Assembly (NCBI GenBank): GCA_000333855.2
Contig: CM007319.1
Location: forward strand, 2,008,282-2,072,281
Direction of reading: 5' to 3'
Length of the DNA stretch: 64,000 nucleotides
From: Endotrypanum monterogeii
Taxonomy: Eukaryota; Euglenozoa; Kinetoplastea; Trypanosomatida; Trypanosomatidae
Below the pieces are notes generated by a model. That model was not told the origin of the DNA, made no database searches, and saw nothing but the letters and a program-made list of their open reading frames with translations. The translations under genes and the position numbers were made by a program. Within the stretch, counting starts at the first letter, position 1. The number at the start of each line of letters is the position of its first letter. Positions 1 through 64,000 of the stretch are shown here, one piece after another.

Positions 1-495
1 CTTCATCACCTGGTTTATCGTTTGGCTGCCTCGATTGCTATAGTTAAACTGATTCTTGAGGATGCGCGTGGAAACCCCTTCCTCCACCAACTCGGGGTTC
101 GTCTCCGCCGCGGCGGCCACCTTGACCTCCTGGAGGCGGCGACGATTGTCTTCCTCCTGTTGCACCGCCTCGGGTGAATCCTTTGCAATCGTGTTTCCGT
201 CTATGGACAGGAGGGACGACACCTGCCGCGTGTTGGGAAAGCACCTGTACATCCGCGCATCCTTCTTGTAGTCGTAATACACCGGTGCCGACATCACATG
301 CGGGTCTGCAGCCTTCAGGATGCGTTCCACAATAACCTCAGCGACTGGCTTGTTGTTTGCTTCCCGGCCTTGTGCCGCGGCGGCCAAGTCTGCGGATCCG
401 ACATTGCTCGGCTTGCGTGCACCATGAGGGGGAGCCGCTGCTTGTAACATACGCGGCTTGCTGATGGAAGTCCGAGGACTGCCGATTGCGCTCAT
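1..495 (-). CDS. DNAI1: Outer-arm dynein intermediate chain 1 (DNAI1/IC78 type), N-terminal part, cut by window edge
   Basis: The frame opens with ATG at 495 and stays open for 165 codons to the left edge, so only the N-terminus is present. The last visible residues (LKNQFNYSNRGSQTINQ) match the conserved segment of axonemal outer-arm dynein intermediate chain 1 that precedes the WD40 propeller (LKNQF.FSERASQT.N in animals and algae). Before it lie a basic, Ala/Pro-rich start, a VYYDYKKDARMYRCF stretch and a charged EEDNRRRLQEVKVAAAAE helix. In the family this subunit anchors the outer dynein arm heavy chains to the axonemal doublet in the flagellum. The WD40 region lies outside the window. 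A purine tract on the plus strand (about 565-595) gives a pyrimidine tract upstream of the ATG in the transcript. The family assignment rests on one strong motif plus general layout. Confidence 0.8.
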   Translation of the reverse strand, partial: MSAIGSPRTSISKPRMLQAAAPPHGARKPSNVGSADLAAAAQGREANNKPVAEVIVERILKAADPHVMSAPVYYDYKKDARMYRCFPNTRQVSSLLSIDGNTIAKDSPEAVQQEEDNRRRLQEVKVAAAAETNPELVEEGVSTRILKNQFNYSNRGSQTINQVMK

Positions 496-615
496 ATTGC
501 CGAGCGGGCTTCGAGTACCACAAGAGGAGGGGCAGCAGAGTTGAAAGCCTGAAGCACAAAACAGAAAAGAAAATGACTCTCAGAAAAAAAAACAAGTTGC
601 CCGCACCGAACCCGT

Positions 616-651
<36 letters not shown>

Positions 652-1515
652 GTTCAAAGACAAGAAAGGAGCGAGTTAGCAAGCAAGTGATGAGGGGCGG
701 AACAACGAGGAGTTTCGCGTAGGCACCCGTGTGCGCACATGTATTGGAGTCAAGCTAATGACGTCGACGGTGCCCCTAGGGTTTTCGGAGGGGTATATAT
801 TACATAGGGGTAGGTGAAGATATCGTTTTCTGGATATGGACTCGGAGCGTACAACGCTTCGCCCCTGAGGTAGTTTCTCTTCTGTTCTTCTTTTTTTTTC
901 TGTTGGCAGAAAGGGGGGAGGGGGAGATAAAGGGAAATGAATGAAGAATGAAATTTGAAGGCGACACCGACGAACACCACAACCACAGCATAGTATGATC
1001 ACACACAGTACGATTACTTTTTTTTTTCAGAATGAAGTGCACCGCAGAGAGCGGCGATAAGATTCGGACAAACGAATACGCTGCAAAAAAAAAATGTATA
1101 TATATATATATATACAGGTGAGGTAAACCGAGTGCCCACAACAATGCGTGATGGTGCTTACTCACTCGCTCTGCCGTTGTCTCTGCCGGCACACTCATAC
1201 AAGGTTGCAGTAGCCTTAAAGGAAAAAAGGTCACATGAATACAGAGCATCCCTTTGTGGATGCGCATTCGAGCAGAAGCGTTACTGTCCGCAATAGTGGG
1301 AAAAAAAAAACTAAACAAGCGGGAACTAGAAGAGATTTTCACGTAGTGAAAGACGAAAAGAGATACAATCTGTACACTGGCAAGACAGCGGTAGGGGGGA
1401 AAGAGGGGGAGATACAAAAATGGAAACCGGGAAGCGGATGACGAGATACACGCAGTTACGCACAGAGGTACAAAAAATATAAGTTGAAATGAAAAAAAAA
1501 AAATAGAAGAAATTC
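496..1515. other. Intergenic region between the dynein chain and the pseudophosphatase
   Basis: No gene is seen. It carries a (GT)n run at 620-650, a (TA)n run at 1097-1114, and several A/T homopolymers. In transcript sense it would contain the 3'UTR of the pseudophosphatase gene and the trans-splice/5'UTR region of the dynein intermediate chain. Confidence 0.7.
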
Positions 1516-4299
1516 TTATTTGGGCCACGCACGCAAGCTAGCCAGAACCTTGTCCCCAGACGGTGCTTGAGCCGCGCGGCGGTGTTCGAGGTAGGCACGG
1601 TGCGCTGAGCGCAAACTCCACTCATTATGCGGGCCGACAACTTTGTAGTCGCGCAAGCGGGCCTGCAGCGTATCACAGACGAAATTTTCAAAGCCCTCCC
1701 TCTCCGCCTCGGCCTCTCGGATCCCGGGGAGGCTGTGCAGTGACACTTGACCCAAAGAGTCAGCGAGTTCCTGTGCACCCCACGTGAAAAGGCGCAGCGT
1801 ATCAGAACCCACCAAGCACGCCGCCGCTTGCAGTTCCTCCTTGCACCTCCGGCGGCACGTACTCAACGTGACCAGACGTCCCTCCTCGGCCACGCGAGCC
1901 CCGAACACCTCCGAGGGATCCTCTGGCGCCCCACAAATCACCAACGAAAACCGAAAACGGAGTAAAAAATGGAGGAGAGCCCCAGTGCCGAATGTGTGGC
2001 AGCACTGATGCGCGTAGCCAGAAGATCGGCAGCCACGACAAATCCCCACCCGATCTGGTCGCCACCACGGCACCACAGCCTCGCCGTTCTCATCGGTCAT
2101 GAACTCCTCCTCAGGCATCAGGATCTTGGCTGTAGCACTACGGGGTCGATTCCACAACAGCTCCCGCACCAGCCGAAGTCGCCGTGCGGCTCCTTCGTTT
2201 TCCGAGGCAGAGCCCTCTTGGAGGCTGCGGAAGGAATACTCGCCTTTGTGCATGGCCGCGAGAAGCGCTGCGAAGTCGTTCTCCGAGGGCTCGTTCTCAC
2301 CCTCCAAATCATGCATGGGAGACTGTAAAGCGTCGGCCACCGGCTCCTGCGCTTCCCGCGCTTGAGAACGATCGACATTGGCGCTGGTGACAGAAAGCGA
2401 CGACGGGAGGCACCTCTTGTAGGTACCGCAGGAATCGACCTCCTCCTGCATAGCCACCCCACGCGGCGAAATACGGTCCAACTGTGAGACCACCGGAGCC
2501 GATGATGCCACCACCGACAAAGTCAGCGCCGCGTCCACTCCACACCTGCCGACGCGTGCGGAGTCCCTTAGCCCTTCGCAAGGCGATGAAATAACCTCAC
2601 GTGATGGTGTCGGGCAAAGGGGAATGGAAGTGAGGGAAACGACCTCAGAAGCTTCCGATGGAAACTTGGTGCTGCGCCGCAGCGGTTCACCACAGTTGTT
2701 CACGTGAGAGGTGTGGCGTGACGGCGGCAGCAGCAACCCGGTTGGAGCCTTCCCTCCCGGAGTCTCTCTGTGCTCCCCAGTGCTGACGTCGGGCAATCCC
2801 CTAGCCACCGGCGCAGCGAGACGGTGGTGTTGCATGCTGAGAGAGCTGAATGGTGAGAACAGTGTATTTCGTGCACCGCTGCTGTCGGTGTCGGCAAAGG
2901 CAGGTGCCCAGGCATGCAGGTGCTCCGGCAAGGACAGGTTCGCCGCTGTGTGGCACAGGAAAGAAAGCGGCGTTCTGGCGCTGGACGATGCCGGAGTCGG
3001 TAAACCTGAAGTGCCACTGTACAAACGATTGACTGGCACACTGACGCGGTGCTCGCGCCCCGCGGTAACATCTCTGTTTTCCTCCGAACTGAGAGGCGGT
3101 GATGCGCGGAGTCGTGGCACACCGCCGTGGGTGGCTAACACCCGTTCATCGATCACCGCTGCCACGGGTAGCAGGGCGAAAACGGAATTTATCTGTTTCC
3201 ACAGCAGGAGGCCCCTGCGCGACCCGAAGCGCTGGCGGCATTTGTATCGCAAGCATCGCTTGCCCAGAAGTACATAACTCCCATTCACTGCGGGGTCTTC
3301 ATGAGGACCTCGGAGAAGATGCACCTTTTCTGGCTGTAAATAGACCCAACAACACAGCAGCATGCATACCTCCACGCTGTGCCAGCCGAAATCAACGTAG
3401 TTGCCAAGGAGGACGAGCTGTGTGTGTATCGAGGACCAATGGGTAAAGTAGGCGACGTGGTCAAGCAGCATCATCAGGCTCGAAAAACAGCCAAATAAGT
3501 CCCCGCCACACAACACGGGGGACGTCAGGTGCAGCACTGGACGGCCTTCCTCAAGACGTTCCTTGACAGCCATCAGCAACGACGAGAACCTCATGTAGAT
3601 CAGCTTTACAAATGCCGGTGAGTCCATGTATGAAAAGGTATTGGTATCCTTTTTATACGAGCGTCGCAAGGCGCAATGCAAGAACATTGCATCCTCTGCC
3701 GCCTGCGTCGACTTAGGGTGGCGCCTCAGGACATCGCGCACATATGCCTCCGTTCGCGGGGTCACCATCTCGTCAGCGACGGCTGGATACTGCCACGGTA
3801 CACCACTAAATCGGTCGTACATTTCCGCAGAAGCAGAATCACCAGCACTCACGGCGCCGCGACGTGTGTTGCTGAGCCGCTGTGGGTCCACCAAAGAAGC
3901 CAAGGGCCGATAGCGATGTGTGTCACCAAAATCCTCCACGACAAACGGTACCACCGTTACGCGCGAGCGCAGGTGCAGCTTCTCCCGTAGGTAAGGGCCC
4001 TGTCCTGCATTTTCAGAGGCGATGGGCTCGCTACTGAGAGCACTGGAGAGTGCATTTAATGTCTCATCCTCTGACAAGAATGTAGAATCAGTGACAGTTT
4101 TCTTATTCACGCCCTTCGCATCGAAGGGGTGGACTCGTTCAGCCGGGAGACAGAGTGACCTCTGAAGTTGTGCGAAACAGAGAGTGCCGCCGCAGCACGG
4201 TGTGGCAACGGCGTCCTGCGAAGGAAGCGTGGCCAACCAGCCGCCTTCGCCGAAGTTCCCTTGAAGGCAGCGCGGCGTCCGTGAAGCGCTACTAGCGCT
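1516..4299 (-). CDS. PPP-family pseudophosphatase, catalytic-domain segment (3' part of a frame-broken gene)
   Basis: This frame is open from 4299 to a TAA at 1516, but its first ATG is only at 3822. Residues here are counted from the TTG codon at 4236. The protein follows the fold order of PP1/PP2A/calcineurin phosphatases: CGGDLFGCF (about 243-251) for CGDxHGQ, LGNYVDFG (277-284) for GDYVDRG, LLRGPHE (307-313) for LLRGNHE, and VLATHGGVP for the CHGG motif. After a long insert come CHTFGTGALLHFLLRF for the TFG segment and GAPE for RAHQ. Of the six metal ligands only the first Asp and the HGG His remain; His, Asp, Asn and the last His are replaced by Phe, Asn, Pro and Pro. It should therefore be catalytically dead and act as a scaffold or binding protein. 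About 330 low-complexity, Ser/Thr/Pro/Arg-rich residues interrupt the domain after HGG. The frame overlaps the upstream segment with no intergenic space, which suggests one gene of about 1,370 codons broken by an indel. Confidence 0.72.
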   Translation of the reverse strand, partial: SASSASRTPRCLQGNFGEGGWLATLPSQDAVATPCCGGTLCFAQLQRSLCLPAERVHPFDAKGVNKKTVTDSTFLSEDETLNALSSALSSEPIASENAGQGPYLREKLHLRSRVTVVPFVVEDFGDTHRYRPLASLVDPQRLSNTRRGAVSAGDSASAEMYDRFSGVPWQYPAVADEMVTPRTEAYVRDVLRRHPKSTQAAEDAMFLHCALRRSYKKDTNTFSYMDSPAFVKLIYMRFSSLLMAVKERLEEGRPVLHLTSPVLCGGDLFGCFSSLMMLLDHVAYFTHWSSIHTQLVLLGNYVDFGWHSVEVCMLLCCWVYLQPEKVHLLRGPHEDPAVNGSYVLLGKRCLRYKCRQRFGSRRGLLLWKQINSVFALLPVAAVIDERVLATHGGVPRLRASPPLSSEENRDVTAGREHRVSVPVNRLYSGTSGLPTPASSSARTPLSFLCHTAANLSLPEHLHAWAPAFADTDSSGARNTLFSPFSSLSMQHHRLAAPVARGLPDVSTGEHRETPGGKAPTGLLLPPSRHTSHVNNCGEPLRRSTKFPSEASEVVSLTSIPLCPTPSREVISSPCEGLRDSARVGRCGVDAALTLSVVASSAPVVSQLDRISPRGVAMQEEVDSCGTYKRCLPSSLSVTSANVDRSQAREAQEPVADALQSPMHDLEGENEPSENDFAALLAAMHKGEYSFRSLQEGSASENEGAARRLRLVRELLWNRPRSATAKILMPEEEFMTDENGEAVVPWWRPDRVGICRGCRSSGYAHQCCHTFGTGALLHFLLRFRFSLVICGAPEDPSEVFGARVAEEGRLVTLSTCRRRCKEELQAAACLVGSDTLRLFTWGAQELADSLGQVSLHSLPGIREAEAEREGFENFVCDTLQARLRDYKVVGPHNEWSLRSAHRAYLEHRRAAQAPSGDKVLASLRAWPK

Positions 4300-5621
4300 T
4301 CATCAAAACCGACGCTACCACAGCTGTACTGATAGATGCCCTTCGCTTTCGGGGGTGGTGTATCACCCTCCGCGGCGTGGAGCGCTTCCCAATCGGGGGA
4401 AAGCACACTGGTGACACTGCCGAGGGACCAGCACTGCTTGGTTTGGGAGTGTACACGCGATTGATGCGCACCATGAAGGCTGTCAAGGCTTGCCTTGTCG
4501 CCCCGAAGCCCCGCCTCAGCTTTCTCATCGCATGGTAGAGATTGCGAAGGAAAACGGTCGGCGTTCAGACTTTTTGGTGGGGTGCAATCCGCGCCATCAG
4601 TTTGTCCCTCCTCTGAGGAGGCACAAGGCGGAGCAACAGCGGCAGTGGCGACGGCGTACACCGCCTTCTCAGATACACCTGCTGCTGGCGCAGTGCGTTG
4701 TTGCAGTGGGAGAGCTGGTGCCTTTCCCGTCGACAGTGAACTGGTGATTTTTATTTTTTCTGCCGGTAGAAAAGCGTTCGCATTCTCTGCAGGAGACTTG
4801 GCAGTACCGGCAGTTCCATCGGAGGCCAACGAGGAAAGGCTTTGACGCAGCTCGGGTGCATGCTTCCCAAACAATGGCACAGATGCTGCAACCGAGTCGC
4901 GTGACGCAGAGTCCGGCGGGGACACCGTCTTCGTTGATGCAGCGGGTATGGGAAGTACCTCGGTAGACGATGAAGTAAATTTGGCTACGCCGCGCTGATC
5001 GACCTCAGCAAGACGTAACGGCGGCTGAGAACGGCTCGTGCAGGGCAAAAGAGGTGCAGGCTTCGGTTTGGAGGGTGAGAACTTTTTTTGTTGCCCAGAT
5101 CGACTTTGCGTTACGAATCGCCCATGCCTACTCACCGCCATCGAATTGGGTGACGTCATCAACGGCGGTGAGGTGCACCCTCGATGCGAGCTCGAACTAA
5201 GAAGACGGGGGGCTGGAATAGCGATGTAGCAGATGGGGTGATTTGCAAACGAGATTCGCTGTGTGGCTCGAATTTCCAGCGGAGAACCACTTCGCAAGAT
5301 GCGCTGCCCATCGATGTAGATGACCGGTCCGGAATGCAGCGGAGTCAACTGCACCGTGTCCGCGATCGGATTGGCGCGTAGATGTGCCGCTTTAAGCCAA
5401 TCCGAGTCTGCTACAGCGTCACTCTTTGTGACCTTCACCTCTCTACCGCCTCTGCGTAAATACAATACGAGGCCCGTTCCGTGGCGAGAAATGCTGAGCC
5501 TTCGCGGACGACCCGTGCAGCTACCCGGGGGGGACAGTGGCACTTGCGATATGTTGGATGCTGCCTCCAAGTCGCCCGCCGGCTCTTTCGCACGCGTATG
5601 GCCCTTCACGTTCTGCTGCAT
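4107..5621 (-). CDS. N-terminal segment of the pseudophosphatase gene (or separate hypothetical protein)
   Basis: ATG at 5621 opens a 504-residue frame ending at 4107. Residues about 40-145 look folded: alternating hydrophobic and charged stretches such as GLVLYLRRGGREVKVTKSD, VIYIDGQRILRSG and NHPICYIAIPAP, possibly a small beta domain. I do not recognise the family. The rest, to about residue 430, is Ser/Pro/Ala-rich low complexity. Its 3' end overlaps the phosphatase-like frame by nearly 200 bases (4107-4299). There is no pyrimidine tract between them, and the downstream frame has no early ATG. The best reading is that both are one protein separated by a one-base deletion (or two-base insertion) between 4107 and 4299. 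Whether this is an assembly error or a real lesion cannot be seen here. A purine-rich plus-strand tract near 5778-5840 (pyrimidines in the transcript) marks a plausible trans-splice region upstream of the ATG. Confidence 0.65.
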   Translation of the reverse strand: MQQNVKGHTRAKEPAGDLEAASNISQVPLSPPGSCTGRPRRLSISRHGTGLVLYLRRGGREVKVTKSDAVADSDWLKAAHLRANPIADTVQLTPLHSGPVIYIDGQRILRSGSPLEIRATQRISFANHPICYIAIPAPRLLSSSSHRGCTSPPLMTSPNSMAVSRHGRFVTQSRSGQQKKFSPSKPKPAPLLPCTSRSQPPLRLAEVDQRGVAKFTSSSTEVLPIPAASTKTVSPPDSASRDSVAASVPLFGKHAPELRQSLSSLASDGTAGTAKSPAENANAFLPAEKIKITSSLSTGKAPALPLQQRTAPAAGVSEKAVYAVATAAVAPPCASSEEGQTDGADCTPPKSLNADRFPSQSLPCDEKAEAGLRGDKASLDSLHGAHQSRVHSQTKQCWSLGSVTSVLSPDWEALHAAEGDTPPPKAKGIYQYSCGSVGFDEALVALHGRRAAFKGTSAKAAGWPRFLRRTPLPHRAAAALSVSHNFRGHSVSRLNESTPSMRRA

Positions 5622-6566
5622 TTACCCGAGCGCGCACAAAGAATCGAATCAATACTGAAAGAGCAGGCGCGGGGAGAACCGGGAGGTAGAAATCACTAGT
5701 CTCGAAGAAAGCTGCCTGTAGATCGGAAGAGGAGGCTAGGTGAAACAAAGCTCGAAGGGCCGGCAGCTACCACGGAGCCCCCCACCACCACCACCACCAA
5801 AAAAAAAAGGAGACAGATGAAACGAAATGACAGGAGTCGAGTCAAAGAGACGCAGTGAAGCAGTATTCATGAACGCATACGGTGTGCTCAGCATCGCATC
5901 AGACGGGTACGCAACTAGATGGGTGCTTGAAGCAAGAAATTGGGGTGTGCGGAAGCTCAGAAGCCCCTGTGACTCTTGCTTCATGCAAGCAGGAGAATGC
6001 ATTGAAGGGGGTAGCTGCAGTGTCGTCTCAGCCCCCATTCCCGGTTCTCACTCGGAGGCACAGCCAGGTGCTCGGGGGTACCGTGTAGCATGCAAGGAAA
6101 AATGGCTTTGAGTGTGTATGATCACTGCACTCTTGCTGCTCCCGTCCCAAAGCACACCAGCAGTCAAAAGACAAGAAGCAGGGAAAGAAAAAATGTATGT
6201 AGGCACGTGTGCATGTGTGTGCGTGTGTGTGTGAATCTGGGGAAAGATTGGGAGGGACACACGGAAGGACTACCACAGGCTAGCCCATGCCCACGCAGTG
6301 GGACTTGATTCTCCTAAACAGGCCGAAAACACAGAAACCCAAGGGGACGCCTACAACACCATCCCCTCCCCACCCCGCCCCCGGGAGGACGTTCCCCCTC
6401 GGCGGGAGGCTGTAACACCGCGCGTCAGGACGCAAACGAGCACATGTCTAAATCTTAGCCGGGTGCGAGATGAAGGCCACTGGGAAAAAAAATAGTAATT
6501 ATGTATGCATTCATACATATGCGCGAATTTTTTTTTTGAAAAATCGAGCGAGTAGTTCCTCCAGCG
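5622..6566. other. Intergenic region upstream of the pseudophosphatase gene
   Basis: No gene is seen. A (CCA)n stretch followed by A9-10 at about 5778-5811 reads as a pyrimidine-rich tract in transcript sense and suits trans-splicing of the gene at 5621. An imperfect GT-rich stretch lies at about 6200-6234. The remainder should hold the 3'UTR of the SZT2-like gene. Confidence 0.7.
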
Positions 6567-9500
6567 CTACGCCACAAATTGCGAGAAGCAGGGCACGATA
6601 CTGTACCACACCGCGCTGTTGACGAGTCGAATAAACCGCTCCACCAGCAGCTGCTCTGCCTCGCTCAGAAACGTCATGACGCGATGCTGATGGCGACCGC
6701 GAGAAGGCTTACAGTATAAGTTTAGCTCTTCGACGACGACACTTGCACCAAAGGGCCGGTGTGGATCGGAGAAGCACTCCATGGCGAGGAAGCTATCGCG
6801 CTCATCGGTCTTTCTTGGCGCAAACGTTACGACAAACCACCCCGTTAGGCAGGGCGACATAAAGAGACGCGTAATGTCGTAACCGCCGATCGAATCTGCT
6901 GCCCCCGCAGGGGCGTGCCTCGGCGCAGACGCCCCAGCTGACGTAACAGTGTGGATGTCATAGAGGCGAGCATGTGGCGTGGACGCCGACGTCTCCTGTG
7001 CCTCGCGTGCACTACGCTGTCGTCTGATGACGCGCAAAACGTGCTCAGGATACAGCTGGGCGCACACTGTTTGTAGGAAAGCCCCGTCACCACTCCACTC
7101 TACCGGTTCGAGAATCATCTGCAGCACTGGCACGTATGAGTGAAGAACAACTTTGTGCGAGTGACTGCGCAATAGCTCAAACTCGTCATAGGTCGGCAGC
7201 TCCCGCTCAGCGTTGCCCCGCCCAACAGTCACCGCCGCAGCATGCCCGTCTGTCAAAAATTTTCTCCGGGCCACATCCAAGCGCTCCTGCTGCGTGCTTT
7301 CTAATAGCTGATTGAGCAACAAGTTCTTGGCTCGCAGCGCGATGCGTGAGAGATCGCTGTTTGACTCACGGATAACTCGCTTCACGTCTTGTGTGTTGGT
7401 GAGCAACACGAAGAGTTGGGCCCGCTCCCAAATGATGACGCCGCCGTAGTTATACAACTCATTCGTCCCTTCGCGCTGGAGCATTTTTTGCTTCTGAGAC
7501 GAGAGGTAGAGAACCCCATCGGTGCTGACGTAGAGGTCACCGCTGGTTACTGAGCTGGTTGGGGTCAGGCCCTTTAGCCGCATCACCTGTGGATCAGTGA
7601 TAGTGTAGGCCGCCACAATGTTGCCGCAGTGCATTGGTGGGAAAGGGTGATATTTGACAAGTGTTGTCACAGCCATATGCGTCTTCTGCTGCCCCGAGAG
7701 CGCGATGGAGTGAGTACGCACGCAGTGTGCCAGCGTGCGCACCGCCGCATCGTAGAGGACGCTTTCAAAATGAAGCGTCTGCTTGAATTCTGCCGCGACC
7801 TTCGCAGTAATGCCCGGCGGCACGGCGTCGCCATTGATGACGAAGAAGTCGAGGGCGTAGTGGACCACCTGAAAGCCCACCTCGACAATGAAAAGACCGC
7901 TGGTAGTAATGGGAGAGACGTCGGCCCCCTCGGCGAGTGCGTCCGCGATGGAGCTGTAGCGCTCGTAGAAGCTGCTGCAGCGCAGCAAGTCGACGAACGG
8001 AATAATAGCGTAGTAGAGGTGGGGACTGAAAAGCACAACGCTGCCATCCTCACTCGTCACCTTTCCGTATCGACACCGCAGGCGGTTCAGCAGCACCTCG
8101 TCCGAGGTGGTGAGGGGGTCATTGGGGTCAAGGTCGATGAAGCACATCGACGGGTAGAGCTGGCGCAAGTGCTCGGTGTACAAATGCATCGATGCGTCGA
8201 CGGGTCGGGCGTAGCTCACGTTTTGCTGTGTCTGAGTAGGAAGGGTTGGGTCGAGGACATCGTCCTCGTGTCGCCACCGTTCACGGCGAAGGGAGAAGTC
8301 GGGCACACGTGCCCCGAATACTTCTTTGCTCTTGAGCTGCAGCGTTACCACCGCCTTCGCCAACTCGAGCACGTTATGTTGCGGTCCCGCCCGCCACAAC
8401 ATATCACATTTCGCCAGCACCTCCGCCACACCAGAGCGAGCGTTCTGCGCCTCCACAATGATGTGAGAGGCGAGGATGTGGCGACGGTAGCTGCACGCGA
8501 TAAGGGCATCCGCCGGTACGCCACCCACCTCGCTCAACCGGCAATTGCGTACATCAGACCTAAGCTGTTCACTGTGTGGCAACGAAGTCATAAAAGACAT
8601 TTGTGGCTTTAAAGCGCTGTGGGGAGCGTCGCACAGCACGCGTGCCTCGAGCAGCGCATCGACGATGCGTACGCATTCCTGTAGTGTGTACTGCGGGCAC
8701 TCATCGAACAAGACCTTGATGGCGTCCTCGGCGCAGAAGATGTAATTCACGATGAGGCCTCGATTGTACAGCCCCTCCAATATCACAACCAGCGGCTCAT
8801 CGAGGTCTGGGTCGGGATGCGGACGGAAGCGAATGTTGTTGACGCGCCGCCGGTATGCGTCCGTACTGATTGACAACGATTTCGAGCGAATGATATTTGT
8901 ATCGTCCCCACAGCAGTTGCGAGCGAGATCAGCCTCGTTGAAGAAAGACGGCACTGAAAAGCCCATCCGCTGCAATAGAACGTCCTCCAACAACGCAGAT
9001 TTCTCCTCCATCGCCAGTACGACGTAATCGAGCAAGCGCACAATGTACTCGGTGTCACGCAAGTTGAACAGCGCCAACGAAAGCCCCTCCGTCAGGGAAA
9101 TGGAGAGAGCGATGCGGTACTCCAGGAGCGGGCAGCCGTGCTCGCACAGGCCGTACTCCCCCAGCAACGACATCTGCGATCCTCCGGTCGTCACGGTGGT
9201 GATCGGAACGCCTGGCACAACGTACGGAACCACGCGGGTTGGTGCCAATGGTGACGTTGACTCGGGCGAATCTCTCACATCGTATCCGCACGTCACAAAT
9301 ATGTCGAGTGTGTCCAGCAAGGCATCGCTTTGTAGGCTTTCCATCCAGCTCCAGGAAAAGCTTGGTACGTGCACGATGCCCCTCGCAGCGCGACCGGCAG
9401 AGTACGTGAAGCAGGTGGGGCCGTAGTGTGCGAGTGCCCCACATATGCGATCTGCCAGCATTGGCAAAACCGCCGGGTTGACATTATCGAGCGAAAAATG

Positions 9501-11545
9501 CTGATAGCGCAACAGTGACGAGTCTTGGGAGTCAGCTTCCTGACTAATGTGCAGCAGGTTGTTCACCGTTGTGCGAACCGAGGAGCGTGGGAAAGGGAAG
9601 GAAGACTGACCAGGCGACGTCAAGCCAAAGAACCGCAGCTGGGCTATCGTCTTCTCAACGCTGTGACCCAGCTGGGCGAGGATGGTGTTCTCTGAGTCCC
9701 CGTTGATGTAGCGCTCCGCAGGGATGCGCGTCAGGTAGCGATCCAGGACAATGGTGTGCGCCTTGTCGGGGTGCACGTTAAGACAGCACGACACAAGAAC
9801 GTCCGTGACACCGTCCACGATCTTCACGAACCGCCAGGCACGTAGTGCAGAATGGCCACCGCCCTGGGTTGGCGCGGAGTCCATCGCTGCCTCGACGCTG
9901 AGACTCTTCTCCAGATTGTAATGCTCGACAAAGTTGCTAGTAGCGTGTGTGGGCTCGTCCTGGATACCGAAGGGCTTGAACTTGTACTCGCGGAGGTTCA
10001 GGAACAGCAACGCAATGGCGATGTTCTGCAACTGTACTCCGTATGTGTCTATAGCCTGTGACGAGTAGCACGAAGCATCATCGCACTCCTCGGATAAATA
10101 ACTATCCAAGATGGTGCGCAGGTTCACCATGATTGGCTCCAGCCGCTGGTTCTGCAGAAAAACAAGATCGTTGAAGGAGATCATTTTATGCTGCACGTAG
10201 TTAAGATGTCCCTGCAACTCCTGAACGGCGAGGAGATAGCAGAAGTCTTGCAGGCGCTGCAGCGGCCGCTGCACACTGGCATTTGCCGTGGCACTGAAAA
10301 GCTGCACCACAAGCTTCGGGCAACGACTCGAAGACGTCAACGGAGGCGAGCGTGATGTCAAAGACACAGTATGTGTTGTATCCTTCACAAACACCAATCG
10401 AAGGTAGTGGAACGTGTCTCCTTCGACGTCATCTGCGGCAAGAAAGCATTGGTCTCGATTGAAGATAGCTACGAGCTCGAGTCGCGAGCAGTGGCACTGT
10501 ATACGATGGAGGACTTTTTTGCACTGATGTTGCAGTTTGTAGTAAATTGGAATTTCGAGCACATTTCTGCCTCGCAGATAAAACGGAGATCCATTTGCAT
10601 ATGCATCCTGCGAGTTGACCATGGGGCCTGCCTTCTGCCCGCAAGTGGATGCGCTGCCGCTCTGGCTGAACTGGTCTCCCCACCCTGGCGGAATGAGCTC
10701 CGCACTGGCGTTGAAAGACTCACGCAATTGCTTCAACAGATGTAGCTGATTTACCTGTTTGATTTTGCTCGAGAGGTGTTCCTTGAGGTGGCTGCAGTAT
10801 TTGCGCATCTTGTCCAAGGCGGGGTCTGTGTCTTCGGCGTCGTAAAACATAATGCGGGCGTCATTGAGGGCATGAGATGGCGTAGTCGTGGCGCATACGA
10901 GAACCCACCGATCGCCGAAGTAATCACGGTTAGGAATAACGACATAAGAAAGAGGGTGCGTCGGTCGCACCCACATCCAGTCATCCTCTACACAACGACG
11001 GAACACATCCCTGATCGCCTCCTCGGGAACCACCTGACCAATATTTGTCTCTTGACGAGTGAACTCAACCGGGAACGTGTCGCAGACAAAACGATTAGAG
11101 CTCAGAATGGCTGGAGTAACGATGCCGCACAAAAGCGCGTGCAGATCCACGCTTCCGCCCGGCTCCATCCCCGTCATCTTCTCGCCGTGAGCAAGAACGA
11201 CGTCACGCGGTTGCGTCTCTCGGGTCATATCATCCTGCCTCTGCATAGACATTGTTGATGCGCCGGCGGCCGTGGTGCCTTGAGGTACCGCCAACGCGGA
11301 TATCCCCCCATCGACGCAGGCTTTGAGCTGCCGGAAGGAAGCACAGCTAAACGCCGTCTGCAAGCAGTGAACGGCAACGCGCCACTTGAGCCCCTCTGCG
11401 ATCTCCTGCATCACCCTCTCGACTCGAATCGGAAGAGAGCCTCGGTCCGTGCAGCTCAGGAAAGCATCATCGCAGCGTTGGCGATCCCACGGCATAGCCA
11501 GCGGCTGTGCAAAGAGTTGATGCACAGCTGCTGCCGCTGTTCTGT
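6567..11545 (-). CDS. SZT2-like giant protein, C-terminal half (3' part of a frame-broken gene)
   Basis: The frame is open from 11609 to a TAG at 6567, about 1,650 codons, with its first ATG at 11495 (MPWDRQRCDDAF). It overlaps the 3' end of the SZT2-like N-terminal frame (stop at 11467) with no intergenic space. A run of five C (GGGGG in the transcript) at 11546-11550 lies in the overlap. Omitting one base there joins the frames smoothly, giving a protein of about 3,190 residues, close to the size of animal SZT2 (about 3,400). The segment itself has no motif I can name. It is a large alpha/beta protein with normal codon use, no transmembrane segment and few low-complexity stretches, and it ends in FSQFVA. 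Assignment to SZT2 rests on continuity with the N-terminal half rather than on direct recognition. Confidence 0.6.
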
Positions 11546-14500
11546 CCCCCGTAGCTTGGTGGGTGGGATTCGACCATGAAGGACGAGCCCAGCAAGGTGG
11601 GAAGGCCGCTCAGAGCAGAGGAGGCCTTCTCTGAGGAAAAGCGGTAATAGAGAAGTCGAAGCGTCCGCCGGACGGCTGTCTGTGTTGGGCGAAAAGAGTG
11701 GACCTCACAGAGGCCCAGCAAGTCCGTGGGTACCGTCCTTACAAAAATACGGAGCTTCGAATGATCTGATGTCGTCCCGACCTCTTCCGCAGGTGAATAA
11801 AATGTATCGGTATCTTTGAGAAAAGCTGCCGGTATCGTCCACTCGGAACTGTCGCGCAGTATTTTGCAACGCAGGTCGTCGCACCGACCCGGCTCCGACG
11901 AGATCCACCGACATACCGCTGGCTTCTCCGAGTCGAAGCCAGTGGCAGAGGATGGCAGAAAGACGCAAGCCTTCAGTGCTACTGGGAAAATATCTACACC
12001 TGTGTGTCTCCCCTCGCTTGCGCCATCGCCACCCGCTTGCGTCGGTCGTTTTCCGCGAGCACCATGACTTTCTGCAACATGTTGGATACTCCCCTCGTAC
12101 ATCTCCTCTTCGCTCGGAGATGAAGTGTCGCGGCAGACCGTCTCGCCGCGACACAGTGCATGATCACTGGTCGACTTCGGCAGCCACAAAGTAGGGTGCG
12201 CAGAAAAACTCCGCTGGTGCGACGCCAGTACATCTGTCAGCACCTCCTGCATCTTGTTTTTCCACAGACTCCCGCTAGCAGCCTCACAGCAGCGCCACTG
12301 CTCAAGGCGTTGAAGGTGTGTGACATCGATCTCCACCGCGTAGGTGGAGAGATGTGCGTGAGCGTCCGTCAGCTCTTGGACGGCAGATGTTACCGTCGCT
12401 TCCTCTGAGGCACCCATAATAAAGGAAATCAGCCCGCGGGCGCAAAACACTGAGGTAAAGACTGTGAGCATGTACCGCAGTGATGAAACGATGGCGCGGT
12501 CAGCAGCGCACTCGGGCATCGCAGAGCGTGGTGGTGATAGCGAAGCAGCCTCCTCGCCCTCTGTCCCAGGCACTGTGTTTCTGACCGACAGGGTTGAACG
12601 ACTGCGGTGATACCGTTGTGCAATGGCATACTCCAGTAATTCCTCGTCGAGGGCAGCAAGTGCTACCTTGATCGTATTTTGTGCCGCGCCGACTTCCGTA
12701 TCGCTTTCCAAAATTAAGATACACAGGATTGTCTTGAAGGAAATGGGGCTCAAGACGGAGATGCAAACGTCTGTGTTTGGCCCCACCATGCTGGAACCAG
12801 AAGAAAGCCGCTGGACATAATCGTCCTGAAGCATGCGGGCCTTCACGACAGCGCTATGATCTCCCATACAGCTTACTATGTTCAACAGCCGATCCCGCAG
12901 CTCAACACACCCTTTGACACCGAGTGAGGGAGGCGAGCGCAGCTCTACGTACTCCGTACAACGCACCTGCAAGGCAAAAAGAATCGACTCGACCCGCGCT
13001 ACGATGGGGCTGAAGCCGCGCTCCCGCATCTCCTGGGCCAAAAGACATCGACTCCAGGGCTGCCGCGTGGCGATGGCCTTGCACGTAAAAACGGCGGTGG
13101 CGATATGCAGGTCCTCTTCAATGTCCCGTGTGTAAGTCCACTGCGGTGACCGAGCCCGTTTGAAAGGCGTGACGAGACGATGCACGGAAATCTGCGCGGC
13201 TGGTGCCGCGGACGGAATCGCCTGGAGTACGTCAAATATGCAAACATCGGCATTGGCCGAGGCGTCGCCGACGTGTTTCGCGAGAACCGCCTTTAGTGAC
13301 GACGTGTAGTACACGATGAGGGTGAAGCCGGCGTGCAGACGGCGCGAAACAACGTGGCTGAAGATCTCCTCGGAAAGGAAGGGATGATAATCGCTGCATC
13401 CGAGGATCCAGTGGAAGCACAGCGCATTTAGAAGTGACCACGGGAAAGATACCAAGGGGCAACGAAAGCAGTCCTCTAGACCTGGCGGGCGCTTCGCCTT
13501 CCCTTTCGGCGGAACAGAAAGCGTTGACGAGACTCTCATGGTGCCATTGGAGCTCGCATCAACATGCAGCGACCCCTCTGTGCAACTCGTTATGAGACCT
13601 GGGGGCCGGATACCAAGGGTTGCTTTCACCAACTGCAGTGTCGGGTCATCCTGTGCTCGAAACGAGGTCTGTACCAGTAGATGTCGATCTCTGCGCACTG
13701 TCGCCCTGTTACGCATTCGCACCGCCTCCTCAATGTCGCTCAACAGCGCGCAGATGAGTGTCTTCTGTGTGGCGTGATCACAAAGCACGCAGCTTACCCG
13801 ACACTCGAACACGCCGGCAAGCCCAAAGTCGGTGCTGGTGCTGGTCTCGTACAGCGGGAAAAATTGCACCAGTGAGAAGACATCTCGGCCGGCACCCGGT
13901 ACACGGGTGGAGGATAAGGTTGCCACGACTGTCTCTGTGTGCAAGTATGTAAGATCCTCCTCATGGCCAACCAGTCGATGGCGCCGATCCATCGCGGCAC
14001 GTATGCAGGCGCGCGCAGCAGTCTCCGTCGAGGTCCCATTCGCGCCATGCCCACGGGTATAGCTCACAAGCGCGGCAGGCGAGAGCTCCTCGAAACTAAA
14101 AAAGACCCCTATGGAGGTCACTGCAGCAGCGTTGAACCACTGCGTCAGTACTCCCTCAGCAGAAGAGAGATGGACGAGGCCAGGGATGGCGCTCATGGGC
14201 ATCTGACGCGGGCCCGCGTTGACTACCTGCATGAGAGCCTGCTCGGCCTTCATCCATAGATCCAGCCGTAGCCGCAGTAGTGAGAGATAGGTAAGCCAGT
14301 GACCACCACCTTCGCCGACTACGGTCGCCGCCTCCTCGTCCCACCGAGCTTTACAAAAGTGATCGGCGAGTACTTTTGTCCCCGACACCAGCAGTCGACG
14401 ATACACGGCCGGCCGGTTGATGTTCATCTCGTAGTGCAGTGTAATGGTGCCGCGATGAAATTCGTGCTCGTAGCGCGCCGCCATGTGCGACGTGGAGGAC

Positions 14501-16086
14501 TCGTCCCGGTAGTCCATCAGCACGGACCACCCCTGGTTGAAGCGCAGCGCAGCCGTGGCGCGCAGCAGGTCCTTCATGGGTGCACCGATCACAAAGTCGG
14601 GGAGGCCGCGGTCTCCATCATAAAGAACAATTGGGTCACCAATGGTGTCCGCAAGCAGATCGCGCCGCGTAGCCCCCGGGATGGTCATCGGAAACCGATT
14701 TACCAAGTTCACAAATATCTGCTGTGCCAGACAACGGGACCCCGCGAATTTGTGGCACCATTCCTTGTTCAGGCGGTGCGCCGCCAGCGCCAGCCAATAG
14801 TCTACGTGCACCGCGAAGCCCCCGACAGACGACAGGAAACGAGACAACGGGCTCAGCTCGGGGGAGTCGAGTGTGAGCATTCGATTCAGTGCCACGATAG
14901 AAACAATGAGGTTTTTGCGTCGTACAGTGCTCTCCAAGAAAGCAAGGCTATCGGAAGAAGTCATCGTGCTGACATTGCTCACAAAAATAAGTGTGTTGCA
15001 CTCTGGTGTACTCTCTGGCATCGCATGCATAAGATACTCCAGCGAGGCGCTGAGCGACGACTGGGGCCACTCCAGAGGAACGCTTTTCTCTCGGTAGACG
15101 CTTTCGTAGCGACCGAGAAGATCCCGCAGACGGTCCATGAAGCGGTCATCGCTGAGCACCTCTCGGGCATCGCAGCGGGACAGCAACGTTACAGTGGAGC
15201 ATCGGAAGGGCTCGCTGCCATCGGTTTCGAGAGTAGTGAACCGCAGAGACTCAGGCGGGTACATGATGATGGTCGGATGCTGCCGCTGCCTAGAATGATA
15301 AGCAGATTTACAGGTCGCCTCAGCATCGGAATAAGCGGGGCGGCTGAAGGGTACAGTTTTCTTCACCTCCCGTGGGACATTCAGGAGAACCACGCTCACG
15401 CAAACGGTCGGGTTCCACACCTGTTGCAGTACACGTGATCGAGTTTGCTCGTCGGCGATGGCGCCTTCAACGAAAGCGCGCAGCTGCTGGAAGTCCTGCT
15501 CGCGAGCGTGAAGAGTTGTTTCGATTACCTGCAGAAGTGAAGAGACGATAGTCGGTATTCGGTCAGCCAGTACCATGCCGTTGCGCGTGACGCTGAAGAC
15601 ATCGCGTCCGTAATCGAGGGCGATCCAGAGATGATAGGACTGGTACAAGACCTCCATCGGGCAGCTCCAGTAGTTCACCTGGCTGCTGTCAACGGCGTCC
15701 CATGGCTTGGCATCGAGGTCACAGGCGCCATCGAATAGAAAGTTCGAGGTATCTCCATCATTACAAGTCTCCAAGTAGGGCAACGTGGTGCACTCCGTTG
15801 ACGAGAAGCCGCTCACATTCGTTTTGAAAGTGGTGGCTGTTCCGGGGGTGAGAGGCGGGACACGATCCCCCAAGCAAATGCCACGCTTCAGCTCCTCCGA
15901 AGTTCGTACAAGCATACGACGTTCCAGCTCGGTGCTCAGCGACGTTGGCATGGATGTCAAGCCATTGCCCTTTGGGTCAAAGATATGATGGTGACGAAGC
16001 GCGTAGTCGATCTTGGCATCCGTGCTGAACTCGTCGGACTGACTCCACAATAAATAGTGATTTACGGGCGACGCATCCGTTGTCAT
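11467..16086 (-). CDS. SZT2-like giant protein, N-terminal half
   Basis: I chose ATG at 16086 (MTTDASPVNHYLLW). The frame runs further upstream, but only through a His-Thr repeat encoded by the (CA)n microsatellite and pyrimidine tracts. The segment has about 1,540 residues. Its start resembles animal SZT2: a short YLLWSQSDEFSTDAKIDYAL helix-like motif, then a LWIALDYGRDVFSV strand pair (SZT2: FVIELDLSPSTGIV), and further on TLIFVSNVSTMTSSDSLAFLES followed by IVSIVALNR and FLSSVGGFAVHV, in the same order as the von Willebrand-like region of SZT2. In animals SZT2 is the scaffold of KICSTOR, which tethers GATOR1 to lysosomes and restrains TORC1 under amino-acid starvation. A related role here is inference. 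The frame stops at 11467 but continues in another frame, as described for the neighbouring segment. Alternative: an unrelated kinetoplastid giant protein. Confidence 0.6.
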   Translation of the reverse strand: MTTDASPVNHYLLWSQSDEFSTDAKIDYALRHHHIFDPKGNGLTSMPTSLSTELERRMLVRTSEELKRGICLGDRVPPLTPGTATTFKTNVSGFSSTECTTLPYLETCNDGDTSNFLFDGACDLDAKPWDAVDSSQVNYWSCPMEVLYQSYHLWIALDYGRDVFSVTRNGMVLADRIPTIVSSLLQVIETTLHAREQDFQQLRAFVEGAIADEQTRSRVLQQVWNPTVCVSVVLLNVPREVKKTVPFSRPAYSDAEATCKSAYHSRQRQHPTIIMYPPESLRFTTLETDGSEPFRCSTVTLLSRCDAREVLSDDRFMDRLRDLLGRYESVYREKSVPLEWPQSSLSASLEYLMHAMPESTPECNTLIFVSNVSTMTSSDSLAFLESTVRRKNLIVSIVALNRMLTLDSPELSPLSRFLSSVGGFAVHVDYWLALAAHRLNKEWCHKFAGSRCLAQQIFVNLVNRFPMTIPGATRRDLLADTIGDPIVLYDGDRGLPDFVIGAPMKDLLRATAALRFNQGWSVLMDYRDESSTSHMAARYEHEFHRGTITLHYEMNINRPAVYRRLLVSGTKVLADHFCKARWDEEAATVVGEGGGHWLTYLSLLRLRLDLWMKAEQALMQVVNAGPRQMPMSAIPGLVHLSSAEGVLTQWFNAAAVTSIGVFFSFEELSPAALVSYTRGHGANGTSTETAARACIRAAMDRRHRLVGHEEDLTYLHTETVVATLSSTRVPGAGRDVFSLVQFFPLYETSTSTDFGLAGVFECRVSCVLCDHATQKTLICALLSDIEEAVRMRNRATVRRDRHLLVQTSFRAQDDPTLQLVKATLGIRPPGLITSCTEGSLHVDASSNGTMRVSSTLSVPPKGKAKRPPGLEDCFRCPLVSFPWSLLNALCFHWILGCSDYHPFLSEEIFSHVVSRRLHAGFTLIVYYTSSLKAVLAKHVGDASANADVCIFDVLQAIPSAAPAAQISVHRLVTPFKRARSPQWTYTRDIEEDLHIATAVFTCKAIATRQPWSRCLLAQEMRERGFSPIVARVESILFALQVRCTEYVELRSPPSLGVKGCVELRDRLLNIVSCMGDHSAVVKARMLQDDYVQRLSSGSSMVGPNTDVCISVLSPISFKTILCILILESDTEVGAAQNTIKVALAALDEELLEYAIAQRYHRSRSTLSVRNTVPGTEGEEAASLSPPRSAMPECAADRAIVSSLRYMLTVFTSVFCARGLISFIMGASEEATVTSAVQELTDAHAHLSTYAVEIDVTHLQRLEQWRCCEAASGSLWKNKMQEVLTDVLASHQRSFSAHPTLWLPKSTSDHALCRGETVCRDTSSPSEEEMYEGSIQHVAESHGARGKRPTQAGGDGASEGRHTGVDIFPVALKACVFLPSSATGFDSEKPAVCRWISSEPGRCDDLRCKILRDSSEWTIPAAFLKDTDTFYSPAEEVGTTSDHSKLRIFVRTVPTDLLGLCEVHSFRPTQTAVRRTLRLLYYRFSSEKASSALSGLPTLLGSSFMVESHPPSYGGQNSGSSCASTLCTAAGYAVGSPTLR

Positions 16087-16136
16087 CGTGGGGGGGGGGG
16101 GGGAAGAGGAGGAGGGGGGGGAACAAAAAATAGTGG

Positions 16137-16176
<40 letters not shown>

Positions 16177-17215
16177 CGTTAACGCTCGACTGTACGCGAG
16201 AGAGTCGGAAGAAGAAGAGAGGAAGGGCACGCGTTCTTGGTTGGCAGAGCGGCAGCAAAAAAAAAAAACGACGAAAACAAACAAACAAACAACAACAAGC
16301 TCAGCTTTGCTGCACCGCAACTATGCGCAAAGAGTCCCCGTAGTGGCACTGCAAAGAGAGCATCACAAAACAAAGGAAGTCTGTAGATGTGCTTGGAAGC
16401 GAGTGTGTATGTGTGTGCCAGAAAAAAAAAAAAGACCCTGTATCGTGCCCACAGGTACAGGTAAGGAGATCCAAGGAGCGAGTAGAGGTGAACAAGTGGA
16501 AAGGAAGCAAGGAACCACATTCCCCCCTCGACAGAGGCCTCCGTGGTCGAGGGGGGATGTAGAAGTGGGGGTGAAGGAGCGACATGTACAACAATGACAC
16601 TGTCGCCGCATGGGCTAGCTCCTCCTGGCCAATAGCATCGAGGAAACCTAGGACCGACCTCCATCCCTGAGAGAAACGTAGCAGCCACGGTGATCCACAC
16701 TGATCAATAAAGCTGAGGGGAAAAACGTGGAAAAAGTGCACACATCAGGTCAGCCCCCATTGATTGGGTGAGGGAAGAGGGGGGGGGGGTCGTGAGAAGT
16801 ATTAAGAAGGGGTTTAACGTGAGCAGCGCATCAGCTCACTGAAGGAAGCAAGAGAGAGAGAACGAGTCACACTTGCGCACGTGATACGACAAACGGGAAG
16901 CAGGAGGGAGAAAATGCTACCGGGGTGCGAAAAAAAAAAACTTAAAAAGAAGGGTCACAGAAGGGGGGGGGGGGGAACCTGACCTCTGCACTGCCACTCA
17001 CTGACCGGGCGAGAAGAAATGGTAGGCGACAAAGAGAGCTGTTGACCCTCTTGGCTCAGAATATCACTCGCTTCCCGGTGTGCTACTGAGTGGCACGTGC
17101 ATAGAAAGATGTGCGCGAAGCACACCCTACCCCACCCTTTCTTCTCAACGTGGTTCTTGTCAGCACGGCCTATGCACTGTATTTTTATTCTCGCTCCTCT
17201 CTTGCGCTTAACGAA
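16087..17215. other. Intergenic region upstream of the SZT2-like gene
   Basis: No gene is seen. Directly upstream of the SZT2-like ATG are G-rich tracts (16088-16121, C/T-rich in the transcript), a long (GT)n run (16138-16175) and an A-run near 16257. A G13 run sits near 16962. The upstream part should contain the 3'UTR of the DBP9-like helicase. Confidence 0.7.
16138..16175. repeat. (GT)n microsatellite close to a start codon
   Basis: About 19 uninterrupted GT units; it reads (CA)n in the transcript. It lies roughly 50 bases upstream of the chosen ATG at 16086 and is in frame with it as His-Thr codons. Confidence 0.9.
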
Positions 17216-19039
17216 TTATGTCTTATGCTTGGAAGAACGCAACTTCGATACCACGGCCTTCAGCGGGTCTGCGGTGGCCCTCTGCGTCGCCTTGCGCAAG
17301 CGGTTCGACTGCGTCTGATTAGCTCGCACCCGCTTCCGGTATGCGGTGACGTCGTCTGCATTGGTCAAATGCATGTACTCGGGTACCTCAAGGATGTTCC
17401 GCTCCACCTTTATCCTCTTCGAGGACCTCCGCATAACCCGCTGCAGGGCATCAGTGTCTTTCTGTGAAAGGTGATTGGCCAAGTAGGAGCTGCGACTCAG
17501 CTCGGCTGCAACAGAGGCGACGCGCATCTTGCGAGTGGATGTACGTGTAATGTTGCTTAGCACACTGTCGACGCGGTACTGAAATTTTGCCACCGTAGCT
17601 CGCTGCATCTGCCGGAAGGGCTGGATTACGTCACCGCGCTCCTTTCCATACTCCTGGAGTGGACGGAGGTACTTTCGGGCCTGCGGTACGGTGAAAATCG
17701 TAATCGAGACGCCCTCTTCGCCGGCACGACCGGCACGGCCGATGCGATGAGTGTAACGAGATAGCGCGATTGGGTCAGTCGCCTCCACTCCGTCGAACAA
17801 AACGACGTTACGCACGTGTGAAAAATCAATGCCCCGGTGCAGTGCCGATGGCGCCTCGTCGTTTGTGCGGCCCGTTTTGGAAGCCGAGCGCGACCGACGC
17901 CGCGATGACGATGACGCCAGCTCAGCCTGACCAGCTGAGCCCTGTTCATCTGACTTCGACTCCTCTAGCGACATCTGCAGCTGCATGGCGCTCTCCAGTG
18001 TGCCATCGGTGCACACAAGTGTGGATACCGCGCCGCTCTGAAAACGCCGCAGAGTGTCGAGTCGCACATTAATCGGGAGACTTGCATCGTAGGCAAGTGT
18101 TGCCACACCGAGTTGCTCCAGGAAATTCTGTAAGCGATACGTCTGCTCGTCGTCGTTCACAAAGATGAGCGTCTTGCCGGTGATGAGAGCCATGCGGTAA
18201 AGACCGAAGAGGAGGGTATGGCTGTGGCACTCATCCGTCGCCACCAGATAGTATTGATGCAGCGTCTTCTTCAGCGGATCCCTCACCGTGACACGAGACT
18301 CGACAAGAGGGCCTTCCTGCGATTTTGCGTTGCCTTGGGTGCCATCGCTTGCCGAATTCCCCAGCTCCTCCGACGTCAGGACTACGCTTACTGGGTGCCG
18401 CAACAGCTGCCCTTTGACGGCAGCGACACCCTTAGTCAGCGTGGCGGAAGCCAGAATCACCTGCATGTTTGGAGGGAGGAGCGACTGCACCGTCCGCAGA
18501 GAGCGCTCCGCCATGGAGGAGATCACGTCCGCCTCGTCGAGTACAAAAAAACGCACATGCTGCAGTGTCCCGGAAGTGACGTTTCCTTGGTTGCACGCCT
18601 TCGCCAGAAGGGCCGCAGTAGACACGACCACGTGGGCAGACTGAATACGACTCGCCGTCGCACCGCTGCCAGACGTCAGGTTGTCGATGACGAGACGAGG
18701 CCGCACATATTTAGATACCTCCTGGGCTGCCTCCGCCGTCTGCTCGCACAACTCAACCGACGGCACAAGAATGAGAACGCGTGGATTGGGCAGCGCTTTG
18801 CCACTGCCGCGTTGCTCCCGCTCTGTGATGATACGCTGCACGGCTGGGATGACGAAAGCACCGGTCTTCCCAGATCCAGTTCGAGATTGTATGGAGATGT
18901 CTTTTCCTTTTAAGGCGAGCGGAATACACGCGCTTTGGACGGCGGTCGGCTTCGTCCACGAGAGGTCCTTCAGAGCCTCCAGCACGCGCGTATCAAGAGG
19001 CAGCTCCGACCACTCCACCTGCACATCGACTTCAGTCAT
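17216..19039 (-). CDS. DBP9: DEAD-box RNA helicase, DDX56/DBP9 family
   Basis: ATG at 19039 (MTEVDVQVEWSELPLD) gives 607 residues; yeast Dbp9 is 594 and human DDX56 is 547. The longer frame upstream is pyrimidine-tract sequence. Visible motifs are the Q-motif region (WTKPTAVQSACIPLALKGKD, about 28-47), motif I RTGSGKT (53-59), motif II VLDEADV, motif III SAT (ILASATLT) and motif VI HRIGRAGRAG. The isolated aromatic just before KPTxxQ and the C-terminus, with a LSNITRTSTRKMRVASVAAEL helix followed by a basic KHKT end, fit DDX56/Dbp9 rather than other subfamilies. These enzymes act in the nucleolus in assembly of 60S ribosomal precursors. A Ser/Arg-rich acidic insert (SSSSRRRSRSASKTGR) sits between the motifs of the second RecA domain. 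Confidence 0.88.
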   Translation of the reverse strand: MTEVDVQVEWSELPLDTRVLEALKDLSWTKPTAVQSACIPLALKGKDISIQSRTGSGKTGAFVIPAVQRIITEREQRGSGKALPNPRVLILVPSVELCEQTAEAAQEVSKYVRPRLVIDNLTSGSGATASRIQSAHVVVSTAALLAKACNQGNVTSGTLQHVRFFVLDEADVISSMAERSLRTVQSLLPPNMQVILASATLTKGVAAVKGQLLRHPVSVVLTSEELGNSASDGTQGNAKSQEGPLVESRVTVRDPLKKTLHQYYLVATDECHSHTLLFGLYRMALITGKTLIFVNDDEQTYRLQNFLEQLGVATLAYDASLPINVRLDTLRRFQSGAVSTLVCTDGTLESAMQLQMSLEESKSDEQGSAGQAELASSSSRRRSRSASKTGRTNDEAPSALHRGIDFSHVRNVVLFDGVEATDPIALSRYTHRIGRAGRAGEEGVSITIFTVPQARKYLRPLQEYGKERGDVIQPFRQMQRATVAKFQYRVDSVLSNITRTSTRKMRVASVAAELSRSSYLANHLSQKDTDALQRVMRRSSKRIKVERNILEVPEYMHLTNADDVTAYRKRVRANQTQSNRLRKATQRATADPLKAVVSKLRSSKHKT

Positions 19040-20265
19040 TGGCGCTGCTTCGGGAAAGATGCGGGGGTGAGAATAAAAACACAGCTTCCGCAGGAGGTGG
19101 AGCGAAAAATCAAGACAAAAAAAGGCGGCGCGTATGGAGTCGAAAGTCGTAAGTAGCCGCATCAGGAGGAGAGCAGGGGGGGGGGCAGTAGGGGCGCGGC
19201 ACGGATGCGCGGAATTGAAATGAGTGGGAATGCCGGAGGAAGATATAGAGAGGACGAGAGAGAAGTGGGGGACAAGTAGGTTGAGGATGAGCAACATAAC
19301 GGATGGAAGCGGTGTGGTGCTGAACTGTCGACCCAAGAGTTTTTTTTGGCAGCTGAGCAGATGACACAGAGCACCGGGGAGGTGGATGAACCAAGGAGTC
19401 AGGGGCAACATTTCGGACCAAAAAAAAGGTGAGCAGTGCTGTTGAAAGAGGCACACGGAAACACCCAGCAGCGCCAACACACACACACACACACTTCTAG
19501 GAGGAGTGACCGCCGCATATAGAGAAAAAACGACTGTGGGAACGATGAACTCTAGCAATCATGTTGCCAACCCTATCCACACCCCTCCTCCTTTTGTGCA
19601 ACCTTTAATGAAACGCGTCTCCCTTTCTCTATGTAACAGTCATGCAGAGCACACGCAGAGGCACACAGCTACGCATACAGTCAACTTCAGGTGAGAGTCA
19701 CCTCTTTACGCTTCAGTGTGATGGCCTTGTATAAAATGCGAAGCACTCTCCAGTGCACACATCCTATTCCATCTCCCCTCCTCTGGCTACACACTTCAAG
19801 ATTGAGAGTGTTTCTTTTTCCCACCAGCAGGAAAAAAAAAAAACGAAGAAGGCTAGTGACATCACCAATATATATATATATATATATGCACTCAAAGCAA
19901 GAGGAGGTGATCTTCTGGAGTTGAAGGTTGGAATGCAAGTCGTTCAAACCTCCTTAGCGCATTGCCTCGCGAAGCGTCGCACAGAAAAATCGGGAGGTAA
20001 AGGGGGGAGGGGGTAGACGACTACTTCACAAGAAACACCAGAAGATGACACCGCTGCCGCGATGAAGTGAAGGAGCACACGCCGCCGCCCCATCGGTAAG
20101 GGCATATACGAGCGAACATAGCACCAGACCCCTCACCTCTCCTCCCTCACTCTTCTATTTTTTTTTTGTAAGCAGAAAAAGCGAAGTGCGCGAAGCAGCG
20201 GAAGCCAAGGAATCGCCACAGAGTTGCAAACGCATAATGGCGCGCCACACGTTGAGAGAGACTCA
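19040..20265. other. Intergenic region downstream of the RBBP4-like gene
   Basis: No gene is seen. Short (CA)n at about 19480-19494, (TA)n at about 19868-19888, and a T-run near 20158-20168. It should hold the 3'UTR of the WD40 protein and the splice region of the helicase. Confidence 0.7.
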
Positions 20266-21663
20266 TTAGAGACTAAAAAAGAAGTCCCGTGGCCTCCAGA
20301 GCATTATGGCGTTGCTATCTGCGGACAGCAGTTGGCCAGCCCCATTGTCCTGCCAGTTCCAGCCCAAATCCATGATCACATCGGTGTGGCCCCAGTGTTT
20401 GAAAAGGGTTTTTTTCCGAGTCGAGTTATAAATAGAGACGACGCCGTCATGGCCACCGGAGGAGAAGAGGTGTCGCGAGTGTGGGCACCACTCAAGGGTA
20501 GTCACCTCGCCGTCGTGCAGGCGGTCCACCAGCACTGGATTGCTGCACTGGCGCAAATCAAAAAAAAAGACGTTTCCCGTGGTGTCTCCAAGAAGCAGCG
20601 CGTCCCCATCAAGTGGAGAAAGGGCCAGAGCGGTGGCCGCGTTGTTGATAGAGAACAACTCCGAGGTGCGCTGGGTGCGCACGTCGTTGAAGTGTATGGC
20701 ACCGGTGGAGGATGCAGCCACAAAGGTTTGCGGCGCCGTCCAGGAGAAATTCACTTTGGACACGCATGCCTCCTCGTCCTCGAGCGCAAAAACATGATAT
20801 GGCTCCACCTGGCGACTAGCATCCTTCGACAAGTTCGCAACACGCCAAACGCAAACTCTCCCGGTGGAGCCGGACGCTACTACCCCCTCCGGGTCAGTGC
20901 TCCAATCCACGCTCTCCGAAGCGCTGTTACTGCCCTTTAGTGTTAGCACATGCTGCCCCTCGCCAGTACGACGATCCCATCGGTCTTGCTCCGTCGCCAC
21001 GACGTGAAGGGCGCGCATACGCTTTTGATACTGCACCCGTTCCTCCTGTGTTGCATCACTACTGAGCTCGTTTGGCGGAAGAGGAGCGCGAGGTCGCGGA
21101 GGGTCATTCGGAAAGCGGCCCAGCGATACCTTTGACCAGTCAAACACATACACGTTTCCATTGCTGGAGGACGAGGCGATAAGCAGTGGGTTCGCTGGCA
21201 TGTGGCGTGCAGCCAGCACGTCGCCATCATGTAGCAATCTCCGCTCAATGCTGAGACCGCACGCGTTCGGCGCCATGCCATACCCCCCAACTTCACCAGT
21301 GGCCTCACTGTAGGCGGCGTTGGAACCGTCTAGAGCCTGCGTATCCTGTGGAACCGTGGCGCAGAGGAGCTGGAGGTAGCTCTGCTCCTGACCTCCGGTG
21401 CGTGTACCGCTAAGTATAGTGTGCGTGGTGAGCCCACCCTTCGTTGACACGTATGGCATCAGCTGGGCAACGGGACTCTCCCAAACCAGATCAATGTGAA
21501 ACAAGTGCTGATACAAGTCGCGCACGTGTTTGCGCCATGTGCAAAAGCGCGGCGTCTCTTGATAAGAAAACTGCTCAGACCCCCGATGGGAAGATGTCTG
21601 TGAAACAGCGGCGACCACCGGCGCTGATTCGCCCGTGCAGACGACATCCGAAGTGGACTCCAT
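20266..21663 (-). CDS. RBBP4/MSI1-like WD40 histone-binding protein
   Basis: ATG at 21663 (MESTSDVVCTGES) gives 465 residues; upstream codons lead only to a TTG. The N-terminal helix region TWRKHVRDLYQHLFHIDLVWESPVAQ matches the RBBP4/RBBP7/MSI1/CAF-1c pattern (WKKNTPFLYD...LEWPSLT). The C-terminus HTDVIMDLGWN...SADSNAIMLWRPRD matches the last blade of the same family. Between them are about seven WD40 blades (for example VYVFDW, VCVWRV, HDGEVTTLEWCPH, VSIYNSTRK). Family members bind histone H3/H4 in the nucleus as subunits of chromatin assembly factor, deacetylase and remodelling complexes. GRWD1-type proteins are a less likely alternative because the N-terminal helix favours RBBP4. A clear splice tract lies just upstream. 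Confidence 0.82.
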   Translation of the reverse strand: MESTSDVVCTGESAPVVAAVSQTSSHRGSEQFSYQETPRFCTWRKHVRDLYQHLFHIDLVWESPVAQLMPYVSTKGGLTTHTILSGTRTGGQEQSYLQLLCATVPQDTQALDGSNAAYSEATGEVGGYGMAPNACGLSIERRLLHDGDVLAARHMPANPLLIASSSSNGNVYVFDWSKVSLGRFPNDPPRPRAPLPPNELSSDATQEERVQYQKRMRALHVVATEQDRWDRRTGEGQHVLTLKGSNSASESVDWSTDPEGVVASGSTGRVCVWRVANLSKDASRQVEPYHVFALEDEEACVSKVNFSWTAPQTFVAASSTGAIHFNDVRTQRTSELFSINNAATALALSPLDGDALLLGDTTGNVFFFDLRQCSNPVLVDRLHDGEVTTLEWCPHSRHLFSSGGHDGVVSIYNSTRKKTLFKHWGHTDVIMDLGWNWQDNGAGQLLSADSNAIMLWRPRDFFFSL

Positions 21664-21703
21664 GGGTGGTGACAGAAGTAGTAGCAATTCGTATCACTGC
21701 AAC

Positions 21704-21737
21704 CTCCGGGTCGAAAGGGAGGAGAAAGGAGAGGGGA
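21704..21737 (-). promoter_or_regulatory. Likely trans-splice acceptor of the RBBP4-like gene
   Basis: The plus strand is an almost pure A/G tract from about 21711 to 21737, so the transcript has about 26 pyrimidines. It is followed by an AG at 21705-21704, about 40 bases before the ATG at 21663. This is the classic trypanosomatid spliced-leader addition layout. Confidence 0.6.
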
Positions 21738-22694
21738 CCTCGGTGTGTATCGCGATAGAAAACCAGAAATATATATGAGGAAATAATCTTCTTCGGGTGC
21801 GGGTACCCCCAAGACAAACTCTGACGTATGCGGGACCGCTCTCTTTGATCGGACCAGGAGATGGCGAATCGGGTGGTCGTAGTGGTGGTACTATGCCAAC
21901 AGGTTGGATAGTCGCATGGAATGTGAATGGGGGAAGAGAGGGAGCAAGCGCAGGACATCGCAGACAAAAGGAAAGCGGTGCAAGAGATCAGAACGGCAGA
22001 CAACGCAAAAAAATATATTGCGCATGATGAATAGGGGGGGAAAAAAGCTCCGCAAGAAGCGTGAGCAGATGGAGGAGAGCAATCACCGCACGTCGGGACT
22101 GATGTTAGGGGAATAAGTCGCGCCATAAGCCCGAAAGAATACCTTCTCGTAGTCGCTCCGATGAACCCTTTTTCGATTACGATTGTAGTCTACACGTCCC
22201 GATTCTGTTTTTTTTTTTAGGGGATGCTCACAGCCAAACACCTCTGCTCAACGCACCCCATTAAGTTTGCGAAACGTCGAGGAAACATGAGCACTTGCGA
22301 TAATAAGTTTACGTACAAAAGCACGTACAAAAACGGGCGCACAAGCATACATGCACGCGACCACATTCATACGCACAAAGGTTCGGTATGTACGTGAACA
22401 AGTGATCATCTCTAGCGTTTGAAGAGTGAGAATTTCATGAAATTGGAATGCGCACTGGCCCTCTCCGCTGCAAACGGAATGCATAGACACATTCGCTGAT
22501 GATGAATGAAAGAAACGCTGAGCTACTTTGTGCGGGTACGCATCGGCCGTGACGCGTGGCGACGAAGAAATCACAAAAAATCGATGGGTAGTGAACAGGG
22601 AAACCCTTGTCAAGAGACTCGATGGAGAGTTTGTATCCCCAGCAGTGCGAACACACCTGGAGAGGGAAAAAGGGAACTAAGGGCCACAAAATCC
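21738..22694. other. Intergenic region between the FHA kinase and the RBBP4-like gene
   Basis: No gene is seen. It carries a T-run at about 22207-22219 and no long microsatellite. It is expected to be mostly the 3'UTR of the kinase. Confidence 0.65.
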
Positions 22695-24314
22695 TCAAGA
22701 GGGCTCCGAGGACTGTGGTAAACTCGGCGAGACCCTCGTCGTAGCGGACAAGATATCGTTGTTCTCCAACACGCCTCCGCTTGGCGCGCCGCTGATCGGA
22801 ACGTTTTCAAGCCAGTGGTGACGACAGACTTCAGCGAGTGAGGGACGATGCTGTGGATTCGCTGTCATCATGCGCGTGATGAGATCTTTGCAGGATACAG
22901 ATAAAAAATCCATGGATCGATTGAAGGCCACAAGGGCACCAGGCTGAGGGTGACTTGGCACGGTGCCGGAGCAAAGAATGTACAGAAGAACCCCCAGGGA
23001 CCACACATCCACTGCAGCAGTGATTTCCTGCAGGGGCGCCCCCTCTGCAGTAGAAAAGGCAATCTCTGGTGCAGCGTAGACTGGCGTCCCTCCACAAGCG
23101 GTGTCTGACCTGCCGCCCCCTCGAACACGACCCTCATACCTTGCACTGCCAAAGTCAGTGACTTTAAGCTCCACGTCGTAGGGTGAACGTGCACTTGCGT
23201 TTGCCTGGTGATCATCGACGACGGAAAGGATGGCTTGGTCTTTGGCTGGCGGCGCGGATGTCGCCAGACCCCTCGCATTCACCGAAACGAAGTCTAAGGA
23301 CATTGTGTCATCATCTATGGGCATTCGCTGAAGAACGTTCACAAGCACATTTTCCGGTTTGAGGTCGCAGTGGATGATGCCACGACTGTGGATGTACACA
23401 ACAGCCTCGAGAAGCTGCCTAAAAAGGTGACGTGCCTCAGCCTCGGTAAAGGGGTTGCGTCCACGACCGACAATGTAATCAAACAGATCACCGCCGCGGA
23501 CATACTCCATAACTAATGCAACGCAGCCATCCCCCTCAAAAGCCTCTAAAGCCCGTGCAACGTGTGGATGAACCATGCCGCGCGTAACTTCAATCTCTGT
23601 GTGGAGAGAATCCGAGGCCCCCTCGGGGAAAGGGCGCCTCCGATCGATCAGCTTGACAGCAGCCAGTCTCTTTGTCTCTCGATCTATTCCCAGGCGCACC
23701 GTCGCAAAACTGCCCTGCCCCAGTACCGGACCCAGCTTGTACCGTTGTAGCCCCTCCACAGTTGCAAAACCAGAAGGTCCGGTTAAGCGGACGAACTCAA
23801 ACGCATATAAACTGGCTTCCTCCAGCATCGGGTTTATCAGCGAAAGATTATCTCGCGGACGCAACGCCCCGGATCGACCGCGCCCCACTCGGTGGCCATT
23901 GATAAAGGTACCGTTGAAGCTGTTGTCATGCACAAAAACATCCTCTCCCAGGACAAAGACTACACAGTGAAGTCGCGACACAGAGCTAGAGGGGATTACC
24001 AGGTCACAGCAACTGGGGTCTCGCCCAACACGAAGACCCTCGACACCAAAACGCGTTGTGCGGACTCTTGTGTCTGTAGGTGCACCAATGAGAGAGAGCT
24101 CGAAAAGCTCTTGCTCAGCATGACGCCCAGTTGACGCATCTTCTTTGCTGTCACTCGCACCGAATTTGTATTGAGATGAAGTCGAGGTGCTCAGAAAACG
24201 CTGGCTACGGGGAGAACGCGAGCTGCACCTCTCAGTGGAGCAGCGTCGACGGCGCTCTCGCTTGCGACTGCTTTGAAAAAGATCGCGCAAAAGCCTGTCA
24301 GGGGTGCCATCCAT
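22695..24314 (-). CDS. FHA-domain serine/threonine protein kinase (CHK2/Rad53-like architecture)
   Basis: ATG at 24314 (MDGTPDRLLRDLF) gives 539 residues; the upstream open stretch is pyrimidine-tract sequence. A basic Ser/Arg-rich start with two SQ sites precedes an FHA domain at about 85-175, with GRD at 97-99, SRLH at 113-116 and NGTFING at 134-140, the phosphothreonine-binding residues. The kinase domain starts near 192: glycine loop GQGSFATV (199-206), catalytic Lys221, HCDLKPEN (315-322), DFG (387-389) and APE (415-417). The usual Arg before the catalytic Asp317 is Cys, so it is a non-RD kinase, and about 45 residues are inserted before DFG. FHA followed by kinase is the CHK2/Rad53/Dun1 layout used in DNA-damage signalling. 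Whether this one has that role is inference, since FHA kinases have diversified in kinetoplastids. Confidence 0.82.
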   Translation of the reverse strand: MDGTPDRLLRDLFQSSRKRERRRRCSTERCSSRSPRSQRFLSTSTSSQYKFGASDSKEDASTGRHAEQELFELSLIGAPTDTRVRTTRFGVEGLRVGRDPSCCDLVIPSSSVSRLHCVVFVLGEDVFVHDNSFNGTFINGHRVGRGRSGALRPRDNLSLINPMLEEASLYAFEFVRLTGPSGFATVEGLQRYKLGPVLGQGSFATVRLGIDRETKRLAAVKLIDRRRPFPEGASDSLHTEIEVTRGMVHPHVARALEAFEGDGCVALVMEYVRGGDLFDYIVGRGRNPFTEAEARHLFRQLLEAVVYIHSRGIIHCDLKPENVLVNVLQRMPIDDDTMSLDFVSVNARGLATSAPPAKDQAILSVVDDHQANASARSPYDVELKVTDFGSARYEGRVRGGGRSDTACGGTPVYAAPEIAFSTAEGAPLQEITAAVDVWSLGVLLYILCSGTVPSHPQPGALVAFNRSMDFLSVSCKDLITRMMTANPQHRPSLAEVCRHHWLENVPISGAPSGGVLENNDILSATTRVSPSLPQSSEPS

Positions 24315-25480
24315 GAAATCACCGATGTGCAAGGCCTCTGCGCGGATGTGCAGTGATAATGAATAGGTGGGGGAACACAGGAGTCCGTCAAAAAAAAAAA
24401 AAGGACGAGACGCAAACTCACAAAAGTGAGAGGGAGGGAAGCGGGGTTTCTCCCACCTGTGCACCACAAGTTTTCAATGGGAAAGGCGATAAGAGATGTG
24501 AGACACATGGGGGAGAGAAGAAGCTTCGGCAATAATGAAGCATGAAGTCCTGCAAATGAAGAAGAAACGACTCCTACATATACGCCGCCGCGCAAGCGCA
24601 GAAACCCCCGGGATCTAGATCGGAGAGGAGGGGTAGTCGACAACATGTGCTGCAAGAGGCAGAGTTGCTCCCTCGTCGCCGTTAGTGCCAGCCGACAGCC
24701 TGTAGAGAAAGAGAATCGTATCCTCTGCAACGGTGTCGAGCGTGCACATTTAAAAAAAAGCAAATCACACAAGACGAAAGAACGAGCCAAGTCCCCATTA
24801 CAGGTATGCATTCGTTTGAACCCAAGCATCGACAATGTCGAGAAAGCGTACTTGGCCCTTTCCCGCGCCCGCTCCACATTCCTTCGCTTACCATCGACTA
24901 TATGCTTCGCCTCACAAGGCACTATGAATGAGACGTCGAAACCAGAGGGAAGGAGGAAGCCGTAGACGGCCTGGCAATTCGAGACGCACTCGACGTCAGC
25001 ACCACGAGGAGTGCGTCTTCTTCGATGAGCTACACTTGCAGAGATGAAGACGCGGCACTGTACGCAGTGAATACACCCAGGGCCACAGACACATACAAAC
25101 ACGCTTCACCCCCCCCCTAGTGCACAAAGACTCAAACTTTACACAACCACAACAACGGTAAAGACGTTCTTTTGTATATAAATATGTATAAGAGTCCAAG
25201 ATGAAGGAACCAAACAAATTTAAAAAAGCGAGTGTGTTACTGCACTGTCAACGGAAGCAGTACGCACCTAATTGACCCAAAAACACATGCGCGAAGGAAA
25301 ACAAAAGGGATGCTGTAAGCCGAAACTATAGAATTAATAAGGGGCGACGATGCAGAAATGACTCGATACAAGAAATTTTCCAGGCTTTCCTGCCTTGTGC
25401 AGTGCTTACAGCTGCGTATCGTTTTGCAGTAAACATATATATATATATATATATATATAGCGAGAGAGAGAGAGAGGTGG
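24315..25480. other. Intergenic region left of the assembly gap
   Basis: No gene is supported. Contains an A12-13 run near 24390-24402 (part of the likely splice tract of the kinase), a C-run near 25110-25117, (AT)n at about 25436-25459 and (GA)n at about 25461-25477 that runs into the gap. Confidence 0.65.
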
Positions 25481-26330
25481 NNNNNNNNNNNNNNNNNNNN
25501 NNNNNNNNNNNNNNNNNNNNNNNNNNNNNNNNNNNNNNNNNNNNNNNNNNNNNNNNNNNNNNNNNNNNNNNNNNNNNNNNNNNNNNNNNNNNNNNNNNNN
25601 NNNNNNNNNNNNNNNNNNNNNNNNNNNNNNNNNNNNNNNNNNNNNNNNNNNNNNNNNNNNNNNNNNNNNNNNNNNNNNNNNNNNNNNNNNNNNNNNNNNN
25701 NNNNNNNNNNNNNNNNNNNNNNNNNNNNNNNNNNNNNNNNNNNNNNNNNNNNNNNNNNNNNNNNNNNNNNNNNNNNNNNNNNNNNNNNNNNNNNNNNNNN
25801 NNNNNNNNNNNNNNNNNNNNNNNNNNNNNNNNNNNNNNNNNNNNNNNNNNNNNNNNNNNNNNNNNNNNNNNNNNNNNNNNNNNNNNNNNNNNNNNNNNNN
25901 NNNNNNNNNNNNNNNNNNNNNNNNNNNNNNNNNNNNNNNNNNNNNNNNNNNNNNNNNNNNNNNNNNNNNNNNNNNNNNNNNNNNNNNNNNNNNNNNNNNN
26001 NNNNNNNNNNNNNNNNNNNNNNNNNNNNNNNNNNNNNNNNNNNNNNNNNNNNNNNNNNNNNNNNNNNNNNNNNNNNNNNNNNNNNNNNNNNNNNNNNNNN
26101 NNNNNNNNNNNNNNNNNNNNNNNNNNNNNNNNNNNNNNNNNNNNNNNNNNNNNNNNNNNNNNNNNNNNNNNNNNNNNNNNNNNNNNNNNNNNNNNNNNNN
26201 NNNNNNNNNNNNNNNNNNNNNNNNNNNNNNNNNNNNNNNNNNNNNNNNNNNNNNNNNNNNNNNNNNNNNNNNNNNNNNNNNNNNNNNNNNNNNNNNNNNN
26301 NNNNNNNNNNNNNNNNNNNNNNNNNNNNNN
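25481..26330. other. Assembly gap (850 N)
   Basis: A block of 850 undetermined bases. The left edge is (AT)n then (GA)n; the right side resumes with unique sequence and then another long (AT)n at about 26431-26465. A small gene or repeat array could be hidden. The frames that cross it are artefacts of the N bases. Confidence 0.99.
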
Positions 26331-26429
26331 CAGCCCACTCGCTGATAGAAGGGTACGTAACTTTACTGCTGTACCGTACACTCCGCCGTTCGGTCCGTAC
26401 ACGACAGACTTACCCGTAACGATAGTACG

Positions 26430-26467
<38 letters not shown>

Positions 26468-26598
26468 ATAAGCCTAAAAAACGTCTCTCCTTCGAATTGA
26501 GAAAGAGATGGTCACGGGAGCCAATGAGGACACCACACAAAGATACACACCTGTGAAGAAGATTGTCGAGTCGATCCAGAAAAAGAAAAGAGCACGTT

Positions 26599-26635
<37 letters not shown>

Positions 26636-26686
26636 ATCAAATACCCTGTTTTGCGTCGCTGGACACTACTCAGGCATCATCATCGA
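26331..26686. other. Intergenic region right of the gap
   Basis: (AT)n at about 26431-26465 and (GT)n at about 26603-26631. No gene; probably 3'UTR of the ubiquitin-like-domain gene. Confidence 0.65.
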
Positions 26687-27706
26687 CTACTGCAAGAGGC
26701 ACCCGGGCACCCGGCCACCGGAAACTTCGACGCCGTCGTTGGTACCTTTCAGAGGTCGGGACGACTCAATTTTCCCGAAATCCTCAAAAAAAATGTTGCC
26801 GAGCTCCATAGCATCCATCTCGTGCAGTACAATCGGCACTGCAATGAGTGGGTACATGCACCCTGCCTCGCGCATAGGCAACGGAGTTCGTAGACGTACG
26901 CCAGCCTTTGACTGCAAACATTGCTGCACCACCAACAAGAATCCCGGCTGGTCCTTGACAACTTTGAACTCGCCAAAGTAGAAAAGCTCGAGGCAAACTT
27001 CTCCCGGGGAGCACTGCCCATCGATGTGGGTGAAGGAGTCTGGCATGCGTGCATCCCAGAATGGAAAGGGATCATCGATGCCGGGGAACGGAATCGAGAA
27101 CTCAGTGTCGATGCCCACCCTACGCGGACCGTGCCGGACGTGAGAGAATATATGGTAAACCTCTGTATTCTTAGGGTCATAAGTATAGATCTCGCGCCCT
27201 GTCAGACCCGGCATGGAGAGGGGAGGCTGGGGTATGCTCTGAGGGCTTTGACTGCTGTCCTCGCCTTTGTGCCGAGCATCAAGAAAAGTTGGGCGTTGAC
27301 GAGGGGCGTTGAGGCGCATGGCTACAAGACGATCGTCAGGCACAGGCACATCCTTGCCAAGCATCTTCATAGCCAAGATATAATCAGCATGTGAGAACTC
27401 ATGCAGGGCATTGTCCTTTGCAACACCGACCTCGTCAAAATTGCTTCCCTCGAGCTCCGATTCCCTCACGACATGCACCGTCAGGATGGGGTCGATCTGC
27501 TGACCCGTCATGCCCAGAGAGCGTAGAGTAGCGGTGTTTTCTACTAAGCCATCCTGCATTAAAAAAAGTTCGCTCGGCGAGAAACCGAAGCGAATCTGAA
27601 CGAGCCCCTTCAACTCTGCAACGGTCGTGTCCGGGGACAAAATGTCGTCACTCTCCTCGATCACCGAGTACTTACCGGTCAAAAACCAATGGAGTGTGAC
27701 CCTCAT
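26687..27706 (-). CDS. Protein with ubiquitin-like N-terminal domain, function unknown
   Basis: ATG at 27706 gives 339 residues. Residues 1-80 read as a ubiquitin-like beta-grasp: MRVTLHWFL and YSVIEES strands, DTTVAELKGLVQIRFG for the helix with the usual T.ELK..I pattern, ELFLMQDG, then TLRSLGM and ILTVHVV as the last strand. The remainder is a separate folded region (about 165-330) with motifs such as YHIFSHVRHGPRRVGIDTEF, FDAR-like FWDARMPDSFTHIDG and ELGNIFFEDFG. I do not recognise it. No transmembrane segment and no Gly-Gly end, so the domain is probably an integral Ubl and not a processed modifier. A long plus-strand A/G tract at 27729-27757 gives a pyrimidine tract just upstream of the ATG. 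Confidence 0.7.
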   Translation of the reverse strand: MRVTLHWFLTGKYSVIEESDDILSPDTTVAELKGLVQIRFGFSPSELFLMQDGLVENTATLRSLGMTGQQIDPILTVHVVRESELEGSNFDEVGVAKDNALHEFSHADYILAMKMLGKDVPVPDDRLVAMRLNAPRQRPTFLDARHKGEDSSQSPQSIPQPPLSMPGLTGREIYTYDPKNTEVYHIFSHVRHGPRRVGIDTEFSIPFPGIDDPFPFWDARMPDSFTHIDGQCSPGEVCLELFYFGEFKVVKDQPGFLLVVQQCLQSKAGVRLRTPLPMREAGCMYPLIAVPIVLHEMDAMELGNIFFEDFGKIESSRPLKGTNDGVEVSGGRVPGCLLQ

Positions 27707-28484
27707 GGCTGTGACAGGTGAGCGGAGATCAGAAAAACCAAAAAAAAAAAAAACGGGGGAAAGTGCCGACTACCTAAGTAATAAACAACGTGCACGGAGG
27801 CACACCTCAGCGCAGCGGTATCAAAACTCGATTCACGGGTACAAAGTGAAGCGTAGAGGCGGATAAAATGCACTGACGATAACGAGGCGTACACGGCACC
27901 TCGCCCCTCTCTATCACATGGATATACTCTTTTGGAGAGGTGGTGATGTCGATGCTACAGGGGATGTGAGCGTCCAGCATACATACAAACAGTTCCAGTC
28001 AGGGAGAAGGGGTGTAGATAGGCAACCAACGCTGAGCTCTTGCAAACTCTTGCACGTATTCCATTGACACTGCTCAATGAAGGTCGCTGACTCCAAGTTG
28101 TGGACAGGGGAAGGTAAAAAAAATCCCAAGGACAAGAAGCATTGTGAAGGCGAGGAGGGGAAATTTGTTTTTCAAAGTGCACACTTGACAGCGACGAGCC
28201 CTCGCGTTTGCCTCAGAGTCGGCCCTCATGGAGGTTCGGCCATATTGGAAGCAACGATGCGTTCCCTGACTCGCCACCTGCAGATATGAATACGCAGTGT
28301 GGGGCACGTTTGCATTATTGTTCCATTGATGCTGTTAGTGTGGCAATCGAGGAGTTCAACTGCCACAGTAAGCTTGGCAGGGCAGTCTTGGTGAGCCTGA
28401 TGCAGTGTGACTCAGCACATGAGATTTCTTCGGAGACAAAAATGTTGCACGCCCAAAGCTGGCGCGTCGGAGGGCAAAACATTT

Positions 28485-28516
<32 letters not shown>

Positions 28517-28684
28517 GTTGGTGTGGAAAGAGCTGGATTAAAGCCACAGATTGCTGTTCACCTGCCAACCCCCAGGAGACCAAGTGTTGATATCGGATTT
28601 AAAAGTCGAGTAATGGGCAATGGGTGTGGGAGGTGACAAATGCACGCTCCACCTACACCAGTCGGCCGCCATTTGTCCCTCGCG
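27707..28684. other. Intergenic region downstream of the TFIIS gene
   Basis: An A13-14 run at about 27739-27752 belongs to the splice tract of the ubiquitin-like-domain gene. A compound (CA)n-(TA)n microsatellite sits at about 28484-28517. No gene is seen. Confidence 0.65.
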
Positions 28685-29698
28685 TTAGTACTTGCGCCAC
28701 TGTGTATTGCACCTGTTGCAGGTAATGATCACCGTCATCGGCTCATCACCCGAGCGCGTCTGCCGCTGCTCCCAGGAAGTATCGCGGGCTCCACAGGTAT
28801 GACACTTGAAGAGCGTCGAGTTGCTCGTCCGCATCGCTTTCTTAATCTCGCTGAGGTTTGTGTCTTTGGAGCGCTCCTCGATCTTTTCTTCGATCTTTTT
28901 GCGCAGCTCTGGATTGGCCAACTCACGATCATCCATGGTGACGAGGCGCTCCACTGGCAGCTCTCCCTCCACCACTTTCCTTCTCAGCTCGCAGTTCTTC
29001 GTGTCTTTGATGTTGAACAGAAGCGTCTGGAAAGTGTCCTTCGTTTGCTCCATATCGCCCGGGATCGCCCCTACGATTCGGGCACACAACTCACGAACAC
29101 GGTCAGACTCATGCAACTCTCGCTCCTTCATAAATACCCCATGCAGCAACTCAGCCCATCGCTGATGAAGGGTCAACTTTTTCGTTGCGGCTGCCGCGCT
29201 AGACGACGATGTATGGGTAGGAGGTGTGGAGGTAGGGGTAAGGGAAGTGAGAGGTGTGAGCTTTCCGAGAGACGAAGTGGGTGTAGTAGCGGGTGTCTTA
29301 CGGATAATCTTACGCGGCAAATGAGCGTAGGGCGAGATCGGAGTTGTCGGGGCACTCTCCCTTCTCACCTGTTTTGGCGCAACCGGTTTCAGATCGGCGT
29401 TGGCGTCGGGGGTATTTTCGGTCGCCACGAAAGGCGTAATGGGAGAATCAGCAGTGTTTTCGCTGCCTTCGCAGGTGCCGCCGCGAGAGGATAAAGTCAA
29501 GAAATGGGTAATGGGCTCCGTAACACGTGGGCGCTTCATCCCGGATACAGCGGTTGAAGTTTTTACCTCCAGCGATGTGGGGGGCAACGCCTCGGGCGGT
29601 GGCTCAAGGGAGTCTGAGACACCGGCCAGAGAGGGCAGACTCGGTGGCGACGAAGGAGCAGACCCCGATGGAGCGAGAGGTTCGACGACGTCGGACAT
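28685..29698 (-). CDS. Transcription elongation factor TFIIS
   Basis: ATG at 29698 (MSDVVEPLAPSGS) gives 337 residues. The N-terminal about 170 residues are Pro/Ser/Thr-rich. The central TFIIS domain (about 195-285) has RELCARIVGAIPGDME...RTLLFN-like helices and the LRRKVVEGELPVERLVTMDDRELANPE pattern. The C-terminal zinc ribbon is complete: CxxC (CHTC), the invariant hairpin QTRSGDEPMT, and CxxC (CNRC). The Asp-Glu pair of this hairpin reaches into the RNA polymerase II active site and stimulates cleavage of backtracked RNA. The canonical N-terminal LW domain is not obvious. A second, divergent copy lies about 0.9 kb upstream in transcript order. Confidence 0.92.
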   Translation of the reverse strand: MSDVVEPLAPSGSAPSSPPSLPSLAGVSDSLEPPPEALPPTSLEVKTSTAVSGMKRPRVTEPITHFLTLSSRGGTCEGSENTADSPITPFVATENTPDANADLKPVAPKQVRRESAPTTPISPYAHLPRKIIRKTPATTPTSSLGKLTPLTSLTPTSTPPTHTSSSSAAAATKKLTLHQRWAELLHGVFMKERELHESDRVRELCARIVGAIPGDMEQTKDTFQTLLFNIKDTKNCELRRKVVEGELPVERLVTMDDRELANPELRKKIEEKIEERSKDTNLSEIKKAMRTSNSTLFKCHTCGARDTSWEQRQTRSGDEPMTVIITCNRCNTQWRKY

Positions 29699-29725
29699 GG
29701 TCCACCACGGGGCCTCGTGCGACAG

Positions 29726-29741
29726 CTTGCAAAAAACAATA
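29726..29741 (-). promoter_or_regulatory. Likely trans-splice acceptor of the TFIIS gene
   Basis: The transcript reads a T-rich tract (plus-strand A-run, 29731-29741) followed by GCAAG with the AG at 29727-29726, about 28 bases before the ATG at 29698. The tract is short, so the call is tentative. Confidence 0.4.
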
Positions 29742-30621
29742 AAGTGTGAACAGAGGAAGGTGTTCCCCGTACAACGATAACAACAACAAAAACGGCGACG
29801 AATACACGTCAGCACAGATATGATGCCGGAAAAAAAAAAGTGCGTGTGTGAGAAACGAGCAGACCTAAAAAAAACATGCACTGGTGTTTGTCTCGCCTTT
29901 GTGTTGCACCTCGCTTACACTTTTCTGTTTTTCCCTCGTGAAAAATTCAGTGAGGCAGATGAGAATTTTTTTAAATGGAGAACAGGAAAAAAAAAAGAAT
30001 CAAGTCCCCGCAATGACATACGCGACCGCACCGTGTATGCGCACGGCGCGTTCCGCACCTCTTATGATGAACGCAGTTGGCTGCGATAGAGGGGGGGGGA
30101 ATAAGAAAAAAAAATAAAAGTTGCAAATGCCAGCACATACGCAATGTCGAACAGCTTTTTAATGAAAACCCCGCAATTGGGCAACGGCATGCACCATTTC
30201 GAGATGATACGACTCTATTACTGACGAACCTTGAAAACTCTACTCCTCGACAGAGGTACACAAGGAGAACACACGCCGCTTCCCCGGGGACGACATCCTG
30301 GAGAATCTGATAGGTTGTTGGTAAGCCGCTCTGTCGTGGAGATTGAAGACCTCATGTACCTTCCGGTCTGCAGCGTGCTTCGAGCTGCTTTGTTATGCGC
30401 GCACACGACAGAGCAAGAAAAAAAATGAGTGAAGTTTAAACTGAGTGTTTTCCTGTATATGTTTGCTTTTCGACGCTCAGATAATTCTTTGAAGGTTGGC
30501 ATATAAATGCATGAGACTGTAGCAGCGACACCGGTAAAAACACTTCACACACACACACACACAGGTAGCGATGGGGACTGCATCTCCAGTCAATATGCGA
30601 AACCCCACCACCGCTTCTTTT
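29742..30621. other. Intergenic region between the two TFIIS-type genes
   Basis: No gene is seen. Several A-runs (about 29829, 29990, 30103) and a short (CA)n at about 30547-30563. It should carry the 3'UTR of the divergent TFIIS gene. Confidence 0.65.
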
Positions 30622-31329
30622 CTACTGTCGAAAAGACAGGGAGCACTTGCAGCACCGTAGCAACGTCGGCGTTTCGTCGTCACCCTGCCACTTCACAAAA
30701 TCAGTGGAGCGAAAATTGGCATAGCACTCATGCGATTCGCATGCAGGACAAGTGAACATGTTCGTCACAACGTGGTTGATTCTTTCCAAGTACTCGACGG
30801 AATACTGATCCAGTCGTTTTTGTCGATCCTTCTCTAATGCTGCGCGTGCGCTCTGATTGAGGAGGCTGACCTCGTCAAGGCCCACAAGCTCTGCGGGGCT
30901 CAGGCGGCCTGTCAGAACACCCTCTCGGAGTTCTTCATTGAGTGGATCGGCGAGTGCACGGGTCACCGCCCGAGCCACATCCCCGCCATTGCCGTACTGC
31001 CTCAATGCTGCGACCACTCGGCTCGCTACGTCGTCGACGTTGGCGGATGGACATCGCGGACTGGATTGCGAAAGAGATTGACGAATGAGTTTGCAAACGT
31101 CAATACGATGTTCACTGCGACTGTCTGCAACAGTGGCACGACTCGCTGAAGGTGTCGCCGCTAAGATGGACGTCGCTTCTCCTGCAGGTGTGAACCAATA
31201 TCGACGGTGGGTCACACGCGAAGGGCGCGGCAACGATAACAGCCCCACAAGATGCATGTTGAGTGCCGAAGCGTCGCTCGCCTCGGTAGTGGAAGCACGA
31301 CTGTCACAACTCCACTCGCTATCTGACAT
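30622..31329 (-). CDS. Divergent TFIIS-like protein (second copy)
   Basis: ATG at 31329 (MSDSEWSCDSRAST) gives 235 residues; upstream codons offer only a TTG. Residues about 95-185 resemble the TFIIS central domain (VDDVASRVVAALRQYG...LNEELREGVLTGRLSPAELVGLDEVSLLNQSARAALEKDR), with the same helix order as the neighbouring TFIIS. The C-terminus is a zinc ribbon with CxxC (CPAC) and CxxC (CCKC). The hairpin reads WQGDDETPT where TFIIS has RSGDEPMT: the acidic pair is kept, but Arg, Met and one spacing residue differ. It has no N-terminal extension. It may be a regulator or subunit-like paralogue (as with polymerase I/III zinc-ribbon subunits) rather than a full cleavage factor; that is inference. 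Confidence 0.75.
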   Translation of the reverse strand: MSDSEWSCDSRASTTEASDASALNMHLVGLLSLPRPSRVTHRRYWFTPAGEATSILAATPSASRATVADSRSEHRIDVCKLIRQSLSQSSPRCPSANVDDVASRVVAALRQYGNGGDVARAVTRALADPLNEELREGVLTGRLSPAELVGLDEVSLLNQSARAALEKDRQKRLDQYSVEYLERINHVVTNMFTCPACESHECYANFRSTDFVKWQGDDETPTLLRCCKCSLSFRQ

Positions 31330-34300
31330 TCTGCATCTCACAGGCCCCAGACCTGCGGATGTATGGCGCCGAGTCTTTACCTGCAAATACTTAGCTCACT
31401 TTCCTTCCTTTTTTTTTTTTGAGAGCAAGAAAGAAAACGCGGTGGGGTACTCGTGATAGAGGCAAGAAGAAACTGTGTGTGGTTGAGGTCGTCCGCAAGG
31501 CGACATGAGCGTCTCAGTCGAAAAAACTGTGGTGAGTGGTGCGATGACGCCCAGCTTAATCCACAGGGACTGATCGGCAGAAAAGAATCACGTATCCTAC
31601 AAGGAGGCACAATTGAACTCTTGCCGGACGACCCCCTCCCAAGTCCATAAGAGGTTGCCCATATCTCTTCGAAATACGCAATCACCTCTCTCGATCTATG
31701 AGAAGGGGGCGTGGGGCACACGTGACCTTCGCCGGCGGTAGACCATCAATTTTTTTTTTCCACACGTGTCTCCCCCCCTTGGCAATTTCAGAAAGCCTGC
31801 CGCCGCCTCACTACGCTGAGTGCGGCAGCGCTGCAGGTGATGAGCTGTTGCGGCCTAACCCTCTTGACAACTCACCTCGAAGTAGTAAAAAAAAAAAAAA
31901 ACGTCAGACGACGTAGGCGGGATGCCCCGACACTCTAACCGCGACACTGCACCCGCATCACCATCACCACCACCCCCCTCAGATACAAACATCCCTGCGA
32001 CGCAAAGAAAAGCAGAGGTCTTTTGAAGCCCATATGGGAAAATGTGGTGAGTCAGCGTAAGGCATGCCGCCTCCAGGGGATGCTTCCCTGCTGCTCTCCC
32101 TTGACGTGTCTCCGCCGAAATCGCCCGTTGTCACCCCAACTCGATACCTGACCTCTCGGCGTTGTCCGTCCACGCTTAGTGTTGGGAGGGGGGGGGCCAT
32201 TGTCGATGAACGCACCCAACACCTGCATGTAGTATGATACGTGGTAAATCGATTCAGAGCAGCGCTCCGATAATCAGCCCACCGGAGCCGGGAATGTAGC
32301 GAGCCCACACCTCTAAAAAATAAAAAAAAAGGAATGACAGCATGTGATACGCCTCAAGGCCATCAGCATACTAGTCAGGGGCTTTACGGGACCCCCTCTC
32401 CACCACCACCGACCTCAACCTGTTCGAGTCGAAGTAAGGGAACTCCCCTGCGAGGCTCAGTGGAGAGGTGCAGAGGGTAGCTGGGGAGAAACAAGTGAGC
32501 CTCAGTGAAACAAACACGCTTGCTGGCCAACTCAAGCCTTACACTTCATTTAAAAAACATGAAGTAAGCCATAACGGCACACTACCCCTCAAGGCCGCAG
32601 CTGGAACACGCGATTGGCGTCTCCTTCGCGTCCCCTGCTACCGGATCGTCGAAACAACTCAGAAACCCGAGAGTATCTGCGAGGAACGCCCTTCATGTTG
32701 CCTCTACTGCTTGAAGTCTCCTCATCAAACCACCATTGGGGAAAAAGGAAGCTATTGGGGCAACTATATCAGCTCCATTCATTGTGAAGTGCGTTCAGGA
32801 GACAGAAAAGCAGAAGACGCATATTAAAAAATAGAGGGATACAAAACGAGGACAGTACAACAGGCCGGTGTAAGCATCACAGGAGCTGATACATTGAAGT
32901 CGTATATATAGCTGCTGCTGGAGACAACATCGAGAATAACACGACACCTGAAGAGTGCAACTGCAAGGGCCGACTACACCGCTGTTGTGAAGCTGGTGCA
33001 CACACACACACACACACACACACAAATCCCATTTTGTTATCGCTCAATGGTGGTGGCCTTGAAGCCACACAGCGCACGGAAGACGTCAAGTATTGCTTTG
33101 TCTGTGGAGGGGAGCTCACAGAAAACGCGCATGTGAAGCTGCATTCATTTGTACAGATGCGATACCTAAGCCTAAACATCGGCTGGGGAATTCGTTACAA
33201 TTTGGGGAGCACCAGAATGCTTTTCTACAGTAACGACTTTGATGAACCCACGTGTGACGCACACACACACACTCGCTGCGAAGAAAATTAATGAAAAAGA
33301 AACGTCCAGCAGAGCTGAAATAACCTCATCAGCATCGAGGAATGCTATCAGAGCTGAGCAACACATCACGGATACCTCCGCCTTCCACTTTCCCTTCATT
33401 CGTCTTTGCATCATTGTCACAGACAAAGACACATGCACGCAGCAGTACGCTGGGAGGGGGGGAAGACAGGCGATTGGGTTGCGAAGCAGTCGAGAAAAGG
33501 ATGCACAATTGCGGAGGTGTGAAACACAAAAAGAGGGGTAGTATTGTGCAAAAAAAAAAAAGAATAACGTAATACCGAGCCGCCTTTTTTTTTGTCTCTC
33601 TCTTTATTTTCAGCCAAATAGCAATTTTAGGTTTTTTTTGTCCTATTACCGGTAACAGGGGGAGGGAGGGAAGGAGGGAAGGGGGGAAGGGGAAAGGAGG
33701 CCATAGGATTCTTCTGGTCGCAACACACCACCTCCAACCTATCATGTGACGTACTAACAGATTGAGAAGAAAAAACACCGTACACATACACATACACAAA
33801 CAGAAAAAAAAACAGAGACGGACACACAAACGCACACAAACGAGCAGCAAGAAGTTGACAGCAACCAGGAAAAGAAAGCAACCTTTTGAAATCAATGTAA
33901 GAGCAAAATGGAGGAGGGGAACAACGAGCTCAGCACACAGTACTTCTCTCGTTTTTCTGGATGTGTATATGCTCTCTTAGAGATGAGACAGGAAAAGGGG
34001 GGGGTGGAGAAGACCGGACGTAGAGATTAACTCAGGGATACCGGCAGAGAAGGCAGGGAAACTCTTTTTTCTTTACATTTCCTGCACACAGCATGAATTG
34101 TTTCGATGGTGGTGGTGGTGGTGGTGGTGGGGGGGGAGGGGGGTCTCGCAGTCTTGTATACATTCTGAGAAAACATGCGTCGATATTCAAAATGGAGGAG
34201 CAATCTCATATTGAAGAAGAGAGAGAAAAAAAAGGAGTAGTAGTAGGAGGTGGAGGGGGGGAGGGAGGGGGGGCAGAGAAAAAGCCCCCGTTGCAGAATA

Positions 34301-34349
34301 ACGGAAAATGGCATCCAGCCTTCCACACGCAGCACACACACCTACACAC

Positions 34350-34387
<38 letters not shown>

Positions 34388-35098
34388 ACGCGTAGGAGCA
34401 ATAACCAGCATATATATGTCAAAGCATAGAGACATCTATATATATATATATAGATGTGTACATACATATATTTATACTTGCACTAGTACACACGCCCAGA
34501 GCTGAAGGGCCAACAGAGACGCCACGTAAGGCGGAAAACTTGCACGTCACAACAATCAAAAACTGCAAAAATGATGTGTGGGAACACACACACGAGAAAA
34601 AAAAAAAAAGATATGAAAAGTAGACAGCTGAACATCCAGCCGAGGTATTAAACCGCAGAAAAACAAACAAAAACTAAAAAACATAAACACAGTAACAAAA
34701 TGTGTAAACGCCACAAGCACCCACAACACCCAACCTTTTAGATTAGCAAAAAGGAGAGAGAGAGAGAGCAGGTAACGAAAAGAAAAAAAAAGGAGGGGTG
34801 AAAAATGAAATGAACAAGAGAAACAGACATATGTTAGACACCCTCGTAATTGTCAAGGATGCACGATCAAATCAAGGGCACCGGTGACGAATGCATTTGT
34901 CGGCATCGTAGTCGATTGGTGCAACGACAGCAGCACAACCCTGGCGATATAGCGACGAAGATTTTCCCTGGGAAGTAAGAGTGAGTTTTAATCGGTGCCC
35001 GCACGCCCCCCGCTCCCGTCAACACCCACCTACACCTACACACACACACACACACACACCTACACACACCGCCTCCTTACCCGCAGTTTCCCACGTCT
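31330..35098. other. Long gene-poor stretch (about 3.8 kb)
   Basis: No gene can be supported on either strand. It carries many simple repeats: A-run about 31887-31900, (CA)n 33000-33024, purine-rich block 33655-33700, (GGT)n with G-runs 34108-34143, (CA)n about 34326-34385, (TA)n about 34437-34452, (GA)n about 34755-34769, (CA)n about 35037-35066. It is three to four times longer than the other intergenic gaps here. It may hold very long UTRs, a decayed gene or retroposon remnant, or non-coding RNAs; I see no direct proof of any. Confidence 0.6.
34326..34385. repeat. Compound (CA)n repeat with CCTACA units
   Basis: ACACAC runs interrupted by two CCTACACA units, then about 13 uninterrupted CA units. 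It lies within the gene-poor stretch. Confidence 0.85.
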
Positions 35099-37546
35099 TC
35101 ACGTCCTCCTCTTGCTCGTAGCCCTTACGGTTGATTGCTTCGCTGGCGCAATGCGTGGAAGAACCACGGTGCTCGCCGCAGGCAATGTAGACTGCTTGCT
35201 CGTGTGAAGACGAGCCAAGGAAGGCGGTGCCGTACTAGATGGTGGCACATGTTTACGCCCCTTAGACGGTGATGTCAGCTCCACCAGTTCTTTTTCCCAC
35301 TCGCTCTTCAGCAGGTCACGCAGCTTGGCCCGCCGCTCCGCCTTATCGGTTTCCTTTGCGTACTCCAGCATGGCCAACTCTGCCCTCTCTCGCCGAGCAT
35401 CCCTCTCCTCGTCGCCGTAACAGCTGAACGGCCCAGCGTGGTCCTCGGCCGCATGAATTTTACATCCCATCGCGTACTTGACCGCTTCCTCCTTTACATC
35501 TTCGTCTATATCTTTGCATAAGCGGCCGATCATCGCAGTGAATTCCTCCTCAATGGCGCCAGCGTTGCTCTTCCGGAGAGCTTGCGAGAGTAGACCCAAG
35601 TTGCGTGCGAGTGCCAGACGCACCGCAGTCACGCTATCGCGCTGCAGCTCGAGGCAGCACTCCAGCATCCTCTCCCGAACACAGCGAAGGGAGAAAAAAT
35701 GAAAGGATGCCGAAACAAAGCAAATGTACGTCTGGCGTGCATAGCACGAGCTCGACCTGCCGTACTCACTGTTCAGGCGGCTAAACATTTGCGCTTTTGT
35801 GATTGGATTCTCGATTCGGGAGGTGATGTTCATAATAAGAGTTGCACACTCGGCCTTCAGGATTGTCGCCCCAGCCGTGGCGTACTCCCATAGCCGCGGT
35901 ACGACCTGATCCGTCAGTGTCTTCTCATCAAACAAATCGATGTACTGGCCTACAATCCGCATAACGTGCTGCATGGTGCGCCAGTTCACCACTGACTCCG
36001 AGACCCAGGAAAGAAACGCGTCGAGCACTGAAGAGAAAAAGGACGCACGGGCTCCAGTTTTCAGTTCACTGCGGAAGTAGTCGAGAAGGATGCTGATATG
36101 TGGGAGCAGCGCAGCCCGTACACACGGGTTAGAATCAGTGATGAGGCGCAGGAAGGGCTGCTCCAGCAGGTTAGCCGTGGGTGTGCGTAGCAGTGGGATA
36201 AGCTCGTGCATTCCAGCAGCAGTGCTGAGTCGGGCAGCAACGCATTTATCAGTGGCCAGGGACAAAAGTACCTTGCTCAAGTGCGTGGCGAACACGGCGC
36301 GAGGAAGTGATGCGACTACCGCGGGAAAGTTAAAGGCGCACTGACGCCGGGCATCCTCTTCGTGTCGCGTCGCAGCGGCGCAGAAGAATTTCGCAAAAAG
36401 CGCCACGTCCTCCTCGGAGACGATGTCTGTCTTTATGGCGTCAAGGAAACGACCAAACTCCCCGACGAGTAAGCCGACCACTTCACTTGGAGGGTTCGAA
36501 ATGAAATTCTTGATGATCGGGAACAACTTCTCTCGGCGGTAGGCAGGGCCAAAAAACTCCACTAAATCAATAAGACATGAAAATGCGGCTCGCGACACGG
36601 CTTGCTCCTCGTCATTTAGGAGCTCAAACAAGTCCGGTGCCACGCGTGTTTTGGCCCTCTCAACGCCCAGCGAATGCGCAATCGCACACAGCTGCTGGCA
36701 CATATGCTGACGGACACCAACGTTCGTGTCTTGGCATAGGGCCAAGGCCCGAGGAAGCAGAAGCTGCTCTACTTTGTCGTCCGCTATGTGGCGACACAAA
36801 GCACCGAAAAGTCTGCAACTCAGCTCGCGCTGATCCTGTGGCTGCGCGTGCTCTGACTTGCTAAGCGCCAGGCTCACCAAATCACCCTGCAGCACGCGAG
36901 GGGGCAAATGATCTATGAGCCCCAGCAGCAGCCCACACCACGCTATGCGAATTTCGGGCGTCTGGACAGTCAACATTGTCTTTGTGACATCATAGATCAC
37001 AGTCGATGTGTTCAAGTCCAAGAGACCTACAAGCTTTAGTAGCTCTACCGGTGCGCGACACTGGAGCTCGGGATCTTGCGCCCACATGGAGTCCAACATT
37101 GTCTCGAGCACCTTCGCGACTCCCTTCGAGGAAAGCTCTGCGAGCTGATCGCCGACGTGGACGAAGAAAGAGATGCGCTGCCCTGTACTCCCATTTGCCA
37201 TCATATACTTTGCAGACTCCTCTACCGAAAGCCGCTCCTTCTCCACATACCGCTGCACCGCTTCCTCGCGCTCTAAAGCCGCGTTCATGGCCTCTATATT
37301 CTCGGCGCCCGGCACCTCGCGCACCAGTGCAGTCGGGTCATCAGGAAGTGTTGTGGAGGGCATAAAGCGCAAACCATCCTTACCCGACGCATCCCGTTTG
37401 GGAAACGGCGCAGCCCAGTTGTCGACATTTCCACCAGGAACGCCTTTTATCTTAATCTTCGGCTTCTTGTGTTGCACCGTTGTTTGGGCTGCTCGAGCCT
37501 CCTCGAGGAATTGTTGGCGTAGCTCAAATGGCGAGCGATAATCCAT
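35099..37546 (-). CDS. HEAT-repeat protein, phosphatase 4 regulatory subunit 4 (PPP4R4)-like
   Basis: ATG at 37546 (MDYRSPFELRQQFLEE) gives 815 residues; human PPP4R4 is about 870. Most of it is HEAT-type helical repeats. Two segments follow PPP4R4 closely: LLLPRALALCQDTNVGVRQH with CQQLCAIAHSLG, and the RRQCAFNFPAVVASLP segment (human: RKNCAYNFPAMIVFVDP). An ERLSVEESAKY motif near residue 105 also fits. The C-terminal part is charged coiled coil (RRERAELAMLEYAKETDKAERRAKLRDLL) and then a basic low-complexity tail. In animals PPP4R4 binds the catalytic subunit of protein phosphatase 4, a PP2A-like enzyme; cell location here is unknown. The general alternative is another PP2A-A-type scaffold. 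Confidence 0.78.
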   Translation of the reverse strand: MDYRSPFELRQQFLEEARAAQTTVQHKKPKIKIKGVPGGNVDNWAAPFPKRDASGKDGLRFMPSTTLPDDPTALVREVPGAENIEAMNAALEREEAVQRYVEKERLSVEESAKYMMANGSTGQRISFFVHVGDQLAELSSKGVAKVLETMLDSMWAQDPELQCRAPVELLKLVGLLDLNTSTVIYDVTKTMLTVQTPEIRIAWCGLLLGLIDHLPPRVLQGDLVSLALSKSEHAQPQDQRELSCRLFGALCRHIADDKVEQLLLPRALALCQDTNVGVRQHMCQQLCAIAHSLGVERAKTRVAPDLFELLNDEEQAVSRAAFSCLIDLVEFFGPAYRREKLFPIIKNFISNPPSEVVGLLVGEFGRFLDAIKTDIVSEEDVALFAKFFCAAATRHEEDARRQCAFNFPAVVASLPRAVFATHLSKVLLSLATDKCVAARLSTAAGMHELIPLLRTPTANLLEQPFLRLITDSNPCVRAALLPHISILLDYFRSELKTGARASFFSSVLDAFLSWVSESVVNWRTMQHVMRIVGQYIDLFDEKTLTDQVVPRLWEYATAGATILKAECATLIMNITSRIENPITKAQMFSRLNSEYGRSSSCYARQTYICFVSASFHFFSLRCVRERMLECCLELQRDSVTAVRLALARNLGLLSQALRKSNAGAIEEEFTAMIGRLCKDIDEDVKEEAVKYAMGCKIHAAEDHAGPFSCYGDEERDARRERAELAMLEYAKETDKAERRAKLRDLLKSEWEKELVELTSPSKGRKHVPPSSTAPPSLARLHTSKQSTLPAASTVVLPRIAPAKQSTVRATSKRRT

Positions 37547-38653
37547 CGGCTGGCAACTGCAACGATTAAGGGAACTAAACACAACGGCCAGCAGAAACGA
37601 GGCGAAGAGGTAAATATGATTGGGTGATTAACACGACAGAACAAAACCCCCTGATTGCGTTGCGTGTATGCGTGCACGCCCGTGCAAATGCGTGTGTTCG
37701 ATGACAGAATGAACAACAAATAATAACAATAACGGCAACAGAACAAAGTTGAAATAGTGCTCGCTCGAATGCTTCAGAGGGATCGGGTCTGGGATCATAC
37801 GCGTATAGAAGCCACGAAGTTACACACGTGAGACGAATTTCAGAAGGCAAAAAAAAAAAAGACGGGCGGCAGTGTGCATACACAAAAAAAAAAGACAGAG
37901 AAAAAAAAAAAGATGCTCAAACTTCCTTCCAACCTCCCGCTGCCCCGACCAAAGTTATGGTCGCTTTTCGTGAAGATAAATCTGCTTCTGTGTGTTTCTG
38001 TGAGTCGCCTGCACAATGGTGAAACAAAGATTTGTAGATCGGCAGCAGCCTCGGTCCTGCAGGATGCCGTAAGTGCGGTTAGACAGGTCGAGCGAATTCC
38101 CAAGAAGGAACACTAAGAAAAACAGCACCAAAAGGTTGCGCAATGTCACCGCCTGATTTCCACAGCTAAAGGGAAACATAAAATTTAAAATCTATTTGTG
38201 TGTGCGTGTGTGTTTGTAAAATTCAGAAAAGGATTAGCAAGATGGCGAGATAAGTGAGGAGGGTACGCAATTTCCACTCAACGGAGGCCGGGATACAAGA
38301 GTACGGGATAAAAATAGCGGTCTGCAGTCGAGCTGCAGCAAGTAGGGGTCAACCACAAGACGCAACGCGAAGAAAACAAAAAGCCTGGCAACGCGAGGCA
38401 CCGCTTGAGCCCCTTCGCGAAGCCAAGACCCAGCGTGCGACGACACACCTGCACCCAGAGGAATACTGTACCGCCACAGAAAATGATGCCTGCGTGAGCG
38501 AACTCAGTGCAGAGAGCTTCCTCACCACCACCCAGAAATCCGTATTGTAGACACGCAGAACAACAGAAAGGCCTGTACATCTAATTCCAAAAGGTTCATC
38601 ATTATTATTATTATTATTTTTTTTTGCACTGCAGGCATTACGCGATGCATTGC
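37547..38653. other. Intergenic region downstream of the AAA+ gene
   Basis: No gene is seen. A-runs near 37848-37860, 37885-37894 and 37902-37912; (ATT)n ending in a T-run at about 38597-38625. Confidence 0.65.
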
Positions 38654-40252
38654 TTACTCGAAGTGTAGGTATTCTACCCGCTGCAACATGCAGCAGTTCT
38701 CAAAAATATAACCGCGAATCTCGGCAGTGGTGGGCAAAGGCAAAAAGCCTGCCGAGGCCGCTTCCCAACCGTGCCGCTGTGCACCTCCTTCGAAGACCTT
38801 CCGTAAGAGATACTGAAGAGATGCGGCCGTGCAGCCCACCGCATGGTCGGCAATCAGCAGAACGCACTCGCGTTTCTGCACCTCTCCCCCTTTGAATTTC
38901 TGAAAGAAATCTGAGCAGAGCTCCTCTGCAGCATCCCGGGTGAGGGGCGGGATGAACACCGGCGTCTCGAGCCGTCCCTGTCGAAGGACGGCAGCGTCTA
39001 GCACGTGCGGTGCATTCGTAATCCCAATCGTGAGCACGCCGCTATTATCTGTAACGCCATCCAGCTCACAAAGAAGTCCCGCCAGCATACGCCTCGTGAC
39101 ATCGAGCTGTCCCCTGCCGCCTCCCTTGTCTCCGTCACCGCTCTGCATCGCACCACGAGATTGCGCTATGACATCCAGGTCCTCCAGGACCACGACAGCT
39201 GGAATGCGAGCCCGAGCTCGGCGATACACTTCGCGCAACTTCTCCTCACTCTCTCCGAGGTACTTCGAGAAGAGCATCGTGCACTCCACAAAATAAAAGG
39301 GCACCGACGGGAACTCGCTGGCGGTCTGTCGAGCCAAAGTCGACTTGCCACACCCCGACGGGCCGTGGAAAAGTAAGCCAGTGGAGGCGGGGAGGGATGC
39401 GATCAGCTGACCGCAACCGCCCGGTCTCCTCTGCGCAGTGAAGACAGAAATGAGGGTGTTTATTCGGTGTCGAACATCCTCTAGACCGTAAAGGTGGGTG
39501 GGACTTTGAGCAGCACTAGTGGGGAAGCGGTGGTGGAGAAGGAAAGCAGAGTCTTCCTTTGCCAGTGACCGCCGCTTTGCCTCGGTGGCACCGTCTGTGG
39601 AAGCCTCGAGTGACATGCAGACATTGAAGAGAAACCTTTGGCGTGAGGCACAAATAGTGTGTGCCCCAATCAGAAGCTCACCGTGTGATTTAAACCAGGG
39701 CTTCGGAACACTTCGCAAGAACCTCCTCATACCTGCCTCGGTGAGATCTTGCAGAGGGTACGGTACAGGCATCTTCTGCGCGAGCAACCATGCAGGAATC
39801 ATATCTCGACTTGGGGCACTCCCGACCAACGCGCATGCGCAGCCCGTCAAGACTGACTGGAGAATTCGCTGGAGAGTCGGCAACAACCCATTAATACTGC
39901 AGAGGGACCAAAGGAGGTCGATGTCATCAGCGACGATAATCGAGTAGGAGCTAAACGGTGACACACGGGCATTGGGCAATGGCATAAAAGACTTACTGTG
40001 AGCTACCCCGGCATAGGTCAGCGTCCATATCGTGAAACCATCGCCCGATGAAGCAGACGCGGGCGTGTTGAGAATACCCTGAACTGTGGTAGCGTGTCGA
40101 GCATTGACTGTTGCTGACAGTCCGCTCGCAAAGCTGTGAAGTGCTGTGCTCTTGCCCGCACCCTTACCACCAACAACGAGAAGAAACAGCGATTTCCCCC
40201 CAACTTGTCGAAGCCTCTGTACATCAGCGATGAGGTGGCCATCAACGGACAT
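38654..40252 (-). CDS. Compact two-module AAA+ ATPase
   Basis: ATG at 40252 gives 532 residues with two P-loop modules and almost no N-terminal domain. Module 1 (about 20-240) has Walker A GGKGAGKS (28-35) and Walker B-like IIVADD (105-110). Module 2 (about 255-500) has Walker A GPSGCGKS (297-304), the pore/SRH-type SKYLGESEEKLREVYRRAR (329-347), a Walker B reading VVVLED (353-358), where the usual Asp-Glu is swapped to Glu-Asp, and the sensor/arginine-finger region TNAPHVLDAAVLRQGRLE. The second module is CDC48/PEX1/PEX6-like. Module 1 recalls the first AAA domain of PEX1 but the protein is far smaller. It could be a peroxin-like or ribosome-biogenesis remodeller; the specific role is not recognised. 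Both Walker B variants raise doubt about normal ATP hydrolysis. Confidence 0.78.
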   Translation of the reverse strand: MSVDGHLIADVQRLRQVGGKSLFLLVVGGKGAGKSTALHSFASGLSATVNARHATTVQGILNTPASASSGDGFTIWTLTYAGVAHSKSFMPLPNARVSPFSSYSIIVADDIDLLWSLCSINGLLPTLQRILQSVLTGCACALVGSAPSRDMIPAWLLAQKMPVPYPLQDLTEAGMRRFLRSVPKPWFKSHGELLIGAHTICASRQRFLFNVCMSLEASTDGATEAKRRSLAKEDSAFLLHHRFPTSAAQSPTHLYGLEDVRHRINTLISVFTAQRRPGGCGQLIASLPASTGLLFHGPSGCGKSTLARQTASEFPSVPFYFVECTMLFSKYLGESEEKLREVYRRARARIPAVVVLEDLDVIAQSRGAMQSGDGDKGGGRGQLDVTRRMLAGLLCELDGVTDNSGVLTIGITNAPHVLDAAVLRQGRLETPVFIPPLTRDAAEELCSDFFQKFKGGEVQKRECVLLIADHAVGCTAASLQYLLRKVFEGGAQRHGWEAASAGFLPLPTTAEIRGYIFENCCMLQRVEYLHFE

Positions 40253-40315
40253 GGGGAACGATCATAAGTGGTGGGGTCTCGCGTCCGTTTTTGACTATGG
40301 GAAGTGTGCCCCAGC

Positions 40316-40338
40316 CTAGAAAAAAAAAAAAGAGATAG
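40316..40338 (-). promoter_or_regulatory. Likely trans-splice acceptor of the AAA+ gene
   Basis: The transcript reads a T12-rich pyrimidine tract (plus-strand A/G, 40319-40338) followed directly by CTAG, with the AG at 40317-40316. This gives a 5'UTR of about 63 bases before the ATG at 40252. Confidence 0.6.
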
Positions 40339-40834
40339 GCAAAGGCAATGACTGAGGTGAACACAAATGGGAGCAAAAAAGGGGAAATAAAATCCGATTA
40401 GGGAAACACCTCACCACTGGAACTAAGAAAATAGAGAGCTCGTAAATGGTAACATAAAGAAAAAAGTAGAAACATTTAGTCGAGATATCAGGTCAGCCAC
40501 ATTGTCGGCTGGGGGAAACACCGGCAGGGGTCTTCCGGGTGCGCTGGGTACGCGAGGCGTGCCTGGTCGTCATGCGCTACGACCACATCGCGTTGCCTCT
40601 ACGTCAACTGTCTCTTATGGATGCATGCGGCACCGTTTTCCCAAGAATGATCACCCCTAATGTTAGACGAAAAACTCATTACTGTGTCTCCCCTTTACCG
40701 GCGAGAGGTCTCTCGAATATGATATTATTTTTCTTGCTTGGAGATCCACAAAGCACGAGAGTGTCCGGGGAAAAGAGCCAAAAGGATATCGGCAACTTGA
40801 TCTCTCGAGTACACGCACATCTATACATATACAT

Positions 40835-40871
<37 letters not shown>

Positions 40872-41118
40872 GACTGAGTGCGTCAAAGCGATAGCACACC
40901 TTCGCACACGATAAGTGGAGCAGAGCGAGCAGAAACGCAGGAAGAACGACAAGGGCAACCACATCCACAAGAATGAGCTTTCGTGCTGACGTAATCCAAA
41001 GGACTAAATAAGCTCAACACACCACTGCAGTCATCTCATATATGCACAACTGCGTCGCGGCCCACCTGTCACATACGTGCATCGGCGGCGAAAGTTTGGA
41101 GAGAGAATACTAACCTCA
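40339..41118. other. Intergenic region downstream of the phosducin-like gene
   Basis: No gene is seen. A long (TA)n block with TACATA variants at about 40823-40870. Confidence 0.65.
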
Positions 41119-41844
41119 TCAATCATCATTGCTAGGAGCCTCGCCACATGTGTCATCCTCGCTGCGCGTGAGCACGCCGCTCTGAATAAGTTCCCGCTCC
41201 ACACTAACCAGTGTTAGCTGCCTCTGCTTCTGCCAATCCCCCAGCCCGGTGACCTGCTTCTTCAGCTCCCTGTCCTTGTAGAGGAGTACACAAGGGAGAT
41301 GACGGTCAGGGAACTGAGGAATCGCCTCTGTGGAGATGATCGAAACAAATTTCACGGAGCGGTGCCGTTGCGCCACGATGCGGAGCACCGACAACAGCGC
41401 CTCACAGTCGCTGTGACTTGGTTTGATTAGTACCGCCACTACCCAGCACATCGAAGAGGCGTCCGTCACCTCAGCGACGTAGTCAGTGCCCGGAATGTGC
41501 CGTAGCACCCCAAAGCGCTCTTTTTCTTTTTCTCTCTGAAGCTCCATCATCCGCTTTCGCCGTATAGCGACCAATGCCTCCTCGTCGTCGGAGTCCAGCG
41601 ATGCGCTGGGGTCATCCTCTCCACTCCTTGTGCTGCATGTGTAGCCATTGCGTTGAGCCTTGGCCTCGATCCTCTCCGCTTGTGGATTGTAAGCCGTGAG
41701 GCAAGTGTTCTCGTTTTGATCAGCAATTTTCTGTGCGAGTATTTCCAACTCGTGTGTTTCGTACAACCCGACACGATTGCCGTATCGGTATTGCACGTCC
41801 TCCCACTCAGTGGTGTGGATGCGTTTATCAGCTGTGCGCTCCAT
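41119..41844 (-). CDS. Phosducin-like protein (PDCL3/PLP2 type)
   Basis: ATG at 41844 (MERTADKRIHTTEWEDVQY) gives 241 residues, typical for PhLP2/3. The N-terminal TEWEDVQYRYG matches the TEWNDILRKKG motif of PDCL2/3. A charged RRKRMMELQREKEKERFG helix and GTDYVAEVTDAS lead into a thioredoxin-like fold (about 115-215) with VVAVLIKPSHSDCEALLSVLRIVAQRH, VKFVSIISTEAIPQFPDRHLPCVLLYKD, as in PDCL3. The tail is acidic. Members act in the cytosol as cofactors of the CCT/TRiC chaperonin in folding of actin, tubulin and G-beta-like proteins. No redox CxxC is present, as expected for phosducin-like proteins. Confidence 0.87.
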   Translation of the reverse strand: MERTADKRIHTTEWEDVQYRYGNRVGLYETHELEILAQKIADQNENTCLTAYNPQAERIEAKAQRNGYTCSTRSGEDDPSASLDSDDEEALVAIRRKRMMELQREKEKERFGVLRHIPGTDYVAEVTDASSMCWVVAVLIKPSHSDCEALLSVLRIVAQRHRSVKFVSIISTEAIPQFPDRHLPCVLLYKDRELKKQVTGLGDWQKQRQLTLVSVERELIQSGVLTRSEDDTCGEAPSNDD

Positions 41845-42858
41845 CACTCTAGACGGGTAGAAGAACTCAAGAAAGCCGTCGCGTCACTGAGAATGTGCTT
41901 CAAGAGCGAGACGTATGAGCTGCGAGCGAAGGCGCGCGTGATTTTTTTTTTTAGACTAACTGCACCTCTTCCACACTACAGAGAGAAGAATATCGAGAAG
42001 TCCGAGACGGAGAAAGAAAAACGATATTATAAATAAATATCAACATTTATATACACTGACGTTCACGTGGTGTATGCATGAGGCACGAGGATGAGATGAG
42101 CCCGTCGCTGAGTGGCGCAAATCTTCTTCGATGAGTCCTGTCAAGGGCACAGGTGGAGGTGTACACACCAAACAAAGAGCCAGCAACAATATATAAAAGT
42201 ACACTGGAGAGTATAAATCACAGACACCGAGTTGGTCTCACTTTGGAGCCTGCAACTATATATTGCAGTGGTGTGTGTGTGTGTGTGTGTGTGTGCGCGA
42301 GAAAAGCGGATGAGGTGCTCACGCGGACGCTGAAAATCGAATCAGTTTTTCTCAAGAAAAAAGATGCTCCTCTTGTTGACAAGTGCCCCCCCCCTGTGTA
42401 CGGTCATCCACAGCCTGACACAGCTAAGCAGGGGGGGTGACGCCCCTCTCCGTGGAGAGAGAAGCAAAATATTTTTTTTTTTTAAAGTGATGTACATGAA
42501 AAAAAAAAGTATACATTTCAAACATACCATCTATCATGCAAACAAAACAGCTTTTCACGGCAACAAGTGCACAAGCAAGCGCACGGAGAGGCAGACGCAT
42601 GACTTCTCTGGTGTAGTTCCCTCCAGACGAAGTCGCGCCTCTGAGACCTAAAGGAATAAAATTCAGTAAAAAAAAGAAAAAACGAAAGCCCGAACATGGG
42701 CGAATACGAGCCCCGAATGCAAATGTATCAAGAATGCAGTAAACATTTTGTTAAGAAATTTACAGGAACGCCACAGGGGCAGCGCAAAACGCTGGCTAAG
42801 ATAATGTTTGAAGCGTCGAGAAAATTCTCGCAGTTACACTTCGACAGTAAACACGTAT

Positions 42859-42904
<46 letters not shown>

Positions 42905-42917
42905 AAGGGCTATCGGC
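41845..42917. other. Intergenic region upstream of the phosducin-like gene
   Basis: (GT)n at about 42272-42295, T/A runs near 42471-42510 and a compound (CA)n-(TA)n at about 42860-42904. A short plus-strand frame starting at 42696 runs into the repeat and is not regarded as a gene. Confidence 0.65.
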
Positions 42918-43790
42918 TTAGCGAGAGCCTACCACTGTGCTCATAGCTTCACGTTTGAGGCTGGTAGGTTGGTGGTGACCAGGCTGATATGTGCCGTTGG
43001 TGGCCATCGTAGTTGTGCGCTTAGTGCTCGACCATGTCGGAATCGGTCCTGGGAACTCGCTCCGCGCGGCACGAACAGCTGGCACCTCGGGTAGGTACAC
43101 CTGATTTCTGCAGGAACGCGGATATGTTTTGCAAGCGGAGATGTGCGTGTGAGGGTAGCAACTGTGAGACTTCTGAATAACGCCAATGTTGCCGTTCTCA
43201 TCAAAGACATACATCAGCCTGTCTGACTCCTCCATCTCTTTTGTGGTAGGGTCTCGCCCCCTGTACCGCCGAAAGGCCTCGCGGTAGGCAGTCGCCGCGG
43301 CAATGCCGGCGTCATCTGACGGCTTAGGTCGCTTGATTGGTGAACCCGTCGCTGCCTCTGCGTATCGGTAAACAAAATCCATATCTTTGCGCGGCAATAC
43401 CCCGCGGCTGCGCAGAGTCTGAAATGGGTCACACCAGCTGCGGGCGCCTTTCACAAACTTGTGCGAGCAGTCTTTAAAGTAAGAGCCGCTTGGGGTCGCA
43501 TCGGACGTAGTGCAGCTGGCGATCAAGTCGTCCTTCGCCTCTTTTCTTGTGCCGTAGCGTAGCCAGCGCTCCGTTCCGGGACCGGCTGTCGCTGTAGACG
43601 ACACGCGACGCTTAATAGAGTTGTCGGTAGGTAACGTCACCGCGGGTGGGAGATTGATTTCTGGAAATGTGGTTCTTTTCTTGGGGAGGCGCCGAGAATG
43701 CGCCTCGATCTCGTTCACATGAATGAGCAAATCCTCCCTGCACTGCTTCTTCAGGGTGCTGGAGTGCAGCTGCTGCTCAAGAGTGGTCAT
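42918..43790 (-). CDS. Hypothetical protein, basic, unknown function
   Basis: ATG at 43790 (MTTLEQQLHSSTLKKQ) gives 290 residues; one codon set upstream begins only with TTG. The protein is hydrophilic and basic with no membrane segment. An N-terminal coiled-coil-like helix is followed by Pro-rich linkers. The better ordered part is about 95-200 (GSYFKDCSHKFVKGARSWCDPFQTL, RKDMDFVYRYAEA, AYREAFRRYRGRDPTTKEMEE). The C-terminal part is Ser/Thr/Pro-rich. I do not recognise the family; such composition is common in kinetoplastid cytoskeletal or axonemal proteins, but no motif shows it. Confidence 0.65.
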   Translation of the reverse strand: MTTLEQQLHSSTLKKQCREDLLIHVNEIEAHSRRLPKKRTTFPEINLPPAVTLPTDNSIKRRVSSTATAGPGTERWLRYGTRKEAKDDLIASCTTSDATPSGSYFKDCSHKFVKGARSWCDPFQTLRSRGVLPRKDMDFVYRYAEAATGSPIKRPKPSDDAGIAAATAYREAFRRYRGRDPTTKEMEESDRLMYVFDENGNIGVIQKSHSCYPHTHISACKTYPRSCRNQVYLPEVPAVRAARSEFPGPIPTWSSTKRTTTMATNGTYQPGHHQPTSLKREAMSTVVGSR

Positions 43791-44959
43791 GGGCAACAAA
43801 AAGGAGCCAATCAGAGCACACGCAGAAAAAAGTTAACCTAAAACTCTAAATATATAAAATACATACCATATATACATATATATATATATATATGTATATG
43901 TATGGTTGCTGTTGATGTTTCCTAAAGCAGCTCAATCCGCGCCAGTGGCTTCCAATGGTCAGTGTTTGCAAGTCCTGATTTTTGGTAAGAGACAAAATAT
44001 ATTGCACCTGTGAAGGACGCCAGGGAGCGGGACGCACTGCCCGAAAAAAAAAAAAGAGGTTATCAAACGTTAGCACAAGAAATGAAGTTGAGAGACGACA
44101 GATAAACGAAGTGGTGTATTTTTTTTTTTTAAGGAGGACGGCATGGACCTGAAGTTGCATATCCACACTGCGTCTGTGTATGTTTGATATCTCAGCTTAA
44201 TTCCCTTACTGCCAATCAAGCATTACACAGCACCACTGCATCTGTATCTTGAGTACTCCTCCATACCCGCAGGGAGAGGGTACCTCCACATGCTTATGCC
44301 TTCTCGCGATACGTCTGAGACTTCTGAGTGTGTTGGGGACTTATCTCTTTACCTGAAAGTCAACTGTAGGCTCGGAAGTACTCGATTTTTACAGGAAGAT
44401 ATTGTAACTTGGCAAGCACAAACACACACACGCACACACACTATTTACATCAACCAAAACACTGTTGAGTTGTCGTTGTATTGACCGGTGCAGGCACGTA
44501 CCACTGCTCCTCGGCGTGTCTCTGCTTGATCTCGACCACTGCAAGCTATTTGCTTTGGCGACACAGAGCGTATATATATATATATATGAAGACGAATACG
44601 CGACAAAATGAGACAACGCTATGCACGCCAATCTCTTTCAAAAAAAAAAAGTGATAAACATTCGGCAGGAGTTGCGCATTGATTCTGTCTGTGTCTGTTT
44701 GACTGTCTGTGTGTGTGTGCGTGTGTGTGTGCGTGTGTGTGCGCGTGTGTGTGTGTGCGTGTGCAGTGGAAAAAAAAAAACACAATACAAAGGAGGTCGC
44801 CTTTGAAGTGGTACTGAGAGAGTGGGAACGGAGTCGGGGCATTTCTCCAAGACCGATACTGAAGACCAAAACACAGAGCGGAAAGTGAAACCGAGAAACA
44901 TAAAATGAAAAAGAAATCCGATACACACAGTTGCCGAACCAACGCAAAGGAGATAGCCC
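43791..44959. other. Intergenic region downstream of the PEX11-family gene
   Basis: (TA)n at about 43868-43903, (TA)n at about 44570-44587, and an interrupted GT/GC repeat at about 44690-44763. No gene is seen. Confidence 0.65.
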
Positions 44960-45643
44960 TCACCTCTTCAAATGCAGAGCCCCAATATTCACCGCGGCGC
45001 CACCGACGGTGTGGCCGCCACACTTGAAGGCGGCCGACAAGAGCTGCTCGCGAGTGGCAATGATAGCGCTGATGAGACCCAGCCCAGCGACACTGACCGC
45101 GCCTATATCTACAGAGCACACGTTGCCGATGGATGACACCATGTCGCACGCATTTCGTGCCAGCACCAGAGAACGGTCCCCGCGCTTCGGACTGCTGGGG
45201 CCACGAGTGAGGTCGTGAAGGTCGAGTATCACCGCTGCAACATAGCCCCAGAAAAGCGACGCGCGCGAGATATTCGAGATCCTAGCCAAGCACGGCGACG
45301 CGTGGTCGAAGAAGCGACCAACGAAAACGACGTTGTCCAGCAGGCTGAATATACCGTCAAAGAGTACCCGCAGCAAAAAAACGACATCGCGCGGCTGCAC
45401 AACGCGCTTCTCCATGGCATCGCTGATCTTTTGCACATTTCCAAGCCACGATAAAAGACGCATCAAACAACGTGCATCGGACATTGCCGCTCCAGTTTTT
45501 ATAAAGTTAGAGTTTCCACGGAGAGCACCCATCATCTTGAAGAAGCATCCGGCGGCCTTGATCATTTTATCACGAGAATCGGTCGCCGCCATATACGTGT
45601 TGAGAGTAGCCACGACAGACATAGTTGACTGCGAAGAGGTCAT
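44960..45643 (-). CDS. PEX11: PEX11-family glycosomal membrane protein
   Basis: ATG at 45643 (MTSSQSTMSVV) gives 227 residues; a second ATG at 45622 would give 220. The length and pattern fit PEX11/GIM5: a short N-terminal segment, then TDSRDKMIKAAGCFFKMMGAL, which matches the T.GRDK..K conserved start; amphipathic helices in the first third; and hydrophobic stretches VVFLLRVLFDGIFSLLDNVVFVG, LFWGYVAAVILDL and a Gly/Ala-rich C-terminal membrane segment ending in a basic LKR. In trypanosomatids these abundant proteins sit in the glycosome membrane and control glycosome number and elongation. It cannot be told from sequence alone whether this is PEX11 itself or the GIM5 paralogue. Confidence 0.72.
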   Translation of the reverse strand: MTSSQSTMSVVATLNTYMAATDSRDKMIKAAGCFFKMMGALRGNSNFIKTGAAMSDARCLMRLLSWLGNVQKISDAMEKRVVQPRDVVFLLRVLFDGIFSLLDNVVFVGRFFDHASPCLARISNISRASLFWGYVAAVILDLHDLTRGPSSPKRGDRSLVLARNACDMVSSIGNVCSVDIGAVSVAGLGLISAIIATREQLLSAAFKCGGHTVGGAAVNIGALHLKR

Positions 45644-46723
45644 TTGGGGCGGAAGAGAAGAAGACAAACAAAAAGATGATGGAGAGTGAGGAAAGGTAGT
45701 GTGTCTTGGGCACGGTTACTAGAACCTTTTTTTTTTTTAATCTTTTGTCTGCGTGTGTGTTTCTGTGTGTGTGTGTGTGTGTGTGGGTGGGTGGGTGGGG
45801 GGGGTGCCTCAAATGCAGGCACAGCTTTTGAAGAGAAGGCGGTGGGGGATGAATAGCCCAAGAAAGGCGGAAGCTGTTTCTTTACGAAATAACATGCTGC
45901 GAAAGAAGGGGGGGGGAAGATTGCAAAAAGAGGATAAAATAGGAATTAAGTGGCGGGGTAGCATGAGGTAATGAAGGCACAACAGGATAGCAAGAGGTGG
46001 CATCTACTGAGCCTCTTTTTCAGAGTTGCACACAGCAGCTTTTGGTGCAGGCAGACCATCTACAATAAGGTCAAGGGCATCCCCTAACCTACCGAATACG
46101 CTGAGACCATTTCGGGGGATATTACACCATATCACGCTGCCGGTACAAACCATTGAAAAAACCCTTGCCCCCCCCCTTCTTCGTTAGATGAGCGATAATC
46201 ATAATCAGCTCTATCCCGAGGAGACGCAGAGGTAAAAAAATGTGCCTCCATATAGGGCTCGGACAAAAAGCAACGGTGACTCCCTTCATTCTTGAGTAGA
46301 TTTGCGTGAACCCCACCGGTGAGAACAACAGGACTGTCGCAGCTGCGCCTGAGCCTATACTTCCGCTCTGTTTTTCTATTCTTTGTTTCAGTGACGTAAC
46401 CCCGCGCGCGCGCCGCATCGAGTAGAGGAAATATTGGCGACCACGTGTGCACTTAGAGCTCAAAAAAAAAAAGACACGAATGGAGACGAGCATCCGCAGC
46501 ATCCCTTTCTTCAAGCTCACGTGCGCCATTGATCACAAGAGTCTTACAAAAGGACATTAATGATGACCTCTCGAGTCGGGATATATATATATATATATAA
46601 AGAAACACAGTCGCCTGGATTTGTCCCCTCAGCCCCCTCTTTCCCCTTCAACTGTTGGTTATAGGAACGAGGGCGATCCGATACATGGGCACCTTTGCTA
46701 TGAAAGAGTAGATGCAGTTGTGT
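45644..46723. other. Intergenic region upstream of the PEX11-family gene
   Basis: (GT)n followed by (GGGT)n at about 45753-45805, a T-run at about 45727-45739 and (TA)n at about 46581-46600. A minus-strand frame near 46122-46529 is low-complexity and not supported as a gene. Confidence 0.6.
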
Positions 46724-47908
46724 TCAATTTTTCAGTTGCTTAAAGGCTGCGTCCTTCACCTGCTGCAGATCCTTATTGGCAGGGTCAAGGCTCAGACCCT
46801 GGGAAGCGGTCGTGAGAGCGTCGCGGTATTTTTTCAACGCGAGCTCCGTGGCTGCCTTGCGAAGATACCCCTTTGGCCACGAAGGATTGAGCGCGATACA
46901 GCGCAGAGAATCCCAGTACGCTCCTGTGAAATAGTTCTGGTTGAAGTAGCAGGCGGCGCGATTGCTGAAGTAAACATGGTTAGTGGTGTCAAGGTGAATA
47001 GCGAGCGTATAAAACTTGGCGGCCTTCACGTTTTCGCCCTGCTGGAACACCTTGTTGCCCTGGGTCTTGAAGCGGGCCGCCTCGTCTGCGCGGTTCTTCT
47101 GTGGGACCTGCGCCCTTTCCAGCTCCTTCACAGCGGCGGTGTTGTTGGCAGCCTTCGCCAGATCCAACGGCGTCTTGCCCTCGCCATTCTTCGCGTTCGG
47201 GTCAGCGCCGCAGTTGCACAGAAGACGGACACATTCCGAGTTGGCATTCTCCACTGCAATGTGCAGTGGTGTGGTGCCGTCTCCAGCAACGGTAATGTTT
47301 ACACCTGCCCCGTGCTCGACTAAAAACTCCACAGCGTCAACCTTTTTCATGAAGAGAGCTGTGAAGAGGGCCGTGCCACCGTGCTTGTCAACAGCATCGA
47401 TAGGCACCCTGAACTCGTAAAGGACAGCACCAATACAATTCAGGTCGCCGGAGTGGCACGCCCAGTGAAGCAGCGTACCAGCCTCACTCTCCGAGTAGAT
47501 GGTCTTGGCCCCCAGCTCCACAAGAAGGTGGAGACAGTCCAGGAATCCCATTGATGCGGCATAGTGCGCCGCCGTGCTTCCAGTTTGAGATTCCTTGTTG
47601 ACATCGGCACCAGCGTTGATCAGAATGCGAATACACTCGAGCCTTCGACCTTTCACAGCCATCACAAGGGGGGTGTTTCCATCCATGTTCTCGATGTTCA
47701 CATCTGCCTTGTAATCGAGTAACAGAGACATCATCTCGATATCACCGTTGAAGGCGGCGAAGTGAAGGGCAGCGTAGCCGCCAGCCTCGACGGAGTTTAC
47801 CAGCCCTGGGTCACCATTCAGCATTAGACTGCAATCTGCTGTGTCGCGCGAGCGTGCGGCGCGCAAAAATTTCTCCACATCCTCCGAAATTCGAGTTCCG
47901 TCGTCCAT
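46724..47908 (-). CDS. Ankyrin-repeat and TPR protein
   Basis: ATG at 47908 (MDDGTRISEDVEKFL) gives 394 residues. About seven ankyrin repeats run from residue 35 to 265, with clear consensus elements (GGYAALHFAAFNGD, DGNTPLVMAVKGRR, TGSTAAHYAASMG, AGTLLHWACHSGD, GTTPLHIAVENAN, GKTPLDLAKAANN). They are followed by three TPR units at about 278-390 (ADEAARFKTQGNKVFQQGENVKAAKFYTLAI, NHVYFSNRAACYFNQNYFTGAYWDSLRCIALNP, WPKGYLRKAATELALKKY...), the TPR type found in Hsp70/Hsp90 cochaperones. The carboxylate-clamp-like Lys/Asn positions (K-GN, N-RA, K-RKA) are mostly kept. It is probably a cytosolic adaptor that links a client bound by ankyrin repeats to a chaperone; the client is unknown. Confidence 0.85.
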   Translation of the reverse strand: MDDGTRISEDVEKFLRAARSRDTADCSLMLNGDPGLVNSVEAGGYAALHFAAFNGDIEMMSLLLDYKADVNIENMDGNTPLVMAVKGRRLECIRILINAGADVNKESQTGSTAAHYAASMGFLDCLHLLVELGAKTIYSESEAGTLLHWACHSGDLNCIGAVLYEFRVPIDAVDKHGGTALFTALFMKKVDAVEFLVEHGAGVNITVAGDGTTPLHIAVENANSECVRLLCNCGADPNAKNGEGKTPLDLAKAANNTAAVKELERAQVPQKNRADEAARFKTQGNKVFQQGENVKAAKFYTLAIHLDTTNHVYFSNRAACYFNQNYFTGAYWDSLRCIALNPSWPKGYLRKAATELALKKYRDALTTASQGLSLDPANKDLQQVKDAAFKQLKN

Positions 47909-48028
47909 CACTCTTTTATCTCGTAATTTAGTGAACGAAAATGTGAGGTTTTAGGTGATATTAATAATTGGTACACGCCGCCTTCTCTTTCCTACATCGC
48001 ACCAAGTGTGTATGAATAAATGCACGAA

Positions 48029-48063
<35 letters not shown>

Positions 48064-48466
48064 GTGGCCATGGACAGTGAGCTGAGGAATGGAGATGGTC
48101 AGAAGCGCACCTCCTCAGGGAGAGTCAACGACCCACATTGTGTTTCGCATTCACAAATACACACAAAACTGTTTTCAATCAGCTAAGTGGTAGAAAAGCA
48201 CGAAGCCGTGCTCGATGTCGACAACGCGTTCCGATGTGACCTCGCCGCACGGAGGTCGCTGCCGGGATTCGAGTAGGAATCTCCGAAGAAAAAAAAAGCA
48301 AGACGGTGGCCTCTATTCTCATCCAAGATGCGCAGTAGAACCTCCGCGCTTGCTTCTATCGCGGGAATGCAACGCTATCGTCTCCCAGGTATCACTAACG
48401 ATGCCATTGCCACTCATCATGTCTCTGTCACTCCTCTTCACGACATTGATTGCATTTATGCGTGTG

Positions 48467-48503
<37 letters not shown>

Positions 48504-49838
48504 TTTTCTTTTTTCTGGAACGTAACAATTCTTCCATTCAACATCAGCTTAACTCGAGCACTCTAGATGTCCCGCAGCGGGATCATTCGTGCGGCGTCAA
48601 GCCCCACTCAAAACGCGTTACAACAATGTCCAAACATCGACCTGGGTAACAATTTGGCCTCATTTCATGCCCCAAACGCCTCACTTATGCCACACAGGGT
48701 GTCCTTCACGATATATTGAGCTATCCAATCGTGTACAGTGCATAGGGGTATCTTACAGCCACGCGATCACGTCCCCTCCACCTTGTCAAATGCCGCTGGC
48801 AAGTTCGCTGTGAGATGATCACCCCAACGCTAAGCCGCCAGGACTCAGCGCTCAAACAGACACACAGGGGATAACGGTATCGACAATTCGGTGCAACCTC
48901 CTCGTATTGGAAGAACTTGTACACCCCGCCACCGATAGTTGCTCAGCAGTGATCGGGAAATAAGAGGCTGCTTAGCCCACCCACCCATCCTCCTTCAAAA
49001 CACACGGAGAAGCTGCTGTAAAGAAATACTACGCCGAGGTGTTCCACCCACATCACCCATTGCCTCCCCGCGGTTCGTGGAAAAAGATAAAAGCGCATCA
49101 GAAAAATCTGAAGCAAACACACGTCAGAGAAGTAGAGACTAGAACACAACAAAAATAAATACACCGATGGCATCAAAACACAGCCGTTGCACCTTCCGTC
49201 AGGGTTGACAACTAAAAAAAAACGACAGCGGAATACATGACCAAGAAAATTCTTGTGTGATCTTCAAACCCCCTACACACGATCCCGTACCCTTTTCACA
49301 CACACATACACATACACACAGGCGTACACGCAGAAAAAAACAAAAAAAATAGATAAATAGGAAAAAAAAAGAAAGAGAAATAACTGCACTCGCATCCATC
49401 ATCCTTGACTCCTTCCTGAAGAAGTGAGGCATAAACATTAGGTGGGAAATCTCCGTATCAGCGGGTGCACCTCCGTTTCATTTAACAACATTAGGTGAAA
49501 AAGGTGAAACAATACGAAGAAAAAAACAAGAGTCAAGACGCGAGTGGGCACCTTACGTCTTCGTGCGCAGACGCGTGAGGCCATAGATCGAAAACGAGTC
49601 CACCTCACTGAAAGCAACGACGGGAACATAAAGAACGTGCGTGGTCAAAGTGGAAGAGAAAGAAAACCATGACAAGGACAACGAAAGATCTGTTAGGGCA
49701 GCGAAAAGCCCCAACCTCACTTTTTTTTTTCACTATATATCGAGATGACCCTCCCACTGCCTCCTCGTGTATACCCTCGGGTCCTCCGCCCTTTCACCTC
49801 AAGATCTGCTTACTGTTGCCTCGCGTACATAAACACAA
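47909..49838. other. Intergenic region upstream of the ankyrin-TPR gene
   Basis: About 1.9 kb without a supported gene. (TA)n at about 48031-48063, (GT)n at about 48470-48501, A-runs near 49216, 49341 and 49362. It contains the 3'UTR of the WD40 gene that follows at 49839. Confidence 0.6.
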
Positions 49839-51506
49839 TTACACCTCAAAGGAGTTGAGCTCATAGGCGGGGGCGAATAAATCCAGCGTACGCGCATCGC
49901 CGCCGCAGTAGAGTATGGTACCAGCATTATTCCAGCATACAGCATTGTAGAGAGAGGCATTTCCGCCACGATCGAAACGCGACGATGTAGGGACGGAGGT
50001 GCCGCTAGAAAAGTTGATTAGGTAGACGCCCGTGAGCGTTGCTACAGCACACTGTAGAGAATTACTAACAGACATACTGAGAACGGCACTATCCATATCG
50101 CGCTGCGTAGTGGGACTGCGTAGCATCCGTAAGTCCTCCACGACGATGCGTTTGTCAAGCCCGGCTGTGAACAAGTTGTGCTCGCAGCTTGCAATGCAAG
50201 AAACAGTGTTTGTGTGATGTGTTTCTGAACTGACGTGGCGGGGGTCTCGCAGGTCATAGATCAGCGTCGAGCAGTCTCGAGACCCCGTTATCACCAGGTT
50301 CTCACGGTCGCTCGGAACGTGCATAGCTGTTATGATATCTGTGTGATCGAAGTAGCGCTGTGTCACCTGTTGGCCGTCATAGATCATGAGCGCATTGGAG
50401 TTTGAAGTCTGCACACCAACGCAATACTTCGACCCTGACGAATCCTTGAGGCACTTGAGGCTAGAGATGAAGTGTGCGTCGTCAGGCTCGGTGCCGCCGC
50501 ATTCCTGCCATTGCGCTTTGCGGTTACCGTCCTCGTTGTAAAATATAACTGCCGGAGGCGTATTGGCGTACCGTCCCACTGCGCCGACAATCAGGGTGTG
50601 ACCACGGTTGGTGAGGTCTAGGCATGAAGCGTAGTGGCGCGAAAGAAGCACGTTCTGTAGCAACACGCCTACGCCGTCCCAGGTCCCTATCGTGCCGTCT
50701 GAGGAGGAACTCACAACTACCTCGCGATGGTTTGCCCCGCCGCAGTAGGCGAGAGAAAGAATGGGGTACTCGTGATGGGAGCTGGAGCGGCGCAGACTCA
50801 GTGGCGGCTTGTACAAAGACCATCCAAAGGCCTCCATAATATATTCGACGTCGTAGAGGAACGTATCGTTCACCTGTGCAAAACGTACGGCGCCTCTCAG
50901 AGCACTCAACGTTGCCGCATCGCAGCCCCGGACAGCCTCGTATGCAACCTCTACTAATTTCCCAAGGCATGTCATTCCAGCGGTTCGCGTGGTGTCGCTC
51001 TCGATCATTTGCACCAGAGTCCCTATAACACAACGAACGTTCAGCAGCTCTCTTCTTGTCATAACGGCCAAGGTCTCTGCATAGCCGATGAAGGGTGCAC
51101 GACTGCAATCCAGGCGCCGTGGCTTTGACAGGAATGCCATTGCGCGCTGCACAATAGCCTCCCTAGCGTGTGCCCTCGCATCCTCAGGCAGCCGAGTGAG
51201 CACTCCTATAAATGGTGCGACGCCCTCACCGCTGTCAACACGGCCCTTGCTGAATAGCGCCGTTGAACACATCACATCGAGGCTATCAGCAAAGGACGAA
51301 GGATATGAGAGACGGCGGACCAGCTCGCTTACTATCGCATCGTATTGCTTCGTCTTGACCGCATCCTTAATACGCTGTGCTAGGAGATTCGTATCCGTCT
51401 TGAAGCGCACCACCGCGTTTTGGTCTATCTCAGATACCGTCTGCTGTAGGTACCCGACCTTGTGCAACTCGGAGTTGCCGAGCTCAACGTTGACCGTTAT
51501 CTTCAT
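49839..51506 (-). CDS. WD40-repeat protein with helical N-terminal domain
   Basis: ATG at 51506 (MKITVNVELGNSELHK) gives 555 residues. Residues 1-230 are predicted helical by pattern (LLAQRIKDAVKTKQYDAIVSELVRRL, MTCLGKLVEVAYEAVRG), perhaps armadillo/HEAT-like. From about 240 on there are six to seven WD40 blades (for example VVVSSSSDGTIGTWDG, HTDIITAMHVPSDRENLVITGSRDCSTLIYDLRD, HTNTVSCIASCEHNLFTAGLDKRIVVEDLR, AVCWNNAGTILYCGGDARTLDLF). I do not recognise the specific family. Such architecture suits a scaffold in RNA processing or trafficking, but nothing in the sequence decides. No signal peptide or membrane segment. Confidence 0.78.
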   Translation of the reverse strand: MKITVNVELGNSELHKVGYLQQTVSEIDQNAVVRFKTDTNLLAQRIKDAVKTKQYDAIVSELVRRLSYPSSFADSLDVMCSTALFSKGRVDSGEGVAPFIGVLTRLPEDARAHAREAIVQRAMAFLSKPRRLDCSRAPFIGYAETLAVMTRRELLNVRCVIGTLVQMIESDTTRTAGMTCLGKLVEVAYEAVRGCDAATLSALRGAVRFAQVNDTFLYDVEYIMEAFGWSLYKPPLSLRRSSSHHEYPILSLAYCGGANHREVVVSSSSDGTIGTWDGVGVLLQNVLLSRHYASCLDLTNRGHTLIVGAVGRYANTPPAVIFYNEDGNRKAQWQECGGTEPDDAHFISSLKCLKDSSGSKYCVGVQTSNSNALMIYDGQQVTQRYFDHTDIITAMHVPSDRENLVITGSRDCSTLIYDLRDPRHVSSETHHTNTVSCIASCEHNLFTAGLDKRIVVEDLRMLRSPTTQRDMDSAVLSMSVSNSLQCAVATLTGVYLINFSSGTSVPTSSRFDRGGNASLYNAVCWNNAGTILYCGGDARTLDLFAPAYELNSFEV

Positions 51507-52383
51507 TCCTTTTCTCTATTATTTCTCTTTTTCTTCCTCGGTAACCACCTACCACAAACAGAACAAAAAATATATCTTTGACTAGCAGCTCGAGAAAAAT
51601 CGTTGTTCTCTTTCCTATGCGTCTTTTCGGCTTGAGGTGGAAGTTGATGTTCGAGCTACACATGCGAGTAGAAATTTGAAGAATGTTGTCAGAGGCCCAC
51701 AAGAAAAAAAGGGTCGAGTGGCACACACACAGTTCATGCAGAAAACATGAAGGCGTGGAGAAGAGAAGGGAAAAAGTGAAGACGCTGGGAAAACTTCTTT
51801 TTTTTTTTTTTTGGGGGGGGGGGGTTTAGAACCAACCGTACCCTGTTTTTTTATCAATTCTCTCCTTCACGTTCAGACTGCATACCTCAGACTACAACGG
51901 CCTCACTCATTGGACCAAAATATGCCTGCAATGAGGAATAGCATATGGTGTTGTTTCGAGGATACGCCAAGAGAGACCTCCCATAGGCCAATACGCACAA
52001 CGGTTAAGGGGGAAAAAAAATAAGAGAACGGCTCTTCTGCTCCTCCATCTAGCTTAACTTCGTTTGCACATACAGCGCGCCAAGCAGTGGCGCGGCTTCA
52101 ACATCTTCACTCCACCTCGCACGTTTTTCATTTAGTTCTCTTCATTACTTCGATTTGTAATCGCGACACGACCACCCTCCATGAAGAAAAAAAAAGACAC
52201 ACAGAAAGTTCGATCGACGTCAGCGATAATGAACTCCATTTGCCTCTCTTATTTCTGTGCAGCAGAAACAGACACACCACTCGAGGATATATCCCGCCAT
52301 ATTGGTGCGGGAGAGTTGGTCATGAAAGCCGAGATGAAGGTAACCGCACTCTCGGCGACCGCACCAGCCGTATCAGAAGTCTA
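51507..52383. other. Intergenic region upstream of the WD40 gene
   Basis: T15-G10 homopolymer pair at about 51798-51822 and small A-runs. No gene is seen. Unlike most genes here, the sequence just upstream of the ATG at 51506 is purine-rich in the transcript; the nearest pyrimidine tract is at about 51552-51572. Confidence 0.6.
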
Positions 52384-53697
52384 TCAAGCGGCGTTAGCCA
52401 TTCGCTTTTTTCCAGAAATCCTGCGACGGCTCCTGTTCGCCTCATAGTGCTGGTTGTTTGTCAGGGGGCGATGTGAGTGTTGTCTCCAGGCCCACCGAAC
52501 TGGAGGAAAGCAGTACACAACACCAAAATCACCGAGCGAAAACACGGACCAAAAATGGGATGTCAGCTCGACATCCCCGACTTTAACCCCAGTGGGAATC
52601 TCTCCGCAGTCCTTGTGCTGCGTGACAAGGGATGCCACCTGCTCTACGGTCATGTCATTTTTCAACATATCGAAGAATTGAAGGGCAGAGGGCTTCTTGG
52701 TGGAGTACAGCAGCGTCACCCAGCGCGCATGCTGCTCTGTGAACCCCGGGTCCAGCGGACGAAATAGCGGATACTCCAGCTGCTCGCTCAGACTTCTCGA
52801 CAGCTCTTCGACGGTGTTGTACGAGGAAGTAAAGGCGCTGAGATACTCTCCCAAAATGATACGTTCGGCAGTGCAATCCTTTTCATAGCGGTGCTGCACA
52901 TTATACGCGTAGCACTGCTCCTCGTGCGCTGTGCAGTAATAACGTCGAGTTGGCGCCTCGTAGCCACGTATAAACGGTCCAACGACAACCAAGCGCACTT
53001 CTGAGGACGACTTCGGTGCCCACACGCCAAGCAGCTGCGTTCCTTCCAGGTAAGTGTACTCCTCTGACGTTGTGTCTTGTGCGCTGGAGCTGGACGTGTC
53101 GCTGCGCTTCGCCGGATACGGAGGGTGGAACTTCAGCATGGCCGCCTCTGCCTGGAGAGAGAAGCACCACTCTCGCTGGGCATTGTTGTCCTGTTGAATC
53201 ATTTCGGTGTGTTCCTGATTGAGTGACATCCCCGTCGGCTGACCAGATCGAATGTCACTCACCAGAAAGATATCATGCGTCTCGCAGTAAGAACGCCGAA
53301 TCCGCAAGCACAGCTCTGGGGTACACAGATCCTCGATGAGCTCCAGTATACAGCTGCCCTCCCTCGATGCGATCTCCTTGACCTCTGGACAAAACGGCGC
53401 CGGGTCGATGAGGATAAACTGAAAATGCGGAAAAAGGGAAAAGAGAAACGGCAGATGCAGTCCGCAAGCAGCTCCAGCATACACAATAAGCACCCGCTTG
53501 ATAGACGCGGGGCCCCCCCGACTTTTTACGTAGGCTCTGATCTGAACAAAAAACTCAACCTCCGAAAGGAACAACTTCCGCTGACCATAATGCAGCCCTT
53601 TACCGAGTGGACTCACGAACGAGGCGGTCGAGGCATTGCTCTGGTACAGCTCTCGCGGTGCATCCTCCGTCAGTATTCGTCGCTGATCAAATTGCAT
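52384..53697 (-). CDS. Cap-specific 2'-O-methyltransferase, VP39-like (kinetoplastid cap 4 type)
   Basis: ATG at 53697 gives 437 residues. The fold follows the VP39 class of S-adenosylmethionine-dependent cap ribose methyltransferases: HYGQRKLFLSEVEFF (36-50), the SAM-binding strand and loop VLIVYAGAACGLHLPFL, the acidic strand end FILIDPAP, the catalytic Asp in VSDIRSG, the catalytic Lys in MLKFHPPY, and a Glu in YLEGTQLL. So the K-D-K-E tetrad (Lys41 first) is intact. In trypanosomatids such enzymes add ribose methyls beyond the first nucleotide of the hypermethylated cap 4 on the spliced leader RNA, in the nucleus. Size fits the 48-kDa member (TbMT48/MTr2 type) better than the 57-kDa one, but this is judged by length only. 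The C-terminal tail is basic (RRRISGKKR). Confidence 0.82.
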   Translation of the reverse strand: MQFDQRRILTEDAPRELYQSNASTASFVSPLGKGLHYGQRKLFLSEVEFFVQIRAYVKSRGGPASIKRVLIVYAGAACGLHLPFLFSLFPHFQFILIDPAPFCPEVKEIASREGSCILELIEDLCTPELCLRIRRSYCETHDIFLVSDIRSGQPTGMSLNQEHTEMIQQDNNAQREWCFSLQAEAAMLKFHPPYPAKRSDTSSSSAQDTTSEEYTYLEGTQLLGVWAPKSSSEVRLVVVGPFIRGYEAPTRRYYCTAHEEQCYAYNVQHRYEKDCTAERIILGEYLSAFTSSYNTVEELSRSLSEQLEYPLFRPLDPGFTEQHARWVTLLYSTKKPSALQFFDMLKNDMTVEQVASLVTQHKDCGEIPTGVKVGDVELTSHFWSVFSLGDFGVVYCFPPVRWAWRQHSHRPLTNNQHYEANRSRRRISGKKRMANAA

Positions 53698-54810
53698 ATG
53701 GCTCCGTGGTTACCTCTCGGTGTGGTCTGCATACGAACGATACAAGACACTGAAGTCAATCCCCTCGCAGGAAGAGTGTCACCTGAGACCGCGGGTGAGT
53801 CCAAGAGGAACAAGCGAAGAATAAGTTTTTAAAAAGGGACTATAGGGCACGAACAGGAGCGCGTCCCCTCCCAACAACACAAAGGGAAATGGAAACAGGT
53901 TTGAGAGGTGGAGAAAAATATGTAATCCGAATCGTGGCCGCAGTGGAATATATGCCCAAAAAATATTTTTTTGTGTGATAGCGACGGCAGCTCATCAACA
54001 GCTCACCAGCGCTACCATACCGAGCACCGAAGGGAGCATCTGCTCCCTCACCCCGCAAGTATACGTGTACACACACACAATTGTATATATGTGTGCATCT
54101 GTGTGTGTGTGTGTGTGTGTGTGTTAGGGACTGTTGTAACAACAACTAATAAAAAGCACACACGCTTGAAATGAAGTGTTTCATTAGCATCATCTAGCGT
54201 ACTGCAGAGTCATAAACCTTGTGTTATTCCCGCTTTCATCACTGCACTCGAAAAAAAAAAAACAGATATAAAAACATGAAAATTAAGTACATCAGCAGGT
54301 TCACTCATGCGCAAATTTACATCAAAATCTAACAGAAAACCGTCTGTACATCCCAAAGACAACGCGGTACCAAAGCAAAGACACGCACGCACGCACGGAG
54401 GCGCACACAACACACAAACTCAACAATATAAAAAAAAAAAGATAAAGAGCCTCCACTTGGGTGAAAATATATACTCATTTGTGCCTCGCACACCGATCCC
54501 ATTGCATCGCATCACATCGCTCGCCCATCCTTTCCTCTTTCTTCTTCGGGTCACACCAGCGGTGCGAACTGAGAAAGCAACCCACAATAGAAAAAAAAAA
54601 ATCGCACAGTTGAGACGGTGCACAAACCGCAGGAAGGGTTTTAAGATGAGCCAAACAAAAAGATGCCCAAACAGGGGGGGAGAGCGATTTTCTGATTCTT
54701 CTAGACAGAAAAAAAAACTGCTGCAATGCACATATATCAACGAAGTCGAGACGTCCATGACTCACTGGACTGCGGGAAAGGCAGGCTCCGCACGCGTGCC
54801 GGAGCATTTC
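53698..54810. other. Intergenic region upstream of the cap methyltransferase gene
   Basis: (GT)n at about 54100-54124 and A-runs near 54250, 54430, 54590 and 54710. No gene is seen. Confidence 0.65.
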
Positions 54811-55650
54811 TTATCTCTGATCATCGTACACATAGACGTGATGTCGACCCATTTTTTGCATCGCGAACTCTACAGCCACTAGCTGCTTCTCTAAGAGCTC
54901 TTGGTGAGCACGCTGTGATGGTGTTTCCATCTTACCGAAACCCTTCCTCTGGTATTCTTTGTTGAGAACGTCCCAGCGACGCTGGAGACCTTCGCGCAGC
55001 TGCGCCAGCTCTGCAGCAGGAATCTCTGACCATAGCTCCTGAGCAGCCTTCTCTGTTGCATAGAAGTCTTCAAGTACCTTTTTGCGTGCATTCAGATCCC
55101 CTTTGATTTCGGTAATGTACTTGGGCACCTTCCCGAAATCCTCGCGGTCCGTCGCGCGAGGCTGTGGGACTGGCATTACCTTAGTTGGCACCGCCATTGT
55201 GTTCTCTACAGCATTGGCGACTACGAAGTTCTTGTCCGTCCGCAATCCCATGACAGGGCGCTCGTGGCGCAAGGGAACGTCAGGTTTTATCTTCTCCTGG
55301 TGGTAATCACTTTTCTTAAACTTGGAGTTGTCGACAGTGGGTGCGCCACGACTGGCGGTGAGCGGTCCTTCGTTTTTTCGAAGGAAGTTCTCCGGATTCA
55401 CAGTGCTGCCGACCTCGCGACCAAAGGTTCCAATAGGCTTCCGTGCGGGGTGCACAGAAGGTTCCGTGTATTCTCCCCCGGCGTTAGCTAAAATCGCGCT
55501 GGTGCCGTGAATGCCAAAGGTGGACGCTGTCGGGGGTGGCGCTGGGCAATTCTTCTTGACAGCCACGATTGGTTTGGCGCTCTGGATTTTTCCGTCTGCG
55601 GCTGAAGGTCCACTAGCGGCCACCAAGTTGTAAACACACTCACCGGACAT
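54811..55650 (-). CDS. Enkurin-domain protein
   Basis: ATG at 55650 (MSGECVYNLVAASG) gives 279 residues. The C-terminal half matches the enkurin domain: DKNFVVANAVENTM (about 138-151), DFGKVPKYITEIKGDL, and the long coiled coil LAQLREGLQRRWDVLNKEYQRKGFG that ends with the TPSQRAHQELLEKQL segment. The N-terminal half is Pro/Lys-rich with a VNPENFLRKNEG motif. Enkurin-type proteins (enkurin/CFAP106, Fap106) bind the lumen of axonemal doublet microtubules as inner-junction proteins, so a flagellar role is likely. ENKD1-like alternatives cannot be excluded. Confidence 0.85.
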   Translation of the reverse strand: MSGECVYNLVAASGPSAADGKIQSAKPIVAVKKNCPAPPPTASTFGIHGTSAILANAGGEYTEPSVHPARKPIGTFGREVGSTVNPENFLRKNEGPLTASRGAPTVDNSKFKKSDYHQEKIKPDVPLRHERPVMGLRTDKNFVVANAVENTMAVPTKVMPVPQPRATDREDFGKVPKYITEIKGDLNARKKVLEDFYATEKAAQELWSEIPAAELAQLREGLQRRWDVLNKEYQRKGFGKMETPSQRAHQELLEKQLVAVEFAMQKMGRHHVYVYDDQR

Positions 55651-56623
55651 AGTGAAGAACCAAGGACAGTGCTTCAGGTATTTTTTTTTCCAGGGTCACG
55701 GAAGGATGTGCGTGAGTGTGCGTGTAAGTGGGAGAGGGAGAGAGTAGGAATGTGCTTGCCGTCTACTACTAAACAAACAGAGTGCTACAAATGGAGGGGG
55801 GGGGAAGGAGTCCGCCGCGGGAAAGAAAAAAAAAATCTTTTGGTGGACCTGGCGCCACCATAAAATAGTTCAAAGGGGGAAAGCACAATAAAGAATGAAG
55901 TGTTCACAAGCGATGGATAGTGAAGGTACAAACCATGAGCGTGAGTAGAATTGCACAGATACCATTGTGGCATGCGTGTGGCCCCCACCCTTACAGTGAG
56001 GCCAAAGGCATCAGTGTTTTTTTTTCCTGAATGCGGTCGACCGTGGCGGAAAAAGATAAAACATATGGGTTCCACTGAAAGAGCCGCTCATTCGAACAAC
56101 TTCGACAGGCAAAACTGTCAGAAAATCCATGTATGTTGCCGCTAATATGAGATCTGAACTTCTTTTAAATTTTTTTTCCTGTGAGGCACAACGCAGCAAG
56201 AAAAGTGAAGGGCTGAGACGAGCGCCTCTGAGTTCATCCCGGTAGACCAAGTCGTGCTCTGCATACAGACACGCATGAACACCGGATCGGAAAAAAAAAA
56301 CAGACGGACAATGATGCATACACACAACACTTCAATGGTCTCATATGTCAGTCTTTAAGCGCTACGCCCACATCCTTAGGAGGCAGTCAAACAAACCACA
56401 GTCGGGAACCATTCAGAAGAATCAAAACATCTGAAGATGCATAAGAGGACTTCCCTGTGAGAGACAGCACAGATATTCTGCTGACCTTCACGCTGAAGTC
56501 CCACTCCCCAGCACAAGGACGACAACAACTACCAGCACCAAGGGACGCAGCAACAGCACCTCATCGAAACTGTGAAAGTTGAATCTTGAAAATTATCCAG
56601 TGCTCTGATGGGGAAGTATGTGG
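55651..56623. other. Intergenic region between the DUF3592-like and enkurin genes
   Basis: Only short A/T/G homopolymers are seen (for example 55680-55688, 55825-55835, 56290-56299). No gene. Confidence 0.65.
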
Positions 56624-57292
56624 TCACCTCTGGGGGGGGAGCTGTGATATCTGCTGGGGCTCCTTTGGTGCTGGCGGAGTTGGCTTGGGGTGGTCATACA
56701 CTGGGAAACGAACGCGAATCTTTTTGTTTGGCATGTAGGCCTTCCTAAGCATCCAAAAATGCGCCTTCATGTAGTAGCCCATAAGTAACGGAAAGAAAGC
56801 GAGGAAGCTCAAAACAGAAATTTCAAATGAGTTCGCGTCTTGGGCGAGTGCTGCATGCGCCTTGGGGTTCTTCTTGTCGTAGAATACGCTACAGCGCTCA
56901 CCAACACGGAGCACTGGAATGGCCTGGAGGTACTCCGCCTCCGTAATGGTGTCATTATACCACCCCTCCATCCAGCTTCGATACGGAGACCCGGTGGTGC
57001 CACGAGTGGAGATGTATCGTTTGCCGTCCACCTCAAACTCGTACTTGACTGCGTACCGCGGAACGGTTATGTACCTATAGTTCAACTTGCGTAGCTCTAG
57101 CAGCTTGCCGTGAGTCATGCCCCATCGCGACCCCGCCTGGTAGGCGCTGAGCGCATCGTAATAGCACTTTGTGTTGACATAGACGACACCAACCAGGAAC
57201 AAGGCAGGAAGTCGAACCTCAAGCGCCATATCCCACAGCCACTGAGGTTGCTCCTTCTGAAAAAGGAACCTGTATATTCTCCCAGACGACAT
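56624..57292 (-). CDS. DUF3592-like membrane protein
   Basis: ATG at 57292 (MSSGRIYRFLFQKEQP) gives 222 residues. A first hydrophobic segment lies at about 24-46 (LEVRLPALFLVGVVYVN) and a second at about 155-175 (FEISVLSFLAFFPLLMGYY). Between them, a beta-rich stretch YAVKYEFEVDGKRYISTRGTT ... VGERCSVFYDKKNPKAHAAL has the DUF3592 pattern (Y.V.YEY.VDG..Y then V.V.YdP.NP). The C-terminus is a Pro/Lys-rich tail. It is probably anchored in an internal membrane with the beta region on one side; the function of this domain is unknown. Confidence 0.72.
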   Translation of the reverse strand: MSSGRIYRFLFQKEQPQWLWDMALEVRLPALFLVGVVYVNTKCYYDALSAYQAGSRWGMTHGKLLELRKLNYRYITVPRYAVKYEFEVDGKRYISTRGTTGSPYRSWMEGWYNDTITEAEYLQAIPVLRVGERCSVFYDKKNPKAHAALAQDANSFEISVLSFLAFFPLLMGYYMKAHFWMLRKAYMPNKKIRVRFPVYDHPKPTPPAPKEPQQISQLPPQR

Positions 57293-57938
57293 TTTCTTTG
57301 GATCCCCTGAATGCGAAGTGAGGACGGGACGTAAACGGGAGAGAAAGGTGCGTGAGAAAAACGGAAATGGGAAATGGGAAATGGGAAATGGGAAATGGGA
57401 GGGTTAACAAATTCAAAAGCGAAGCAGCGGTTCTCGGAGAGATGAAGTGAAGCAGCCTTGACCAGAGAGGCCGAAAAAAAAACGTTATGAGGCTGGCGCA
57501 CCCAGAAAGTACGCATCGACCACGAGCTCCAATCACAAAACGATCGCTACGTACAAAGAGATACCCACGGATACAAAAGTAAGGGAACAAATCAATGCCT
57601 CCCTTTTTTGTAGTAGTAGTAGTGGGTGGGACGGCAATGTTTTTTTTCTCTTTGTGACCAGCCGTAGAGAGCACTCATGAAATGCCCCCTGCAGCGTGAA
57701 TTATTTACGACGCAGCACAACGGATTTTTTTTTAAAGCAACAGCACATTCTCCCAAGTACCAGCCTACATATGATTCGCGTGAAGTGACCGCAAATACAT
57801 CTGGGGAACATGATGTCAAAAGGAAAAAAAAACGTTTGAGGAAGAAAACAAAAGAAAGCAAGTAAGTTGCTGCTAATCCTATGAACATAACCTGAACTGT
57901 GGCGTAGCGGCTGGGTATCACAAACTTAGCACAACAGG
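57293..57938. other. Short intergenic region upstream of the DUF3592-like gene
   Basis: Contains the GGGAAAT tandem array listed separately and T/A homopolymers near 57640 and 57725. No gene. Confidence 0.65.
57363..57401. repeat. Heptanucleotide tandem repeat GGGAAAT
   Basis: About five perfect copies of GGGAAAT (ATTTCCC in the transcript) lie about 70-110 bases upstream of the DUF3592-like ATG, where the 5'UTR or splice tract should be. The pyrimidine-rich unit could serve as a trans-splicing tract. Confidence 0.85.
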
Positions 57939-59375
57939 CTACTCGGCTCTGCGACATACAGCATCACCTGCCCACACCCCACGATCGAAGATGTGGTCCA
58001 CTTTCGCTGGATCGACGCAGGTGAGACAGCTTGCTATATCGCATGGAAAATCCGGATGATTTCCGTCGAACGGACAGTGATCCACTCCAGGACACGGTAT
58101 AAAAAGCGGCTCCGCGGTATCCCACCGTGCATTGCAGCGTTCACACATAAAGCGCGTGCCAAAGGAGCGTTGGGTAGCGGGGTTGCAGCAGTACCGGCAT
58201 TTGAAGATGGCAATCGGATTGTCACACGTTGTGTGGTTCTTTAGACGGCAATCATCGCAGACCAACTCCTCTGGAGACGAGGACGGCTCGCGCCCCTGCA
58301 TCCGTGAGCATACACGATCGCCGCCGTAAAACGCGAGGCTACAGCTGCCGCAAAGATAGTAAAGAAGATCGTCTTCGGCCTTCATGGGTGTATAGTTCTT
58401 CACCTGAGCGGCCTTCTTTGTGGTCACTTCTGTGTACAACTCGCCTATTTTCTTTGACTGCGTCAACAAAGGATGGCGAACCAAGCGCTTGCACCCGCTG
58501 GGGCACACAGCGCGAGTGAACGAGATATGCTCACCCTTCGTTGCGAAGTCCATCCAGTTGATCACCCACTGTTCGATGCACTCTTTATGAAAGTAATGTC
58601 CACAGTCCAAGGTGACACCGTCGTCACCGTCGAACTCACACAGGCAAATCGTGCACACAACCTCACTATCAGTCGGCTGAGAACACGTAAGGTGCAGGGC
58701 ACCGATCGGGGACACTGCAGAATCACCCTTCGACGAGACGAGATCACTACCATCTGTGTGGAAAAAAACATCGCCCAACGACACGAAGGGCACGCGTGGC
58801 AACACCGCGTCGAGCTCCACCGTGGTGCCCGCCTCCGTGATGCCCACCACACCCTCCTCACTACCAATCCGCAATGCCACAGCGTACCGCTTAAAGTGGC
58901 CTAGAAAACTCGCTATGTTAACCCCGTTCGCTACTTCCCTCAAGCCTTTGTTGAAGTCGTAGCCGAACACTCTATTGCACATACTGAGAAATACGAAACC
59001 GTGATCAGCCGCCTCGGCGCTAGCGACGCTGAACGGAACGGAGATTGTCTCAGACACACTGCAGAGAGGATCGTACACAGTAATTCGGCAGTTTCCAGAA
59101 GAAATACACACGACCTTGTTATGATGGCAGAGAACGTGCGTGTGCGCGTCAACCAAATCTAGGACCACGTCATCCGCACCGCTCTCCAAGTCGCGTCGAT
59201 GCAAATTCGAGGGAGACAACTTTGGGAGATAAAAAAAAACGTTATCGCCTGCTGAAGCGGCCGAGACAACTCCACCAATAATAACGGTTTTTCCTGCAAT
59301 GCAAAATGTCCCATCTGCGGAATCGACTATCTCCGCCACAGCTCCACTATCGGAGTTGTATCCGATGACGGGCAT
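57939..59375 (-). CDS. RING and tandem-cysteine (MYCBP2/PHR-type RING-Cys-relay) E3 ubiquitin ligase
   Basis: ATG at 59375 (MPVIGYNSDSGAV) gives 478 residues. The frame continues to an ATG at 59678, but through a perfect splice tract, so the short start is preferred. Residues 1-225 are beta-rich, propeller-like. A RING follows (C241, C244, C258, H260, H263, C266, C291, C295; the last pair is spaced CxxxC). Residues about 339-455 match the tandem-cysteine domain of MYCBP2/Highwire: YYLCGSC, FYGGDRVC, PEELVCDDC, FKCRYCC, FGTRFMCERC. MYCBP2 relays ubiquitin from Cys4520 to Cys4572 and esterifies threonine. The first cysteine and Glu4534 are kept here (C356, E370), but Cys4572 is aligned to Ser404, Phe4578 to Met410 and His4583 to Asn415. 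Ligase activity is likely; the relay as known in MYCBP2 is not. Confidence 0.83.
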   Translation of the reverse strand: MPVIGYNSDSGAVAEIVDSADGTFCIAGKTVIIGGVVSAASAGDNVFFYLPKLSPSNLHRRDLESGADDVVLDLVDAHTHVLCHHNKVVCISSGNCRITVYDPLCSVSETISVPFSVASAEAADHGFVFLSMCNRVFGYDFNKGLREVANGVNIASFLGHFKRYAVALRIGSEEGVVGITEAGTTVELDAVLPRVPFVSLGDVFFHTDGSDLVSSKGDSAVSPIGALHLTCSQPTDSEVVCTICLCEFDGDDGVTLDCGHYFHKECIEQWVINWMDFATKGEHISFTRAVCPSGCKRLVRHPLLTQSKKIGELYTEVTTKKAAQVKNYTPMKAEDDLLYYLCGSCSLAFYGGDRVCSRMQGREPSSSPEELVCDDCRLKNHTTCDNPIAIFKCRYCCNPATQRSFGTRFMCERCNARWDTAEPLFIPCPGVDHCPFDGNHPDFPCDIASCLTCVDPAKVDHIFDRGVWAGDAVCRRAE

Positions 59376-59420
59376 TGAGGCAACAGAGTCAATCTCTGCG
59401 GACTTTAGCCGATGACTACA

Positions 59421-59443
59421 ACTGAGGAAAAGAAAGAAAAAGA
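59421..59443 (-). promoter_or_regulatory. Likely trans-splice acceptor of the RING/tandem-cysteine ligase gene
   Basis: The transcript has a near-pure pyrimidine tract (plus-strand A/G, 59425-59443) followed by TCAG, with the AG at 59423-59422, about 46 bases before the ATG at 59375. This placement decides between the two possible start codons. Confidence 0.65.
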
Positions 59444-60151
59444 TGATTGCCCTTGATAAAACAAAAACAATTTTTACTATGAGTAGTTGAGAGCATCCAT
59501 ACCTGAGAATAGAAAGTGTTGAAATGGAAGATGATAACGATCCCCGTTGTTTACTTCGGCGGCGAAGGTTACAGCAGAACATAGCCTCGTTGAGGCTCAC
59601 TGAGCGGCGGCGCTCGGTTGGTTTGTGTTCAACACAGGCATAGAAAATTGCCTGCAAACATCCCACAATAAGTAGCATTGATGTCCCCAGGGACCCAGTG
59701 AAACTCCCACGTGAGTGACCAGGCAGTGAATACCCCAGTATAGCTGCCCAGTAAGGACCAGCAAGGTTACTTTGCTTGCTTCGGGCATGTATGCATTTCT
59801 TGCCTAACTCAAGCGTCCGTACAAGAAAAATTCCTCCAAGGTCGCCTCACGATACAAATCAGATAACATACAAACAGAAATCTGATAAAGCAACTGAACG
59901 CAGATATACCAACACCAGAAGAAAGGCCAAAATCTGTTTTGTGAGTGATGTGAAACATAAGCGATGCCAACCGGATTTTAGGGCCACCCTATGCGCCAAC
60001 GATCACGAGCTTCGCATCTCCGACAAGCTAGCACGGACAAGCCCTGGTCAACTGGCCCCTACAGTTGTCGCACTTGGGATATCTCCTCATGAAGAGAAAA
60101 CTTCTTACCACGTAGGTGAAGAGCCCACGGATAGGAAAAAAAAGTGATATG
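59444..60151. other. Intergenic region upstream of the RING ligase gene
   Basis: No gene beyond the possible N-terminal extension discussed for the ligase. No long repeats. Confidence 0.6.
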
Positions 60152-61489
60152 TTAGTCTGAACTCTGCGCAGGGCGCTCGGGGTGCTTTTCGGCATTGTCA
60201 CGCATGGCGCGTAACTTCTCAGCAGTGACAGTAAATATCTGCAAGTCCATGTTGCGCTTCGTCTCGTCGTCGAGAGACTCACGAGCAACGCCATCCTGGA
60301 ACGTCTGTGCCCGGCGCGACGACGCACGTGCCTTTCTCCACTCATCCACGAAAATCCGTTTCACCTGGCTTTCATATTCGGCATCGTTGCCCCACCACGG
60401 AAGCATTGTGTCACTTGTCACGTGTTCCATAATCTCCGGGCGTGAGCGCGCCTGGCGCTTCGCCCGCATCGATCCCTCAATGTATACGTACACAAGCAAC
60501 ATCAGCGACATCAAGAACACACACAATATCGATGACTCGAGCTTCATCTGCTTCACTTCCTCAGTGTTGTTCATCACTTCAGTAGCTGTTCGTGCTGCCA
60601 AGCCTGCAACATCCGCTCTGTCCTGCAGTGTATTTTTTGCATTCAAAACCTCGATGTCCGATTTGGAGATTTCTGTTTCCTGCATCACGCTTTCGCTTGA
60701 TGAGAGCATTTCCTTGTTCCCTTTCTGCGAAGCATCCGAAGATGAAGAGCCTCTGGAGCCATGGTCGGCGCCTGCTGCACCCTCGCAGGTGGCGGTAGCA
60801 AAACTGTCTTGCTCTACCGGCGCCTCCCTGTCTGGAAGAAATAGTGGCCTCTCTGTGCCATCGGTGAGCGCCTGGAGATCACTCACTCGCACCTTGCCAT
60901 CCTCAAGCACCCGAACTTTAACTGTTTTGAGGCCTGTTTGTTCCATGACGTCTTCAATGTCCTCCAGCAGCCACATCGCCTCATCGGTGTTAGAAGCTAG
61001 CTTCTCCGAAAGATCCTCACCCAAGCGGTCCTGTATCTCCTCAATTTGTCTGATGTGATCCTCAAGTGTTGATATAGGAATGTATGAGGTTATGCGGGCG
61101 CGCGCCTCCAGGTAGTTCTGTGTCTCGTGATGATCGGACTGAAAGTTACCTAAATTGACTATCTTATTGTCCACGGTCTCAACGCCGTAATCCTTCATCG
61201 CGTCCTGATAAGCCAGGTTCACCCTTAGAAAAGACTCCGCATCTCCGCCGGCGTCGGGGTGTGTGCGGCGACACGCCAACAGGTACTTGATTTTCAGCAA
61301 GGCCAAGGGAAGTCCTGGCCGGCACTCCAGGAGCTGGTAGCGCAGCGGATAGATATCGTACTCCCTCTTTGCCTCGCGCTTTGCCAGCTCCCTCCTCTGA
61401 GCCTCGATCCGCTGGTAGTCTTTTATCACACCAGTTACCTCAGGCACGTGACTTAGCGCGTCGCACAGCCAGAGACGCCCGCACCTCAT
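60152..61489 (-). CDS. J-domain protein with C-terminal membrane anchor
   Basis: ATG at 61489 (MRCGRLWLCDALSHV) gives 445 residues; upstream the frame is splice-tract sequence. A charged helix (about 25-45) leads to a J-domain-like segment at about 60-105: LLKIKYLLACRRTHPDAGGDAESFLRVNLAYQDAM, with the essential HPD that stimulates Hsp70. The usual first helix is degenerate. The middle is acidic and coiled-coil (LEDHIRQIEEIQDRLGEDLSEKL). One transmembrane helix (about 340-360, ILCVFLMSLMLLVYVYI) is followed by a basic, helical C-terminal tail. The Cys/Arg start could be a mitochondrial presequence, but this is weak. Probably an organelle- or ER-membrane cochaperone specific to kinetoplastids. 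Confidence 0.75.
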   Translation of the reverse strand: MRCGRLWLCDALSHVPEVTGVIKDYQRIEAQRRELAKREAKREYDIYPLRYQLLECRPGLPLALLKIKYLLACRRTHPDAGGDAESFLRVNLAYQDAMKDYGVETVDNKIVNLGNFQSDHHETQNYLEARARITSYIPISTLEDHIRQIEEIQDRLGEDLSEKLASNTDEAMWLLEDIEDVMEQTGLKTVKVRVLEDGKVRVSDLQALTDGTERPLFLPDREAPVEQDSFATATCEGAAGADHGSRGSSSSDASQKGNKEMLSSSESVMQETEISKSDIEVLNAKNTLQDRADVAGLAARTATEVMNNTEEVKQMKLESSILCVFLMSLMLLVYVYIEGSMRAKRQARSRPEIMEHVTSDTMLPWWGNDAEYESQVKRIFVDEWRKARASSRRAQTFQDGVARESLDDETKRNMDLQIFTVTAEKLRAMRDNAEKHPERPAQSSD

Positions 61490-62480
61490 GTGGAGCGATG
61501 GTAAGCCAACCCAAAGCTCTTGTGAAAATAATAATAATAATAATGACGCAACTCCCGTCCGTTTGCCCCTCTCCAAGCTACGGAAAACCGCTGAGTAGCC
61601 GCCAGAATACAGATCAAACGCATCGGCATCGAAAATTTGGTTGCAGAAAAAGTGGCGATAGAGAAAAACAATCCGAATAGATTGGAGGTGCTCTGAAACA
61701 AAACTACTCCATGTGGGAAAGGTTCCTGCTATGAAGAAAATCGCTCTCGGCGCATTGCATAGGCCATCAACCCCCCCCCTCCCTCGCGCCCCCCCCCATC
61801 CTTTCTTAGACGCTCGAGATGCGAGGAGATAAATTTTATGAAGGGGAGGAGAGAAACACACATACACGCAGGCGCGCGCTCGTAGCATTTGTCAGTGATA
61901 CTGTTCCTATCACAGAGAACAAGACTTTGTCAATGGACAGCCTTGATGCATTCATCACGGTTACCTTTCCACGATACTAACACAGTTTTCTGTGTACAAC
62001 AAACCGTCGGACCAATAAAACCCATACAAGCATTACAGGCCAGGATACTGTCGACCTGCCTCTCCTTTTCGCATCCAAAACTCAACGCAACAGAACTTGG
62101 AAGGGAGAGAGGGTGTGGTTTACAGCGATTTGTAAGCGAGTGAGAAACCTGAGAATCGCAACATTCCGGATATAATATACAACGAAGACAGTGCCCCCGT
62201 AAAAAGCGAAATAATAAAAACTAAATGACAACAATATGTCTCCATCCTTAGTAGGGGAGATGAAAAAAATGAAAAAATTCTAGAAAACGTCAAATCTTTC
62301 ATGCACACAGCACCAGAGTGCTTCTGAAGAAAATATCGCTGTGTTGCACTCGAGCAGTAGCCGTCCCACTTGCTTGGGGGTTTTGCTCTATCCCTCAGGG
62401 TGATTTCAACGGTCGACTTGTCTCACCGAAACTACCCTGTAGACTGTACCCCGCTGCACAGCGTACTGCCGACCCGAGAT
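61490..62480. other. Intergenic region upstream of the J-protein gene
   Basis: A plus-strand (ATA)n at 61528-61553 gives a (TAT)n-type pyrimidine-rich tract with AG at 61520-61519 as the likely splice site. C-runs sit at about 61770-61797. No gene is seen. Confidence 0.6.
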
Positions 62481-63623
62481 CTATTGAATGCCGTACTGGT
62501 GGACCCCCTCACCTCGGGATCCTGTGCGAGACAACTCCTCGAAGGAATATGGTGCACCATTTTGTGGCAAAACATAGCCACCCCTGTAATATTGAAGAGG
62601 ACGGTGCGGATAACCGCCGCCGCCGTGGCCGCGGAAGCTAAGCCACGACGCTCCGCTCAGGTGAACCCCTGCGCGTATATCCCTTTCCGACTTTTGAATG
62701 GTCCTCCTCCCAGAAGATTGCCCCCAACTATAAGCACGTTGAAGAACGATAAGAACCACCGGCACGAGTACAATCAAGAAGATGAGGTACCACATCTGCG
62801 CTGCGCACTGCCCAGGTGAGCCGTCAACCGAAAGCACTTGCGCGTCGCCTTTAAAGAACACTTGCACTCCATTTGTGAGAATGTAGATAATGTTATGCTC
62901 AACCAGCACGGAGGTGAATTGAGCGTAAGTTACGATTTTCGCCAATGTTGCCTCACGGTTGTAGGAGATGACCGTAAACGGCAAGACGTTCACTGTTGTG
63001 GGCGAGCCATTGAAAGCAATTTGAGCCCGTCCCATTGCACCATAGCTAATCAAATCACAATCGGTGGGAAGAAAGCTGCAGAGAGAAGAGCGAAGACGTG
63101 CGCGGGGGTCAGACTCACTGGTGACAGCCGTGTAGAACGTGAGAGACAGGTTACGCCAGCACGTTCCGCTGCTGCCTAGTGGGAGAAAAACATTCCCAAA
63201 GCTACAATTCGATGTGTAGCTTATGACGCTCGGCTGCTGACCAACACTTTGCATGCAGGTATGGCTCAACGCGCCACTGATAATAAGGTCGTTACCTTGT
63301 GCCCAGCCCGTATATGTCACTCTCATCTTTTCGATGGCGGCTTGTACGATTTCCTCGCTCCCAGTTTGCCACATACCCAGCAAGATGACCCAGTGAGGTC
63401 CTACAGCGTGCACATCAGTCGTCAGGGGCGATGTCGGTGCTGCAGCATCCTCGAATACGGTTGTGATGGCATTAATTAGCTCTGTTGTCACCTCAAAGTC
63501 AGAGTTCAGTGTAGCATTATACAGAACAACCTCACCCATAAAATGGGAAGAAACATCAGCCTTTGCAGAACCCACAAATATAGCCAACACTAAAAACATA
63601 ACCAACCGAAATAAGTTGATCAT
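62481..63623 (-). CDS. Type I membrane glycoprotein with signal peptide
   Basis: ATG at 63623 (MINLFRLVMFLVLAIFVGSAKA) gives 380 residues. The first 22 residues form a signal peptide with a likely cleavage after SAKA. The lumenal/extracellular region (about 23-280) has N-glycosylation sequons (NATL, NCSF, NLSL) and several cysteines (CMQS, NCSF, TCWRN, SLCSF, DCDL) that suggest disulphides. One transmembrane helix follows (MWYLIFLIVLVPVVLIVLQRAY, about 286-307). The cytosolic tail of about 70 residues is Arg/Gly/Tyr-rich (GHGGGGYPHRPLQYYRGGYV). I do not recognise the family; such proteins are found in the flagellar pocket, endosomes or lysosomes of trypanosomatids. Confidence 0.72.
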   Translation of the reverse strand: MINLFRLVMFLVLAIFVGSAKADVSSHFMGEVVLYNATLNSDFEVTTELINAITTVFEDAAAPTSPLTTDVHAVGPHWVILLGMWQTGSEEIVQAAIEKMRVTYTGWAQGNDLIISGALSHTCMQSVGQQPSVISYTSNCSFGNVFLPLGSSGTCWRNLSLTFYTAVTSESDPRARLRSSLCSFLPTDCDLISYGAMGRAQIAFNGSPTTVNVLPFTVISYNREATLAKIVTYAQFTSVLVEHNIIYILTNGVQVFFKGDAQVLSVDGSPGQCAAQMWYLIFLIVLVPVVLIVLQRAYSWGQSSGRRTIQKSERDIRAGVHLSGASWLSFRGHGGGGYPHRPLQYYRGGYVLPQNGAPYSFEELSRTGSRGEGVHQYGIQ

Positions 63624-64000
63624 GGCAACTTTCGACCGCTCCTGGAGCGCGGCAAACCAGTATATATATATCACACAAAAACAAAGGGCACCGTGTATTA
63701 CACTGGTGGTGAAACCGTACCTCAGTGGATTATATATATATTATATTTTTTTTAGGTACACTATGGGAAAAAAAATTGAGAGAGGATGCGAAAAAGCTGG
63801 GACAATAATCAAGGAAAAAAACAGTTGATCTTTTCCACAGAGCAGCACAGATAAGCCTGCCCCTTTCACCCCAACATTTTTCTTCCACAGGAAGGAGGAG
63901 AAACACCTTGCGAACCTTGGGTTCAAAGCTTCTGGGTATCAAATTGAGAATTCGCGAGTGTGTGCCTGCACTGGCACGCACAAATAATCGCGAAAGTTCA
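63624..64000. other. Right-hand end of window, upstream of the glycoprotein gene
   Basis: Short (TA)n stretches near 63660-63671 and 63731-63745 and A-runs. No gene is supported; the next gene should lie beyond the edge. Confidence 0.6.

Follow-up and report, generated by a model that had tools for sequence, protein, structure and literature searches.

The founding papers on RING-Cys-relay (RCR) ligases are said to be Pao 2018 and Mabbitt 2020. In MYCBP2, ubiquitin is described as passing from the E2 to a first cysteine on a flexible mediator loop and then to a second cysteine, and a histidine base, a glutamate and a three-phenylalanine pocket deliver it to threonine (PMC6769291, PMC9527308). 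The human E3 compendium, with its 672 high-confidence E3s, names MYCBP2 as the E3 with this mechanism; the ligase is described as conserved from C. elegans through mammals, and RPM-1/MYCBP2 as acting together with a separate F-box protein. The E3 inventory of L. mexicana is divided into HECT, RBR, RING (57 members), RING-CH and U-box classes, and the screen reported there treated the HECT and RBR E3s as the cysteine-dependent ones (PMC7647121). A search of the open-library literature found no publication on the RCR mechanism in trypanosomatids, and a search for MYCBP2, Leishmania and ubiquitin found no parasite relative of MYCBP2 by title among the matches listed. The titles listed for related searches, most of them a part of what matched, named none either.

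The locus and its domain layout

We analysed a stretch of 64,000 nucleotides from Endotrypanum monterogeii (the window), which contains the gene for a RING/tandem-cysteine (TC) protein, P0002. Its general features are as follows.

57939..59375, minus strand: coding sequence of the 478-aa RING/TC-domain protein (by translation); exactly this length in 9 of 39 protein-search matches
59422..59423, minus strand: AG following a polypyrimidine tract, a likely trans-splice acceptor, 46 bases ahead of the ATG (sequence read directly)
58680..59375, minus strand: beta-propeller, probably six-bladed, a probable substrate-binding domain, residues 1-232
58473..58670, minus strand: RING finger (Pfam zf-RING_2), residues 236-301, with C241, C244, C258, H260, H263, C266, C291 and C295
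58401..58457, minus strand: helix connecting RING and TC domain, residues 307-325 (AlphaFold2 model)
58017..58370, minus strand: TC domain, residues 336-453 (homology to MYCBP2)

The reading frame runs on the minus strand from an ATG at 59375 to a stop codon ending at 57939, and its 478 codons are intact and stop-free; an alternative mechanical ORF of 579 aa starts upstream of this ATG. Polypyrimidine tracts have an established role in trans-splicing in trypanosomatids. Since no ATG lies between the AG at 59423-59422 and the 478-codon start, trans-splicing at this AG would yield the 478-aa protein, and the evidence favours this start over the 579-codon ORF. The product is thus far smaller than MYCBP2, as the preliminary description had stated: the PHR proteins (MYCBP2, Phr1, Highwire, RPM-1) are giant and multi-domain, whereas P0002 has 478 residues and an N-terminal propeller. 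In a search with region 225-478, the nearest proteins belong to Porcisia hertigi (78% identity) and named Leishmania species (67-74%), as expected for a Leishmania-like trypanosomatid host. In the 30.7-Mb assembly (44 contigs), protein queries with P0002, P0041 and P0038 found no second TC gene besides this locus, with one or two candidates scored for each, so that a distant copy could be missed. A search of the same genome with PF13639, which is not TC-specific, gave 33 RING places. On the same strand, a neighbouring ORF at 52384-53697 matches PF01358, the poly A polymerase regulatory subunit (E 1.8e-10), and another at 54811-55650 carries an Enkurin domain (E 3.3e-17), a calmodulin-binding family.

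Modelling of the domain, which the preliminary description had proposed, gave a confident fold. In the AlphaFold2 model of P0002 (mean pLDDT 89.1), residues 1-232 fold into a beta-propeller and 236-301 into the RING; the helix at 307-325 is followed by a zinc-rich domain at 336-453. In a Foldseek search of the PDB the MYCBP2 RCR structure 6t7f ranked first and 5o6c third, and the remaining top-ranked matches were beta-propeller proteins, kelch, designed six-bladed and LRP-type ones included. Model confidence is 77 for residues 351-360 and 81 for 361-370, with flanking blocks at 95 and 87, and lower still, at 70, for 441-450; the values of the two loop blocks might fit a mobile loop. MYCBP2 was also the top match of phmmer against PDB sequences (6t7f, E 1.7e-15), and among the 50 VIA rows listed the TC part was reached only by two MYCBP2 rows. 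A profile built from 39 rows matches MYCBP2 across both RING and TC domain with an E-value of 5.1e-39, which excludes a chance resemblance. Judged by these alignments, P0002 is genuinely related to the RING/TC module of MYCBP2, with which it has in common the RING-then-TC order and the Cys/His pattern seen in 5o6c and 6t7f.

The RING of P0002 scores 34.5 bits against a zf-RING_2 cut-off of 27.3, and its eight ligand columns are invariant in all 40 rows of alignment A1. The last knuckle differs from that of MYCBP2: all 39 family rows of A1 have CxxxC there (C291-C295), whereas the CxxC of MYCBP2 is one residue shorter. The Pfam scan found no family other than RING types above cut-off in P0002, and no IBR family at E-values up to 1, so that the RBR layout, with IBR and RING2 after RING1, is absent. 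At residues 381-384 (58224-58235, minus strand), where MYCBP2 has CxxH, P0002 and most near relatives have HxxC; P0010 has neither residue of this pair in A1, in a gappy region of the alignment.

The relay cysteine and its loop

For comparison we assembled a kinetoplastid family of 41 sequences: P0002, 38 of the 39 protein-search matches (P0041 being set aside) and two new matches from a search with alignment A2, in which the 7991 candidates sharing most words were scored and four matched. These rows are not independent, as near relatives are included and at least one species (T. rangeli) occurs twice. A second set comprises P0041 and 119 others (P0041-P0160), 120 listed of 165 found; its readable organism names are those of diatoms (Nitzschia, Thalassiosira, Fragilaria, Cyclotella, Seminavis, Cylindrotheca and others), and most rows are nameless. 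For MYCBP2 we take the residue numbers Cys4520, Cys4572, Glu4534, Phe4578 and His4583 to be as given in the preliminary description; by count, the two cysteines of the MYCBP2 chain are 52 residues apart, consistent with 4520 and 4572. The positions of interest in P0002 are the following.

58263..58331, minus strand: mediator loop bearing the relay cysteine, residues 349-371; the distance between C356 and the CxxC that follows is 16 residues in MYCBP2 and all 41 family members
58308..58310, minus strand: C356, equivalent of relay Cys4520 (codon TGC); Cys in 41 of 41 family members
58266..58268, minus strand: E370, equivalent of Glu4534; Glu in 19 and Asp in 19 of 41, with Ser, Leu and Thr once each
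58134..58199, minus strand: CRYCC hairpin block CxxCC-x6-S-x6-CxxC, residues 393-414; no gaps in any of the 41 family members or 120 diatom-set proteins
58164..58166, minus strand: Ser404, at the position of esterifying Cys4572 (codon TCC); Ser in 40 and Cys in 1 of 41
58146..58148, minus strand: M410, at Phe4578; Leu 19, Met 14, Val 3, Ile 2 and Phe 2 as the five commonest residues of 41; Phe in 116 of 120 of the diatom set
58131..58133, minus strand: N415, where MYCBP2 has the general base His4583; a single one of the 41 family members has His, as do 120 of 120 of the diatom set

Position by position, the preliminary description was accurate. The phmmer alignment to 6t7f places FKCRYCC and FGT in register with MYCBP2, the CxxC spacing of the hairpin block is the same throughout both sets, Cys4520 and Glu4534 are kept as C356 and E370, a serine stands beneath Cys4572, and M410 and N415 replace Phe4578 and His4583.

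The first site is well preserved. Its cysteine is found in every family member and in 119 of the 120 diatom-set proteins, those with an anchorable motif, P0158 having an insert there; in these 119 the loop to the next CxxC varies from 11 to 31 residues. The kinetoplastid loop of fixed length has residues of its own, R358 (38/41), E363 (39/41), P364 (38/41) and P368 (41/41). Column 370 is Glu or Asp in 38 of 41, and the members with Ser, Leu or Thr are those of the P0040 clade. Sixteen other Cys/His residues of P0002 align with the zinc ligands of the MYCBP2 TC domain, whose pattern we take to be C5HC7HC2, and C356 is not among them; a zinc role for C356 is therefore unnecessary. Some members, such as P0008 and P0010, are without one or more residues of this pattern.

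This preservation bears on an alternative reading, a plain RING ligase in which the E2 passes ubiquitin directly to the substrate, the TC domain is a scaffold or a surface that binds ubiquitin or substrate, and C356 is structural. We consider this somewhat unlikely. It would agree with the good conservation of the RING and with the loss of the second site described below, yet C356 is invariant, in a loop of fixed length and outside the sixteen zinc-ligand columns. The basic RING linchpin, the residue after the last RING cysteine, cuts both ways. It is Lys in P0002, as in MYCBP2, and 24 of the 39 family rows of A1 have Lys, 13 have Gly, and Arg and Ala occur once each; nine of the 13 Gly rows are named Trypanosoma, and P0038 and P0040 also have Gly. 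Lys would permit plain RING catalysis, whereas Gly speaks against it, and the loss of the basic residue in the Gly rows fits transthiolation better than a plain RING reaction.

Position 404 and its history

At the second site the family differs from MYCBP2. The preliminary description had asked whether Ser404 is conserved across trypanosomatids, and it is: the esterifying cysteine is Ser in 40 of 41 members. His4583 is likewise replaced in 40 of 41, and the site is thus dismantled as a unit. Because MYCBP2 and 120 of 120 listed diatom-set proteins keep both Cys and His, the loss is a feature of the kinetoplastid family. With one catalytic station kept and the other gone family-wide, it is not the noise of a single genome. 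Of the three phenylalanines that presumably form the MYCBP2 pocket, one has its counterpart in F405 (kept in 38/41), the second corresponds to position 410, mostly Leu or Met, and the third to position 418, which is Trp (38/41) where MYCBP2 has Phe. R408 and W418 are family-conserved residues near S404 in sequence.

A decayed pseudo-enzyme, or an artefact, is extremely unlikely to account for the serine. We found nothing in its support, beyond the fact that Cys and Ser codons are one base apart, so that one wrong base could, in principle, produce the same picture. The same Ser occurs in 40 of 41 sequences from several sources and at least six named genera (Porcisia, Leishmania, Novymonas, Lotmaria, Leptomonas and Trypanosoma), the frame is intact and the whole module is strongly conserved. 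A sequencing error at codon 404 is rejected on the same count of 40 in 41.

Very improbable, too, is that a replacement cysteine serves the second site, within P0002 or in a partner. The candidate is C246, just past a RING ligand and not itself a usual RING ligand, which 37 of 39 family rows of A1 share; however, it is Asp in P0034 and P0040, and the stretch reads CFDD in P0161 and P0162. C397 and C411, which the preliminary description had named as possible esterifying residues, are rejected, since all 41 family members, all 120 diatom-set proteins and MYCBP2 have Cys at both positions, alongside the second relay cysteine where that is present.

In a tree of the 41 family rows, MYCBP2 and 16 of the 120 diatom-set rows (our choice), with the trait column omitted, the family falls on one side of a branch with support 93/76; the P0040 clade splits first and P0038 next. 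The members of this deep clade (P0040, P0161 and P0162) have Ser404 and the relay cysteine but not R358, R408, W418 or E370. P0038 (494 aa) is the sole family member with Cys404. It has R358, R408 and W418 and carries Asp at 415, so that the His is missing even where Cys404 is present, and it is a natural comparator. On the best tree P0038 lies inside the Ser-bearing rows, which would imply at least two Ser/Cys changes: Cys was either lost twice or lost once and regained once. When MYCBP2 is included, a single origin of Ser is not rejected (p-AU 0.085); when MYCBP2 is left out, it is rejected (p-AU 0.012). The group tested was named after the tree had been seen, and the branches of the diatom set and MYCBP2 are long and may attract each other.

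Could ubiquitin be handed from C356 to Ser404? Such a relay, with a Ser404 oxyester as slow intermediate or as dead-end or regulatory self-modification, seems improbable to us, and a hand-over of this kind is weakly suggested by the sequences. Position 404 is solely Ser or Cys in 41 members, with the repeated swaps on the best tree, and the hydrophobic setting persists in F405 and W418. On the other hand, the general-base His is missing in 40 of 41, which would leave the Ser without activation, and oxyesters are poor donors to amines. The conservation of Ser404 is also unexceptional beside its neighbours: its entropy ranks 43 of 216 columns in the 39 family rows of A1 and equals that of N398, P399, T401, F405, G406 and W418. 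Because these hairpin neighbours are equally conserved, the constancy of Ser404 can be structural, and the entropy that it shares with the first five is what the purely structural hairpin of a plain RING ligase would lead one to expect. Decidedly improbable is the stronger version, a natural Cys-to-Ser relay in which the oxyester is used or read as a signal, a hydroxyl acts as second station and Ser and Cys are interchangeable in evolution.

Outside kinetoplastids, diatoms and other protists have a large RING/TC family that is fused in nearly all members to an F-box-associated domain (FBA, PF04300). It has in common with P0002 the RING/TC module and the relay cysteine in register, but its mediator loop varies in length and the MYCBP2 esterification site is complete in 120 of 120 listed (165 found). 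Given that RPM-1/MYCBP2 partners with a separate F-box protein, the fusion is suggestive, by analogy, of a built-in partner domain. One entry, from Seminavis robusta, is annotated as protein ligase MYCBP2; the module outside animals is therefore already known, at least to automatic annotation.

Proposed routes of ubiquitin transfer

What is established is how the protein is built from its domains, that it is homologous to the MYCBP2 module, that C356 and its loop are retained, and that Cys4572 and His4583 have been lost. The reading we prefer, to which we give about an even chance, is that P0002 is a derived one-cysteine relative of the RCR ligases and discharges ubiquitin straight from C356. 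The RING would bind the E2~ubiquitin, and a transthiolation step matching the first half of MYCBP2 catalysis would load ubiquitin onto C356 in the mediator loop. No second thioester would form: ubiquitin would then go directly to a substrate, probably one bound by the beta-propeller, while Ser404 would preserve the shape of the old esterification pocket and have no carrier role. Given an intact Cys4520 and the loss of Cys4572 and His4583, the simplest enzyme that could work would pass ubiquitin from E2 to C356 to substrate, and since the hydroxyl-activating His is gone, the acceptor would most likely be an amine. A likeness may be seen with RBR ligases (HHARI, HOIP, RNF216), in which a RING-bound E2 passes ubiquitin to a single E3 cysteine. 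Against transfer from a single cysteine, C356 could have been retained for a structural reason, and Glu or Asp at 370 is kept without its His partner, which the model does not explain.

The preliminary description had left three options, ubiquitin stopping at C356, passing to serine or moving directly to substrate; direct transfer from C356 appears to fit best. It had also proposed, if the structure holds, a variant of the RCR mechanism. The RING/TC relationship, the relay cysteine and the Glu/Asp stand; class membership was overstated, as the second relay cysteine is missing. By its sequence P0002 most likely works like the first half of an RCR ligase and, because the second cysteine is absent, is not an RCR ligase by definition.

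The RING/TC module is thus present in kinetoplastids and diatoms, and the kinetoplastid branch, which is without the second carrier, suggests that a two-cysteine enzyme exists in nature in a one-cysteine form. The family offers a natural test of the need for two cysteines, of whether the first alone can deliver ubiquitin, and also of what His and the second Cys add for hydroxyl chemistry. As P0002 is small and intact, it could be studied whole. Trypanosomatid E3 inventories may miscount cysteine-dependent ligases.

Two minor observations concern related sequences. A literature search for 'secreted protein 66' and Trypanosoma rangeli gave no match; the Trypanosoma orthologs P0030, P0034, P0035 and P0036 are annotated as 'excreted/secreted protein 66', a name that masks a ubiquitin-ligase-like protein. 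The viral_contigs scan gave one locus (L003), with a match limited to 32 residues of the RING part.
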